Of a stretch of 64,000 nucleotides of DNA, positions 1 through 64,000 are shown piece by piece. Location of the stretch: NCBI GenBank assembly GCA_945861275.1, contig CAMATZ010000025.1, positions 20,180 through 84,179 of the forward strand, in the 5' to 3' direction. The notes below the pieces were generated by a model. The model saw nothing but the letters and a program-made list of their open reading frames with translations. It made no database searches and had not been told where the DNA came from. This stretch comes from Bordetella parapertussis. GTDB lineage: Bacteria; Pseudomonadota; Gammaproteobacteria; Burkholderiales; SG8-41. Numbering within the stretch: position 1 is the first letter of the stretch; each line of letters opens with the position of its first letter. A program made the position numbers and the translations under genes.

Positions 1-1
1 C

Positions 2-2194
2 CAGCACCCGGAGGCGCAGGCGCGCATGCAGCAGGCGATGAAAGCGCTCGAAGAGGCCAAGGCGCACGCAATCCGCGAGGCTGAAGCCACTGCCCGCGCG
101 GAAGCGCGTGCGCAAATGGAAGCAGAGCTGCGCAAAATGCAGGAAGCAGATCGCGCCAGCCGCGAAATCGAAATTGCCAGGGCGCGCGAGGACGCTGACA
201 CGCAGACACGCGAGATAGTACGCAAACTGCAGGAGGAAGCACGTCAGGCCAAAGCCGCGGCTGAAGCGATAGCCGCATCCGAACGCGCCGCCCGCGACGA
301 AATCGAAGCGCGTGCACAGGCGCAGGTGCGCGAAGTGCAGGCACAAAGCGCGCGCGCACAAGCCGAGAGCGCCGCCCAGATGGCGGCCGAGAAAAAAGCA
401 CGCGCCGAAGCCGATGTCCAGGCCGCGGCGGAGATGCGCCTGCGCGAGCAGGAGGAACGCAAAGCCATGCAGGAACTCGCGCTTAAGGTGGCGGCGGAGC
501 GCAAGGCGCGCGAGGAAGCCGAACAGCAAGTCATGGTTGCGCGTCAGGCACGCGAGGAGGCAGAACAGCGTCTGCGCAGCACGCCGGCGGGCGACCCCGA
601 ACAAATTCGCAAACTCAACGAAGAAGCGCAAGCCGCGGCGCGCGCGGCTGAAGAAGCGGTAGCGCGCGCTACGGCGACGGCCGAAGCCGCGACACACGCC
701 ATGATCGAGGCCGAGGCACGCGTCAAAAGCGAAAAGACTGCGCGTGCCGCGGCTGAAGATCGCGCCAAAGCCGAAGCTGTGCAACGCATTATGCAGGAAC
801 AGCAGTCGCGTGAAGGCGCAGCGGCCGACATCGGGGCGCGCGTGGCGGCTGAACTGAAGGCGCGCGAGGATGCTGAACGCGCCGAAGAAGCCCGCTATCG
901 CGCGCAGGCCGAGGAGCGCGCCAAGGTATCAGCGGAACGTCAGGCGCGTGACGCCGATGCCAAGGCGGCGGAAGCGCCGCGCGCGCCCGGGCGCAAGACA
1001 AACTGGCTGGGGGTGGGCGTCGCCGGCGCAGCAGTAACGGTGGTAGTGGCGGTGGGCCTGCTACAGCTGATTCCAATATCGGGCTACGTGCCCGCGGTGC
1101 AGGCACTGATGACGCAGCGCCTTGGCCAACCGGTCGCGATCTCCAGAATGCGCTACGAATTACTCCCTTCGCCACAGCTTACACTGGAACGTGTTAGCGT
1201 CGGCAAACTCGAAGAGATCAAGGCGGACAAGATTTTTGTTCCGCTCGGGCCGCTGGGGTTGCTCAGCGGCACGAGCAACTTTGACACCATTCTGGTCAAA
1301 GGCGTGACGCTGGATACCGATGCGCTGGGCGCGATAGCCGGCTGGCTGCGCGCTCCGGCGGATGCGCCGGCGCTGCACATCAGCCGTATCAAATTCAGCG
1401 ACGTGAAACTCGCCGCACGCGACCTTGAAATTCCACAGTTTGACGTGGACGCTACGCTGGGCGGCCGTGGCGAAGTCAGCAAACTCGTCATCAATGTTGA
1501 TAAAGCGCGCTTTGATATCACACCCAAAGATAGCACCTGGCAAGTGGCGCTCAGTGCCGGCGGCTGGAAGTCCTTTATCGGTCCGGCGATTGAATTCGAC
1601 GAGCTCGAGGCAACCGCGGTGATTGATGGCAACGGGGCCACCGTGAGTGCTATCAAGGGCCGTGTGGGCAGCGGGTCGCTCAGCGGAAAATTAAAAGCTA
1701 CCTGGGGCAGCACGATACAGGTGGCGGGTGACCTGAAGCTTGAAAACGGCCGCACGGATCAGTTGCTGCCCGTGTTCACGCGCAATTTCAATGCGAGCGG
1801 CACCCTGAATCTCACTGCCAACTATACGATGCGCGGCGTGAATCTAAAAACGCTGTTCGACGATGTGCGCCTGGAAGGGGTGTTCGCCATCGCCCGCGGC
1901 GAACTCAACAACGTGGATATCGTGCGCGCGCTGCAATCCTCACGCGCAGCCGGGCAGCGCGGCGGCAAAACCCGATTTGACAGTCTGTCGGGCGCCGTGC
2001 AAATCAGCGGCAACAGTTACAGCTACCGCCAGTTACAGTTAAATTCCGGGCCGGTGAATGCGTCAGGCACGGTGGATGTCAATGACGGGGCACTGTCCGG
2101 TAACATCAACGCCGAACTCGGCACCAAAGGCGTGGTGATGGCGCGTGGCACGTTGACAGCGGGCGGCACGGTGGGAGATCCGGTGTTGCGGTAG
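2..2194 (+). CDS. AsmA-like protein with long N-terminal Ala/Glu/Arg coiled coil and a TM segment (5' end outside window)
   Basis: Frame is open to the window edge. Charged heptad-like coiled coil, then TM (WLGVGVAGAAVTVVVAVGLLQLIPI), then AsmA-like C-terminal (LNLTANYTMRGVN..., ARGTLTAGGTVGDPVL). Confidence 0.75.
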   Translation, partial: QHPEAQARMQQAMKALEEAKAHAIREAEATARAEARAQMEAELRKMQEADRASREIEIARAREDADTQTREIVRKLQEEARQAKAAAEAIAASERAARDEIEARAQAQVREVQAQSARAQAESAAQMAAEKKARAEADVQAAAEMRLREQEERKAMQELALKVAAERKAREEAEQQVMVARQAREEAEQRLRSTPAGDPEQIRKLNEEAQAAARAAEEAVARATATAEAATHAMIEAEARVKSEKTARAAAEDRAKAEAVQRIMQEQQSREGAAADIGARVAAELKAREDAERAEEARYRAQAEERAKVSAERQARDADAKAAEAPRAPGRKTNWLGVGVAGAAVTVVVAVGLLQLIPISGYVPAVQALMTQRLGQPVAISRMRYELLPSPQLTLERVSVGKLEEIKADKIFVPLGPLGLLSGTSNFDTILVKGVTLDTDALGAIAGWLRAPADAPALHISRIKFSDVKLAARDLEIPQFDVDATLGGRGEVSKLVINVDKARFDITPKDSTWQVALSAGGWKSFIGPAIEFDELEATAVIDGNGATVSAIKGRVGSGSLSGKLKATWGSTIQVAGDLKLENGRTDQLLPVFTRNFNASGTLNLTANYTMRGVNLKTLFDDVRLEGVFAIARGELNNVDIVRALQSSRAAGQRGGKTRFDSLSGAVQISGNSYSYRQLQLNSGPVNASGTVDVNDGALSGNINAELGTKGVVMARGTLTAGGTVGDPVLR

Positions 2195-2207
2195 TTCGAA
2201 CCGCCTC

Positions 2208-2338
2208 ACCGCAAAGACGCAAAAACGCAAAGGAAACGCAAAGGAAAACAAAACGGCGATTAACCCACAGGGCAATCGCCGTTTTTTATGGAAGTTCTTT
2301 GCGAAATCTTTGCGTTTTTGCGTCTTTGCGGTAAAGTT
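2208..2338. repeat. Iterated-unit inverted repeat (ACCGCAAAGACGCAAAAACGCAAAG / CTTTGCGTTTTTGCGTCTTTGCGGT)
   Basis: Left arm from 2208 and right arm ending about 2333 are reverse complements, flanking a central hairpin. Confidence 0.85.
2250..2287. terminator. Rho-independent terminator-like hairpin
   Basis: Perfect 12-bp arms aaaacggcgatt / aatcgccgtttt, 12-nt loop, T-tract on one side and A-tract on the other; lies between convergent genes. Confidence 0.8.
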
Positions 2339-2353
2339 TTTTTTACGATCTCA

Positions 2354-3229
2354 TCAAATCGCCTTGCGCAGCGCCTCAATGCGTTCATCCAGCGGCGGAT
2401 GCGTCATGAACAATTTGCTGAACGCGCTGCCGCCGGAGATGCCGAACGCCGCCACGGATTTGGGCAACGCCGCTTCCTCGTGGTTCATCTTGAGCCGCTC
2501 CAGCGCCGCGATCATTTTGCGCTTGCCCGCGAGACTGGCGCCGCCGGCATCGGCATGAAACTCACGATGGCGGCTGAACCACATCACAATCATGCTGGCG
2601 AATACGCCAAGCACCAGTTGCGCGATCATGGTCGTCACGAAAAATCCGATGCCTTCGCCACGGTCATTCTTGAGGATAACCCGATCCACAAAGTAACCGA
2701 TGATGCGCGAGAAGAAAATCACGAAAGTGTTGACCACACCCTGTATCAGGGTCAGCGTGATCATGTCGCCGTTGGCGACGTGGCTGATTTCATGGGCGAG
2801 CACAGCCTCGGCTTCGTCTGAGGTCATGTTGTTCATGAGGCCGGTGCTCACCGCCACCAGCGCATTGTTGCGATTCCACCCGGTAGCAAAGGCGTTGATT
2901 TCGGGCGAATCGTAAATCGCAACTTCGGGCATGCCGATGCCGGCTTGACCGGCCTGGCGCTTCACGGTGTTGAACAACCACTGCTCGGTGGCATTCGACG
3001 GGGTGGTGATGACTTGCGCGCCAACCGAGCGTTTAGCCATCCATTTCGATATAAACAGCGATATCAGCGAACCGGCAAATCCCATCACCATCGACAGGAT
3101 CAAAAGGGCATTGAAATTGATGCCGCCGGACTGATTCATAATCTGATCCACGCCCAATACCCGCAGCGTGACGCTGATGACAACCAGAACGGCCAGGTTG
3201 GTTATCACAAACAAGAATATGCGCTTCAT
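2354..3229 (-). CDS. htpX: Protease HtpX (M48 zinc metalloprotease)
   Basis: HEISH zinc motif, N-terminal TM segments, typical HtpX C-terminus ([13 protein letters not shown]). Confidence 0.95.
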
Positions 3230-3467
3230 AAAAGGTTTTCCTCGGGGTTGTTGGTTATGGGTACGTGGCGTTAGATGGGGGCGCCGCGTGCGAGTTCAAT
3301 AGTAAACGCACTCTGAGATAAAAATTCAAGTATTTGATTTATAACGATTAATTTATGCTTGCGCGGCAGGTAGATAGGTATGCAGGCACCCTGCCGCGCC
3401 ATGCCTGCTCAGGAACCGCACGCGGGGTGTTCATCGGCATGCATCCGTGTTCAGTCGTCGCGGAAAG

Positions 3468-4316
3468 CTACGGTTTACGCCCTACAAAATCCAGAATAGC
3501 CGCCAGCACATTCTCGCCGTTCTGGTGCGGCGGCAACACGTTCCAGAATTCCGCGTTGGGCATCAGCTCTTTCATCGCCCACGCCGACGACGTGGAGTGC
3601 GATGCGTCGGCGCCGGGCAGTATCAGCGCGGGTAGTTTGATATTCAGCAATTGCTCGCCGCTGGCGCCCGACGGCATGGTGTCGCCGTAGAGCGCATCGC
3701 GGCTTTGCGCGCAGAGGTCGAGATAGGCTGCCACATCGTGCTTCACGTAGCCGGCGCTGAACGCGGGATCGGTCGCGTTCTGCGAGGCCCAGGGGCCTGC
3801 TTCGGGATCGAGCCAAAAGTTTTTCGCGGCAGGCCCGCGTGCCGCTGCTGCCGCCAAGCCGTTGGTGCGCACGAATTCGATGTGACGGTCGTAAAATCCG
3901 CGCCCCTTCTGCATCCACAAATAGCCGCCCACCGGCCAATGCAGCAATAGACCGGCGCAGCGCTCGGGACACAGCACGCCCATCGCCGCCGCCACCGAAA
4001 CACCCATACAGCCGCCGACCACCCAAGCCTGCTTCACGCCAAAGTGATCGAGTATCGCCCTCCCCTGCTGCGCGAAAACTTCCCAGGTGAGTTTTTCCAC
4101 GCGCCCGCCGGACACGCCGGCCTCGCGCCGGTCGTAGGCAATCACGGTGAATGATTTTGACAGCGTATTGATTGAATCCATTTCTTTCCACACACCGCCG
4201 CGGGTCCAGCTCTCGATGGTGGAATTAAAACCGCCCGGCGCCAGCAACAGCAAATGCGGGCCGCTCCCCTGCATGTGATAGTTAACTTTGAGTCCGTCAA
4301 TAACAGCAACAGGCAT
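3468..4316 (-). CDS. Alpha/beta fold hydrolase
   Basis: MPVAVIDGLKVNYHMQGSGPHLLLLAPGG; nucleophile-elbow-like GGCMGVSVA. Confidence 0.85.
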   Translation of the reverse strand: MPVAVIDGLKVNYHMQGSGPHLLLLAPGGFNSTIESWTRGGVWKEMDSINTLSKSFTVIAYDRREAGVSGGRVEKLTWEVFAQQGRAILDHFGVKQAWVVGGCMGVSVAAAMGVLCPERCAGLLLHWPVGGYLWMQKGRGFYDRHIEFVRTNGLAAAAARGPAAKNFWLDPEAGPWASQNATDPAFSAGYVKHDVAAYLDLCAQSRDALYGDTMPSGASGEQLLNIKLPALILPGADASHSTSSAWAMKELMPNAEFWNVLPPHQNGENVLAAILDFVGRKP

Positions 4317-4563
4317 CTTGCACCCTCCTTTTGAACCGCAGTTTACACTAACTTATTGTTTGTATTATGATTTTCAGAATGCTTACTCTGCTATACATAA
4401 CCGCATCATGCGAACGAAATAGCCTGCCAGGCGGTCGCGGTTTAAAGCAATCCGGTTCTTAGAAGCGTGCTCAAAATAGTGGATCACACCCCACTTTTAT
4501 GGTGCAAGATACCTTACTATTACCTTACAATTGCCGCAAATTGGAAAAAACGCTACCCGACCG

Positions 4564-5679
4564 ATGCTAGACGCGCCCACAGGGATACGCAGTAAGTTCG
4601 TTTACGATCCCGAGCTATCGCACGAAGAACTCAGAGGGTTTTCGCGCACCATCGCCGAAATCGAATGGTTGCTGCTGATACTCGTGCTGTTCTATCAGCT
4701 GATACTCGCGCCGGACAATATGGCCAACACCGCGCTCTCCATGGCGATGTTTTTCTACACCGCTTTTGTGTTGTTGTTTCGTTACGTAAACTTCTACCGG
4801 CGCGAGGCCTACTGGAAACTCGCGCTGGAGACCGCGATGATGATCGCGTTTATTACCTGGGTGCTGTTTTACACCGGGCGCCTAAACAGCCCGCTGCAAA
4901 ATCTGTATTTGCTGGTGGTCATCACCAGTTCGCTGATGCTGGGACGCCTGTCAACCGTGGTAGCCATGGTGGTGATTGCCGCCTGTTACGGCTGGCTCGG
5001 TTACGTACAGGGTGACTCGGCATTTCAGACATTTGGCGTGGAATTCCTGACGCGTTTCGTGCCGCTGGCGCTGGTGGGTTACGTGACCACCATGATGTCG
5101 TCCGATATGCGCAATGCGCTGACCAGAATCAAGACCCTGTCCGAGACCGACGAACTCACCGGCATCTACAACCGCCGCGCGTTTATGTCGATCAGCGAAC
5201 ACACCGTCAAACTGTCGCAGCGTTATGGCCGTAATTTCAGCGTGATCATGCTGGATTCCGACAGCCTGAAAATCGTCAACGACGGCTACGGCCACGAAGC
5301 CGGCGACCAACTGCTGAAAGCAATGGTCGCACATGTGCAGGTTGAGCTGCGCAAACCGGACCTGCTCGCGCGTTACGGCGGTGACGAGTTTGTGCTGCTG
5401 CTGCCCGACACCAATGTCGAAGGCGCGCGGCTGACCGCCGAACGCATTCGTGAACGCATTGCCACGACGCCCTTGCAACTCGGCGGCAAACAAATCAACA
5501 TCACCGCCAGCATGGGCGTGGCCACTTACCCGGATCACGGTAAAGACTACGAGCGCGTGTTTGAAGCGGCCGACAACGCGCTCTACAGCAGCAAAACCAG
5601 CGGCAAGAATAAGGTAACCATTGCGCATGCATCTGTGGCGCGCACGCCTGAGCAGAGCGCGCAAACGCCCCGCACCTGA
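4564..5679 (+). CDS. GGDEF-domain diguanylate cyclase with N-terminal membrane region
   Basis: ETDELTGIYNRRAF...RYGGDEFVLLLPDT; multiple TM helices. Start at 4564 preferred over the TTG at 4531. Confidence 0.9.
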   Translation: MLDAPTGIRSKFVYDPELSHEELRGFSRTIAEIEWLLLILVLFYQLILAPDNMANTALSMAMFFYTAFVLLFRYVNFYRREAYWKLALETAMMIAFITWVLFYTGRLNSPLQNLYLLVVITSSLMLGRLSTVVAMVVIAACYGWLGYVQGDSAFQTFGVEFLTRFVPLALVGYVTTMMSSDMRNALTRIKTLSETDELTGIYNRRAFMSISEHTVKLSQRYGRNFSVIMLDSDSLKIVNDGYGHEAGDQLLKAMVAHVQVELRKPDLLARYGGDEFVLLLPDTNVEGARLTAERIRERIATTPLQLGGKQINITASMGVATYPDHGKDYERVFEAADNALYSSKTSGKNKVTIAHASVARTPEQSAQTPRT

Positions 5680-5697
5680 ATGCGCGGCGGTTAAATC

Positions 5698-6510
5698 CTA
5701 AAGCACGCGCGTGCGGCGCGGCCTGAAATAATCTGTGTTAGCGTAAAACACCGCGTCGTTATTGGCGCCGTACCAGCCGGGCACGCCCAGCACGGGCAAT
5801 GGCGACAGATCGCGTGCGCTAATGATTCCGGTGCGCAAGGCCTGCGCCGCCAAATCGTCGGCATGCACCAGCAATGCGGCGTCATCCACCGCGGCACACG
5901 CGTGCGGCGTGTGCAGCAATAGCGCATGGCCGCTCATGCCGACATAAGGCGACAACGCTTTTTCATACAGCGCGTGACCGAAAATCACAAACCGCGTGCT
6001 GCTCATCAACGCCTCTCGTTCCTGCCAAAACACCTGCTGCCACTCAAACGCGCGCAGGCCCGCCAGCACCGCTGCACTGCTGCTGAGCACCAGCACGCCG
6101 CTCTCGTCGAACAGGGTCAGCGCATCACGCCGTGCGCTGCGCACCTGGGACACGCCGCCACAGCGCGCGCGCAGCTCGGTTGCGTGCGCATGATTTAACG
6201 CCGCCTTGATGCGCGGAAACGCCAGCCACACCAGGGCATTGAATAAATCATGCCAATTCGCGCCCCGCAGCGGCACCACGCCTTCATCATGGATACGCAG
6301 TTCGTAATCCGCGGCGCCGGGCGCCGGCCGGCCGGGCAGAAGATCGAAACGCAGCGCGTGGCCGCCACCGGAACGCACGCCGCGCGCGCTGGCAAGCCGG
6401 CTCAATTCATGCGGCGCCGGCCACTCTGCACCCGGCGTGGCCTCAGCGAGGGCGCGCAACGGTGCAAACATCGGCGAGCGCGCGGCGAATTGTGAATCCC
6501 AGACTTGCAT
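5698..6510 (-). CDS. DUF3025-like protein
   Basis: Conserved NWHDLFNALVWLAFPRIKAALN and FGHALYEKAL; start likely MQVWDSQF. Confidence 0.75.
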   Translation of the reverse strand: MQVWDSQFAARSPMFAPLRALAEATPGAEWPAPHELSRLASARGVRSGGGHALRFDLLPGRPAPGAADYELRIHDEGVVPLRGANWHDLFNALVWLAFPRIKAALNHAHATELRARCGGVSQVRSARRDALTLFDESGVLVLSSSAAVLAGLRAFEWQQVFWQEREALMSSTRFVIFGHALYEKALSPYVGMSGHALLLHTPHACAAVDDAALLVHADDLAAQALRTGIISARDLSPLPVLGVPGWYGANNDAVFYANTDYFRPRRTRVL

Positions 6511-6580
6511 AAGTCTAGTGTACGCCGGACACCCGCTAACAAGGTAAAATCGCGCGCTTCGATTTAACTTTTTACGCCCC

Positions 6581-7681
6581 ATGGAAACCCTGGATTGCGC
6601 GGTCATTGGCGCAGGCGTGGTTGGCCTCGCCATCGCACGCAAACTGGCGATGAACGGCCGCGAAGTCGTCATTCTCGAAGCAGAAGATGCCTTTGGCACG
6701 CACACCAGCGCGCGCAACTCCGAAGTCATACACGCGGGTATTTATTATGCCGGCGGATCGCTCAAAGCGAAATTGTGCGTGCCGGGCCGCCAGGCGCTGT
6801 ACCACTATTGCGCCGAACACGGCGTGCATCACCAGCGCATCGGCAAAGTCATCGTCGCCTGCGATGACAGCGAACTCGCGGGACTCAAAAAATACCAGGC
6901 GCAGGCCGAAGCCAACGGCGTGGACGACCTGCGCATGCTCAATCCCGCCGAACTCGCGCAACTGGAACCCGCGGTGCGTTGCGTGGCGGGATTTCTGTCG
7001 CCGTCTACCGGCATTATCGACAGTCACGGACTGATGCTGTCCTACCTGGGCGAAGCCGAGGATCGCGGTGCGATGCTGGCGCTATCCAGTCCGCTGCTAA
7101 GTGGCCACGTCGAAAGCGACGGCATCGTGCTTGCAGTCGGTGGCGTGGAACCGATGACGGTGAAATGCCGCTCGGTCGTTATCTCTGCAGGCCTGAATGC
7201 ACCCGCTGTGGCACGCAGCATCACCGGCATACCCGCCGCCACCATTCCACCCACCTACTACGCCATCGGCCATTACTACACGCTCACCACGACATCACCT
7301 TTCAAGCGCCTGATATATCCGGTGGCGCGGCCCGACTGGCTCGGCGTGCATGTCACCATCGACCTTGGCGGCCGCGTCAAGTTCGGCCCTGATTTTGAAT
7401 GGATAGACCGCATCGATTACCGCTTCGACGAACGCCGCGAAGCGTCGTTCTACAAAGCGATCCGGCATTATTTTCCGGGGCTGCAGGACGGCACCCTGCA
7501 ACCCGGCTACACCGGCATACGTCCACGCATTACCGGGCCAGGCGAAGCGGCGCAGGACTTCACCTTTCACGACCACACCGTGCACGGCGTGCATGGGCTG
7601 GTGGCGCTCTACGGCATCGAGTCACCGGGACTCACCGCTTCGCTGGCGATCGCCGACTATGTAGCGCAGCGGCTGGATTAA
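6581..7681 (+). CDS. FAD-dependent oxidoreductase (L-2-hydroxyglutarate oxidase-like, DAO family)
   Basis: N-terminal DCAVIGAGVVGLAIARKLA; HTSARNSEVIHAGIYY motif. Confidence 0.88.
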   Translation: METLDCAVIGAGVVGLAIARKLAMNGREVVILEAEDAFGTHTSARNSEVIHAGIYYAGGSLKAKLCVPGRQALYHYCAEHGVHHQRIGKVIVACDDSELAGLKKYQAQAEANGVDDLRMLNPAELAQLEPAVRCVAGFLSPSTGIIDSHGLMLSYLGEAEDRGAMLALSSPLLSGHVESDGIVLAVGGVEPMTVKCRSVVISAGLNAPAVARSITGIPAATIPPTYYAIGHYYTLTTTSPFKRLIYPVARPDWLGVHVTIDLGGRVKFGPDFEWIDRIDYRFDERREASFYKAIRHYFPGLQDGTLQPGYTGIRPRITGPGEAAQDFTFHDHTVHGVHGLVALYGIESPGLTASLAIADYVAQRLD

Positions 7682-7762
7682 GCCGCTGCATTATCTTCCG
7701 GATTGCAGCGTGAGTAGGGCTGCGTTAAGCTGTTTCGCTGCTCACTTAACCAGGGGAGTGTC

Positions 7763-8617
7763 ATGGGAAAACTTGATGGCCGCGTGGCTATAGTCACCGG
7801 CGCGAGCCGGGGTATCGGCGAGGAGATCGCCAAACTGTTCGCCCGCGAAGGCGCCAAAGTGGTGTGTGCGGCGCGAACGCTTAACGAAGGTGATCATCGC
7901 ATGCTGGCGGGGTCGCTTGCGGGCACCGTCAGAAAAATCACGGACGCCGGCGGCCAGGCAATCGCAGTCGCGGTTGACGTATCCAACGAGGCCGACTGCC
8001 AAAAACTGGTGGCCGCTGCGCACGAGGCATTTGGCCCGATTGATATATTGGTAAACGATGCCGCGCTCACCTATTACAAACCCATTGTGGATTACAACGT
8101 CAAGCACTGGGTCAAGGCGTTCGCAGTCAACGTTCATGCGCCCTTCATGCTGTCGCAACTGGTGCTGCCCGATATGATCAAGCAGCGGCGCGGCGCCATC
8201 ATCAATATTTCATCGGGTTCGGCGATCGGGCCGGGCCGCACACCCTTCAAGGACGCGCGCCCGGCGAACGGCGGCACCATGTATGGCGCCACCAAAGCCG
8301 CACTGGAGCGTTTCACGCAGGGGCTGGCGCAGGAAGTCGCCGAGTACAATATCGCGGTAACCGCAGTGTCCCCTTCGCAAGTGGTGCCGACACCGGGCAC
8401 GGTGTATCACAAGCTGGTAAAGGCCATCGACGATCCGCAAGGCGAGCCGCCCCTGCTGATGGCAAAAGCGGCGCTGCTGCTGGCCAGCGAGCCACCCGAA
8501 AAAATCAACGGCCGCGTAACCTACAGCCAGCAGCTACTCAGCGAATACGCGCAACTGGAACGGCCCGGGACAGGACGCGGCGTCACCGTCAAGGGCACCG
8601 GTTACTCGCAGATCTGA
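7763..8617 (+). CDS. SDR family oxidoreductase
   Basis: VTGASRGIGEEIA, NISSGSAIG, YGATKAALE. Confidence 0.9.
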   Translation: MGKLDGRVAIVTGASRGIGEEIAKLFAREGAKVVCAARTLNEGDHRMLAGSLAGTVRKITDAGGQAIAVAVDVSNEADCQKLVAAAHEAFGPIDILVNDAALTYYKPIVDYNVKHWVKAFAVNVHAPFMLSQLVLPDMIKQRRGAIINISSGSAIGPGRTPFKDARPANGGTMYGATKAALERFTQGLAQEVAEYNIAVTAVSPSQVVPTPGTVYHKLVKAIDDPQGEPPLLMAKAALLLASEPPEKINGRVTYSQQLLSEYAQLERPGTGRGVTVKGTGYSQI

Positions 8618-8644
8618 TCACGGAAATCCACAGCACAATAAAAC

Positions 8645-8655
8645 GGGGTCAGAGT
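8645..8655 (-). repeat. ACTCTGACCCC tag joined to an AT-rich motif copy
   Basis: Minus strand reads taagtaattgtttttattgaatttttaatattattcgACTCTGACCCC; matches the RAYT 5' flank at 46318-46366. Confidence 0.75.
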
Positions 8656-8685
8656 CGAATAATATTAAAAATTCAATAAAAACAA

Positions 8686-9528
8686 TTACTTACGATCTCC
8701 ATCCTCATAGCGTTCGAGGAACGCCTGTACCGCCTTAATCCATTCCTCGCGGGCAAATACAAACCCCTCATTGTGACCGCCGCTCAGTTCCAGGAAGACC
8801 TTGGGTTCACGCGCCGCGGCATATAAACGCCTGCCATGCGCGTACGGAACGATTTCGTCGCCAGGGCTGTGCGCGATCAGCAGCGGCGCGCGACTGCGTT
8901 CAAGACTGGCGAGATTGTCGTATTGAATGCGGCTTAACCAACGCACCGGCAGCCAGGGATACAGTTCGGCGCCGAGATCCGGTATCGAGGTAAACGTCGA
9001 TGACAGTATCAGCGCGCGTGGCGCAGGTTGCGCATGTTGCGCCGCAAGCCAGGCTGCTACGCCGCCACCCAGCGATTCGCCGAAAATCACGATCTCAGAC
9101 GCTTTGATGCCGCGCGTAGCGGTCAGCCACAACCAACTTGCTGTGGCATCCTGATAGGTACCCTCTTCCGACGGCGTCCCCGTGCTGTCGCCGTAGCCGC
9201 GATAGTCCACCAGCAAAGTGTGATATCCCATACCGTAAAACATTTTGGCGTAACCGATGCGATGCGCAATATTGCCGGCGTTGCCGTGAAACAGCAGCAC
9301 CGTGCCGCGCACGGGCAGCGATCCCGGTATCCACCAGGCGGCGAGTTGTTCGCCGTCTGCCGTGGGCAAAGTCACTTTCTCGAACGCTAGGCCCAAGGCT
9401 TGCGGCGTGATGTCGGCGCCCCCTTTCATGGGAAAGAAAACCATGCGCGGCTGAAACACGAACACCAGCGCCAGCAGCGCGACGTAGCCTGCTACAAGCG
9501 AAAGCATCACTTTGAGCAGGTAGGTCAT
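8686..9528 (-). CDS. Alpha/beta hydrolase (BEM46/ABHD13-like)
   Basis: LLFHGNAGNIAHR, YRGYGDSTG, FGESLGGGVAAWLA. Confidence 0.88.
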   Translation of the reverse strand: MTYLLKVMLSLVAGYVALLALVFVFQPRMVFFPMKGGADITPQALGLAFEKVTLPTADGEQLAAWWIPGSLPVRGTVLLFHGNAGNIAHRIGYAKMFYGMGYHTLLVDYRGYGDSTGTPSEEGTYQDATASWLWLTATRGIKASEIVIFGESLGGGVAAWLAAQHAQPAPRALILSSTFTSIPDLGAELYPWLPVRWLSRIQYDNLASLERSRAPLLIAHSPGDEIVPYAHGRRLYAAAREPKVFLELSGGHNEGFVFAREEWIKAVQAFLERYEDGDRK

Positions 9529-10541
9529 CCATAAATCTCCAGCGGCGGTTCATCCAGCGCGGCGGCCTGCTCGCGCAGCGCGAGTATGTGATCCTGCCAG
9601 TAACGCTGGGTGTTAAAAAACGGAAAACTCTGCGGGAACGCCGGATCGCCCCAACGCCGCGCCAGCCAGCCCGCGTAATGCACCATGCGCAGGGTACGCA
9701 GCGGCTCGATCAGCGCCAGTTCCGCTGGATTGAAATCGTGAAACTCGCGGTAGCCGGCAATGATCGCAGCGAGTTGCCGTTGCTGCGCGTCACGCTCGCC
9801 ACCGAGCCACATCCAGATATCCTGCACCGCCGGTCCCATGCGCGCGTCGTCGAGATCGACGAAGTGCGGCCCAGCGTCCGTCCACAGGATATTTCCGGCG
9901 TGACAATCGCCGTGCAGCCGCAGCGTGTTGAAACCGCCCCCGTTGCAACACTGCTGCCAGCGGTTTTTCACGCGCTCGATGACATCCAGCACTGTGCTCT
10001 CGTACGCCACGCGCAGGTCGGGCGGTACAAAGTCGTTCTCCAGCACATAACGCACCGGCGCCACGCCAAACTCTTCCACGCCTATCACTGGACGCTCATA
10101 AAAATCATCCAAAGCGCCGATGGCATGGATGCGCGCGATGAAGCGGCCCAGCCAGCGCAGCGTGTCTTCGTCCTCGAATTCGGGCGTGCGCCCGCCCTGG
10201 CGTGGATACAGCGCCAGCATGAACCCGGCGTGCTCATGCAGCGTGCTGCCGTTGAATACCAGTGGCGCCACCACCGGCAATTCCGCTTGCGCCAGTTCCA
10301 GGGCAAACGCATGTTCTTCCAGAATCGCCGCGCGGCTCCAGCGCTGCGGGCGGTAGAACTTGGCGACCACGCTGGTGCCGTTTTCCAGCCACACCTGGTA
10401 AACGCGGTTCTCATAACTGTTGAGCGCCGTGAGGCGGCCATCGCACCGCTGACCGGTGGTTTCGACCGCATCGAGCAGGCATTCCGGCGTCAGCGCCGCA
10501 TAAGGCGCGACAACAGGCGTGTTATTTTTCTTGGGCATCAA
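9525..10541 (-). CDS. srkA: Stress response serine/threonine kinase YihE/SrkA
   Basis: ALNSYENRVYQV, LRLHGDCHAGNILW, FVDLDDARMGPAVQDIWM. Confidence 0.93.
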   Translation of the reverse strand: MMPKKNNTPVVAPYAALTPECLLDAVETTGQRCDGRLTALNSYENRVYQVWLENGTSVVAKFYRPQRWSRAAILEEHAFALELAQAELPVVAPLVFNGSTLHEHAGFMLALYPRQGGRTPEFEDEDTLRWLGRFIARIHAIGALDDFYERPVIGVEEFGVAPVRYVLENDFVPPDLRVAYESTVLDVIERVKNRWQQCCNGGGFNTLRLHGDCHAGNILWTDAGPHFVDLDDARMGPAVQDIWMWLGGERDAQQRQLAAIIAGYREFHDFNPAELALIEPLRTLRMVHYAGWLARRWGDPAFPQSFPFFNTQRYWQDHILALREQAAALDEPPLEIYG

Positions 10542-10579
10542 CAGAGAGTGGGGCTAAAATCGGCCATTGAAAAAGACCA

Positions 10580-11545
10580 GTGACGAATGCGAGAAAAGCG
10601 ATGCTAACAGCGTACACCCGCAGCGGCCAGACGCTCACCCGGAAACTCGTCAACCTGCGCGCCGAGTTGCCGCAGGACGCCGTGTGGATCGACCTCAACG
10701 ATCCCACCGATCAGGAGCGTAACTGGGTCAGGGAGCAGTACGGCCAGGAATTGCAGTTCATCGAGGAACTGAGCGAGATCGAAGCCAGTGCGCGTTATTA
10801 CCGGGACCCAACCGGCCTGCACATCAATCTTTATTTTCTCGCGCTGGAAAACGGGCTGGCGCGCAACGTCAACGTCGCGTTCTCCATCAACAACAACAAG
10901 CTGTTCACCCTGCGCACCGATGAGCTGCCGGAAATTCGCACGTTTTTCGCCCACGCCTCGAAAAATGCCGATGAATATCCCACACCCGCCAGCATGCTGC
11001 TGGGACTGGTGGCCACGCGCGTGGGGATAATGGCCGATGTTTATGAAAAACTGCAAAAGGACCTGGAGACGCTCAGCGGCAGCATTTTCAGAACCAATTC
11101 TGTCGGTATGATCAATGCGCTGGAGGCGCTGGCGCGCGTCGAAGACGTCAATGGCAAAGCCCGCCTGGGTTTGATGGAGAATAAGCGGGCCTATTCCAAC
11201 CTGTCACGCACTACCGATCTTGCCGTCAGCATGGAAGCCATGAACGAAGTGCTGCGCGACGTGGAATCGCTGATGAATTTTTCCGACTTTCTCGCCGACC
11301 GCACCAAGTTTCTGCTGGATGCCGCAATGGGCATGATCAACATCGAGCACAACAAGCGGCTCAATGTATTCACCGTGCTGTCGGTGGTGTTGATGCCCCC
11401 GACACTGATCGCCAGCATCTACGGCATGAATTTCAGGCACATGCCGGAACTGTCATGGAGCTTCGGCTATCCGATGGCCATCGTGATGATGATCGCAGTC
11501 GCCGTGGGACCGATCTTGTTTTTGCGGCACAAGGGCTGGCTGTAG
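10580..11545 (+). CDS. corA: CorA family magnesium/metal transporter
   Basis: C-terminal YGMNF signature followed by two TM helices. Confidence 0.93.
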   Translation: MTNARKAMLTAYTRSGQTLTRKLVNLRAELPQDAVWIDLNDPTDQERNWVREQYGQELQFIEELSEIEASARYYRDPTGLHINLYFLALENGLARNVNVAFSINNNKLFTLRTDELPEIRTFFAHASKNADEYPTPASMLLGLVATRVGIMADVYEKLQKDLETLSGSIFRTNSVGMINALEALARVEDVNGKARLGLMENKRAYSNLSRTTDLAVSMEAMNEVLRDVESLMNFSDFLADRTKFLLDAAMGMINIEHNKRLNVFTVLSVVLMPPTLIASIYGMNFRHMPELSWSFGYPMAIVMMIAVAVGPILFLRHKGWL

Positions 11546-11580
11546 ATTTGGCGTGCAGGGGCTTGCTCCCCCGCCCCGAA

Positions 11581-12684
11581 TCAATGCGCTCGCGCCGCCG
11601 CTTCAACCGTTTCAACATCACGCGCCGTGAAAAAGCGTCCGCCGCGCGCGTTCAGGTCAGCGGCTACCGACGCCAGCGCGTACCTGTCACCCAGCCGGCA
11701 CTCTTCCAATAAGCTATTGATTTTATTTACTATTTCCATAACATCATCCGGCGGATACAGCGGCCAGCGAAACCCTTCGAGCAGTGATTCATCAAACACC
11801 GAACTCAGGCTCACGCGCAACTCCGCGCCGCCTTGGTGCGTGCGGTGTGCCGACAACACCACGCTCGGGTCGCCTACGGCCATGCGAAATTGGCGCACGG
11901 CGTTGCTCAAAAATAAGCTGAACGCAAGTTCGATCTGTGCGGCACGTCCTGCATCGGCGGCGAGATAAAGCGCAACCGGCGCCCGCGCCAGCGGCAACAC
12001 CTCCAGCCCGTTTTGCGCCAGTTGTTGCGCCAGCAACTGGGTAAACGCCATCCCCCATGCGCCGACAACCGCATTGCTCTCGGTGATGGAGGGCAGGTGC
12101 GCAGGCGCCACACTGGCGCCGACGAGAAACCGCAGATACACCTGCTCGCGTCCCGGCGCAACCGCGATCGCGCTGCCCGCCAGTTCGAGCGGCGCAGCGC
12201 CGGTGCGCAGCTGCGCCGCCCATCGCCGCAATACGCGCGGACGCAGCTCCTCGAGCGTCTCCGGCGCACACAACGCATTGCCGAGGCCAAAGTTTCGTCC
12301 GGCACCGAGAACGCCGTGCTGTTCCAGCAGCGCGCGTACCGACGTTATGTCCGGCAGCGCATCCGGTATTGCCAGGGATTTTTTAGCGCCCGCTACCAGC
12401 ACCAGCGGTAGCGCGAACAGCCGTGCGATCACGGTTTCGCCGCGTTCCGGTTTGTTGACCAGCTGGGCGAGCGTTTGCCGCAGGTGGCGGTAACACGCCG
12501 CCGACGGCGCATCACGCAGCAGCGCCTCCACGCCATCATCGCTGGCACTATCGAGCAGGGTATCCAATTCGAATCGCAGCGTTGCCCGTGCGGCAACGTC
12601 GCCGGCGAGGCTGGACAGCGCCAGCGCGTGCAGCGGTGATGCGGCTGCTGGGGCGCGCCAGGTGCGCGGATCGGGAAGGTTCAT
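11581..12684 (-). CDS. Conserved hypothetical protein
   Basis: Long ORF with coherent codon bias; no family recognised by eye. Confidence 0.7.
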   Translation of the reverse strand: MNLPDPRTWRAPAAASPLHALALSSLAGDVAARATLRFELDTLLDSASDDGVEALLRDAPSAACYRHLRQTLAQLVNKPERGETVIARLFALPLVLVAGAKKSLAIPDALPDITSVRALLEQHGVLGAGRNFGLGNALCAPETLEELRPRVLRRWAAQLRTGAAPLELAGSAIAVAPGREQVYLRFLVGASVAPAHLPSITESNAVVGAWGMAFTQLLAQQLAQNGLEVLPLARAPVALYLAADAGRAAQIELAFSLFLSNAVRQFRMAVGDPSVVLSAHRTHQGGAELRVSLSSVFDESLLEGFRWPLYPPDDVMEIVNKINSLLEECRLGDRYALASVAADLNARGGRFFTARDVETVEAAARAH

Positions 12685-12697
12685 CGGTGGGGGCAGG

Positions 12698-13678
12698 TTA
12701 TTCAGGCTTGGCCCCCGAAGCCTTCACCGCGCTGCCCCACTTCACCAGTTCTGTCTTGATGAACGCAACGAATTGCGCCGGCGTATCGCCGACAAACTCG
12801 GCGCCCTCCGCGCTCATACGGCCGCGGATATCCGGCGCCTGAATCGCACGCGTGGCGGCTGCGTGCAACTTCATCACAATGTCGTTCGGCGTGCCGGTGG
12901 GCACCGACATGCCGAACCACGAACCGGTGTCGAAGCCCTTCAGCCCTTGTTCATCCAGTGTCGGCGTATCACCCGCCGCCGCCACGCGTTTTAAGCTGGT
13001 GACGCCCAGCGCGCGCACGCGCGTGCTTTTCACGTGCGGAATCGTGGAAACCATCGCACCGAAATATATTTCGATGTGGCCCGCCACTACGTCAGTCAAC
13101 GCCGGCGTCGCACCTTTGTAAGGCACGTGTATCATTTTTATGCCGGACATGGTTTTGAAAATTTCTGCCGCCAGATGATGCGGGCTGCCAATGCCGGTGG
13201 AGCCGTGCCGCAACTCGCCGGGCCGCGCTTTCGCCAGTGCGATCAACTCTTTCGCATTTTTTACCGGCACCGAAGGATGCACCACCAGGATGCCGGGCAC
13301 CTTGGCGTAATTGGTGATGTGGATGAAGTCGCGCAGCAAATCGAAATTCATTTTCGCCATCAGCGTCGGATTGATGGCATTCGCCACAGTCGGCATGAAC
13401 AGCGTGTAGCCGTCCGGCGCGGCCCTCGCGACCATCTCGGCAGCGATGTTGGTGCCGCCGCCGGGACGGTTCTCAACAATCACCTGCTGGCCCCACGCTT
13501 CGTAGAGTTTTTGCCCTACCGCGCGCGCCAGCATATCGGCGACACCACCCGGTGTGTAGCCGACAAGGTAACGGATCGGTTTTGAGGGGTAGTTTGCTGC
13601 GCCCTGCGCTCGCGTCTCGGCCGCTGCGCACACCAACACCAGTGCCAGCGCGCAGTGCAATTTCATACGGGGATCCAT
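12698..13678 (-). CDS. Bug/TctC family tripartite tricarboxylate transporter substrate-binding protein
   Basis: YPSKPIRYLVGYTPGGVADMLAR, VENRPGGGTNIAAE, HVPYKGATPALTDVVAG. Confidence 0.95.
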   Translation of the reverse strand: MDPRMKLHCALALVLVCAAAETRAQGAANYPSKPIRYLVGYTPGGVADMLARAVGQKLYEAWGQQVIVENRPGGGTNIAAEMVARAAPDGYTLFMPTVANAINPTLMAKMNFDLLRDFIHITNYAKVPGILVVHPSVPVKNAKELIALAKARPGELRHGSTGIGSPHHLAAEIFKTMSGIKMIHVPYKGATPALTDVVAGHIEIYFGAMVSTIPHVKSTRVRALGVTSLKRVAAAGDTPTLDEQGLKGFDTGSWFGMSVPTGTPNDIVMKLHAAATRAIQAPDIRGRMSAEGAEFVGDTPAQFVAFIKTELVKWGSAVKASGAKPE

Positions 13679-13761
13679 ACAACAATACCCTTTAAAAACA
13701 AATAGTTACATAGAATCCTGGCTATACACACGGCAGGCTCACAGCATATCGGCGCGCGCAT

Positions 13762-15486
13762 TTACCAACCCAGCACATAAGCCGGCCGCCGCGGATCCGC
13801 CCCGCCGTGCATCACGCCATTTTTGTGATCGTTGACGATGGTGCACACTGCGCCGGCGAGCCAGGTGTATTCGGGCCACGCACGCACGTCATGGCCGCGC
13901 GCGGCGAGTGCATCGTTCACCGATTTGTCGATGCGCGATTCGAGATAGAGTCTGCGGGGGAAATACTTGTGCGGCTCGAACGAACCCGGAAAACTGTAGG
14001 TTGAGAAGCGCGGCGCTTCGATCGCATCCTGCGCTGACATGCCGAACACGTTGACGTTGAGAAACACCTGCAGCATGGCCTGCGTCTGCACATCGCCGCC
14101 CGGCGTGCCAAAAGGCATGTACACCTTGCCGTTCTTGAACGCCAGCGCCGGATTCGGCGTGAGCCGCGGACGCTTGCCCGGCGCGACGGATGACGGATGG
14201 GACGGATCAGACCACGACTGCGTGCCGCGTCCGGAGCAAAGGATGCCGACACCGGGAACAATCGGCGTTTGATCCGAGCCATCGCTCGGTGTGCACGACA
14301 TGGCATTGCCGTGACGGTCGATCACGCACAGATACGAGGTATCGCCCGGCCCCGGCGCTTCCTCGCCCTGCGGCGGCGGCATGCAAAGATTCTCAATTTC
14401 CGTCAGCGTTTTCGGATCCCCGCCGCGCGGCATTTCCGGGCACGCTGCATCCATGCGAATGCGCGTGCGCTGCCACGCAGCGTATTTTTCCGACATCAAT
14501 CCGGCCATCGGCACTTTGACGAAATCCGGATCGCCGAAATAATTGTGACGGTCAGAATACGCGAGCTTGGTTGCCTCGGTCAGCAGGTGCACATAATCGG
14601 CGGAATTGTGCCCCATCGCGCGCAAGTCATACCCTTTGAGTATGTTCAGCGTCATCGGCAGCGCCGGACCCTGTGACCATGGGCCACAGGCGTGCAAATC
14701 TATGCCTGCGAAGCGCGTTCTCACCGTCGGTTCGAGCTTGACGCTGAAACTGGCGAAATCCTCAAAGCGCATGAGGCCGCCTTCTTTCTCGATAAATTTC
14801 GTTACTTCCCGCGCAATGTCGCCTTTGTAGAACGCATCGCGCACGGCTTTGAGACCGGCCTTGCGGCCTTTTTTGCGCGCGACTTTGCGCTCTTCGTCGG
14901 CGAGAAATTTGAGCGTTCGCCCCAGATCGGCCTGCACAAAAACTTCGCCCACCTGAGGAACGCGGCCTTTGGGCAAAAACACTTTCGCGCTCGACGGCCA
15001 GCGCTCATAGTCCTCGCGATGGGTGGTGATGAATTGCGACAACGACGGATACATCGCGAACCCTTCACTGGCAAAACGTATCGCCGCCGCAGCCACCTCG
15101 CCAAAACTCAGGGTGCCGAAATTGGATAAGGCAGTGAGCCACGCATCCGGCGCGGCCGGCACCACGCAGCGTTCAACGCCGGGCGGAATCTTGCCGCCGT
15201 GTTTTTTCTGAAAATAATCAGGAGTAATCGCCTTGGGCCACACACCGAGGCCATCGATGCAGTGCACCTTTTTGTCCTTGGCGGTATAGATGATCTGCGG
15301 CGCGACACCGCCGAAATTCACCTTATCGGTCTGCAGCACTTCAATCGCAATGCCGGCGGCGACACCAGCGTCGATGGCATTGCCGCCGGCTTCGAGTATC
15401 TCAAACGCGGCGTGCGCGGCGAGATAATGCCCGGCGGCAGCAACGTGACGCGTGCCCATGATGGTCAGGCGATTGGATGTGGTCAT
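13762..15486 (-). CDS. Gamma-glutamyltransferase family protein
   Basis: AAHAAFEILEAGGNAIDAGVAAGIA and GDTSYLCVIDRHGNAMSCTPSDGS. Confidence 0.9.
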   Translation of the reverse strand: MTTSNRLTIMGTRHVAAAGHYLAAHAAFEILEAGGNAIDAGVAAGIAIEVLQTDKVNFGGVAPQIIYTAKDKKVHCIDGLGVWPKAITPDYFQKKHGGKIPPGVERCVVPAAPDAWLTALSNFGTLSFGEVAAAAIRFASEGFAMYPSLSQFITTHREDYERWPSSAKVFLPKGRVPQVGEVFVQADLGRTLKFLADEERKVARKKGRKAGLKAVRDAFYKGDIAREVTKFIEKEGGLMRFEDFASFSVKLEPTVRTRFAGIDLHACGPWSQGPALPMTLNILKGYDLRAMGHNSADYVHLLTEATKLAYSDRHNYFGDPDFVKVPMAGLMSEKYAAWQRTRIRMDAACPEMPRGGDPKTLTEIENLCMPPPQGEEAPGPGDTSYLCVIDRHGNAMSCTPSDGSDQTPIVPGVGILCSGRGTQSWSDPSHPSSVAPGKRPRLTPNPALAFKNGKVYMPFGTPGGDVQTQAMLQVFLNVNVFGMSAQDAIEAPRFSTYSFPGSFEPHKYFPRRLYLESRIDKSVNDALAARGHDVRAWPEYTWLAGAVCTIVNDHKNGVMHGGADPRRPAYVLGW

Positions 15487-15562
15487 GGCTGGTTCCCGAA
15501 AATTGCGCGCGAGCGCTGGTGAATAGTGTAGATTCTAGCTTCATTCCCCGCACCGGTCAGCC

Positions 15563-16579
15563 ATGAATTCACATCCAGGTATCGCTTTACTGCTGCGCAC
15601 GGCAACAGGTTGCGCCGCACTGTGCGCCCTGCTGGGCGCGGGTATCAGCCCGTCCGCGGCACAGCCTGCCGCCTGGAAACCCACCCGGCCCGTCGAAATC
15701 ATAGTCGGCGTATCGCCGGGCGGTGGCATAGACCGCACGGCGCGCGTCATCCAGAAAATCATGCAGGACGGCCGTTTCATCGATGTCACCGCAGCCGTGA
15801 TCAACAAACCCGGCGGCGGCAGCACCATCGCCCAGACCTACCTCAATCAGCACGCGGGCGACGCGCACTACCTGTATATATCGGCGACCTCGCTGCTCAC
15901 CAACCACATCCTCGGCAAGAGCGCGCAGAGCCACAAGGATTTCACCGCGATAGCGATGCTGAGTGACGATTACATCGGCTTCGCGGTGCATGCGGATTCG
16001 CCCCTCAAATCCGGCAAAGACCTGCTGGATGTGCTGAAGTCGCGCCCCGAGTCATTGCCCATCGGCATCGCCACCGCTGCCGGCAATACCAATCACATAG
16101 CGGCCGGATTGGTTGCCAAAGCGGCGGGGAGCGAGGTGAAAAAATTACGCGTGGCGGTGTTCGGTTCCGGTGGCGAAGCGATGACCGCGCTGCTGGGCGG
16201 ACACGTGGGCCTGGTGACTACCCCCGCCACCAATCTGGTGGCTCACGCGCAGGCGGGCCGCCTGCGCTTGCTGGCAGTGGCGGCGCCACAACGACTGATC
16301 GGACCGCTTGCTGCGGTTCCAACGTGGCGCGAGCAAGGGGTCAACACTGTGGTAGCCAACTGGCGACCGGTAATCGGCCCCAAGGGTCTGACTGCCGCAC
16401 AAACCGCGTTCTGGGACGAGGTTATCGCCAAGGTCACACGCACCGAAGCATGGCGCAAGGAGGTCGAGAGCGCGGGTGGCGTCAACCACTACATGAACAG
16501 CCGCGCGCTGGCGGACTATTTCGATGCGCAGTACGCAGAATTCAAAAACATACTCGGCGATTTGGGCCTCTCCAAATAA
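15563..16579 (+). CDS. Bug/TctC family substrate-binding protein
   Basis: RPVEIIVGVSPGGGIDRTARVI, NKPGGGSTIAQTYL. Confidence 0.92.
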   Translation: MNSHPGIALLLRTATGCAALCALLGAGISPSAAQPAAWKPTRPVEIIVGVSPGGGIDRTARVIQKIMQDGRFIDVTAAVINKPGGGSTIAQTYLNQHAGDAHYLYISATSLLTNHILGKSAQSHKDFTAIAMLSDDYIGFAVHADSPLKSGKDLLDVLKSRPESLPIGIATAAGNTNHIAAGLVAKAAGSEVKKLRVAVFGSGGEAMTALLGGHVGLVTTPATNLVAHAQAGRLRLLAVAAPQRLIGPLAAVPTWREQGVNTVVANWRPVIGPKGLTAAQTAFWDEVIAKVTRTEAWRKEVESAGGVNHYMNSRALADYFDAQYAEFKNILGDLGLSK

Positions 16580-16663
16580 GCATTGCTTCCACCAAAAAAC
16601 GCCGCCACAACGCGTGTATCATCAGCGCCGCGCCACAAAAATCAAAAGCCAAGGAGCATCAGA

Positions 16664-17638
16664 ATGAATTTTTCGCCAGTGCGGCAGTCCGCAAGCATCG
16701 TATTCACGGCCGCATTGCTGGCCGCGACGGCGCACGCGCAAACCTACCCGTCCAAGTCCATACGCATGATTGTGCCCTTCGCGCCGGGCGGCAACACCGA
16801 CATCATTGCGCGCATCGTGTCACCTGAGATGAGCAAGCATCTCGGCCAGCAGCTGATCATCGACAATCGCGGTGGCGCGGGCAGCATCATCGGTACTGAA
16901 ATGGCTTCCAAGTCTCCCGCCGACGGCTACACGCTGCTGATGGTCTCAGCCGCGCACACCATCAACCCCGCGATGACCAAAAAGCTGCCGTACGATTCGA
17001 TCAGGGATTTTGCGTCGATCTCAATGGTAGCCGATGTGCCGACCGCCTTCGTCATTCACCCGACGTTACCGGTGAAAAACGTCAAAGAATTCATCGCGCT
17101 TGCGCGCACGCGGCCCGGCCAGCTCAATTACTCCACCGCAGGTCGTGGCACCGTAGGACATTTGTCGGCAGAGTTACTGAGTTCGATGGAAAAAATCACG
17201 CTGGTGCACGTGCCGTACAAGGGCTCGGGACCGTCGTTAATCGACCTCATGGCGGGTCAGGTGCAGCTGCAGTTTTCCAGCATGCCGGCGGTAGTCAACT
17301 ACGTGCGCGCCGGAAAAATGCGCATGATCGCGCAGACCGGCAAGACGCGATCGTCAGCCGCCAAGGATGTGCCGACGATGGAAGAAGCCGGCGTCAAAGG
17401 CTTTGTCGTTTCCAGCGGGTTCGGACTCTACGGCCCGGCCAACATGCCGCGCCCGCTGGTTGACCGCGTTTACGGCTCGCTCAAGGCAGCGCTCGGCAGC
17501 GCAGATGTGCGCAACAACCTGTTGGCGCAGGGCGCAGAACCGGTAGGCAGCTCGCCGGAAGAATTCGCCACCTTCACGCGCAACGAAATTGCCAAGTGGA
17601 TCAAGGTAGTGCGTGAGGCGGGGATACCGCCAGAGTAG
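16664..17638 (+). CDS. Bug/TctC family substrate-binding protein
   Basis: YPSKSIRMIVPFAPGGNTDIIARIV, HVPYKGSGPSLIDLMAGQVQ; start at 16664 after an AAGGAG RBS. Confidence 0.95.
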   Translation: MNFSPVRQSASIVFTAALLAATAHAQTYPSKSIRMIVPFAPGGNTDIIARIVSPEMSKHLGQQLIIDNRGGAGSIIGTEMASKSPADGYTLLMVSAAHTINPAMTKKLPYDSIRDFASISMVADVPTAFVIHPTLPVKNVKEFIALARTRPGQLNYSTAGRGTVGHLSAELLSSMEKITLVHVPYKGSGPSLIDLMAGQVQLQFSSMPAVVNYVRAGKMRMIAQTGKTRSSAAKDVPTMEEAGVKGFVVSSGFGLYGPANMPRPLVDRVYGSLKAALGSADVRNNLLAQGAEPVGSSPEEFATFTRNEIAKWIKVVREAGIPPE

Positions 17639-17669
17639 CTACGGCAGTGTCGCGTTGAGCGTCGCGGAT

Positions 17670-17736
17670 GTAGCGTGCACCATGCGCACGGATGTTGTGA
17701 CGCGCTCATCGCTGTCGTGCGCATGGCGCACGCTAC
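17670..17736. repeat. REPIN (two inverted REP units with GTAG head)
   Basis: gtagcgtgcaccatgcgcacg (17670-17690, +) and gtagcgtgcgccatgcgcacg (17736-17716, -). Confidence 0.85.
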
Positions 17737-18212
17737 GACCTGCTCCTGGAATCAATCATTTCGTACAGCTTGTTCAACCCGGCCACCGCCACAACAAACG
17801 CGACGGTAACCACCGCAGCGATCAGCGCAACGTCGAGAAACGCCAGCGCCCACAGAAGGCTCATCACAAACGCCAGTGCGCCGCCCGCCAGTGCAAACAA
17901 GGTGAGCGGGATCAACAGGCCTATTTCCAGCACTTCCATGGCGGCGCTCGAAATCGCGGCGCAAAAGATAACCGCCATGCCGCAGGCAAAACCGACATAC
18001 GGAAGCTTGTCGGCCACACGCGACGAAATGCCCAGACGCACCGCAAACGGAATCAAGTGCACGGACACAATCAACATCAAAAAACCGGCCGCGAACATCA
18101 ACGCCAGCAGTTTGAAAATACCGAACCTGCGCAACCGCGCAACTATGGAGGCATCCGACGGCAAGGCTGCTTTCATGAAAAGCTTGCCCTTCACGCGTTT
18201 TCCGGCTCCCAA
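17733..18212 (-). CDS. Hypothetical membrane protein
   Basis: About four hydrophobic segments; its TAG stop lies in the GTAG of the REP. Confidence 0.6.
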   Translation of the reverse strand: MGAGKRVKGKLFMKAALPSDASIVARLRRFGIFKLLALMFAAGFLMLIVSVHLIPFAVRLGISSRVADKLPYVGFACGMAVIFCAAISSAAMEVLEIGLLIPLTLFALAGGALAFVMSLLWALAFLDVALIAAVVTVAFVVAVAGLNKLYEMIDSRSRS

Positions 18213-18601
18213 TCGTCCAGCCGCAAACCCGTCACGCGACCGAATTCGCCGCTGTTGTGAGTCACCAGGGTGGCATCGTGAGCACGCGCGATAGCGGCAA
18301 TGAGCAGGTTGTTTGGGCCTATGGGGATACCCTTTTCGGCCAATTCAGCGCGCATCAAAGCGTAATGTTCGGCGCACCGGTCATCAAAAGGAAGACTTTG
18401 CAAGGGTGCAAAAAAAAGCTGCAAGCGGTGCAAATTGGCTTGCACTCTGGTGCTGCGCTGCGCGCCAAACAACAGCTCGGCCTTAACCACACTGCACAGC
18501 GCGATTTCCGTGGGAGAATGCTGCACAAAGCGCCGCGCAATCAGGCTATTTTTTTCGTTCAGCAGATGTATGCAAACGTTGCTATCCAGCAGATAGATCA
18601 T
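18191..18601 (-). CDS. vapC: VapC-like PIN-domain toxin
   Basis: MIYLLDSNVCIHLLN, PIGPNNLLIAAIARAHDATLVTHNSGEFGRVTGLRLDDWE. Confidence 0.93.
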   Translation of the reverse strand: MIYLLDSNVCIHLLNEKNSLIARRFVQHSPTEIALCSVVKAELLFGAQRSTRVQANLHRLQLFFAPLQSLPFDDRCAEHYALMRAELAEKGIPIGPNNLLIAAIARAHDATLVTHNSGEFGRVTGLRLDDWEPENA

Positions 18602-18828
18602 TCCAGCTTTTGCCTGTCTTCCACCATGCCTTGTGGAGGACGCTCCAGCGGTTCGCCTTGCCATTGACCAAAAAGCTCAAAATAGCCTTCAGGCCACTGG
18701 CTTTGCAGGCTGGTTTCGCGCTTGACCAAATCAGCAAGATAGCGCGAAAGCGGCAACTTGGCTTGTTTGGCTTTGTGGCGAATTTGCGCTTCGACTTCGT
18801 CGGGAACATAAAAATGTAGTTGCGACAC
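18598..18828 (-). CDS. vapB: VapB-like antitoxin
   Basis: Small ORF overlapping vapC by ATGA; RHH-like MSQLHFYVPDEVEAQIRHKAKQAKLPLSRYLADLVKRE. Confidence 0.85.
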   Translation of the reverse strand: MSQLHFYVPDEVEAQIRHKAKQAKLPLSRYLADLVKRETSLQSQWPEGYFELFGQWQGEPLERPPQGMVEDRQKLE

Positions 18829-19093
18829 GACGAATTCTCCTCATGTATGTGCTATATGTGTATAGTAGTTTTTTTATGCTGGTGCGTCAAGAAATAGTCT
18901 GCGCTTGACGCACGCGCAAATGCCGGTCAAGGGAACACTTGCAGCGAAGCAGAACGGTGCGCGATATGCTTCCTACGATGCCTGGAAACAGCAAGCCCGA
19001 AAGAAGCGCAGCGTATCCTCTTGCGGGGGGAATCCATTCCCTTATCCTCACCCATCCCGCCTTTCTGTAAAATCGCCCCTTCCCCTCGACACA

Positions 19094-20695
19094 ATGAGCA
19101 ATTCAATGGATATGTTCGACTGGCAGTTCCCCTACCCTTCGCAACGCATGCCGATACTGGCGCGCAACTGTGTTGCCACTTCGCAACCGCTCGCCGCGCA
19201 GGCGGGCTTGCGCATGATGCTCAAAGGCGGCAATGCGGTGGACGCGATACTGGCCACGGCGATTTCGCTGACGGTGCTTGAACCCACCAGCAACGGCATC
19301 GGCAGCGATGCGTTTTGCATTCTGTGGGACGGCAAGCAGCTCAAGGGACTGAACGCCTCCGGCCGCTCGCCGGCGACATGGACACCCGAGCGCTTCAAAG
19401 GCCGAACCGAAATGGCGCGGCGCGGCTGGGATTCGGTGACGGTGCCCGGCACCATTTCGGCGTGGGTGGAGCTGTCAGAGAAATACGGCAAGCTGCCGTT
19501 TGCGGATTTGTTCGAACCGGCGATCAAGTATGCGACTGACGGCTTTATGGTGACACCGACGATCTCGCGGCTGTGGGCTAATCAGGCGCCGGATCTGCAG
19601 AATGAGCCTGGCTACGCGCAGGCGTTCATGCCCCACGGGCGTGCGGTCGCAGCGGGAGAAATGTTTTCTTTTCCGGATCAGGCCAAAACACTCGCGCGCA
19701 TCGCCGAGACCCGGGGCGCAGCCTTTTACAGCGGCGATCTGGCGGAGAAAATCGCCGCCTGGGCCAAACAAACCGGCGGTGACATCACCATGGCCGATCT
19801 CGCCGCGCACACCTGCGACTGGGTGGAGCCGATCGGCATCGACTATCGCGGCTACACGCTGCATGAAATTCCGCCCAACGGCCAGGGCATCGCGGCGTTA
19901 GTCGCGCTTGGCATTCTTGAAAACTTCGACGTCGCCGCGCTGCCGGTCGATTCGCCCGACAGCCTGCATCTGAAAATCGAGGCGATGAAGCTCGCTTTCG
20001 CTGATATCAATGAATATGTGTCCGATAGTTCGACCATGCGCGTGACACCGGCGCAGATGCTCGACAAAAGTTATTTGAAAGAGCGCGCCAAACTCATCGA
20101 CATGAAAAAGGCAGGCACGCCGTCTTTCGGCACACCGAGCAAAGGCGGCACGGTGTATCTCACCGCCGCCGATGAAGCGGGCATGATGGTGTCGTACATT
20201 CAGTCGAATTACTCCGGCTTCGGCTCCGGCGTGGTGGTGCCTGGCACCGGCATCGCGCTGCAAAATCGCGGCACCGGTTTCAGTCTGAAACCCGGCCACG
20301 CCAACATCGTCGCGCCGCGCAAACGCCCGTTCCACACCATTATCCCCGGCTTCATGACCCGGGGCGGACAGCCGCTGATGAGTTTTGGTGTGATGGGCGG
20401 CTCGATGCAGGCGCAGGGCCACATGCAGGTGATGTCGCGCATGGTCGATTACGGGCAAAATCCGCAAGCCGCGAGCGACGCGCCACGCTGGCGCATCGAC
20501 AGCGGCGTCAGAGTCGGCATCGAATACGGCGTGCCTGCGGACACCATCGCGGCGCTGAAAGCACGCGGTCACGACATGCCTCAGGCCGACCGATGGAGTA
20601 CCGACTTCGGCCGCGCGCAGTTGATCTATAAAATGGAGAACGGTTATTTTGCCGCTTCCGAGCGTCGCACCGACGGCCAGGCCGTGGGATTTTAA
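19094..20695 (+). CDS. Gamma-glutamyltransferase family protein
   Basis: AAQAGLRMMLKGGNAVDAILATAISLTVLEPTSNGIGSDAF; start at 19094 preferred. Confidence 0.93.
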   Translation: MSNSMDMFDWQFPYPSQRMPILARNCVATSQPLAAQAGLRMMLKGGNAVDAILATAISLTVLEPTSNGIGSDAFCILWDGKQLKGLNASGRSPATWTPERFKGRTEMARRGWDSVTVPGTISAWVELSEKYGKLPFADLFEPAIKYATDGFMVTPTISRLWANQAPDLQNEPGYAQAFMPHGRAVAAGEMFSFPDQAKTLARIAETRGAAFYSGDLAEKIAAWAKQTGGDITMADLAAHTCDWVEPIGIDYRGYTLHEIPPNGQGIAALVALGILENFDVAALPVDSPDSLHLKIEAMKLAFADINEYVSDSSTMRVTPAQMLDKSYLKERAKLIDMKKAGTPSFGTPSKGGTVYLTAADEAGMMVSYIQSNYSGFGSGVVVPGTGIALQNRGTGFSLKPGHANIVAPRKRPFHTIIPGFMTRGGQPLMSFGVMGGSMQAQGHMQVMSRMVDYGQNPQAASDAPRWRIDSGVRVGIEYGVPADTIAALKARGHDMPQADRWSTDFGRAQLIYKMENGYFAASERRTDGQAVGF

Positions 20696-20706
20696 GGAGA
20701 GGAATC

Positions 20707-21366
20707 ATGGCATTCATCCGGCAAATCGGCTCACGCGCATCGGAAGACCGGCTTGAGCTGTTGATCGAAGAACGCTTGCAACCCAAAACCGACAAGGAGC
20801 GCATCGACAAGCGCATCTGGAATCTTTTCGGCGAAAAATGGGCGGTGCTCTACACCGACCTCTCGGGGTTTTCACGCAACGTTACTCAATTTGGCATCAT
20901 TCATTTTCTGCAGACCATCTATGAATCGCACCGCTTGCTGGTGCCGGTGATCCAGCACGGCAGCGGTATTCTGCTCAAAACCGAAGGCGACAGCCTGATG
21001 GTGATGTATCGCAGCGTCGATGACGCCGTGCGCAGCGCCATCGCCATGCAAAATTGCTGCCAACGCCACAGTGCGAATCTTCCCGCTGAAGATAAAGTGC
21101 TGCTGTGCATCGGCATTGGTTATGGCGACTTGCTGCGCATAGGCGATCAGGATGTCTACGGCGCCGAAGTCAATGCCGCGTGCAAACTCGGTGAAGACAC
21201 TGCGCAAGCGCACGAAATCCTGATCAGCAGCGCGGTCGCCGAGTCTGTGTCGCTGCCCGCTGGCGCACAACTCGAAATGCTGAGTGGAGTGCCTGCAGGG
21301 GTGGGCGAAGCGTTCCGCCTGCACTATGCCAACGTGGTGTTGTCGGGTTTTCCCAAACCGGCCTGA
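20707..21366 (+). CDS. Adenylate/guanylate cyclase-domain protein
   Basis: VLYTDLSGFSRNVTQFG, LLKTEGDSLMVMYRSVDDAV, GDQDVYGAEVNAACKLGE. Confidence 0.85.
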   Translation: MAFIRQIGSRASEDRLELLIEERLQPKTDKERIDKRIWNLFGEKWAVLYTDLSGFSRNVTQFGIIHFLQTIYESHRLLVPVIQHGSGILLKTEGDSLMVMYRSVDDAVRSAIAMQNCCQRHSANLPAEDKVLLCIGIGYGDLLRIGDQDVYGAEVNAACKLGEDTAQAHEILISSAVAESVSLPAGAQLEMLSGVPAGVGEAFRLHYANVVLSGFPKPA

Positions 21367-21429
21367 GCGGAAGCCTGCACCTGAACGGCAGCGAACGACA
21401 GTTTCTTTAAACCTTAAAACGGCAATTCA

Positions 21430-21560
21430 GCCACAGAGCACACAGAGGAACACAGAGAAAACGAAGGATCGCGCCGGGTATCTACGCTCACCCTTTCGGG
21501 GATACAGACAAGCGATCTATGTTATAGATTTTCCTCTGTGAACGCTGTGTCCTCTGTGGC
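21430..21560. repeat. Iterated-unit inverted repeat (CCACAGAGCACACAGAGGAACACAGAG / CTCTGTGAACGCTGTGTCCTCTGTGG)
   Basis: Left arm 21430-21460 and right arm 21531-21560. Confidence 0.85.
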
Positions 21561-21611
21561 TAATTGTTTTTTCCGCTTTAAAAACAGAACCTTACAATAG
21601 CTGTTCAGGTT

Positions 21612-22349
21612 TTATGCGGCGTCTTCGTCCGCTAGCGCGAGCAGCGTGTTCGATTTGAATTCACGCTGATACAGGATGTAAATCACCCCCACCGTGGCGA
21701 ACACCATCAGCCACGGATGCAAAAACCAGGCCATTGCCGCCAACGCAAAATAATACGAGCGCAGGCCGTGATTAAAATTCGATCCCGCGTCCGAGGTGAT
21801 GCGCGCGAGGCGATTGATATGCGGCACGCATTGATCGGCATTGCCGGTGGGCGTCTTGGGCGCGGCCGCCACCAGAATGGCGCAAAAATTCAGCTGGCGT
21901 ATGGCCCAAGAAAATTTAAAAAAGGCATGCGCGAAGATCAGCACCATCAGCAACATCTTGATTTCCAGCAGCCGCGACGACGCCATGACGGTGAACGGCA
22001 GCCCGGAAACCGCATCCTGCGCTTGCGGCACATAACCCATCGCCGCCACCAGTGCGCCGATGATCAGTATCGTGGTGGAGGCAAAAAATTGCGAACTGCG
22101 CGTGATACTGCGCATCACATTGACATCGACCATGCGATTATCACGCCCGATCATCTGCACCATCCACTCGTGCCGGAAGCGGCTCATGCGCGAATGCAAA
22201 CTGGGCACGCGCTCGCCCTGCCGCAGCGAGAAGCAGTGGTAGCCGATCCAGCCGCCGGCAAACAGCAACAACGCGGCGACATCGGTCCAGGTTAAATCGA
22301 ATGCGCTCAATAAAACAGGGTTGGCCATGATGGGCTTATTGTAGTTCAA
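21612..22349 (-). CDS. DUF599 domain-containing membrane protein
   Basis: FDLTWTDVAALLLFAGGWIGYHCFS, MSRFRHEWMVQMIGRDNRMVDVN. Confidence 0.85.
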   Translation of the reverse strand: MNYNKPIMANPVLLSAFDLTWTDVAALLLFAGGWIGYHCFSLRQGERVPSLHSRMSRFRHEWMVQMIGRDNRMVDVNVMRSITRSSQFFASTTILIIGALVAAMGYVPQAQDAVSGLPFTVMASSRLLEIKMLLMVLIFAHAFFKFSWAIRQLNFCAILVAAAPKTPTGNADQCVPHINRLARITSDAGSNFNHGLRSYYFALAAMAWFLHPWLMVFATVGVIYILYQREFKSNTLLALADEDAA

Positions 22350-22427
22350 CCAGGAGCGCTCAGTCGCGCCTTGTGCCGTGTTTGAACTACAATTAAACGC
22401 TCACCATCATAAAATAACCGGAGTGTA

Positions 22428-23111
22428 GTGATGAATGCCCCTGGCGCCGGCCTGTTGCTTGCCATGCTCGAACTGCAGGACAACATGAATAAAAAAATTG
22501 ATCCCGACTGGATCGGCAGGCGCCACGCCTATTTACGCGCCGTGCTGGTCGAAGCCACCGAGGCGCTGGAGCATTACGGCTGGAAATGGTGGAAAAAGCA
22601 GGCGCCCGACATGCCACAGTTGCGCATCGAGATGATCGATATCTGGCACTTTGTGCTGTCGGAGTATTTGTTGCGCGCGGGCGGCGACAAAGCGGCGGCG
22701 GCGCAAGCGATAATCACTGGATGGTCAGAACGCGCCGCGCTTGAATTTGACGGCGCGCACTACGAACTCGATACACTCGATATGCGCGGGCAACTTGAAC
22801 TGCTCGCCGCGCTGGCGGCGGTGCGGCGGCTGTGCATGCCGCTGCTGGCGCGTCTCTTCGCCGCCTGCGAACTGACGCCCGCCGCGCTGTACCGCGAGTA
22901 CGTTTCCAAAAACGTGCTCAATCACTTGCGGCAGGATCGCGGTTATAAAACAGGCGCCTACAAGAAGTTCTGGGACGGCGCCGAGGACAATGTGCACATG
23001 GCCGAAATTCTGCAGTCGATGCAGGAGGCCGACGAACACCTGGCCGACGCGCTGTATCGCGCGCTGGCGCAGCGCTACGACGAACTGCGTGTGTCGGGCA
23101 AACTGGCGTGA
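22428..23111 (+). CDS. Dimeric (MazG-like) dUTP diphosphatase
   Basis: LVEATEALEHYGWKWWKKQAPDMPQLRIEMIDIWHFVLSE. Confidence 0.88.
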   Translation: MMNAPGAGLLLAMLELQDNMNKKIDPDWIGRRHAYLRAVLVEATEALEHYGWKWWKKQAPDMPQLRIEMIDIWHFVLSEYLLRAGGDKAAAAQAIITGWSERAALEFDGAHYELDTLDMRGQLELLAALAAVRRLCMPLLARLFAACELTPAALYREYVSKNVLNHLRQDRGYKTGAYKKFWDGAEDNVHMAEILQSMQEADEHLADALYRALAQRYDELRVSGKLA

Positions 23112-23213
23112 GCACTCATGCGCCCAGCCACGACGGCGGGGATTAGCACTAAGAACTGCAACCAACCCCGTCATTCCGGCGTTCGCCAGAATGACGGTAT
23201 AGCGGGATAGCGC

Positions 23214-23750
23214 TTACCCGACCTGCCCTTCCATCAGCAACTTCACCACTTCCGGCGTGATCGCCGCCGCCCGCTCGTCGAGCTGTGCGGGCGTGAGGTT
23301 GGCGATGGGATGCTGCATTTCCAGAAAGCGAAATCCTTCCAGCCCCCAGGTGCGCGCCATCGCCGCACCGGTGGCCCTGAACACGTGCGTAATGATCGAA
23401 GCGGAAGGAATACCCTGCTGTTCAAATACGATGCTGTCGAGCACACTGCCCGAGCTGCATGACCCTCAGTCGCCGACGCCTGCGACGATCACGTCGCAGT
23501 TGGCCTTGTAGTCCTCGATAATCGCCGCATGCGGCGCCGCGCCGGAACTCGTTTTGCGCCGGATGACGTGGGACTTGGTGCCATGCTCGCGTTCGAGTAT
23601 GCCCGCGATACGCATCAACAACTGGTCGGAGTTGTGCTTGGTATTGTCGATCAGCCCCACGCGCAGGCCATTCAGCGATTTAGGCCGCTGCGCGTAAGCG
23701 ATGCGCCGCCCCGAAATCTCGGTGGTTGGATCCAGTATTTGCACTGTCAT
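23214..23750 (-). CDS. UGSC family putative selenoprotein with in-frame UGA (Sec) codon at 23466-23468
   Basis: ORFs 23466..23750 and 23214..23444 share a frame; reading through the TGA gives ...CDVIVAGVGD-U-GSCSSGSVLDSIVFEQQGIP..., about 178 aa. Confidence 0.85.
23466..23468 (-). other. Predicted selenocysteine UGA codon
   Basis: ggc gtc ggc gac TGA ggg tca tgc: TGA occupies the U of the UGSC motif. Confidence 0.8.
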
Positions 23751-23777
23751 GGTGATGTGCTCCTTTGGTTAAAAATC

Positions 23778-23805
23778 TATTCACTCTTCACTCTTCACTC
23801 TTCAC
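23778..23805. repeat. Iterated TTCACTC repeat (single arm)
   Basis: ttcactcttcactcttcactcttcac. Confidence 0.75.
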
Positions 23806-24839
23806 GGTTTACGAATTTCCCGCGTCACGCTTTGCGAACCATTTTTGCCGCCCCAGCCCGGTATGTACGAGGACTGCACGCCGGCGATACCGCCCGCCGC
23901 GATCACCAGAAAATCCTGCGGCGCTTCGACCAGATCGACCATGGTTTTTTCGTCTTCCGGCGTAATCGGACCTGGCGCGATGTTAATGCGTTTTAATTCC
24001 GCCATGGAAGTCCTGGAGTTTTCAAAACAGTAGTTCTGCACCTGCTCGCGCGACCAACCGGCTTTTTTCATCGTCAGTTGATGCTCGCCCGGGAACACCA
24101 GCGCGTATTGCGGGCGCCGGCTGGTGCCCGCCGAGATGCGCATATTGGCGCACAGGGTTGTCAGCACGCCTTCGGGGGCGACGCTCAATTGGTTGGAAAT
24201 CTGGTGCGGTGCGAGTGCTGCGAACACCGTCACGGTGTTCTGATCGCGGTGAAAGCCGCGCGTGGTATGAAACGGCGGCCAGGGGCTGCTGTCGGTTTCA
24301 TTCTCGGCGATGCAATAGCTGTACTTGCCGCCGTGACCCATGCTGCTGCGATCGAGTTCGCCCGGCAGGGTGCCGATCACGTTGCGCATCACCAGCCGGA
24401 TAGCGCGGCCGATAGTCGCGTTGGCGCGCCAGCCGGGCCCGAACAGATTGTCGCCGGAATTGATATCCAGTTCCTTGGCAATCGGGCCATTCACCAGCAT
24501 GAACACCGCCGAGCCGCCGGTGCTGGTGGCCGGACCGTGATAGCCATACTTGGGATCGGCGAGCGCTTCCACCGCCGCCACCACTATGGGCATGTATTCG
24601 GACCTGCAACCCGCCATCACCGCGTTGATCGCGACTTTCTCGGCAGTCACTGAAATTTGCCGATTCTCGATGAATGCGAGTTGATGCTGCGGATCAATTT
24701 TCGCCGCCTCCAGCATCGCACTAACCCGGTCGGCGGTGGGCGGCACCACCGGCAGTCCGTCGGTCCAGCCGTTGGTGTAACAAAGATCGATGGCGCCACC
24801 AAGGTCCTGCACCGTGTGCCGTTGTGATTTGAGTTCCAT
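23802..24839 (-). CDS. Conserved uncharacterised protein co-directional with the UGSC gene
   Basis: Intact 345-aa ORF (YTNGWTDGLPVVPPT, MAGCRSEYMPIVVAAVEAL) just upstream of the UGSC gene. Confidence 0.8.
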   Translation of the reverse strand: MELKSQRHTVQDLGGAIDLCYTNGWTDGLPVVPPTADRVSAMLEAAKIDPQHQLAFIENRQISVTAEKVAINAVMAGCRSEYMPIVVAAVEALADPKYGYHGPATSTGGSAVFMLVNGPIAKELDINSGDNLFGPGWRANATIGRAIRLVMRNVIGTLPGELDRSSMGHGGKYSYCIAENETDSSPWPPFHTTRGFHRDQNTVTVFAALAPHQISNQLSVAPEGVLTTLCANMRISAGTSRRPQYALVFPGEHQLTMKKAGWSREQVQNYCFENSRTSMAELKRINIAPGPITPEDEKTMVDLVEAPQDFLVIAAGGIAGVQSSYIPGWGGKNGSQSVTREIRKP

Positions 24840-24888
24840 ACTGTGTTTTCCGCTGTGGGTTGATATTCCAAAATCGTAGTTTACACAA

Positions 24889-25530
24889 CTACGCTGTTAA
24901 GCTAAACCTCAATTTCAATGCGGCAGCGACTATGGGTTTCGCCCACTCCGGTGCCAGCGGCAAGTCCGCAAAATTAAGAATTTTGCCCCCCGCCATGTGT
25001 AGTACCAACTTTGGCGCGGGTATTCTGCCCGCCTGAGGATCACCTTCGGCACTGTTGTCGTAGACGCGCAGCGCCGTCAATTTGGGCAGCAGGGTGATCA
25101 AGTTCAAACGGCTATGTTCAAAACGGCGGCGGATTGCGGCCTCCGGAATATCGTGCCCGCCAAAGCGGACACGTGAGCGCACGCGTGTGAGATGCAATTC
25201 CGGGGTGGTAAGGCCCGCATACCAAAGGTGTAGCTCGAAACCCTTGTCAGCGGCTGCCGCCAATGCACGCGGTATGCTGCTGGCCCCCAGCGTTGTTTCA
25301 AACGCAAAATCGAGACGTCGCGCTATCGCGTGCGTAAGCAAATTGAATCCGCGGTGCCATGCCGCGCTGTTCGCGTCAGCCTGACTTAATGCGGGTTTCA
25401 CGGCACGCAATTCGCGCGCCGCTTCATCCGGGTTGTAATAATCCGCGCCACTGTCGCGAAACGCCGCGCCGGCAATGCTGCTTTTGCCCGATCCATTAAC
25501 GCCTGCGAGCACGTAGATTCGCGGCGGCAA
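24889..25530 (-). CDS. Zeta-toxin-like P-loop kinase
   Basis: VLAGVNGSGKSSIAGAAFRDSGADYYNPDEAARELR; AFETTLGA. Confidence 0.87.
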   Translation of the reverse strand: MPPRIYVLAGVNGSGKSSIAGAAFRDSGADYYNPDEAARELRAVKPALSQADANSAAWHRGFNLLTHAIARRLDFAFETTLGASSIPRALAAAADKGFELHLWYAGLTTPELHLTRVRSRVRFGGHDIPEAAIRRRFEHSRLNLITLLPKLTALRVYDNSAEGDPQAGRIPAPKLVLHMAGGKILNFADLPLAPEWAKPIVAAALKLRFSLTA

Positions 25531-25544
25531 TGTTGGTTCGCGAC

Positions 25545-25916
25545 TCAGCGGCGTTTGCCGGTAGTCTTACCCGCCGCCCTGAGTGCAGCTTTGCCCAACG
25601 CTGCCGGCGGGGCGTTAAATGCCGCCGCCATGCCTTTGCGTGCCTTCGGTGTCTGCATGCCCGAAAGCAACGCATCGTATTCGCCACGCAATTCGTGCAG
25701 GCTGGGCGTGCGGTCTTTGATCAACGCCTTGAATTCCTCATAGGAAATCAACACAGCTTTCGGCGTAGCATGGCGTGTGATCGCGATCACGCCACCTTGC
25801 AGCGCCTGTTCCAGCACCACGCCAAATTCGTTCTTCACGCGCGTAGCCGCAATCGATGGCACATCGACAAAATCGCCGCGGCTATTGCGAAAGGTCAAAA
25901 TTGAGGTCGTGGGCAT
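25545..25916 (-). CDS. Phd/YefM-like antitoxin-domain protein
   Basis: VPSIAATRVKNEFGVVLEQALQGGVIAITRHATPKAVLISYEEFKAL; 14 bp upstream of the zeta-like gene. Confidence 0.83.
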   Translation of the reverse strand: MPTTSILTFRNSRGDFVDVPSIAATRVKNEFGVVLEQALQGGVIAITRHATPKAVLISYEEFKALIKDRTPSLHELRGEYDALLSGMQTPKARKGMAAAFNAPPAALGKAALRAAGKTTGKRR

Positions 25917-25959
25917 GGTGTTTCCTTTTTGAACATTTTAGCTATTATAGCCTTTTTGA

Positions 25960-26709
25960 TCAACCCAGCATCTGCCCGCCATCGACCGCGATGGTCTGGC
26001 CGGTGACCCAGCTTGCCGCACTACTTGCCAGGAACAGCGCAACGTTCGCTATTTCCTGTGGCGTGCCCAGACGCCCAAAACGGATCCTGCCGAGGATCGC
26101 ATTGTAGAGTTTAGGGTCTGTGGTTTTTCTTTTCTCCCAACTCCCGCCCGGAAACTCGATGGAACCGGGCGCAATACAGTTCACGCGAATGTGTTTGGCC
26201 GCCAGGTGCGCCGCCTGCGACAGAGTGTATTGGATCAACGCTGCTTTGACCGCGCCGTACGGCGGTGTGCGTGCGCTGGCCTTAAGGCCGGCAGTGGAAG
26301 AGATATTGATGATCGAGCCCCGCGATTTCTCAAGAAAAGGCAACGCGGCGTGGGACGCGCGCACCGGAGCCATCAGGTCGACGCTGACGCTTACCGCCCA
26401 GCCCGCTTCGTCGTCGCTGCTGCCGAAGCCGGATGCATTGTTCACCAGCACGTCGATACCGCCAAGTGCTTGCGCTGCGGCCAGTACGTAGTTTGCCACC
26501 GCGGGTCCATTGCCGAGGTCGCAGGTCACGGCATGCACGGTGTGACCATACTGCCGCAGTTCGGCTTCGGTTGCACGCAGCGCGCTTTCGCCACGCGCAC
26601 AGATCGATACGTTCGCGCCGGCCTGCGCGAACGTCAGCGCGATTGAGCGGCCAATGCCGCGCGAGCCGCCGGCGATGATTGCATTACGTCCAGTCAGGTC
26701 AAGTTGCAT
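25960..26709 (-). CDS. SDR family oxidoreductase
   Basis: IIAGGSRGIGRSIALTFAQAGA, YGAVKAALIQYT. Confidence 0.92.
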   Translation of the reverse strand: MQLDLTGRNAIIAGGSRGIGRSIALTFAQAGANVSICARGESALRATEAELRQYGHTVHAVTCDLGNGPAVANYVLAAAQALGGIDVLVNNASGFGSSDDEAGWAVSVSVDLMAPVRASHAALPFLEKSRGSIINISSTAGLKASARTPPYGAVKAALIQYTLSQAAHLAAKHIRVNCIAPGSIEFPGGSWEKRKTTDPKLYNAILGRIRFGRLGTPQEIANVALFLASSAASWVTGQTIAVDGGQMLG

Positions 26710-26794
26710 GTGTGCAAATCACTCCGTGATAAAGGTGTTTGATTATCTCATTCCGTTACATTTTCGCCCAGCGCGCGATGCGCTATCATGCCGC

Positions 26795-27502
26795 ATGCGT
26801 AACTGTTCACGACTACTGCTGCTTACCCTCGCGCTGCTGCCTGCCTGCGCCAGCCAGCACACCGCGCCCCCGCGCACGGGCGGCGGGTTTAGTCCTTCGC
26901 AGCTCGTGAAATCCGATATTGACCGCGTGGCTGAGGCGCATCAGCGGGAAATTTTTCACAATCTGCGCGTGCTTGCCGAGAAACTCTATCGCCGCAATCC
27001 GCGCGAGTTGAGCAAAAGCGGGCAACGCACGGTGGATGTCGGTGTTGCGCGCATTTTTGACGTGCATCACGACTGGCGCTTCGCCGAACTGCGCGGCGCA
27101 CGCGGCACCGCGGCCATACAACTCGCGCTGCGTGAGAATTATGCGGGTGACAGGGTGCTGGCCTACGTCGTCGGTGTGGCGAGCATGATCCAGACTGCGT
27201 TCCATGACAAAACAGAATTTTTCATGCTCGACGATCTTGATGCACAAGGCCTGCACAACGCCGCCCGCAACGTGGAAATCGCAGTATGGAAACTCTCCAA
27301 CACGCGCAATGCCCAGGGACAGTTGCTGCTGCTTTCCAACGACGCTGCCGGCGCGACGATCAATCTCAGCTTCGAGCGCGAGTTTGGTAAGATGATCGCC
27401 AGTCTCGACATCCTGTCGAAAATCGCAGCGGACAAGAGCAACCGCACAGTGGTGAAAGTCTTTCAAACCATCGCCACTGCGGTGTTTCTGCCGATAAAAT
27501 AA
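26795..27502 (+). CDS. Putative lipoprotein, hypothetical
   Basis: Signal/lipobox MRNCSRLLLLTLALLPACAS; start at 26795. Confidence 0.75.
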   Translation: MRNCSRLLLLTLALLPACASQHTAPPRTGGGFSPSQLVKSDIDRVAEAHQREIFHNLRVLAEKLYRRNPRELSKSGQRTVDVGVARIFDVHHDWRFAELRGARGTAAIQLALRENYAGDRVLAYVVGVASMIQTAFHDKTEFFMLDDLDAQGLHNAARNVEIAVWKLSNTRNAQGQLLLLSNDAAGATINLSFEREFGKMIASLDILSKIAADKSNRTVVKVFQTIATAVFLPIK

Positions 27503-27572
27503 ATGTGGCGCGGTTTCGCGCCGGGACGCCACAGTAGGAATGGATGCGGTTTTGATGTTCTCCGGCCCGCCC

Positions 27573-29780
27573 CTAGCGCCGCCCCGCCCGCATCACCCCT
27601 TTCACCTCGCGGATCATGGATAACACGCGCTGCAACTGAGCGAGATTGGCGATTTCCAGCGTGAAGCGCATGCGCGCGAGCAGATCACGTGTCAACGTAT
27701 TGGTAGCGGTAACGTTCGCTCGTTCGCGCGTGAATACCTCGCTGATATCGCGCAGCAGCCCGGTGCGGTCGAGCGCTTCGATCTCCACCTCGGCAGGAAA
27801 CGTGGCGCCGGTTGCCGCCCCCCATTCGGCCGTCACCATGCGCTGCGGATCGAGGCGTTTGACGTTGGCGCAGCTTGCGCGATGCACGGTGACGCCGCGT
27901 CCGCGCGACACGAAGCCCACTATCGGCTCCGGCGGTGCGGGCTTGCAACATTTTGCCGGTACCGTCAGCAGCTTATCCACGCCGACCACCAGCACGCCAC
28001 CACCCGTGCCACTAGCGCGCGGCTTGCGCGGCGCGGGCATGCTCTCAACCACCGGCGCCGCGGGCGCCGCCGGACGCAGCGCATCCTGCAGACGCCGCGG
28101 CCCGATATCACCGCGCCCGATATCCGCCAGAAAATCATTGAGCTTGGCATAGCCCTGCTCGTCCGCCAGCTTGTCGAGATTCAACGCCGTAAGGCCGTGA
28201 CGCTGCAATTCCTTGTCCAGTGCCGCGCGGCCTTGCGCCACATCCATGTCGTAGTGCTGGCGATTAAACCACTGCCGCACTTTGCTGCGCGCGCCCTGAC
28301 TCTTGATGTAGCCCAGTTGGGCATTCAGCCAGTCGCGGCTGGGCCCGCCCTGCGCAACCGTGGTGACTTCGACCTGCTGGCCGTTGCGCAGCACCGTGTT
28401 GAGCGGCGCCATTGCGCCATCGACCTTCGCGCCGCGGCAGCGGTGACCGAGTTCGGTATGCACGTGATACGCAAAATCCACCGGTGTTGATCCGCTGGGC
28501 AAATCGACCACTTTGCCCTGTGGCGTAAATACGTAAATGGTATCGTTGAACAGGCCGGTTCTAAATTGCTCTGCCAGTTCGCCGGCATCACGCACCTCGT
28601 CTTTCCATTCCAGCACCTGCCGCAGCCACGCGATTTTCTCGTCGTAGCCTTTGGTTTGGCGCGCGCCTTCCTTGTAGCGCCAGTGCGCGGCCACCCCGAG
28701 CTCCGAGCTTTGATGCATATCGTGCGTGCGGATTTGCACTTCGACCGACTTGCCTTCCGGCCCGATCACCGCGGTGTGCAGCGAGCGGTAATGGTTGGCC
28801 TTGGGCTTGGCGATGTAATCGTCGAACTCCTTCGGGATAGGCGACCACAATTGATGCACCAGACCCAGGGCCGCGTAGCAGTCCTTCACGTCGTCCACCA
28901 GCACCCGCACCGCGCGCACGTCGTAGAGCGCTTCGAAATCCATGCCTTTGCGCTGCATCTTGTTATAAATGCTGGTGATATGCTTGGGCCGGCCGCTGAT
29001 CTCGGCTTTGATACGCGCGTGCGCAAGCTCGTCCTTGAGCAGCGTCATCACGTTTTCGATGTAGCCCTCGCGATGGACACGCTTATCGTCGAGCAGGCGC
29101 GCGATTTCCTTGTAGGCGTCCGGCTGGAGGATCCGAAATGCCAGATCTTCCAGCTCCCATTTCAACTGCCATACCCCCAGACGATTGGCGAGCGGCGCAA
29201 AAATATCGCTGCCGAGCTGCGCTTTGTCTCGGCGCGCGGCTGCATCATCGCTCCTGACTGCGTAACGCAAATCCTGCGTGTGATCCGCGAGCTTGATCAG
29301 CACCACCCGCACATCCTGCACCATCGCCAGCAGCATTTTGCGCAGCGCTTCGAGTTGCTCTGCCTGCTCATCGGGACTGCTGTTTGGTAAGCGCGGATCC
29401 CCTTTGCGCCGGTTCGACAACGCGCCGATGGCGTTCATGCGCAGCACGCCTTCGGCCAGCTCTGCAATGGCCGCGCCGAATTTATCGCGAATGCGCCGCG
29501 CGGCATTCGCCTCCAGCGCCAGTGCCGGCCACAACAATGCGGCGGCAATAGCTTCGTGCCCCAAACGCAAATCGTCGAGCAATGATACCGCTCCCAGGAC
29601 ATGCGTGAGCACCGCTTCGCCATTGGCAAGCGTTTTACCGTCATACAGCGGCGTGACATAGGCGATCACATCGCGCAGTGTTTGCGCGGCGGCAGCGGAT
29701 TCGTGCACGGCAATCGCATCGATCCACGCCGGTGTAGCGGCGGCGGGGGTTACCAGCTTGAGATGGGTTGCTTTGACCAT
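27573..29780 (-). CDS. relA: RelA-type (p)ppGpp synthetase (degenerate HD hydrolase domain)
   Basis: Synthetase, TGS (IYVFTPQGKVVDLPSGSTPVDFAYHVHTELGHRC) and ACT domains; HDxxED position replaced (AAALLWPAL). Confidence 0.93.
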   Translation of the reverse strand: MVKATHLKLVTPAAATPAWIDAIAVHESAAAAQTLRDVIAYVTPLYDGKTLANGEAVLTHVLGAVSLLDDLRLGHEAIAAALLWPALALEANAARRIRDKFGAAIAELAEGVLRMNAIGALSNRRKGDPRLPNSSPDEQAEQLEALRKMLLAMVQDVRVVLIKLADHTQDLRYAVRSDDAAARRDKAQLGSDIFAPLANRLGVWQLKWELEDLAFRILQPDAYKEIARLLDDKRVHREGYIENVMTLLKDELAHARIKAEISGRPKHITSIYNKMQRKGMDFEALYDVRAVRVLVDDVKDCYAALGLVHQLWSPIPKEFDDYIAKPKANHYRSLHTAVIGPEGKSVEVQIRTHDMHQSSELGVAAHWRYKEGARQTKGYDEKIAWLRQVLEWKDEVRDAGELAEQFRTGLFNDTIYVFTPQGKVVDLPSGSTPVDFAYHVHTELGHRCRGAKVDGAMAPLNTVLRNGQQVEVTTVAQGGPSRDWLNAQLGYIKSQGARSKVRQWFNRQHYDMDVAQGRAALDKELQRHGLTALNLDKLADEQGYAKLNDFLADIGRGDIGPRRLQDALRPAAPAAPVVESMPAPRKPRASGTGGGVLVVGVDKLLTVPAKCCKPAPPEPIVGFVSRGRGVTVHRASCANVKRLDPQRMVTAEWGAATGATFPAEVEIEALDRTGLLRDISEVFTRERANVTATNTLTRDLLARMRFTLEIANLAQLQRVLSMIREVKGVMRAGRR

Positions 29781-29838
29781 AGGGAGATTATAAGTTGAGA
29801 TTTATCCGCTGTGGCCCGCGCCGGAACAAGCTGCAGGA

Positions 29839-30243
29839 TCATTCACCTGCCGCCCGAAACGCCGCCTCAACCGCGCGCACCAACGAAGGATGCAGCGTGC
29901 CCAAAGCGGGCGTTTCTCCATGGGGGGCTGCTGGCGGCACGGTGAACCAATCCGTGGTGTACGGCAGATCGACGATCTGTCGCAGGTCGAATTTGGTGTC
30001 GTAACTCAGCCCGGCGGCTGCATAGGCTACCGGGTTACGGCTGCGCAGAATTGCAAATTCTCCGCGATACAGCGTACTAGTACGCTGACTGGTGCCATAA
30101 GCGACACGCACGACGAACTGTGGCGCGTCGTCGTCGAAAACCGTAACGATAAGCGCAGGTCGTGGCTTCGGGCGGGGATGAATGTCGTCCGGGAAATGAC
30201 ACCACACAATTTCGCCAGCGGTGGGTTCGCCCCACCATTTCAT
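29839..30243 (-). CDS. PemK/MazF-like toxin-family protein
   Basis: GEIVWCHFPDDIHPRPKPRPALIV; ATGA overlap with the upstream small ORF. Confidence 0.7.
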   Translation of the reverse strand: MKWWGEPTAGEIVWCHFPDDIHPRPKPRPALIVTVFDDDAPQFVVRVAYGTSQRTSTLYRGEFAILRSRNPVAYAAAGLSYDTKFDLRQIVDLPYTTDWFTVPPAAPHGETPALGTLHPSLVRAVEAAFRAAGE

Positions 30244-30533
30244 TTCACCACCGTCTCAGTCTCGAACAAACTGGAGCGCACCGAGCGCTTGCTACTGCGC
30301 GGCACGCGCTTTTTGATTTGCCGAATTTGCGCTGCGCTAAGCGCGCCATCATCGGGCTCGTACTGCGGCAGAATTCTTACAGCCAACTCGTGCAAGGCCT
30401 GATGTATCGCTTGTGTCTCATCGACACCCAGACGTTCAGCGAGGCGCTTCGCGGTTTCGCGACTCACGCCGCCCGGGCTGTCAGACACGCGATAGCGGAA
30501 CGCAATTTGGTTGGCGATCAACTTGATTGGCAT
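30240..30533 (-). CDS. Candidate antitoxin paired with the PemK/MazF-like protein
   Basis: 97 aa, overlaps the toxin start by 4 nt; SRETAKRLAERLGVDETQAIHQALHELAVR. Confidence 0.65.
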   Translation of the reverse strand: MPIKLIANQIAFRYRVSDSPGGVSRETAKRLAERLGVDETQAIHQALHELAVRILPQYEPDDGALSAAQIRQIKKRVPRSSKRSVRSSLFETETVVK

Positions 30534-30683
30534 GCTTGAACCTCATTGTTAGATATCTATAAGATATCCACGATGCCGCAAAATGTCAATAGATGGAACG
30601 CCCCTTCCAGGCTGCAGCATGTCTTATACATTACAATTTTCGTAGCTCAGCGTATGGCATAACCATTTGTTTTTATTAATATT

Positions 30684-33065
30684 TCACAACTCCTCCGGAT
30701 CAGGCACCGCATCCCCCAGCATCTGCGTCTGCCAATAGCGCCGGTAGGTCGCACGGTGCGGCGTGACCCGGATGGCGTCGCCCGCCCCCAAGTGCAAGGT
30801 CAGCGCGCCGTCGCGGTCAGTGCGATAGACATGACTGCCGTGCCGCAAATAACGTTCTTCTACATCGGGGTGCGGATGGCGGAAGCGATTGCGATAGCCC
30901 ACCGCGTAAATCACGATGCGCGGATCAACCGCTTGCACGAACGCCGCTGTCGACGAGGTTTTGCTGCCGTGATGCGGCACCAGCAACACCTGCGCACGCA
31001 ACGCCTCACGCGAGGACGCCAGCAACTGCAGCTCCGCGCGCGCTTCGATATCCGCGGGTATCAACACCGCACCATGGCGTGTCGCAATGCGCAGCACGCA
31101 GCCGCGATTGTTGTCCCTGATCGATGCATCGTCATAGCTGTCACGGGTCGGATGCAGCATGTCGAAGCGCACGCCGTCCCATGCCCAGCTTTGCCCCGCA
31201 AAACAGTGTGCGGATTTGTCGGCCTCGAAACGCAGCGGGTCAAGATCGGGCACCGAGGTCAGCAGTTGCGCCACCGGCATTGCCTGCAACACCGACGATG
31301 CGCCGCCGTAGTGATCGATGTCATCATGGCTCACGATCAACATATCCAGCGCCTTGACTCCGGCCGCGCGCAGATACGGCACGATCATGCGATTGCCGGC
31401 GTCGGCTTGCGGGCCGTACGCAGGACCGCTGTCAAACAGCAGCGCGTGATGGCGCGTGCGCGCCACGACGGCGAGACCGTGACCCACGTCGAGCACCGTG
31501 AGTTGCAATTCGCCCTCCGGCAAAGGCGGTGGTGCGGCAAGAAACAAAGGCAGAAATGCCGCCAGTCCCGTCCAGCGCAGCGGAAAGCCGCGCGGCAGCA
31601 GCAGGACTATCGCACCGGCTACCGCCACCAGCACCGTCCACCCCGGCGGTGCGTGTTGCTGCCATACCGCTGCCGGAAGATTGCTCATCCACGCCAGTGC
31701 CAGCCCGCACCACGACATAACGCCATGCGCGAGCTGCAACACCCAATCAAACGGCAACAACATGCCCGCCAGCGTCAGCGGCACCACCACCAGGCTCACC
31801 AATGGAATCGCCAGCGCATTGGCCAGCGGCGAAATAATCGACACCTGTTGAAACAACGCCAGCAGCGCCGGCATCAGCGCCAGTGTTACCGCCCATTGCA
31901 CCTGCGCCCAGGTGAGCAGCCAGTGCGCTGTGCCGACGCGTCCCACGCTCACGTACAAAATCACCGCCACCGCGCCAAACGACAGCCAAAAGCCGGCAGC
32001 CAGCACCGCCCATGGATCGATTAGCACCACCACCAGCAGCGCAACGCTAAGCACCGCCAGCGCCGAACTCATGCGATTCAGCCACAGCGCAACCGCCACC
32101 ACGCCCAGCATGTAGAGCGTTCGTTGCGCCGGCACTTCATAGCCCGCGAGCAAGGTGTAGATCAGCGCCGCCGTCAGTCCCGCCAGCACCGCGGCCTTGC
32201 GCGCGGGCAGTCGCAGCGTGAGACGCGCGCTGCGCCGCCACAGGCCGTAGGCGAACGCGAATATCAGCCCCGACACCATGGTCACATGCAGTCCGGAAAT
32301 CGACATCAGATGATTGACGCCGGTGCGCGTAAATATCTGCCACTGATCGGCTGGTATGGCGCGCTGGTCACCGATCGCCAGTGCCGCCAGCACGCCGGCA
32401 TAAGGCTTGTCGGGCAGCGCCTGCAGAATGCGCGCGCGCAGCCGCTCGCGCGTGGCCTCGATCCAGTACGCGGGCTTGTGAACCATTGCATCGATGCGTC
32501 GGCTGCCGCTTTTCGGGCGCACGCTACCGGTGGCGCGTATATCACGTTCAAACAGCCACGCTTCGTAATCAAAACCGTGTGGGTTGGCGCTGCCGCGCGG
32601 ACGCCGCAAGCGCACAGTGAGTTGCCAGCGTTCGCCGGGCTTGAGATCCGGCAAGCTGCCGTGGCTACCCTCTTTGGCCACACTGCCCCACCAGTTCAGC
32701 GCGATATGCGAGGGCACCACAGCGCCCGGCGTGATCACGCGTTCGACATCGAACTCAAAGCGCACGCTGCGCTCATAGTGTTGCGGCAGACTTGCCACCA
32801 CGCCCACGATTTGCACATCGCGGCCTTCCCAGGCCGGCGGCAGCGCGTCGTTCATGCGCAACTGCGCGCGTGTGGCGGCGTAGAAAAATCCGGCGCTCAC
32901 GCAACACACGCCCATCGCGGCGAAAAATATCCAGCGTTGTGCGCGCGTGTACCACGCCAGCAACAGCAACGGCGGCAACACCACGGCCCACGCCAGCGGC
33001 GGCAGCAGCGCTTGTTGCTGCAGCAGTGCGATTCCCGCCACGAAAAGAATGATGAAGAAGGGCAA
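30684..33065 (-). CDS. comEC: DNA internalisation protein ComEC/Rec2
   Basis: Competence domain (LMSISGLHVTMVSGL) and C-terminal metallo-beta-lactamase fold (LDVGHGLAVVART...SHDDIDHYGGASSVL). Confidence 0.93.
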   Translation of the reverse strand: MPFFIILFVAGIALLQQQALLPPLAWAVVLPPLLLLAWYTRAQRWIFFAAMGVCCVSAGFFYAATRAQLRMNDALPPAWEGRDVQIVGVVASLPQHYERSVRFEFDVERVITPGAVVPSHIALNWWGSVAKEGSHGSLPDLKPGERWQLTVRLRRPRGSANPHGFDYEAWLFERDIRATGSVRPKSGSRRIDAMVHKPAYWIEATRERLRARILQALPDKPYAGVLAALAIGDQRAIPADQWQIFTRTGVNHLMSISGLHVTMVSGLIFAFAYGLWRRSARLTLRLPARKAAVLAGLTAALIYTLLAGYEVPAQRTLYMLGVVAVALWLNRMSSALAVLSVALLVVVLIDPWAVLAAGFWLSFGAVAVILYVSVGRVGTAHWLLTWAQVQWAVTLALMPALLALFQQVSIISPLANALAIPLVSLVVVPLTLAGMLLPFDWVLQLAHGVMSWCGLALAWMSNLPAAVWQQHAPPGWTVLVAVAGAIVLLLPRGFPLRWTGLAAFLPLFLAAPPPLPEGELQLTVLDVGHGLAVVARTRHHALLFDSGPAYGPQADAGNRMIVPYLRAAGVKALDMLIVSHDDIDHYGGASSVLQAMPVAQLLTSVPDLDPLRFEADKSAHCFAGQSWAWDGVRFDMLHPTRDSYDDASIRDNNRGCVLRIATRHGAVLIPADIEARAELQLLASSREALRAQVLLVPHHGSKTSSTAAFVQAVDPRIVIYAVGYRNRFRHPHPDVEERYLRHGSHVYRTDRDGALTLHLGAGDAIRVTPHRATYRRYWQTQMLGDAVPDPEEL

Positions 33066-33097
33066 TGTGATCCAGGAATATCGCTACAATAAACCAC

Positions 33098-33664
33098 ATG
33101 TTACGCAAGTATCTGCGGCGCGTGCTGCCGAGCCATCAATCCATACGCGACAACCGTTACATCGCGCGTTTTGGCAATCGTCTGCAACATCATAACCTGT
33201 GGCATCTGCGTCGCCGCTCGGTGGCGGGCGGCGTGGCGGCCGGGCTGTTCGCGGGTTTGATTCCCGGCAGCAATCCGGTGCAATTCAGCGCCGGCGCTTT
33301 GCTCGCAATCGGCTTCAAGGTCAATCTGCCGCTGTCGATGCTGGTGACGCTGTATTCCAATCCGTTCACCATCGTGCCACTGTATCTGGTGGCGTTCAAG
33401 CTGGGGCAACTCGCACTGTGGCAAAGCGGCGGCGAGCTGCCGCTATTCGAGATCGGGGTCGAAGGCCAGGGCGCCATGGCGTGGTTAAGCGCCACACTGC
33501 AGTGGCTGACCAGCGCCGGCAAACCGCTGCTGATCGGCCTGCCGCTGCTTGCGCTGCTGCTCGCTCTCATCGGATACTGCATCACCGATTGGGCGTGGCG
33601 CCTCGGCGTGCTGTGGCAGTGGCGCCAGCGCAAACTTAGACGTGCGAGGAAATCATCGCCATGA
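33098..33664 (+). CDS. DUF2062 domain-containing protein
   Basis: SVAGGVAAGLFAGLIPGSNPVQFSAGALLAIGFKVNLPLSMLVTLYSNPFT. Confidence 0.88.
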   Translation: MLRKYLRRVLPSHQSIRDNRYIARFGNRLQHHNLWHLRRRSVAGGVAAGLFAGLIPGSNPVQFSAGALLAIGFKVNLPLSMLVTLYSNPFTIVPLYLVAFKLGQLALWQSGGELPLFEIGVEGQGAMAWLSATLQWLTSAGKPLLIGLPLLALLLALIGYCITDWAWRLGVLWQWRQRKLRRARKSSP

Positions 33665-34278
33665 AACCCCGCTATTGGACGCGCGCCACCACCGAGCTTT
33701 CCGCTCGCGATGCAGTGATGAAAAAGCTCATCGCGCAGCACAAGAGTCTCGCACTGGGCAGCCGTGGCGACGCCTTTCAAACACTGGCGCGCGCCATCGT
33801 CGGCCAGCAGATTTCGGTGAAGGCCGCGCAAAGCGTGTGGAACCGCTTCGTGGCGGCGCATGGTGTTGTAGCCCCGGCGGTGATTGCCGCCTCCACCCCT
33901 GAAACGCTGCGCGGCTGCGGACTTTCCGGGCAAAAATCGGGCTACATCCTTGATCTTGCGACGCGCTTTGCCGATGGACGGCTGCAACCGGCGGGCTGGA
34001 AACGGCTGCAGGACGAAGCACTGATCGCGGAATTGATTCAAGTCAAAGGCATCGGCCGCTGGACCGCCGAAATGTTCATGATTTTTAATTTGACACGGCC
34101 CGATATATTTCCTGCCGGTGATCTCGGTCTGCAAAAGGCCATGACGCTGCATTACAATCGCGGGCGCCCATTGACGCCGGCATGCATGCAACGCATAGGC
34201 GCGGCGTGGGCGCCGTGGCGCTCAGTCGCCACCTGGTATATGTGGCGCAGTCTTGACCCGATACCCGTCGAATATTAG
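33661..34278 (+). CDS. DNA-3-methyladenine glycosylase (HhH-GPD, AlkA-like)
   Basis: AIVGQQISVKAAQSVW; LIQVKGIGRWTAEMFMIFNL. Confidence 0.92.
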   Translation: MKPRYWTRATTELSARDAVMKKLIAQHKSLALGSRGDAFQTLARAIVGQQISVKAAQSVWNRFVAAHGVVAPAVIAASTPETLRGCGLSGQKSGYILDLATRFADGRLQPAGWKRLQDEALIAELIQVKGIGRWTAEMFMIFNLTRPDIFPAGDLGLQKAMTLHYNRGRPLTPACMQRIGAAWAPWRSVATWYMWRSLDPIPVEY

Positions 34279-34281
34279 GCA

Positions 34282-35334
34282 ATGGCTGAACATTACATCC
34301 CCGCCGCCGCGCTGCCGCAGCGTCCGTACCTGCGTTTTGTGTGGGGTTTTGTCGCGCTGATGGCAATCATGGCGATAGGCGCCGTCGGCTACAAAATCAT
34401 CGGCGGTGAAAAAGCGACGTGGATCGACTGCATCTACATGACGTTTATCACCATCGCCAGCATCGGCTATGGCGAAATTATCGATCTGAGCCACAGTCCC
34501 GGCGGCCGCGTATTCACCATGTTCATCGGCTTCGCCGGCATTGGCGTCGCGACCTACCTGCTATCGACATTTACGGCGTTCCTGCTCGAAGGCAAAATCA
34601 ATGAAGCACTATGGAGAAAGCGGATGGAAAAAAATATCCATAAACTGAATCAGCATTTTGTGGTGTGCGGCAGCGGGCGCGTGGGCCGCAATGTGGCCAA
34701 TGAACTATCGGCCACCAACCGTTCGTATGTGATCGTGGATATCGATTTGCATGAGATCGAGACGCACCTCGAAAAACATCCAAACACGCTGTATGTTCAT
34801 GGCGACGCTACCGACGATGACCTGCTGCTCAAGGCCCATGTCGGGACCGCTGCCGGCGTTTTCGCCATTACCGGCGACGACGGGCGTAATCTGATGATCG
34901 CCATTACCGCGCGGCAATTGAATCCCAGCGCGCGCATCGTCGCGCGCTGCCACGAAATGCGTAATATCGAAAAACTGCGTAAGGCCGGCGCCGATGCGAT
35001 TGTGTCGCCTGATTTCACCGGCGGCATGCGCATTGTGTCGTCGATGGTGCGGCCGCAGGTGGTGACTTTTCTCGACGAAATGCTGCGTTCGGATAAGAAT
35101 CTGCGGGTGGAAGAATTACACCTGCCGCCGTCGTTTCGTGAGACCACGCTCGGCGCGCTCAATCTGCATCACAGCGATTACATCGTACTCGCGTTGCGTG
35201 AAAAAGAGGCCTGGCAATTTAATCCCGCCACCGGCAGCGTGCTCAAACCCGGCGCGACGCTGGTGGTGATGACCACGCCCGGCGGCCGCCAGCTGCTGGA
35301 GCAGCGGTTCGCGCAGAGCGCTGCTCCTGTATAA
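34282..35334 (+). CDS. Potassium channel family protein with RCK/TrkA-N domain
   Basis: Pore-like TIASIGYGEI, Rossmann HFVVCGSGRVGRNVANEL. Confidence 0.92.
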   Translation: MAEHYIPAAALPQRPYLRFVWGFVALMAIMAIGAVGYKIIGGEKATWIDCIYMTFITIASIGYGEIIDLSHSPGGRVFTMFIGFAGIGVATYLLSTFTAFLLEGKINEALWRKRMEKNIHKLNQHFVVCGSGRVGRNVANELSATNRSYVIVDIDLHEIETHLEKHPNTLYVHGDATDDDLLLKAHVGTAAGVFAITGDDGRNLMIAITARQLNPSARIVARCHEMRNIEKLRKAGADAIVSPDFTGGMRIVSSMVRPQVVTFLDEMLRSDKNLRVEELHLPPSFRETTLGALNLHHSDYIVLALREKEAWQFNPATGSVLKPGATLVVMTTPGGRQLLEQRFAQSAAPV

Positions 35335-35342
35335 GGTATATT

Positions 35343-35372
35343 GTAAGCATTTGTTTTTATTAATTATTTTTT
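35343..35372 (+). repeat. AT-rich dispersed motif, representative copy
   Basis: gtaagcatttgtttttattaattatttttt; other copies are listed in findings. Confidence 0.75.
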
Positions 35373-35375
35373 CAC

Positions 35376-35720
35376 GTGACGCACGCGGAATTCATCGCAG
35401 CCTATCGCGCGGGACAGCTCACCGTCGAATTCGATGCGGTGCTGGCTGGCAAATTTCTGAGTGCGCGACTGTTGCTGCCACTGATGATTTTGCCGCTGCT
35501 GGGCGCGGGTGTGGCGCTGGCGCTGCTGGGCTGGATCTGGAGCGGACTCGCCGTAATCGCGCTCGGCATCGTTGTGCCGCGACTCATCAAACGTGGCGCG
35601 CCGCGCTTTTTGCTGACACAGATGCTGAACGACGAAAAGCTTTACGCTGATGCGCAGCGCGCCGGCATTATGCGCCTCGAAACGCCTAACCCGCAAAATG
35701 CAGAGGCAGCAGCACCATGA
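35376..35720 (+). CDS. Hypothetical membrane protein
   Basis: Two hydrophobic helices; intergenic placement and codon bias. Confidence 0.6.
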   Translation: MTHAEFIAAYRAGQLTVEFDAVLAGKFLSARLLLPLMILPLLGAGVALALLGWIWSGLAVIALGIVVPRLIKRGAPRFLLTQMLNDEKLYADAQRAGIMRLETPNPQNAEAAAP

Positions 35721-35760
35721 ACGTCAACCTGCGATCGGCGCAGTCAAACCGCAATCGCTC

Positions 35761-36468
35761 CTACGCGGCTTTCAACAACCCGTCGATCAGGCGCACCGTG
35801 CGATTCGCGCGCGCGGCGATTTCCATGTCGTGCGTCACAATCACAAAACTGGTGCCGCGCGATTTATTCAATTCGAGCATCAGGTCAAACACCGCCTGCG
35901 CGTTTTGCCGGTCGAGATTGCCGGTGGGTTCGTCCGCCAGCACGCACGCCGGCCGGGTGACCAGCGCGCGCGCCAGCGCCGCGCGCTGACGTTCGCCGCC
36001 CGAGAGCTCGCCCGGTGTGTGTTCAAAGCGATGCGCGAGTCCCACTTCAGCGAGCAAATCCCGCGCCGCTTTATAGGCCTCTTCCCTGGGCATGCGCCGT
36101 ATCAACAAAGGCATCGCGACATTCTCAACCGCGGTGAATTCCGGCAGCAAATGGTGAAACTGATACACAAAACCCAGCGCCTGGTTGCGCGTCATACCGC
36201 GTTCGGCTTCGCTTTGGCTGCGTATGTTTTTGCCCAGTATGAAAATGTCGCCGCCGCTCGCCTCATCCAGTCCGCCCAGCAAATGCAGCAACGTGCTTTT
36301 ACCCGAGCCGGAAGCACCCACGATAGCGACGCGCTCGCCACGCGCCACTTCAAAATCCACCCCCTGCAACACCGGCACTTCGTCGAGCCCCTGCTGCTGG
36401 AACACCTTGCGCAGCCCGCGGCACTCGAGAACAGCACCACTCATAACCTTACTCATAGCCTCACTCAT
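35761..36468 (-). CDS. lolD: Lipoprotein-releasing system ATP-binding protein LolD
   Basis: Walker [10 protein letters not shown], signature LSGGERQR, adjacent LolC/E permease; start [11 protein letters not shown]. Confidence 0.93.
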
Positions 36469-37705
36469 AGCGCAAGGCCTCCGCCGGATTGACCCTCGAC
36501 GCACGCCAGCTGGGATATATCGTCGCCACTGCCGACATCGCAAATGAAAATAACGCCGTAGCCATCACATCCAGTGGACGCAGTTCCGAGGGCAGTTCGG
36601 TAATCTGGTAAATCGACGGGTCGAGAAAACGCAAGCCGAAAATGCGTTCCATAAAGCCCACAATCTCAGCCACATACAGCGCGCCGAGTATGCCGAACAC
36701 CATCCCGAAAAAGACGCCGGTAAAACCAATGACGATGCCCTGTGTCATGAATATTTTCATCACCCCGCCGGGCGATGCGCCGAGCGTGCGCAGAATCGCG
36801 ATATCCGGCTGCTTTTCCTTCACCACCATGAACAGGCTCGACACCAGGTTAAACGCCGCAATCGCAATAATAAAAAACAGCAGCAGGGACATCATGCGTT
36901 TTTCGATATCCACCGCGCGGAAATAATTGGCGTTAACACTGGTCCAGTCCGAGATCACCGCATTATTCGGCACTTTGCCCGCCAGATCGAAGGACACTTG
37001 TTTGGCGCGGAACAGATCATCCAGCTTCAAACGCACGCCAGTCACGTCGTCGCCCATGCGATAGAGCTTTTGCGCGTCTTCGAGGTGGGTGAGCGCGAGA
37101 CCCGAATCGATCTCGTGATGGCCGATGTGAAACGTGCCCACCACGGTAAATTGACGCAGCCGTGGCAGCAATCCGGCGGGGGTCACCTGCCCTTGTGGTG
37201 ACACCAGCACTATTTTTTCACCCACGTTGACGCCCAGCGCGCGCGCCAGTGAATCGCCCAGCACGATGGTGAAATCCCCCGGCTTTAAGGCATCCACCGA
37301 GCCGCGGCGCATGCTGCGCGACAGGTCATCCACCGCGCTTTCCATCTCGGGCAAAATCCCGCGCAAATAAGCGCCGCGCACCTGGCTGCCGCTGGTGAGC
37401 AGGCCCTGCGCATTGACATAAGGCGCTGCGGCCAGCACATGGGCATTGGTCCGGGCGATGTCGGCGATTTTTTTCCAGTCGCTCAGCCGTTCATTGGAAC
37501 CGGCGATCTGCACGTGCGCCACCGCCGACAGCATGCGTGTGCGCACTTCTTTTTGAAAGCCGTTCATCACCGACAGCACGGTAATCAGCACCGTCATGCC
37601 GAGCGCAATGCCCACCACACTGATCAGCGAAATCACGGAAATAAAGCGCGTGCGCTGACGCGAGCGCGTATAGCGCAGGCCGATGAATAGTTCGTAGGAA
37701 TTCAC
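36461..37705 (-). CDS. lolC: Lipoprotein-releasing system permease LolC/LolE family
   Basis: [38 protein letters not shown] start at 37705 preferred. Confidence 0.92.
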
Positions 37706-37793
37706 GTCAGCAGTTTTTCGCGAAAACGCGGAGTTTACTTCAATTCGCGAGTTCCCGGGTACGCCACGGGTGCTACACTCGCGCGCCAGTATC

Positions 37794-38834
37794 ATGCCAT
37801 GCAGCTTATACATTCCGCACCTCATCCCGCCGCGCGAAATCGGCGCCGCGCTCTGGCGCACGGTACAGGCGCCACAACTTAAAACGCTGTTGGCGAAAGC
37901 CCGTTACGCCGGCAGCACGCAAACCGCCAGCGACGCGATGCTGTGCCGGCTGTTTGGGGTTGCGCGCCAGCACGACTGGCCGCTCGCACCCCTGCTGGCG
38001 CGACACGCAAATCTCGATGCCGCCAGCGGTTACTGGCTGTGCGCAACCCCGGTGCATCTGGCAACACGCCGCAACGCACTGGTGCTGACCGATCCATCGG
38101 CGCTCGATCTCGATGCCGCAACTTCCGCCGCACTCGCCGCACCGCTGGCCGGCCATCTGCGTGACGAAAACCTCACGCTGCATGCGCCTCAACCGGGTTT
38201 ATGGTTTTTGCACAGCCTTGCGCACACGCCGCCGGCGATAACCACCTCCAGCCTCGATAGCGTGAGCGGCCGCGACGTGCGAGCGTTTTTACCGAAGGGC
38301 GTGGACAGTGCGCGCTGGCATCGCATACTCACTGAAATGCAAATGTTGCTGCATGCGCATACGGCGAACGATGCACGCGAAGCGCGCGGCCAGCTGGCGG
38401 TGAACAGCGTGTGGCTGTGGGGCGGCGGCACCCTGCCGCCGCCGGCTGCGGCGCCATATGCTGCGGTGTGGAGCGATGATGCCTGCGTGCGCGCGCTGGC
38501 GCATCACACGGGTTGCCGCATCGAGCCTGCAGTTGCGAACGTTTCAGCCGCGAACATCACAGGACGCGATCTCAACAACGAATCCCATTTTTTTTCGCTG
38601 GACATGCTCACGCCGGCGATGCGCCAGGGCGACCTGCAAAGGTGGAGCAGCACGGTCAGCACGCTGAACCGCGATTGGTTTATGCCGCTGCTGGCGGCGC
38701 TGCAAGCGCGCCGCCTGGACACGCTGACCGTGCTCAGCGGCAGCGGCAGCGGCAGCGACACCGGCACCCAGCAGTTTGTCATTCGCCCTCGCGACCTTAT
38801 GAAATTCTGGCGTAAAAACAATTATTTACAATGA
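37794..38834 (+). CDS. Conserved hypothetical (phosphoglycerate mutase-like, COG4255-like)
   Basis: LPKGVDSARWHRILTEMQMLLHAH...NSVWLWGGG pattern. Confidence 0.65.
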   Translation: MPCSLYIPHLIPPREIGAALWRTVQAPQLKTLLAKARYAGSTQTASDAMLCRLFGVARQHDWPLAPLLARHANLDAASGYWLCATPVHLATRRNALVLTDPSALDLDAATSAALAAPLAGHLRDENLTLHAPQPGLWFLHSLAHTPPAITTSSLDSVSGRDVRAFLPKGVDSARWHRILTEMQMLLHAHTANDAREARGQLAVNSVWLWGGGTLPPPAAAPYAAVWSDDACVRALAHHTGCRIEPAVANVSAANITGRDLNNESHFFSLDMLTPAMRQGDLQRWSSTVSTLNRDWFMPLLAALQARRLDTLTVLSGSGSGSDTGTQQFVIRPRDLMKFWRKNNYLQ

Positions 38835-40552
38835 GCATGCCGGCAATCACCATCCGCCCCGCGGCAGCACACGCCATCGACACTTTAACCCGCGGCGGCG
38901 TGCATCCCCTGCTCGCCCGCGTCTACGCGGCCCGCGGCATAGTCAGCCAGCAGCAACTCGACACCGCTCTCGAGCGCCTGCATCCACCACCAGCGATGCT
39001 CAACTTGCAGCACATGGCAAGGTTGCTTGCCGATGCGATTGGTGAGCGCAAAAAACTGCTGATCATCGCCGACTACGATGCCGACGGCGCCACCGCTTGC
39101 GCTGTGGGTATGCGCGCACTGCGCGCCATGTGCACCACCGGCGCCACTATCGATTATCTGGTGCCCAACCGTTTCGAGTACGGTTATGGCCTAACGCCTG
39201 AAATCGTGCAGCTCGCCGCCCGCGAGAAACAGCCCGCGGTCATTATCACGGTCGATAACGGCATCGCCAGTGTGGAGGGCGTGGCCGAAGCCAATCGCCT
39301 GGGTATCCAGGTGCTGGTCACCGATCACCATTTACCCGGCGCCACGCTGCCTGATGCGTGGTGCATCATCAATCCCAATCAGCACGGCTGCACCTTCCCC
39401 AGCAAGCATCTCGCGGGTGTGGGGGTGATGTTTTACCTGATGCTCGCACTGCGCGCCGAACTGCGGCAACGCAACGCCGCCGCCTCACGCCACACGCCTC
39501 ACGCTTTACCGAACTTGGCGCACCTGCTCGATCTGGTTGCGCTGGGCACGGTAGCCGACGTGGTACGTCTCGACGAAAACAATCGCATCCTGGTGGCACA
39601 GGGACTGCAACGCATACGCGCAGGCCGCGCACAGCCCGGCATTGCTGCATTGCTGCGCGTGGCCGGCCGCGATCCCGCACGCGCCGGCACTTACGACCTG
39701 GGCTTTGCAGTCGGCCCGCGGCTTAACGCCGCCGGGCGGCTTACCGATATGTCGCTCGGCATCGAATGTCTGATCACCGACGACAGCGCGCGCGCGCAGG
39801 AGATCGCACACGAACTCGACGCGCTGAACCGCGAACGCCGCACCATTGAAGCCGGCATGCAGGAATCCGCTCTCGCCGCGCTCGAGCAACACACCGACGC
39901 CAGCGGCTACAGCCTGAGTCTTTATGACCCGCAGTGGCATCAGGGGGTGATCGGCATCGTTGCCTCGCGCATCAAGGATAAATTCCATCGCCCGGTGTTC
40001 GCATTTGCACGTGGCAATGACGGTGAAATCAAGGGCTCCGGGCGTTCGATACGCGGGCTGCATCTGCGCGATGCGCTCGATCTGGTATCCAAACGCGCAC
40101 CGGGACTGATACTGCGTTTTGGCGGTCACGCGGCGGCGGCAGGCTTGACTTTGCGCGAGCCGGATTTCGCGCGCTTTCAACGCCTCTTTGAGGAAGTGGT
40201 GCGCACCCTGCTCGCGCCCGCTGATCTTGAACGCGAGATTGAAACCGACGGTTCGTTAGCGGTCGAACACGCGACGTTAGACGCCGCCCATGCGCTGCGC
40301 GACGGCATTTGGGGCCAGGGGTTTCCCGAGCCACGCTTTCTCGATCCGTTTGAAGTTGTGCAGCAGCGTGTCGTAGGCGAGCGTCACCTCAAGCTGCGCC
40401 TGCGGCGTGATGGCAAAAGTTTTGACGGCATTTTATTCGGCCACAGCGAACCGCTGCCGGATGCCATCCGCGCCGTCTACCGCTTCAGCGTCAACGAATA
40501 CAACGGGGTTACGTCAACCCAATTGATGCTCGATCACTGGGAACATCTGTAA
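38831..40552 (+). CDS. recJ: Single-stranded-DNA-specific exonuclease RecJ
   Basis: [36 protein letters not shown]. Confidence 0.95.
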
Positions 40553-40598
40553 CGCGACCCATCAGGTATAATCGCGCTTTCAAGGAATCTCACGCATC

Positions 40599-41703
40599 AT
40601 GGAAGCCGAACGCATCAACGCCATTGCCAAGCAGCTCACGGACATCGATACACGCGCCACGGAGCTGCGGAGGTATCTTTGACTTCGAAACCAAACGCAA
40701 GCGTCTCGATGAGGTTGTAAGGCTCGCCGAAGACCCCGCCGTGTGGAGCGACAGCAAACGCGCGCAGGAACTCGGCAAGGAACGCAAAGCTCTCGAATAC
40801 ACCGTCAATTCACTGATCACGCTGGCGTCCGGGTTGCGCGATGCGCAGGACCTGTTCGAGATGGCGCGCGATGAAACCGACGACGCCACACTGCACGCCG
40901 TAGCCAGCGACACGCAGGGGCTGGAAAACACCGTCGCGGAGATGGAATTCCGCCGCATGTTCTCCGGCGAAATGGATGCCAACAACTGCTTTCTCGACAT
41001 CCAGGCAGGTTCCGGCGGCACCGAAGCGCAGGACTGGACGTCGATACTCGAACGCATGTACCTGCGTTATTGCGAGAGCAAGAAATTCAAAGTCGAGTTG
41101 CTGGAAGAGTCCCCCGGTGAAGTCGCCGGCCTCAAGAGCGCCTCGCTCAAAGTCAGTGGCGATTATGCCTATGGACGCCTGCGCACTGAATCCGGCGTTC
41201 ACCGGCTGGTGCGCAAATCCCCGTTCGATGCCAACAATCGCAGACATACCTCGTTTGCCAGTGTGTTCGTCTATCCTGAAGTGGATGATTCCATTCAGAT
41301 TGACATCAACCCGGCTGATCTGCGCACCGACACCTTTCGCGCGTCAGGTGCGGGCGGCCAGCATATTAACAAAACCGATTCCGCCGTGCGCATCACGCAT
41401 ATCCCCACCGGCATCGTGGTGCAATGCCAGAGCGACCGCTCGCAGCACCGCAATCGCGCCGAAGCCATGGCGATGCTGAAGTCGCGATTGTTTGAGCTGG
41501 AGCAGCGCAAGCGCAATGAAGAAAAGCAGGCGATGGAAGACGCCAAGACCGACATCGGCTGGGGCCATCAAATACGCTCTTATGTGCTCGATCAGTCGCG
41601 CATCAAGGACTTGCGCACCAACGTTGAAATCGGCAACACCCAAGCAGTGCTCGATGGGGCGTTGGATGTTTTTATTGAAGCGAGTTTGAAACAAGGGCTA
41701 TAA
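40599..41703 (+). CDS. prfB: Peptide chain release factor 2 with programmed +1 frameshift
   Basis: ATG 40599 ... aggtat CTT TGA C (TGA at 40680-40682), then +1 frame [15 protein letters not shown] motif present. Confidence 0.95.
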
Positions 41704-41708
41704 CCATC

Positions 41709-43184
41709 ATGGACGAGACCAATCAGATTATTGAAGAGCGGCGCGCCAAGCTCAAAGCCTTACGCGAAAAAGGCATCGCCTTCCCCAATAATTTTGTGCG
41801 TGAGCACCACGCGGGTGATTTGACGACTGCGCACGCCGCCACTGAGCGCGAAGCGCTGGCACATCAATCTGTCACGGTTACAGTGGCCGGTCGCATCATG
41901 TTGAAACGCGTGATGGGCAAGGCAAGTTTCGCCACCCTGCAGGACACCAGCGGACGTATCCAGATTTATGTTTCGGAAGGCGACACCGGCAAAGCCGCGC
42001 AGGATGCGTTCAAGCATTACGACATCGGCGACATCGTGGGCGTCACCGGCACGCTCTTCAAAACCAAAACAGATGAATTGACGATACGATGCAAGTCATT
42101 ATTTTTATTGACAAAATCACTTCGCCCGTTGCCCGATAAATTTCACGGCCTGACCGATCAGGAGCTCAAGTACCGCCAGCGCTACGTCGATCTGATCGTC
42201 AACGAAGACACGCGCGCAACTTTCCGCAAACGCTCGCAGATCATTCAGGCGGTGCGCAATGTATTGAGCGCGGAAAACTATCTCGAAGTCGAAACGCCGA
42301 TGATGCAGCCGATACCCGGCGGCGCGGCGGCGCGCCCGTTCGTGACCCATCACAACGCGCTCGACATGCAGTTGTTCCTGCGCATCGCGCCGGAGCTGTA
42401 TCTGAAGCGGCTGGTGGTGGGCGGTTTCGAACGCGTGTTCGAAATAAATCGCAACTTCCGCAACGAAGGCATTTCCACGCGCCACAACCCGGAATTCACC
42501 ATGCTGGAGTTTTACTGCGCCTACATGGAAGTCAAGGGCATGATGGATTTCGTCGAGCGCCTGATCCGCGAAACTGCGCAGGCCGTCGGCCAAACCCGGG
42601 TCACCTATCAAGGCAGGGAAATCGATTTCGCCAAGCCCTATGCGCGGCTCACCATCACCAATGCAATCCGCAAATATCATCCGGACATTGGCGACGATGT
42701 GCTGAATGACAAAGCAAAAATCACTGCCAAGCTGCAAAGCATAGGCGTCGCAGCACGCCCCAACGACGGTCTGGGCGCGCTGCAGCTCACTTTGTTTGAA
42801 AACACCGTTGAGACAAAACTGCATGAGCCGACCTTCCTCATCGACTACCCGGCTGAAGTCTCGCCACTGGCGCGCCGCTACGATAATAATCCGGAGATCA
42901 CCGAGCGCTTCGAGCTCTACATCGCCGGCCGTGAAATCGCCAATGGCTTTTCGGAATTAAACGATCCCGAGGATCAGGCCGAACGTTTTCAGGAACAGGT
43001 CAGGCAAAAGGACGCTGGCGACCATGAGGCCATGCATTACGATGCCGATTACATCCGCGCGCTCGAATACGGCCTGCCGCCGACGGCGGGCGCCGGCATC
43101 GGCATCGACCGGCTGGTGATGCTGCTCACCGACAGCGCGTCGATACGCGATGTGATATTGTTTCCACAGATGCGGCCTGAGTAA
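41709..43184 (+). CDS. lysS: Lysyl-tRNA synthetase (class II)
   Basis: [57 protein letters not shown]. Confidence 0.97.
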
Positions 43185-43228
43185 TCATTTTCCTCTCAGG
43201 ACGAACGGGTACAAAGTAAGGAATAGCC

Positions 43229-45181
<1,953 letters not shown>

Positions 45182-45283
45182 GAATCAGGTTCCAAAGATC
45201 ACTGTTAAGTGATTACGCAAAGCCGGAGACGAAAGAACCGCATTGGTCGCGTTTATGCGTATGTCCAACCCCAAGAACAGTTC

Positions 45284-45525
45284 GACAGGATGAACAGGAT
45301 TTACAGGATGAGAACAAGGGCCGCATGTCATCTGCTCTTATCCTGTTTACCTTCCTGTTAATCCTGTCGGTGTTGAATGCACTTCAGACAGGATGAAGAG
45401 GATTTGCAGGATGAGAACAAGGGCCGCATGTCATCTGCTCTTATCCTGTTTACCCTCCTGTTAATCCTGTCGGTGTTAAATGCACTTCAGACAGGATGGG
45501 AGCCTTATCCTGTACATCCTGTCTA
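45284..45525. repeat. 103-bp tandem repeat of an inverted iterated (ACAGGAT)n element, 2 copies plus a partial third
   Basis: GACAGGAT units begin at 45284, 45387 and 45490, with a near-identical body gagaacaagggccgcatgtcatctgctcttatcctg. Confidence 0.9.
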
Positions 45526-45556
45526 TCGATGTCAAAAACGATCTTCTGGTACGTCA

Positions 45557-46249
45557 TCACTGTTTGCCCTTGCGCGGACGCCCCCGCGGCAACGGCGCTG
45601 CGCGCCGGCCCGACAGTTTCTCGATCCTTGCGCTAAAGCGATGATTACCCAATGCCCAGCCTTTATGCGTGGCGGAGCGTATCGACTCCAGATCGTCCTT
45701 GCTCATCTGCCCGCGAAACAGTTGCCGGTAAGCGGCTTGGCGCGCCGCGGCGTCCGCCCCCAATCCGCGATAAACGCGGTGCGGCGTCACCAGCGCATCC
45801 GCCGTCCCTTGCGCATTGGCCGCGTAGCTTGAGTGCGCATACGCCGCCGCACGCTCGACGATACCCGCGCGTACCGGATTCATTTCGACATAGCGCATGC
45901 AGGTGAGCAAATAATCTTCGGCATGCACCACCGTCGCACGGTAACGCCCCTCCCACAATGTGCCGGTTCGATCATGGGCCGCATTGAAGTATTGCACATA
46001 GCGCCGCCCTACCGACTGAAACAGCCGCGATAAGCCCTCCGCACCACGCGGACTCGCCAGCACATGCACGTGGTTGGACATCAGCACATAAGCGTGTATC
46101 GCCACCGCATGCTGCTTCGCAGCATCCGCCAGACAATCGCGATAAAAGGCGTAATCACCAGCGGCGATAAAAATGGCCTGCCGGTTATTGCCGCGCTGGA
46201 TGGCGTGCAGCGGCTGGCCCGGTATCTGGAAACGCGGAAGGCGTGGCAT
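45557..46249 (-). CDS. REP-associated tyrosine transposase (RAYT, TnpA_REP/Y1_Tnp family)
   Basis: YVLMSNHVHVLASPRG (HUH), GTLWEGRYRATVV, YLLTCMRYVEMNPVRAGIV. Confidence 0.92.
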   Translation of the reverse strand: MPRLPRFQIPGQPLHAIQRGNNRQAIFIAAGDYAFYRDCLADAAKQHAVAIHAYVLMSNHVHVLASPRGAEGLSRLFQSVGRRYVQYFNAAHDRTGTLWEGRYRATVVHAEDYLLTCMRYVEMNPVRAGIVERAAAYAHSSYAANAQGTADALVTPHRVYRGLGADAAARQAAYRQLFRGQMSKDDLESIRSATHKGWALGNHRFSARIEKLSGRRAAPLPRGRPRKGKQ

Positions 46250-46355
46250 GACTGGCTTTCCCAGGCTGGAAAGCCATCAGCATAGCAGATGGCTTTGACC
46301 GCTATGGATGGTAACTATAACTTATTGTTTTTATTATGTTTTTATGAATTAATTT

Positions 46356-46366
46356 ACTCTGACCCC
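46356..46366 (+). repeat. ACTCTGACCCC tag in RAYT 5' flank
   Basis: taacttattgtttttattatgtttttatgaattaatttACTCTGACCCC, parallel to the copies at 8645-8692 and 4349-4390. Confidence 0.75.
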
Positions 46367-46413
46367 ATATTCAGCCGGGTGCCCTGGCGTGTACGCTGGC
46401 GCTTAACTGAACG

Positions 46414-47229
46414 CTAATTCCAAATCTGCCACCACGGTGCGCTGGTTCGCCCGTCGCCGCGCAGAAACTTGCTGTCCGGATAATTCTTTAACATCACGCG
46501 CTCAGCGTCGGCGCGCAAATCCTTCATCCCCAGCGCGTCGTAGGCTTTGACCAGCAGCAGCAAACCTTCTTCATTGGCGGGCGCCTGCGGATAGGTTTTC
46601 AACGCGTATTGCGTGCGGTTGGCGACCGCCACATAGGCGCCGCGCTTCATGTAGTAACGCGCGACATGCACTTCGTGCGCCGCCAGCGCGTTCACCAGAT
46701 AATTCATGCGCTGGATCGCGTCGGGGGTGTATTTGCTGTCGGGAAATTTAACCACCAATTCCTTGAACGCGTCGAACGCGTCACGTGCGGCCTTGGGGTC
46801 GCGCTCGCTCATGTCCTGACCGCTGACGAACCCGGCGATGCCCAAATCGTCATTGAAATTGGCTACCCCTTTGATGTAATACAGATAATCGACGTTGGGA
46901 TGTTGCGGGTGATTCTTGATGAAGCGCTCGGCGGCGGTGATGGCCCCGGCGGGGTCTTTGTCTTTGTAATAGGCGTACGCCAGTTCCATTTGCGACTGCT
47001 GCGCGAAGCGGCCATAGGGAAAGCGCCCTTCGAGCTTCTGGTAGTAACCTATCGCTGTTTCATACGAGCGCGAATCGAGCGCCGCGCGTGCCTCGGCATA
47101 CAGTTTTTGCGCGGACCAGCCCTTGGTTTCGTCGCTCTTGTCGTCGAGCAAGCCGCAGGCCGCGAGCAGAACGCCGAGGGAGAGCGCCGCGAATACCGCT
47201 AAAATACGCCGCAGGATAAGTTGGATCAT
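46414..47229 (-). CDS. bamD: Outer membrane assembly lipoprotein BamD
   Basis: LLAACGLLDDKSDETKGWSAQKLYAEARAALDSRSYETAIGYYQKLEGRFPYGRFAQQSQME. Confidence 0.93.
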   Translation of the reverse strand: MIQLILRRILAVFAALSLGVLLAACGLLDDKSDETKGWSAQKLYAEARAALDSRSYETAIGYYQKLEGRFPYGRFAQQSQMELAYAYYKDKDPAGAITAAERFIKNHPQHPNVDYLYYIKGVANFNDDLGIAGFVSGQDMSERDPKAARDAFDAFKELVVKFPDSKYTPDAIQRMNYLVNALAAHEVHVARYYMKRGAYVAVANRTQYALKTYPQAPANEEGLLLLVKAYDALGMKDLRADAERVMLKNYPDSKFLRGDGRTSAPWWQIWN

Positions 47230-48189
47230 ATGAGCACCGTCAAAAAAAGTCCGGAAAATTATAACGTAAACGCGGTGGCCACGGCAGTCGCTATGGTTGC
47301 GATTGTGCCCGCAAACTGCGCCGGGCAGCGTTCAGACTACGCTTTGGCTAGAATGTTTCCCGAATACTCGCGCAGCCGGCTGACGGCATGGCTTAAAGCG
47401 GGGCGTATCACGCTGGATGGGCTCTCCCCTGCGCCCAAGGACAAAGTGTGGGGCGGCGAAAAAGCCGTGGTCACACCCATGGCCGATCCGCAAACCACGT
47501 CTTTCCGTGCGCAGGATATTCCGCTAGACGTCGTGTTCGAGGATGCGCATCTGATCGTAATCAATAAACCCGCCGGGCTGGTGGTGCATCCGGGCAGCGG
47601 CAACTGGGAAGGCACATTGCTCAACGCGCTGCTGCAGCACGCGCCTTCGCTTGCGCACATACCGCGCGCGGGTATCGTGCATCGGCTCGACAAAGACACC
47701 AGCGGCCTGCTGGTGGTGGCGAAAACCCTCAGCGCACAGACCGCGCTGGTGCGCCAATTGCAGGATCACAGCGTCACCCGTGAATACCTCGCTGTAGTGC
47801 ATGGTTTTGTGCAAACAGCCGGCACCGTGGATGCGCCGATCGGCCGCCACAAAACGCTGCGCACGCGCATGGCCGTGGCGCCCAACGGCAAACCCGCGGT
47901 CACCCACTACGAACCGGTCGCGCATTATTTGCAGGCGACGCTGCTGCGCTGCCAGCTTGAAACCGGACGCACACATCAGATCCGCGTGCATCTGACTTCG
48001 ATCGGCCATCCCATAGTCGGTGACCCGGTCTACGGCGCACACCGCAAAACACCCGCCTTCACACGCCAGGCTCTGCATGCGGAAAAACTCGCGCTCACCC
48101 ACCCTGCCAGCGGCCGCCGCCGCAAGTGGAGCGCACCGCTTCCCGCCGACATGAAGCAGTTGATTGCCGCACTGGAGCGCGCTGAATGA
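47230..48189 (+). CDS. rluD: Ribosomal large subunit pseudouridine synthase D
   Basis: GIVHRLDKDTSGLLVVAKT, ETGRTHQIRVHL; divergent from bamD. Confidence 0.92.
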   Translation: MSTVKKSPENYNVNAVATAVAMVAIVPANCAGQRSDYALARMFPEYSRSRLTAWLKAGRITLDGLSPAPKDKVWGGEKAVVTPMADPQTTSFRAQDIPLDVVFEDAHLIVINKPAGLVVHPGSGNWEGTLLNALLQHAPSLAHIPRAGIVHRLDKDTSGLLVVAKTLSAQTALVRQLQDHSVTREYLAVVHGFVQTAGTVDAPIGRHKTLRTRMAVAPNGKPAVTHYEPVAHYLQATLLRCQLETGRTHQIRVHLTSIGHPIVGDPVYGAHRKTPAFTRQALHAEKLALTHPASGRRRKWSAPLPADMKQLIAALERAE

Positions 48190-48923
48190 AGCACGACTGG
48201 ATCATCCCCGAGTGGCCTGCGCCAGCCCACGTCAAAGCATTCATCACCACGCGCAACGGCGGCGTCAGCAGCGGGCCGCGCGCCTCGCTTAACCTCGGCT
48301 ACAAGGCCGGTGATGACCCGGCGGCCGTCGCGCTAAACCGCGCACGTGTAGCCGCATTTCTGCCGCAAGCGCCAAAATGGCTGGCGCAAATGCACGGCAC
48401 ACGGGTTGTCGATGCCGATGCGCTAACCGGCACGCCGGAAGCCGACGCCAGCGTTGCGCGCAATGCCGGCACCGTATGCGCGATCATGGTGGCGGACTGC
48501 GTGCCGGTGCTGTTCAGCAATCGTACGGGTACGCGGGTGGCGGCCGCGCATGCGGGCTGGCGCGGCTTGTCCGGGGGTGTCATCCACAACACCGTGCAGG
48601 CCCTGTGTAACGCGGGCGACGATCCGGCGGACCTGCTCGCCTACATCGGCCCCGGCATCGGCCCCGCGGCGTTTGAAGTGGGCGCGGATGTCTATCAGGC
48701 GTTTACCGCTCGTGACGCAGATGCGGCAGCGGCGTTCGTCGCACAACCGTCCGCTAAGTGGCTGGCGGATCTGTTTATGCTGACGCGGCGCGCACTCGCG
48801 CGAGCGGGCGTCACGCAGGTGTATGGCGGCGGGCTGTGTACTTACTCCGATCCGCAGCGATTTTTTTCCTACCGTCGCGATAAAACCACCGGGCGCATGG
48901 CGGCGTTTATCTGGCGTCAGTGA
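48186..48923 (+). CDS. pgeF: Peptidoglycan editing factor PgeF (YfiH family)
   Basis: QMHGTRVVDAD, ADCVPVLFSN, AAAHAGWRGLSGGVI, GPGIGPAAFEVG. Confidence 0.94.
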   Translation: MKHDWIIPEWPAPAHVKAFITTRNGGVSSGPRASLNLGYKAGDDPAAVALNRARVAAFLPQAPKWLAQMHGTRVVDADALTGTPEADASVARNAGTVCAIMVADCVPVLFSNRTGTRVAAAHAGWRGLSGGVIHNTVQALCNAGDDPADLLAYIGPGIGPAAFEVGADVYQAFTARDADAAAAFVAQPSAKWLADLFMLTRRALARAGVTQVYGGGLCTYSDPQRFFSYRRDKTTGRMAAFIWRQ

Positions 48924-49022
48924 CTGGCATGCAATAAGTCCTTGAATTACCGTATAATCCCGCGTCCCTCAAGCAGCCATTTCACTGCCAGCTTTTAACC
49001 CAAGCCGGCCCACGTTCCACTC

Positions 49023-49823
49023 ATGACCACATTCACCTGGATACTCGCGGCCACCGTCGCCGGCGGCATCATTTCGGTTTTTGGCGCGTGGCTGATCGCG
49101 GCGCGCGCGAACGCGGCGCAAGTGCCCATACTCATCAGCTACGCGGTGGGGGCGCTGCTGGGCGCGGTGTTTATCGAGTTGCTGCCGCACGCCTTTAACC
49201 GTTCCGACAATCTGCACACCACCGCAGCCACCATCCTCGGCGGACTGCTGCTGTTTTTCATACTGGAAAAACTGGTGCTGTGGCGGCACTGCCATATCGA
49301 GGAATGTGAAGCGCATGATCCTCACCAGACGCCGGCCGTCGTCACCATGGCGCCTCACCATGATCACGGCCGCAGCGGCATGATGATACTCATCGGCGAC
49401 ACCTTTCATAATTTTGTCGACGGGGTATTGATCGCGGCGGCGTTTTTGGCCGACACCCAACTGGGCATCGTCACCGCAGTGGCGATTATTGCGCACGAAG
49501 TGCCGCAAGAGGTCGGTGATTTTCTGATTTTGCTGCATTCCGGCTACAGCAAACAGCACGCCTTCGCGCTTAACCTGCTGTCCAGCGCGGCCATGGTGGT
49601 GGGCGGCGTGCTCGCTTATTTTGCATTGCAAACCATGCAGCAGTGGGTCGGCACCCTGATCAGCCTTGCCATCGCCAGCATGCTGTATGTGGCGGTGGCG
49701 GACTTGATCCCCGGCCTGCACCGGCGGCCCGAAATCCGCGCCACGATTCAGCAGGTGACGCTGATTGCGCTGGGCATAGCCACCATCTGGCTGGTCGGCG
49801 AACTGGCGCACGGGCACGCGTAA
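49023..49823 (+). CDS. ZIP family metal transporter
   Basis: FHNFVDGVLIAAAF, IIAHEVPQEVGDFLILL. Confidence 0.92.
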   Translation: MTTFTWILAATVAGGIISVFGAWLIAARANAAQVPILISYAVGALLGAVFIELLPHAFNRSDNLHTTAATILGGLLLFFILEKLVLWRHCHIEECEAHDPHQTPAVVTMAPHHDHGRSGMMILIGDTFHNFVDGVLIAAAFLADTQLGIVTAVAIIAHEVPQEVGDFLILLHSGYSKQHAFALNLLSSAAMVVGGVLAYFALQTMQQWVGTLISLAIASMLYVAVADLIPGLHRRPEIRATIQQVTLIALGIATIWLVGELAHGHA

Positions 49824-49837
49824 GCGCCCGGCCGCTG

Positions 49838-51550
49838 CTAGGACGCTGCAGGAATCACCGGCAACAACAGGTACGAGATTTTTTCGCCGCCGGCGTGCAG
49901 CGTGTTGCGCGCGCCGGTGTTGTAGTCGGCGTGGTAATGCCGGTACACCGATGAGCCGACGCCGTCTCGCGGCTGCACGTCAAGGCGCAACCGATGCCCC
50001 TTTTTGAACACCATGCAGGTCGGCCAGATTTCAACGTGACATTCCACTGGCTCGCCGGGATTCAGCCACTGCCGCTCGTTGTGCGTGTGATAGGGCCGGT
50101 AAGGCAGGGATTTTTCGGCGTCAAGCTTGCGATGCGAAGCACGCAACCAGCCCTTGGCCACGGGCACGTAATCCTGCCCGCCCTGCTGGCCCTCCTCCCA
50201 CACGTCCTTGCCATCGGGTCCGATGTTGCGCAGGGTCGTGAAAATGTCTGCGTCTTCTGACGTGCTCGACAGCCACACCACCAGCACTATCGGCCCGGTG
50301 ATCTCGGTGTCTTCGGCAAACGGCGCCGCGAGTAACGAAATGCCGGTGCGATCGACACTGCCCAATGCGTTCGATGGCGCAGACGAACTCACACCAGCAT
50401 GCGAGGGCGGGCTCGCCGCGTAGTCGCACTGCGCGGCTGCGGTGGGTGCCGCGTCAACAATCTCGCCTTCACAATCGCCCGCCTTGTTCTGCGTCGCCGC
50501 GTTCAGCTTCAAATACTTTTTTGTCCATTGCGTGCGCGCCAGCGGCCACTCCTTCTCGAAGCGGAACTGGTAGCTGCTGGCATTGCCGCCGCCGGTGCGT
50601 ATCATCAGTTTCACCGGCGGTTCATCCATGATTCCGGTGTCCTGCCCTTTCAGCCAATAGTCGAAAAAGCGCAGCTGATCGAGCCGCCCCTCCTCCGAAT
50701 GGAACGGATGAAAATGCGTGCCGCTATGCACGCGCAGTTTCTTGTGTTTCGAGGCCGCGTTGACGAAACCTTCGACGTTGCCTCGCAGATGCAGCCCCAT
50801 GCCGGTCCAGTTGCCGACGCTGTAGAACGGCACCGTGGTCTTCGACCAGTCGGCGCTGCGCGCGCGCCAGAATTCGGAGTCGAGATTGTTATTCGCCCAC
50901 TGCCACAGCATGTTGTTGTTGAACGCGCCGGGGTTGTAGCTGCGCGGCTTGCCCATGATCTGATGCGCCATATTGGTGGCGATCCAGTTCGCCAGAAACC
51001 CCATTGCGAATACGCCGCCATGAAAGGTCTGGTCGCGATACAGGTCGGCGCGCCCTTCCCACGGAATAATCGCTTTAAGCGACGGCGGTTGCAGCTTGGC
51101 GACACGCCACTGGCAGTTCGCGTGATACGACACGCCGAGCGAGCCGATCTTGCCGGAGCACCACGCCAGCTTCGCGGTCCATTCGATGGCGTCATAAAAA
51201 TCCACGGCCTCCGCATACGAACTGGGGTCGGACTGCCCCGGCGATTTGCCTGAACCGCGCGAATCGACACGCACCAGGGCGTAGCCGCGCGGGCACCAGT
51301 ACAGCGGATTACCAGTCTCCCACGCAAGATAGGGATTCGCTTCCTCGTCAAGATCGTGCGGCGGAATCCATACCTTGTCTTTTTGATAAGGCCCGATATT
51401 CATGATCGCGGGCACGCGCTCGCCGCCGGTGTCAGGCCGAAACACGTCGGCGTAGAGGATAGCGCCGTCGCGCATGGGAATCTTTACGTCCTTCTCGACG
51501 ATCAGCTTCCAGTCCTTGGGTTGCGACACGTTGTTGAGCTTGTCAGTCAT
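49838..51550 (-). CDS. CocE/NonD family hydrolase
   Basis: IPMRDGAILYADVFRPDTGG; GYALVRVDSRGSGKSPG; GSLGVSYHANCQW. Confidence 0.92.
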   Translation of the reverse strand: MTDKLNNVSQPKDWKLIVEKDVKIPMRDGAILYADVFRPDTGGERVPAIMNIGPYQKDKVWIPPHDLDEEANPYLAWETGNPLYWCPRGYALVRVDSRGSGKSPGQSDPSSYAEAVDFYDAIEWTAKLAWCSGKIGSLGVSYHANCQWRVAKLQPPSLKAIIPWEGRADLYRDQTFHGGVFAMGFLANWIATNMAHQIMGKPRSYNPGAFNNNMLWQWANNNLDSEFWRARSADWSKTTVPFYSVGNWTGMGLHLRGNVEGFVNAASKHKKLRVHSGTHFHPFHSEEGRLDQLRFFDYWLKGQDTGIMDEPPVKLMIRTGGGNASSYQFRFEKEWPLARTQWTKKYLKLNAATQNKAGDCEGEIVDAAPTAAAQCDYAASPPSHAGVSSSAPSNALGSVDRTGISLLAAPFAEDTEITGPIVLVVWLSSTSEDADIFTTLRNIGPDGKDVWEEGQQGGQDYVPVAKGWLRASHRKLDAEKSLPYRPYHTHNERQWLNPGEPVECHVEIWPTCMVFKKGHRLRLDVQPRDGVGSSVYRHYHADYNTGARNTLHAGGEKISYLLLPVIPAAS

Positions 51551-51600
51551 TGTTTACTCTCACGGTTTTCCAAAGTCAGCGCTGCCGCGCATGTAACTAA

Positions 51601-51629
51601 CTGGATTCCGGCCTTCGCCGGAATGACGA
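51601..51629. repeat. ATTCCGG...CCGGAATGACG palindromic repeat (second copy about 23168-23200)
   Basis: ctggattccggccttcgccggaatgacg and ccgtcattccggcgttcgccagaatgacgg share the same core. Confidence 0.7.
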
Positions 51630-51644
51630 TGTATGGTTTGTGAA

Positions 51645-51672
51645 GTTCTCTGTGTCTTCTGTGGCTAAAAAC
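51645..51672. repeat. Single arm of the CACAGAG-type iterated repeat
   Basis: gttctctgtgtcttctgtggctaaaaacc resembles the right arm at 21531-21560. Confidence 0.7.
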
Positions 51673-51683
51673 CTTTTCCGGAG

Positions 51684-52712
51684 TTACTCAACTTTCAGCG
51701 CGCCGGACTTGATCAGCGCACGCAACTGTTGCGCTTGTCCCTTGATGAACTGCTCAAAATGTTCCGCGGTGCCGCCTTCCACATCCAGTCCCAGTTGCTC
51801 GAAGCGCTGTTTCACCTCGGGCAGTTGCAGTATGCGATTCGCCTCGCGATTCAGCTTGTCGACAATCACGCGCGGCACCTTGCCGGTGGTCACCAAACCC
51901 ATCCACAATAAATTATCTGCGCCGGTGATGCCCTGCTCCGCAAACGTCGGCACGTTAGGGATGAGCGCCTGCCGCTTCGGCCCTGCGACACCGAGCATTT
52001 TGATACGGCCGGAGCGGATGAATGGTTCTACCGACGCGGTGGTGGTGAAGAGTCCGTCGATCTGCCCGCCAACCGCATCGGTCAGCGCAGGCGCCGTGCC
52101 CTTATAAGGAACATGGGTGATATTGACGCCGGTCACTGCTTTCAGCGTTTCCAGCGCCGCGTGCGGATTACTGCTGACGCCCGACGAACCCCATGTCACC
52201 TTGCCGGGGTTTGCTTTCGCCCAGGCGATGAGCTCTTTCATGTCGTTCGGTGGAAACTTCGGATTCACGACCGCGACGACTGGCGCGGAACCGATATAAA
52301 TCACAGGCGCAAAATCAGTAAAGGTGTAAGGCGGCTTCTGCCTTAGCAGAATGTTGTTAATACTCGGCCCGGGATTGGTAATCATCAGCGTATAGCCGTC
52401 GGGGGTTGCGCGCGCCACCGTTTCCGCGCCTATACCGCCGCCCGCGCCCGGACGGTTGTCGATGATGAACGGCTGGTTCAGGGCTTCGCTAAACTTCTGT
52501 CCCAGCAGCCGCCCCACAATATCCGTCGATGCGCCCGGCGCGAACGGCACTACCAGCCGCACCGGCTTGTCGGGATAGTTGCCCGGAGCCGGCTGCGCCC
52601 ACAGCATACCGGGTACAAGCGTGAGCAGGCACAGGCAGGCCCGGTTTTGCGCCTTATAGTGCAAAGGGTTGCTGTCGCGGCGCCAATAAACCAATAAGCC
52701 ATTGCTGTTCAT
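51684..52712 (-). CDS. Bug/TctC family substrate-binding protein
   Basis: YPDKPVRLVVPFAPGASTDIVGRLLG, HVPYKGTAPALTDAVGGQID. Confidence 0.94.
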   Translation of the reverse strand: MNSNGLLVYWRRDSNPLHYKAQNRACLCLLTLVPGMLWAQPAPGNYPDKPVRLVVPFAPGASTDIVGRLLGQKFSEALNQPFIIDNRPGAGGGIGAETVARATPDGYTLMITNPGPSINNILLRQKPPYTFTDFAPVIYIGSAPVVAVVNPKFPPNDMKELIAWAKANPGKVTWGSSGVSSNPHAALETLKAVTGVNITHVPYKGTAPALTDAVGGQIDGLFTTTASVEPFIRSGRIKMLGVAGPKRQALIPNVPTFAEQGITGADNLLWMGLVTTGKVPRVIVDKLNREANRILQLPEVKQRFEQLGLDVEGGTAEHFEQFIKGQAQQLRALIKSGALKVE

Positions 52713-52722
52713 TGCATGAAAC

Positions 52723-52977
52723 TCAGTAATGGAAGCGCAATTGGGCGATCAACAGTGCATCACCTTCTACGCGATACACCATGCGATGTTCCTCTGTTAT
52801 GCGCCGTGACCAATACCCCGATAGCGCGTGCTTTAGAGGTTCAGGCTTGCCAACTCCAGTGAAGGGCTCGCGTTGTGTCTCGCGTATCAGCTTGTTAATC
52901 CGTTCAGCCATGCGCCTGTCTTGCTTTTGCCAGTAAATGTAGTCTTCCCATGCCTCATTCGCGAAGACCAGCTTCAC
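52723..52977 (-). CDS. yoeB: YoeB-like toxin (Txe/YoeB family)
   Basis: LVFANEAWEDYIYWQKQDRRMAERINKLIRETQREPFTGVGKPEPLKHALSGYWSRRITEEHRMVYRV. Confidence 0.96.
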   Translation of the reverse strand: MKLVFANEAWEDYIYWQKQDRRMAERINKLIRETQREPFTGVGKPEPLKHALSGYWSRRITEEHRMVYRVEGDALLIAQLRFHY

Positions 52978-53225
52978 TTGAGCAGCTTTCGCACAACACC
53001 TTTGCCGGCGCTCAGTTGTCCGGTCGCTGCCAAAAGGCGTTTGGCGTTAGCGGGTGTACGCAAGAGGTAGGACGTTTCCTCAAGCGCTTTGTAGTCTTCG
53101 AGCGAGAGCATCACCACAGCCTGCTCTCCGTTGCGGGTAATAATCAACGCTTCGTGATCATTACAAACCCGATCCATGGCGCTGGCGAGGTTTGCTCGAA
53201 TTGTCGTGTAGGTAATTGCATCCAT
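52974..53225 (-). CDS. yefM: YefM-like antitoxin
   Basis: MDAITYTTIRANLASAMDRVCNDHEALIITRNGEQAVVMLSLEDYKALEETSYLL; overlaps yoeB by 4 nt. Confidence 0.96.
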   Translation of the reverse strand: MDAITYTTIRANLASAMDRVCNDHEALIITRNGEQAVVMLSLEDYKALEETSYLLRTPANAKRLLAATGQLSAGKGVVRKLLK

Positions 53226-53406
53226 AACTGATCTCCCATAATGTACGTATTACTGTACAGTAACTATTACAGATTGTCCAGCCTGCGACGCATAGAGACC
53301 CAACTCTCCAATCGAGAGGGCGGCGCTGAAGCGCGCGTCTCATCTCCGACGTTTAGCATTCCGCAACAAAGTCTCTGTAGAATAGACGCACTCCTTGATA
53401 TTCTGA

Positions 53407-55149
53407 TTGCGCACCTTGAATTCTCCGTCTGACGCGAATGGGCAGGCCTTAACCGATTTCTTGCAGCAGTTGCTGGCGGGCGCGCAAAAACCGTTCACGC
53501 AGGGCGCAGGTCAGATCGATTCCAACGCAGTGCTGCAGCAACTGGCGGCAGACTACGCGCGAGATCCGGCGCGCTGGCAGGCGTTGAACCAGGCATGGTA
53601 TGAACAGCAACTGTCATTGTGGGCGCGCATGAGCACACCGCAGCAAGCGGAGGCTGACTCACCCCTGCGCGACCGTCGTTTTCGCGCGCCTGAATGGCGC
53701 GAGCCTTATTTCAACTGGCTGTCGCAGTCCTATCTGATCACCGCGCAATGGCTGGGCGCAGTGGCGGGCGGCGCCGACCTCGAATCGCAGGACAAGAGAC
53801 GGGCCGCGTTTCTGATGCGCCAGTGGATAGACGCAGCCTCGCCCGCCAATTACGGCTGGAGCAATCCCGAGGCGCTCAAGCTTGCTGCCGAAACCCAAGG
53901 CGCCAGCATTGCGCAAGGGCTGCAAAATCTGCGCGACGACATGCCCAAAGGCATGGTGTCGATGTGCGATGAACGCGCATTTGAGGTCGGACGCAATCTT
54001 GCGGCAACGCCGGGCGCGGTGGTGTTTGAAAACCCATTGATGCAATTGATACAGTACCGGCCCACCACTGAAACCACCTATGAACGCCCGCTGTTGATGG
54101 TGCCGCCGTGTATCAACAAATTTTATGTGCTTGATTTACAGCCTGAAACTTCGCTGGTGCGGTACGCCGTGGAACAGGGGCACACGGTGTTTATTGTGTC
54201 GTGGCGCAACGTTGGCGCGGACATGGGCAAGACCACCTGGGACGATTACGTCGAGCACGGCATGATCACCGCCATCGAAACCGCGCGCAAAATTTGCGGC
54301 GTAAAAAAAATCAATGCGCTGGGCTTTTGCGTCGGTGGCACGCTGCTGACGTGCGCCATTGCCGTGCTGCGGGCACGGCGCAAAAACCCGGTGGCCAGCC
54401 TTTCGCTGCTCGCCACCATGCTGGATTACGTTGATACCGGCGAGTTGTCGGTATTTATCGACGAAGCTTATGTGCAAAACCGCGAACGCGAGTTCGCCGA
54501 CGGCGGCGTGCTGCCGGGACGCGAACTCGCGATCACCTTTGCCAGCCTGCGTGCCAATGATTTGATCTGGAATTATGTGGTCAATAACTATCTCAAAGGC
54601 AAAACGCCGCCGCCGTTTGATCTGCTCTACTGGAACAGCGACAGCACCAATCTTCCCGGCGCGATGTACGCGTGGTACGTGCGCAATACCTATCTTGAAA
54701 ACAATTTGCGCGTGCCCGGCCGCCTCAAGATGTGCGGCAAGCCGCTCGATCTCACACGCCTTGATTTGCCCTCGTATCTGATGGCCGCGCGCGAGGATCA
54801 CATCGTGCCGTGGAAAACCGCCTATGCCAGCACGCAAATTCTGCAGGGCAGGCAAACATTTGTGCTCTCCGCCAGCGGGCATATCGCCGGGGTCATCAAT
54901 CCCGCGTCACGCGATAAACGCAATTACTGGACCGATGGCACGGCAAGTGCCGACGCTGACACCTGGCTCGCCGGCGCGACATCGCGGCCCGGCAGCTGGT
55001 GGAAGCACTGGAGCGCGTGGCTTGCACCGCACGCGGGCAAACGGATGAAGGCACGCGCAACGTTGGGCGGCGCGGGTTACACCGAGATTGAGGCGGCGCC
55101 GGGACGCTATGTGCGTGAAAAACCGGATGCGCCTGACCCAGCATCGTGA
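53407..55149 (+). CDS. phaC: Class I poly(R)-hydroxyalkanoic acid synthase
   Basis: LGFCVGGTLLTCAIAVL lipase box, WNSDSTNLPGAMYAWYVRNTYLENNL. Confidence 0.96.
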   Translation: MRTLNSPSDANGQALTDFLQQLLAGAQKPFTQGAGQIDSNAVLQQLAADYARDPARWQALNQAWYEQQLSLWARMSTPQQAEADSPLRDRRFRAPEWREPYFNWLSQSYLITAQWLGAVAGGADLESQDKRRAAFLMRQWIDAASPANYGWSNPEALKLAAETQGASIAQGLQNLRDDMPKGMVSMCDERAFEVGRNLAATPGAVVFENPLMQLIQYRPTTETTYERPLLMVPPCINKFYVLDLQPETSLVRYAVEQGHTVFIVSWRNVGADMGKTTWDDYVEHGMITAIETARKICGVKKINALGFCVGGTLLTCAIAVLRARRKNPVASLSLLATMLDYVDTGELSVFIDEAYVQNREREFADGGVLPGRELAITFASLRANDLIWNYVVNNYLKGKTPPPFDLLYWNSDSTNLPGAMYAWYVRNTYLENNLRVPGRLKMCGKPLDLTRLDLPSYLMAAREDHIVPWKTAYASTQILQGRQTFVLSASGHIAGVINPASRDKRNYWTDGTASADADTWLAGATSRPGSWWKHWSAWLAPHAGKRMKARATLGGAGYTEIEAAPGRYVREKPDAPDPAS

Positions 55150-55202
55150 GTAGGTAACGATTTGTGCTTACATTACATTTTTTGTATCGAGGAGATAGAT
55201 AG

Positions 55203-55946
55203 ATGACACAACGCATGGCAGTGGTCAGCGGCGGCATGGGCGGCTTGGGCGAAGCCATCTGCATCAAACTCGCACGCATGGGCTACAAGGTCATAACCAC
55301 CTGTTCGCCCGGCAACACCCGGCGCGAAACGTGGCTGGCCGACATGAAAAAACAGGGCTTTGATTTCAAGGCTTATGAAATCGACGTGGCTGACTTTGAT
55401 TCGTGCCAGAAAGCCGTGACAAAAATCCAGTCCGAATGCGGCCCCATCGACGTGCTGATAAACAATGCCGGCATCACCCGCGATACCACGTTTCGTAAAA
55501 TGGACAAGGCGGCGTGGGACGCGGTGATGCACACCAATCTGGATTCTGTGTTCAATATGACCAAGCCGATTATCGACGGCATGGCCGAGCGCGGCTGGGG
55601 CCGCGTGATTAACGTGTCGTCGGTGAACGGACAAAAGGGCGCGTTCGGGCAGACCAATTATTCGGCGGCAAAAGCAGGCATGCACGGATTCACCAAGGCA
55701 GCCGCGCTGGAATACGCGCGCAAAGGCGTCACCGTCAACACCATTTCGCCGGGTTATATCGGCACCAAAATGGTGATGGCGATTCCGAAAGAGGTGCTCG
55801 ACAGCAAAATCATTCCGCAGATTCCGCTGGGCCGTCTCGGCAAACCGGAAGAAGTCGCCGGGCTCGTCGCTTACCTGTGTTCAGATGAAGCGGCGTTTGT
55901 CACCGGCGCGAATATCGCGATTAATGGCGGACAGCATATGCAGTAG
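55203..55946 (+). CDS. phaB: Acetoacetyl-CoA reductase
   Basis: SDR; VINVSSVNGQKGAFGQTNYSAAKAGMHGFTKAAALE; follows phaC. Confidence 0.95.
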   Translation: MTQRMAVVSGGMGGLGEAICIKLARMGYKVITTCSPGNTRRETWLADMKKQGFDFKAYEIDVADFDSCQKAVTKIQSECGPIDVLINNAGITRDTTFRKMDKAAWDAVMHTNLDSVFNMTKPIIDGMAERGWGRVINVSSVNGQKGAFGQTNYSAAKAGMHGFTKAAALEYARKGVTVNTISPGYIGTKMVMAIPKEVLDSKIIPQIPLGRLGKPEEVAGLVAYLCSDEAAFVTGANIAINGGQHMQ

Positions 55947-55952
55947 TAGGTC

Positions 55953-56029
55953 GTGAACGGTGAAGGGTGAACGGTGAAGGGGCGTCCCCGGCGGTTTGAC
56001 GTACCTCTTCACTATTCACTATTCACGCT
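55953..56029. repeat. Iterated GTGAACGGTGAAGG / CTTCACTATTCACTATTCAC inverted repeat
   Basis: gtgaacggtgaagggtgaacggtgaagg ... cttcactattcactattcacg. Confidence 0.8.
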
Positions 56030-56168
56030 CTCAACCCTCACACTGCACCAGATAACAGCCGCCGCACCATTATTTAACTATCTGTTTTTATTCAATTTTT
56101 TAGACTTCTCCATTGCAACGCACCACCTTTTCTGAAATAATGCGCCGTCTATACCGCCGGGGTGCGTC

Positions 56169-56744
56169 ATGGCTCAACAATCGCGTCTGATCAAGAAATA
56201 TCCGAACCGCCGTCTCTACGACACCGAGACCAGCGCCTACATCACGCTGGGCGATGTCAAAAAGCTGGTGCTCGATAACGTTGCGTTTCGCGTTGAAGAA
56301 GCCAAGTCCAAGGAAGACCTCACGCGCAGCATTCTGCTGCAAATCATTCTCGAAGAAGAAGCCGCCGGTGCGCCGATGTTCTCCAGCGATCTGTTGTCGC
56401 AGATCATCCGCTTTTACGGCAATGCGATGCAGGGCATGATGGGCAACTTCCTCGAAAAAAACGTGCACACCTTCATGGATATACAAAAGCGCATGCAGGC
56501 GCAGTCGAGCCAGCTCTACGGCGCTAACCCCATGCTCAACACCGAAGCGTGGAACGAATTTGTAAAAATGCAGGGCCCGGCGATTCAGGGCTTGATGGGC
56601 CGTTACCTCGAACAAAGCGCGAATGCCTTTGTCGAAATGCAGAATCAAATGCAAAATCAAACGCGCAATATGTTCGGCGGCTTTCCCTTTCCCGGCTTTG
56701 GTGGCGCTGCGCCGGGTAAAGACGGCGGCGAGAACAAGGGTTAG
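56169..56744 (+). CDS. phaR: Polyhydroxyalkanoate synthesis repressor PhaR
   Basis: RLIKKYPNRRLYDTETSAYITLGDVKKLVLD. Confidence 0.95.
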   Translation: MAQQSRLIKKYPNRRLYDTETSAYITLGDVKKLVLDNVAFRVEEAKSKEDLTRSILLQIILEEEAAGAPMFSSDLLSQIIRFYGNAMQGMMGNFLEKNVHTFMDIQKRMQAQSSQLYGANPMLNTEAWNEFVKMQGPAIQGLMGRYLEQSANAFVEMQNQMQNQTRNMFGGFPFPGFGGAAPGKDGGENKG

Positions 56745-56841
56745 TGTATTGGCTCGCAATCAAGCCTGAATAGTGGCGAGGTACTAGCGAATCTCCTCCC
56801 CTATGAAGGGGCGGCAATAAAGACCTGACACGCCTCAACAA

Positions 56842-58161
56842 ATGATCGCAAAAAAAGTCGGATTCGTATCGCTAGGCTGCCCCAAGGCGCTGGTCGATTC
56901 CGAACGCATCCTTACGCAGTTACGCGCGGAAGGTTATTTAATCTCGCCTTCGTATAACGACGCCGATCTGGTGGTGGTCAACACCTGTGGCTTTATTGAT
57001 TCCGCCATCGACGAATCGCTGGCTGCCATCGGCGAAGCGCTTGCCGAAAACGGCAAAGTCATCGTCACCGGCTGTCTCGGCGCCAAGGGTGATATCGTCA
57101 GGAACACGCACCCGCGTGTGCTCGCCGTCACCGGCCCGCACGCCACCGATGAGGTAATGCGCGCTGTCCACAAGCATCTGCCGCACAAGCACAACCCGCA
57201 CCTGGATCTGGTGCCGCCGCCACGTGATATTGGTATCAAGCTCACGCCCGGGCATTACGCCTATCTCAAAATCGCCGAAGGCTGCAATCACCGCTGCACG
57301 TTTTGCATTATCCCGTCGCTGCGCGGTGATCTGGTCAGCCGCCCCATCGGCGAAGTGATGCAGGAAGCCGACAATCTGGTCAAAGCCGGGGTAAAAGAAC
57401 TGCTGGTGATTTCACAGGACACCAGCGCCTATGGCGTGGATATTAAATACCGCACCGGCTTTTGGGGCGGCAAGCCGATCAAGACGCGCATGACCGCGCT
57501 GGCGCAGGCGTTGGGCGAACTCGGTGTGTGGGTACGGCTGCACTACGTGTATCCGTATCCGCACGTGGACGAGGTGATTCCGCTGATGGCCGAGGGAAAA
57601 ATCCTGCCCTATCTCGATGTGCCGTTCCAGCACGCGAGTCCGCGCATCCTTAAACTCATGAAGCGCCCGGCCAATAGCGAAAACACGCTGGCACGCATCA
57701 AAGCCTGGCGTGCGATTTGCCCGGAACTGACGATACGCAGCACCTTCATCACCGGGTTTCCGGGAGAGACCGAAGCGGAGTTTGAAGCCTTGCTGGCGTT
57801 TCTTGAAGAAGCGCAATTGGATCGCGTGGGCTGCTTTGCTTATTCACCGGTCGAAGGCGCCACCGCCAATGCGTTGCCGAATCCGCTGCCGGTTGACGTG
57901 CGCGAAGAACGCCGCGCGCGCTTCATGCAAGCCCAGGAAAAAATCAGCAAAGCCCGCTTGAAGAAAAAAGTGGGGCAGACGTTGACGGTGCTGGTCGACA
58001 GCAATGATGGAACCCAGGCAGTCGCCCGCAGCAGCGCCGATGCGCCTGAAATCGATGGCAGCGTTTTCATCAGCAAGCCCGGCGCGATCAAGCCCGGTGA
58101 CTTTATACAAGTCAAGGTCACGCGCGCGGACGCGCATGACCTTTACGCAAAACTCGTTTAA
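56842..58161 (+). CDS. rimO: Ribosomal protein S12 methylthiotransferase RimO
   Basis: [24 protein letters not shown]; radical [18 protein letters not shown]. Confidence 0.96.
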
Positions 58162-58173
58162 AAACAAATTCTT

Positions 58174-58554
58174 ATGATAAAGCGGCTGCTGCAATGGGCA
58201 GAAAAGCTCAAAGCCGAAGCCGTTGCGCTGTGGTTTTGCTACCGCCATCCGCAAACCCCGTGGATCGCAAAAGTTCTGGCGTTAGCCGTCGTCGCCTACG
58301 CCTTCAGCCCGATTGATCTGATCCCCGATTTCATACCCGTGCTGGGCCTGCTCGACGATGCGATTTTATTGCCCATCGGTATTTGGCTCACACTGAAATT
58401 CATCCCCGCACCGATACTCGCCGAGTGCCGCGCCAAGGCCACACAGTGGCTTGCCGAAAAACACGGCAAGCCGCGCAACTGGTTCGGCGCGGCAATTATT
58501 CTCGCTTTGTGGATAGCCGCAGCGTGGCTGTGCTGGAAATGGTTTATCGCTTAA
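58174..58554 (+). CDS. YkvA family (DUF1232) protein
   Basis: ALAVVAYAFSPIDLIPDFIPVLGLLDDAILLPIGI. Confidence 0.92.
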   Translation: MIKRLLQWAEKLKAEAVALWFCYRHPQTPWIAKVLALAVVAYAFSPIDLIPDFIPVLGLLDDAILLPIGIWLTLKFIPAPILAECRAKATQWLAEKHGKPRNWFGAAIILALWIAAAWLCWKWFIA

Positions 58555-58652
58555 TCGGTCTATGCCTTCCGGCGCCTGCGCAAGCGTGAGGCAGCTTAAG
58601 AGCTAGGGCTAAGGGCAGAACGCGCGGGATGAGTTCCTTTCAACCCGGACAC

Positions 58653-60623
58653 TCAACTCGCAACGGCAGCAGGACGCACCATCACCGGCGCAGGGGCGGC
58701 AAAAAACGCCTCCACCTCCGCCAAATCCCGCGTGCGTTTCATTGGCGGCAGACTGCGCCAGATGCGCTTGCCATAGGGTTTGTCCACCAAGCGCGGATCG
58801 CAAATCATCAGCACGCCACGGTCGGTTTCGTCGCGGATCAAACGCCCCGCCCCCTGCTTCAGGGTAATCACCGCCTGCGGCACCTGATATTCCATAAAGG
58901 CATTGCGACCTTCGCGATTCATTTTGTCGATGCGCGCAGCGAGCACCGGATCATCGGGCGGCGAAAACGGCAGGCGGTCGATCACCACCACCGACAGTGC
59001 TTCACCGCGCACGTCGACACCTTCCCAAAAACTTTGGCTGGCCACCAGCACGGCATTGCCCAATGTGCGAAAACGATCCAGCAACTCGGTGCGCGAACCT
59101 TCGCCCTGCAACAACACCGGATAATCGAGCCCGCGCGCCTTGAATTCCTCACGCACCAATTCACACGCCTCACGCATCGCACGCAGGCTGGTAAACAACA
59201 AGAACGCCCTGCCCTCGCTCGCCATCAGCACCGGCAACGCGGCTTGCACCACCGCCGCGGTGTATTCGCGGGTGTTCGGATTGGGCATGTTCGGGGGCAC
59301 ATACAGCAGCGCCTGATGTTCAAAATCAAACGGACTCGCCCAGCTTGCGGTCTGCGCATCCTGCAAACCCAATTCACCACAGTAGTGCTTGAAATCGCCA
59401 TTCACCGACAGCGTCGCCGAGGTAAACACCCAGGCGCGTGAAGTCTCGGTCACCTGCTTGCGAAAAATCTCCGCGATCGACAACGGCGTGGCGTGCAGTT
59501 GCAGCGAGTGGCCGAACAGCTCGATCCAGCGCACGAAGCCGTCGTCCTTGGCCCCATCGTAATTTCTCCAGCGTGCGATGGTCTGCGCCATCGCCTGCGC
59601 GCGGCTGCGGCAATTTTCAAGGCCTTCGCTGCGCTCGGCTTGCGACTCCAGCAACACGAACAACGCCGACAATTTTGCGCAGGCATTGTCTAGCGCGCCA
59701 GTGAAATCGCTATCACCATTGATCTGTTTGTGCGTCAGGCGACCGTTGTCTTCATCGCGTACCAGGCGTAAATCGCGCGCCGCTTTATCCAGCGCCAGCG
59801 CGGCTTCGGGCAGCGCCGCGAAATCGCGCGCGCCGGCGATGCCCTCCATGCGGGAATCGCGCGCCAAATCCAGCAGCTGCGATGTGGATACGCTCTCACC
59901 GAAAAACAGACTCGCGGTCTCGGGTAACTGATGCGCTTCATCAAAAATCACGGTGTTGCATTTGGGCAGCAACTCGGCCACGCCTTCGTCGCGCAACGCC
60001 ACGTCGGCAAAAAACAAATGGTGATTCACCACCACCACATCGGCCTCGAGCGCCTGCTTGCGCGCGCGCATGACAAAACATTTGTCGAAGTGCTCGCAGT
60101 TGGAGCCCAGGCAATTGTCGCGCGTGGAGGTCACGTGCGACCACACCGCGGCGCTCTCCGGCACCTCCGCCAAATCGGCGCGATCACCGCTTTGCGTGCG
60201 CCGCGCGAAGCTCGCGATCAGCTGCAGGTAACGGGCATCTTCGCGCGTGGGCAAACGGCCATCAGCCTGCGTGTTGGCCAGATGATGGTGGCACACATAA
60301 TTGGCGCGCCCCTTTAACAGCGCCACCGACACCGGCGCCTTTAACGCAGCACGCACCGTGGGAATATCGCGATCAAACAACTGATCCTGCAAATTCTTGG
60401 TGCCGGTGGAAATGATCACCTTGCCGCCGGACAACAACGCCGGTGCCAGATAAGCGAAAGTCTTGCCTGTGCCCGTACCGGCTTCCGCAACTATAACTTG
60501 TTGTTTTTGAATGGTTTTTTGGATTGCGAGCGCCATCTCAAGCTGGCCCGCGCGGGTACGAAAATCAGCAACGACGGCGGCTAAAGCACCGCCTGCGGAA
60601 AAGACTTTGTTGATTTCAGACAC
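58653..60623 (-). CDS. DinG/YoaA-type ATP-dependent DNA helicase
   Basis: Walker A AEAGTGTGKTFAYL, VIFDEAHQLPE (DEAH), C-terminal QGAGRLIRDETDRGVLMICDPR. Confidence 0.93.
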   Translation of the reverse strand: MSEINKVFSAGGALAAVVADFRTRAGQLEMALAIQKTIQKQQVIVAEAGTGTGKTFAYLAPALLSGGKVIISTGTKNLQDQLFDRDIPTVRAALKAPVSVALLKGRANYVCHHHLANTQADGRLPTREDARYLQLIASFARRTQSGDRADLAEVPESAAVWSHVTSTRDNCLGSNCEHFDKCFVMRARKQALEADVVVVNHHLFFADVALRDEGVAELLPKCNTVIFDEAHQLPETASLFFGESVSTSQLLDLARDSRMEGIAGARDFAALPEAALALDKAARDLRLVRDEDNGRLTHKQINGDSDFTGALDNACAKLSALFVLLESQAERSEGLENCRSRAQAMAQTIARWRNYDGAKDDGFVRWIELFGHSLQLHATPLSIAEIFRKQVTETSRAWVFTSATLSVNGDFKHYCGELGLQDAQTASWASPFDFEHQALLYVPPNMPNPNTREYTAAVVQAALPVLMASEGRAFLLFTSLRAMREACELVREEFKARGLDYPVLLQGEGSRTELLDRFRTLGNAVLVASQSFWEGVDVRGEALSVVVIDRLPFSPPDDPVLAARIDKMNREGRNAFMEYQVPQAVITLKQGAGRLIRDETDRGVLMICDPRLVDKPYGKRIWRSLPPMKRTRDLAEVEAFFAAPAPVMVRPAAVAS

Positions 60624-60633
60624 ACCGCGCAGT

Positions 60634-61077
60634 TTAGCGCGCGTCGAGCGGGCTGACTACACCGCGGCCCCCTTTGTTGAGCACGGTGCGTGTGAATCAT
60701 GGTGGTCGTGGCGAGCACCGACTGCACTTCCTCACGCGTTAAAACCACCGGCAAGCGTTGCGGCCGCTTCGCTTTAACCACGTTGTCGAGCCACGGTAAT
60801 TCGAGTTTCAAAACCTCGCGATACAAGAACAGAATCCCGGAGAGCGCCTGGTTCTGCGTTGATGCCGAAACTTTGCGCTCGACCGCCAGGTGCGTCAAAA
60901 AGGCCTCCACCTCGGGCGCCCCATCTCGCGCGGGTGCCGCAACCCTTGAAAACGTATGAAAAACCGCACCCAATAGACATACGCATCTTCGGTGCGTATG
61001 CTGTAATGGAGCCGTCGCACTTGATGGCGGAGCTGATCCAGCAATCGAGGCGTGGCGGAAACTGGGGGTGTTTGCAT
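60634..61077 (-). pseudogene. intI: Integron integrase intI, frameshifted and internally deleted
   Basis: N-terminal [42 protein letters not shown], frameshift, [70 protein letters not shown], jump to TTMIHTH, frameshift, VLNKGGRGVVSPLDAR*. Confidence 0.92.
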
Positions 61078-61141
61078 TTCCGGTTTCGGACGTACTAAAT
61101 TTGACTAACGGTTTGATTAAATTAAATGTTTTTTCATAGAG

Positions 61142-61157
61142 CTGATCTTATATACAG
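61142..61157. promoter_or_regulatory. LexA-like SOS box upstream of intI remnant
   Basis: CTGatcttatataCAG fits CTG-N10-CAG and lies 65-80 bp upstream of the intI start. Confidence 0.65.
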
Positions 61158-61201
61158 TATTTTGGTGTGTTGTAAAGCGTCGCCAATAATGGCGACTTTA
61201 A

Positions 61202-61208
61202 GTTAGGT
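61202..61208 (+). other. attI/first-cassette core site GTTAGGT
   Basis: aaGTTAGGTcgc, GTTRRRY; complementary to ACCTAAC at 61870-61876, the end of the first cassette. Confidence 0.75.
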
Positions 61209-61239
61209 CGCTCAATTGCGTTCCAGTCGGAGGGAAGTC

Positions 61240-61848
61240 ATGGAAGAAAAATCTCCATATCACGAAGGTATGCGGCAACTCCAAGATGCCCGCGAAACCA
61301 CCCTGTTGGCAGATCGGCTCGCACAAGTCAGTGCTCGAACTGCGTTCAACGAAGACGACCACGCATTCATCGAACGATCCGCGATGTTCTTCATAGCCAC
61401 AGCTGATGCCCAAGGACGACCCGATTGTTCCTATAAGGGTGGCCTACCTGGCTTTGTCCGCGTAGTCGACGAACAGACCGTTGCCTTTCCTGACTACGAT
61501 GGAAACGGCATGTATCGATCCTGGGGAAACACGTTGGTAAACCCCAGCGTGGGGTTGCTCTTCATTGACTTCGAGAATCCCAAACGCCTTCGCATTAACG
61601 GCTCCGCGAAGATTAGCTTCGACGATCCGCTGTGCAATGAGTACCCCGGCTCGGTACTGATCGTCCGCGTCGTAGCGAAGCGAATATTTGGAAATTGCCC
61701 GCGCTACATTCATAAAATGGCCCTGGTCGAACACTCCGTCTACGCCCCGAGGGTCGGCTACACACCCCCAGTTCCGACATGGAAGACGCGGGAACACTAC
61801 CGGGACGTGCTTCCCGCGCGGGACCGTACGCCCGACGGCGAGAGCTAA
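61240..61848 (+). CDS. Cassette 1: pyridoxamine 5'-phosphate oxidase-family (flavin-binding) protein
   Basis: MFFIATADAQGRPDCSYKGGLPGFVRVVDEQTVAFPDYDGNGMYRSWGN; RBS ggaggga before ATG 61240. Confidence 0.85.
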   Translation: MEEKSPYHEGMRQLQDARETTLLADRLAQVSARTAFNEDDHAFIERSAMFFIATADAQGRPDCSYKGGLPGFVRVVDEQTVAFPDYDGNGMYRSWGNTLVNPSVGLLFIDFENPKRLRINGSAKISFDDPLCNEYPGSVLIVRVVAKRIFGNCPRYIHKMALVEHSVYAPRVGYTPPVPTWKTREHYRDVLPARDRTPDGES

Positions 61849-61869
61849 GGCGAACTTCTTAGTGCAGCG

Positions 61870-61955
61870 ACCTAACTTTAGTTGGTGCGGACGTGCTGGA
61901 AGCGCCGTGCCATAATTCATTTCTGTAGGGCACGCCGCACAACAAAACGTTAGGC
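61870..61955 (+). other. attC site 1 (86 bp)
   Basis: R'' ACCTAAC, R' GTTAGGC; inner arms TTGgTGCGGaCGTGC / GCACGCCGCACAA pair with two unpaired bases. Confidence 0.85.
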
Positions 61956-61991
61956 GTCAATGTGGCAACGCGCCGAAAGATGGGAGGAACC

Positions 61992-62959
61992 ATGGTGCGA
62001 TCAATGGTAAGAGTGATGCGGTATTTCGGGCTCGTGCTCCTAGGATGCGTTTCGACGGCATCGGCTCAGGAGTGGCCGAAACAGAAGCCCGTATCGTTCG
62101 TCGTGGCATTCGGCGCCGGGTCCATTACCGACACGCTCGCGCGGATGGTCGGGCAGAAGCTCTCGGAATCGCTCGGCCAGACCGTCGTCGTGGACAACCG
62201 ACCCGGGGCCGGGGGGAACATCGGTGCACAGCGGGTCCGGAATGCAGCACCCGACGGCTACACGATCCTATGCACAGCACCGCGTACACCGTCAATCCGG
62301 CCCTTTTCCCGAACGCCGGCTACGATCCTTTGAAGGACTTCGTCCCGTTGATCCTGGCCGCCAGCACCCCCAACGCCTTCTCCGTGCACCCGTCGGTGCC
62401 GGCAAGAAACCTTCAGGAGCTGATCAAGCTCTCGCGCCAGCACCCGCTTGCTTACGCCTCTCCCGGCATCGGCACCTCGCCGCACCTTTCGATGGAGCGG
62501 ATCAAGGCCATCGCGAAGATCGACATCACTCACGTGCCGTACCAGCCGGCGCAGGCGGTCAACGCGTTGATCGGCGGCCACGCGCCCGTGCTGTCCATCT
62601 CGGTATCTATACAGCTTCCGCACATCAAAGTCGGAAAAATCCGAGCCCTCGCGGTGACGAGCGCACAGCGCGCCTCCTCCGTGCCAGACGTACCGACCGT
62701 CGCCGAGCAGGGATTCAAGGGCTACGAAGAATTGAACTGGTTCGGCATCTTCGGACCCGCCGGCATGCCGGCCGAGATCGCCGGTCGCCTGAACACCGAG
62801 ATAAACCGGGTTCTGGAGCTGCAAGACATCAGGGACAAGCTCGGCCAACTCGGCCTCGATTTCCGCCGCAACTCGCTCGCGGACTTCGCCGCCTTCATCA
62901 AAGATGAGGTCCCGAAGCAGGCGAAGGCCGTCAAGGACTCCGGCGCGAAGGTTGATTGA
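61992..62959 (+). pseudogene. Cassette 2: Bug/TctC substrate-binding protein gene with a -1 frameshift
   Basis: ORF 61962..62333 (VSFVVAFGAGSITDTLARMVG...APDGYTIL) continues in another frame (HSTAYTVNPALFPNAGYDPLKDFVPL...DSGAKVD*); break near 62270. Confidence 0.85.
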
Positions 62960-62972
62960 GGCAATACGTGCC

Positions 62973-63060
62973 GCCCAACTCCAGGTGGAACGGACGGGCC
63001 GCCAGCGTAGTGGCATCATCAACCGTGATCGCGGCCCGCCGTTCACCAACACGCTGGGGC
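62973..63060 (+). other. attC site 2 (about 88 bp, degenerate R')
   Basis: R'' GCCCAAC; arms GGTGgAACGGaCGGGCCGC (62984-63002) / GCGGCCCGCCGTTCACC (63031-63047) pair with two unpaired bases; R' degenerate (GCTGGGGC). Confidence 0.7.
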
Positions 63061-63303
63061 TGCAGAAAAAGGCTCCGAACGCGAGGTTTGTGCAAGGCCC
63101 ATAAAACGCGACCTCACAGAACGCTCTAGAATCCACGCAAAAATTTTCGGAGGGGTACATGCATACCCAAAATAGAGCAAGAACGGCAAGAGTCGGAGTG
63201 CCCAGGGTTTTTCTACAGCCTCGTTAGGCTTTGACTCAATGTTGGTGGCGGTTGGGTCATAAGCTATGAGAAGAATCTGCCGCCAACGACTCATGAGGAG
63301 GTA

Positions 63304-63720
63304 ATGAATATGGCTAGGATACGTGTTGATCTTGAGAGTGTCCAAGTGACCGAGGGTCAAGGGATTAGTGAGGGAGATTTTGAACTGCGCATCCAGGTGC
63401 GAGAAGGCAGCAACAACATTGTCTGGCCCTCGCTCAATGGAAGTACGAAGGTCGACAAGGGAGGAGCGGCCCAATCAATCGGCCGAGAGGTCGCGACCTA
63501 CACCGTCACATCAGGAACGCTGAGCAAGAGGTTTACGATCGATGTGACTGAGGTCGACAAGGGCACGCTTGGACAGGACGACCAAGGTCAGAGCACGATC
63601 ACCTTCCAACTGAAGCCGAACATGGGACTTTCCACGAATTCCGTGACCATCAGCCTGAAGCGGCCTAACATGAGCTACCGAGGCGAAGTCAAGGTCACTA
63701 TGACGGCCCAGGAGGCCTGA
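63304..63720 (+). CDS. Cassette 3: hypothetical 138-aa protein (predicted beta-rich)
   Basis: MNMARIRVDLESVQVTEGQGISEGDFELRIQV...; between GTTAGGC (63224-63230) and GCCTAAC (63795-63801). Confidence 0.7.
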   Translation: MNMARIRVDLESVQVTEGQGISEGDFELRIQVREGSNNIVWPSLNGSTKVDKGGAAQSIGREVATYTVTSGTLSKRFTIDVTEVDKGTLGQDDQGQSTITFQLKPNMGLSTNSVTISLKRPNMSYRGEVKVTMTAQEA

Positions 63721-63794
63721 GCCCCTAACCTGCGGTGATTCGGTGTTGCAGGCTTGCCTTGTGAATCGGCGAGGCAACAATCGAAAGCAATTTT

Positions 63795-63860
63795 GCCTAA
63801 CAATCGCGTCGAGAAGGACGCGGCGTAAGGCGCCGCGCCCCTCAAGCGAAGCGTTGAGGC
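63795..63860 (+). other. attC site 3 (66 bp)
   Basis: GCCTAACAATCGCG...GGaCGCGGCGtaaggCGCCGCGCC...GCGTTGAGGC: canonical R'', palindromic fold with extrahelical A, slightly degenerate R'. Confidence 0.85.
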
Positions 63861-64000
63861 TGTGCAAAAACCATGGCACGGATATTTCCAATGAAGTTAC
63901 TCGTAAAAAAGTCTCTCAGAACGCTCTACAATCGACGCTTGCATACTCGGGAGGGGTTGAAGGACCCTCGAAAAACATCGCCCTTCGCTCGCGAAGGGGT

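What the first reader, a model, noticed from the sequence alone, without database searches (positions are those of the whole stretch)
61202..64000. Cassette array with three attC-like sites, extending past the window
Core pairs match: GTTAGGT 61202 with ACCTAAC 61870; GTTAGGC 61949 with GCCCAAC 62973 (one G-T); GTTAGGC 63224 with GCCTAAC 63795. Each attC folds with unpaired bases on the left arm (TTGgTGCGGaCGTGC, GGTGgAACGGaCGGGCCGC, GGaCGCGGCG), the extrahelical pattern that orients IntI recombination.
Basis: partly seen in the sequence, partly recalled or inferred. Interest (0 to 1): 0.72.

Follow-up and report, generated by a model that had tools for sequence, protein, structure and literature searches.

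The report
attC-targeting transposable elements in an integron
The cassette array is a real integron remnant, and two of its three recombination sites are each split by a small transposable element that belongs to a widespread, apparently undescribed lineage of bacterial jumping genes which insert almost only into integron cassette sites, at the very triplet that the integron's own recombinase cuts.

Summary
An attC covariance model built without window sequence finds three attC sites: 61870-61955 (41 bits), 62973-63059 (30) and 63795-63860 (44). Beside them lie attI-like sequence and a dead intI (frameshift, ~550-bp internal deletion, catalytic Tyr to His). The window end is a contig end; the array continues on contig C40, joined through a 130-bp overlap.

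A 167-bp element (63056-63222) splits its R' core. A second, 159-bp element (63856 to C40:144) splits attC3 at the same place: GTT|GAGGCTGTGCAAAAA...TTTTTGCACAGCCTC|GTT. Related elements in other beta- and gammaproteobacteria are 158-159-bp MITEs or 1.63-1.88-kb insertion sequences with IS1182-type DDE transposases. Thirty-five two-ended copies have a perfect GTT duplication. In 33 attC sites the element splits R', never R''. The transposases form one fully supported clade; 11 other IS1182 relatives do not hit attC.

IS1111-attC elements and group IIC-attC introns already target attC, so this is a new variant of a known kind: a DDE, IS1182-type lineage with MITEs that inserts at the integrase crossover triplet. 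Recognition through the folded hairpin is inferred. No description was found in open-access literature; ISfinder was not searchable.

The parts
60643..61065 (-). intI pseudogene: frameshift, about 550-bp internal deletion removing most of the catalytic domain, TTMIHTH where the intact C9 copy has TTMIYTH
   Evidence: tblastn and DNA alignment against intact IntI of contig C9; C9 protein is integrase_gron, 470 bits
61100..61208 (+). attI-like region ending in the first core GTTAGGT (61202-61208); similar sequence lies before the cassettes on contig C83
   Evidence: sequence, alignment with C83
61240..61848 (+). cassette 1 gene, PPOX/PNPOx-type flavin-binding protein (202 aa)
   Evidence: Pfam PF01243 E 3.6e-14; NCBIfam PPOX below cut-off
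61870..61955 (+). attC1, intact
   Evidence: R1 41.1 bits, E 4.3e-8
61962..62959 (+). cassette 2 gene, TctC/Bug-type solute-binding protein, broken by a one-base frameshift near 62275
   Evidence: Pfam PF03401 in two frames
62973..63055 (+). attC2, interrupted in its R' core; the other half of the core, GTTAGGC, is at 63223-63229
   Evidence: R1 29.8 bits, E 3.7e-5
63056..63222 (+). 167-bp diverged MITE-like element with imperfect terminal inverted repeats (GGGGCTGCAGAAAAA / GAGGCTGTAGAAAAA), flanked by GCT and GTT
63304..63720 (+). cassette 3 gene, 138-aa protein without a known family
63795..63855 (+). attC3, interrupted in its R' core after GTT
   Evidence: R1 44.0 bits, E 7.8e-9
63856..64000 (+). 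first 145 bp of a 159-bp MITE (terminal repeat GAGGCTGTGCAAAAA); its last 14 bp are at C40:131-144, followed by GTTAGCC

Best explanation
The region is the start of a chromosomal integron whose own integrase gene is dead, with a short cassette array. Two of its attC sites have been hit by non-autonomous members (MITEs) of a lineage of IS1182-type insertion sequences. A DDE transposase of an autonomous relative attacks attC at the GTT of the R' core, the triplet within which IntI exchanges strands, and inserts the element there with a GTT on both sides. Shown by sequence: the insertion position, the GTT duplication, the choice of R' and never R'', the shared terminal repeats of MITE and IS, and a single transposase clade. 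Inferred: that transposase supplied in trans moves the MITE; that the target is read through the attC hairpin or its asymmetry and not only through the short core; and that the upstream attC may stay usable, because GTT plus the first bases of the element (GTTGAGGC) nearly rebuild an R' box, so that the element would travel with the downstream cassette.
For: Three attC sites by covariance model. Inserts with inverted-repeat ends at the R' core of attC2 and attC3, and a third copy at an attC on C83. Same terminal repeats on ISs with IS1182-type transposase. Scan of 85,462 species genomes for the element end: 17 of 25 exact hits followed by GTT or AAC. 35 two-ended copies with GTT on both sides. 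33 attC hits split at R', 0 at R''. Transposases of 30 copies form one clade, SH-aLRT 100, while 11 other IS1182 relatives show neither GTT duplication nor attC. Bare core CGTTAGSC occurs 139 times in this genome, so the core alone does not explain the placement.
Against: No transposition was observed. The only IS copy found in this genome has a stop in its transposase and no attC hit beside it, and a few other copies (L039, L057) lack a recognised attC. The attC2 element is diverged and its flanking triplets are GCT and GTT. Eleven of the 33 split sites were used to build the model. Two of seven tested transposases fall just under the NCBIfam IS1182 cut-off. Long branches separate the attC clade from the outgroup in the tree.
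Confidence: 0.87

Rival explanations
1. The inserts are ORF-less gene cassettes placed between G and TT by IntI, not transposable elements.
For: They lie exactly at the IntI crossover triplet, and ORF-less cassettes are known (PMC8876359).
Against: The units hold no attC of their own; they end in inverted repeats shared with transposase-bearing ISs. IntI should place units at R' in one orientation only, yet the ISs lie in either orientation by subclade.
Confidence: 0.04
2. The elements are site-specific transposons that recognise only a short double-stranded core such as ACGTTRGSC; attC sites are hit simply because they carry it.
For: R' spacers often read ACGTT; the own-genome IS copy sits at CGTTAGCC without a detected attC.
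Against: The core CGTTAGSC occurs 139 times in this genome, far more often than recognised attC sites, yet the three MITEs all lie in attC. R'' read on the other strand also gives GTTRRRY but is never used (0 of 33).
Confidence: 0.25
3. An ordinary cassette array with one unusually long attC and no transposable elements.
For: Three attC sites score well.
Against: The extra length is a discrete element with terminal repeats, and related units occur in other attC sites of this and other genomes.
Confidence: 0.02
4. Assembly artefact: the MITE at the contig end is a misjoin.
For: The contig breaks inside the repeat, and a similar copy exists on C83.
Against: The copy at 63056-63222 and the C83 copy are internal to contigs, and the same arrangement recurs in independent genomes.
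Confidence: 0.03

Closest known systems
IS1111-attC group (ISKpn4, ISPst6; IS110/IS1111 family)
   Same: Insertion sequences that target one end of attC sites of gene cassettes (PMC11187229).
   Different: IS1111 members have a DEDD transposase, subterminal inverted repeats and an RNA-guided target choice (PMC11187229). Here the transposase is IS1182-type (DDE Pfam domains), the inverted repeats are at the very ends, and GTT stands on both sides.
IS1182 family, e.g. IS1272
   Same: Best NCBIfam and Pfam matches; some IS1182 members are said to target palindromes, and IS1272 targets inverted repeats (PMC5678879).
   Different: IS1272 replaces its target stem-loop and leaves no target duplication; this clade keeps the hairpin, inserts at its foot and has GTT on both sides.
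Group IIC-attC introns
   Same: Mobile elements that invade attC sites (PMC8876359).
   Different: Those are retroelement ribozymes; here there are terminal inverted repeats, a DDE transposase and no Rfam intron match.
MITE-like structures flanking a class 1 integron (Gillings et al. 2009, cited in PMC8618304)
   Same: Miniature inverted-repeat elements associated with an integron.
   Different: By its title those flank a whole integron; here they sit inside the attC core of cassettes. That paper itself was not read.

Membership tests
Integron cassette array | attC sites with R''/R' cores and imperfect hairpin with extra bases on one arm | tested here: met
   three hits, 30-44 bits
Integron (complete) | functional adjacent intI | tested here: not met
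   frameshift, large internal deletion, Tyr to His; an intact IntI is on contig C9
IS1182 family | transposase matches the IS1182 model | tested here: inconclusive
   NF033551 is the best model for all seven members tested, five above and two just below the cut-off of 270 bits
IS1182 family | terminal inverted repeats at the very ends | tested here: met
IS1111-attC group | DEDD (IS110/IS1111) transposase with subterminal inverted repeats | tested here: not met
   Pfam DDE_Tnp_1 and DDE_Tnp_1_6 domains, terminal repeats
Group IIC-attC intron | group II intron RNA | tested here: not met
   no Rfam match in the window or in loci L020, L151-L153
MITE | short, non-coding, terminal repeats shared with an autonomous element, target duplication | tested here: met
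   158-159 bp, ends shared with the ISs, GTT on both sides
MITE | mobilised in trans by the partner transposase | not testable with these tools
   needs a transposition assay

The most novel reading that the evidence does not exclude
A DDE transposase lineage that, like IntI, reads the folded attC hairpin and its strand asymmetry, inserts at IntI's crossover triplet and nearly rebuilds an R' box (GTTGAGGC), so that IS and MITE become passengers of gene cassettes. The strictly 158-159-nt MITE, with a conserved core and a terminator-like 3' hairpin, would modulate expression of downstream cassettes.
Probability: 0.3. Interest if true: 0.75.

Novelty: new variant of a known kind. Interest (0 to 1): 0.56.

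Why it matters
attC sites share little sequence, so an insertion sequence confined to them must recognise either their short core in context or their fold. A further attC-targeting mobile lineage, after IS1111-attC and group IIC-attC introns, with a different chemistry, lets attC recognition be compared between unrelated enzymes. It also suggests a route by which transposable elements can ride on gene cassettes and break or remodel cassette arrays in environmental bacteria.

Tried and rejected
Rfam for attC or introns: no match. ORF-less-cassette reading: rejected, no attC in the unit. Short ORF inside the MITE: no Pfam match, and by eye the frame carries a stop in L152 (alignment), so treated as non-coding. 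MITE core as a deletion derivative of the IS: only the terminal repeats match the ISs. Consensus sigma-70 promoter in the C83 MITE: none found. Primary IS1111-attC paper: not held. Literature searches for an IS1182-type or MITE-type element in attC showed no such title or abstract among the listed papers; one search returned no paper.

Full report
What is there. A covariance model R1 was built from 11 attC sites, with the element removed in script; none is from the window and one (L020) is from another contig of the same genome. It finds exactly three strong sites in the 64-kb window: 61870-61955 (41.1 bits), 62973-63059 (29.8) and 63795-63860 (44.0); the next best is 17 bits, E 0.07. Upstream, on the minus strand, is an intI relic. 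Against the intact IntI of contig C9 (integrase_gron, 470 bits) it has a frameshift, lacks about 550 bp that encode most of the catalytic domain, and reads TTMIHTH where C9 has TTMIYTH; that this tyrosine is the catalytic one is from general knowledge of integrases. Cassette 1 encodes a PPOX-type protein, cassette 2 a TctC protein broken by a frameshift, cassette 3 an orphan 138-aa protein.

Beyond the window. The window is G000:C25:20180-84179 and C25 ends at 84179. Its last 130 bases are identical to C40:1-130. On C40 the array goes on with GTTAGCC, a cold-shock/DUF1294 gene, a weak attC candidate (15.6 bits) and a toxin-antitoxin-like pair. The join runs through a repeat that also occurs, 92% identical, on C83, so it is likely but not proven.

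The insertions. attC2 ends ...CACGCT, then 167 bp, then GTTAGGC. attC3 ends ...AGCGTT, then 159 bp, then GTTAGCC on C40. Both inserts have inverted repeats at their ends (GAGGCTGTGCAAAAA or close variants). A third copy on C83 splits another attC at the same place. The same repeat bounds an IS of 1800 bp at C40:9277-11076, flanked by GTT on both sides, whose IS1182-type transposase has an in-frame stop.

Relatives. The repeat occurs in three other genomes of the family. In a scan of 85,462 species genomes for the 18-base end of the element, 17 of 25 loci have a match followed by GTT or AAC; the other 8 are about what chance would give (my arithmetic: 2 x 264e9 / 4^18 = 7.7). Complete elements are either 158-159-bp MITEs or ISs of 1627-1882 bp, with a few other sizes such as 97 and 167 bp. 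With transposase searches over the order and the phylum I collected 35 two-ended copies with GTT on both sides; a few combine neighbouring elements. Most non-GTT pairs in that table are chance pairings of repeat-like matches; seven have GTT on one side and a one-base variant on the other. R1 marks an attC at 33 junctions. In all 33 the element lies in R' directly after the GTT position, never in R''; 22 of the 33 sites were not used to build the model. A Pseudoalteromonas plasmid copy and members from other families of the class also have GTT on both sides.

One lineage. Transposases of 30 attC-associated copies form one clade with SH-aLRT support of 100 against 11 other IS1182 transposases from plasmids (long branches join the two groups, so that split needs care). 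The flanks of those 11 carry neither GTT duplications nor attC hits. IS1182 is the best NCBIfam model for all seven members tested, five above and two just below its cut-off. The transposase points the same way as the cassettes in most copies and the opposite way in the subclade around L077-L086 and in L074.

The MITE. Ten copies align over 159 columns with a single one-base gap and share an internal core (columns about 56-115) that was not found in the ISs compared. A hairpin next to the right repeat, followed by a run of T, shows paired changes on both sides at several pairs, and in the C83 copy the same hairpin is reported as terminator-like. No ORF is conserved (by eye). Its function is unknown; a transcription terminator is plausible.

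Mechanism, shown and inferred. Shown: place, GTT on both sides, R' choice, common ends of IS and MITE, one transposase lineage. Inferred: DDE transposition with 3-bp staggered cuts around GTT; MITE movement in trans; recognition of the attC fold or its asymmetry. The bare core CGTTAGSC occurs 139 times in this genome, whereas the attC model gives 33 hits at E up to 1, so the core alone does not readily explain three of three MITEs in attC; but the own-genome IS copy sits at such a core without a detected attC. IS1272 of the same family is reported to target inverted repeats (PMC5678879).

Known or new. IS1111-type ISKpn4 and ISPst6 target one end of attC (PMC11187229) and group IIC introns invade attC (PMC8876359). 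I found no paper that describes IS1182-type elements or MITEs in attC cores, but subscription journals and ISfinder could not be searched, and of the listed papers only a few were opened. I file it as a new variant of a known kind, attC-targeting mobile elements. As a plain cassette array the original finding would be ordinary; the interest lies in the elements inside its attC sites.

Noticed in passing
L020 (contig C83) 1-2600: A second integron remnant with attI-like sequence similar to the window's, a short intI relic of a few dozen bases, a Ser/Thr kinase-TPR gene and the MITE-split attC.
   Followed up: partly
L011 (contig C9) 8937-11870: An intact IntI gene followed by cassettes with attC sites of 56 and 41 bits; it could act in trans on the window's array.
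   Followed up: partly
G000, contigs C8, C27, C31, C39, C45 and others: 33 attC-model hits at E up to 1 are scattered over the genome, many far from any known intI.
   Followed up: no
L054 3954-4050: A 97-bp element with ends of the GAGGCTGTAGAAAAA type, also at an attC R' core with GTT on both sides; an even shorter MITE of the same lineage.
   Followed up: partly
L151, L152, L153, L087 4068-4225, L095 8-166: Further 158-159-bp elements with GTT on both sides in other genomes; the conserved length and core of those aligned (L151-L153) suggest constraint on the MITE itself.
   Followed up: partly
L077, L078, L079, L080, L081, L083, L086, L074: In these copies the IS lies in the opposite orientation relative to attC, still at R' with GTT on both sides.
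   Followed up: partly
window 52723-53225: Two small minus-strand ORFs that look, by eye only, like a YoeB/YefM-type toxin-antitoxin pair.
   Followed up: no
window 51684-52712: A second TctC-type solute-binding protein gene on the minus strand (by eye), apart from the cassette copy.
   Followed up: no
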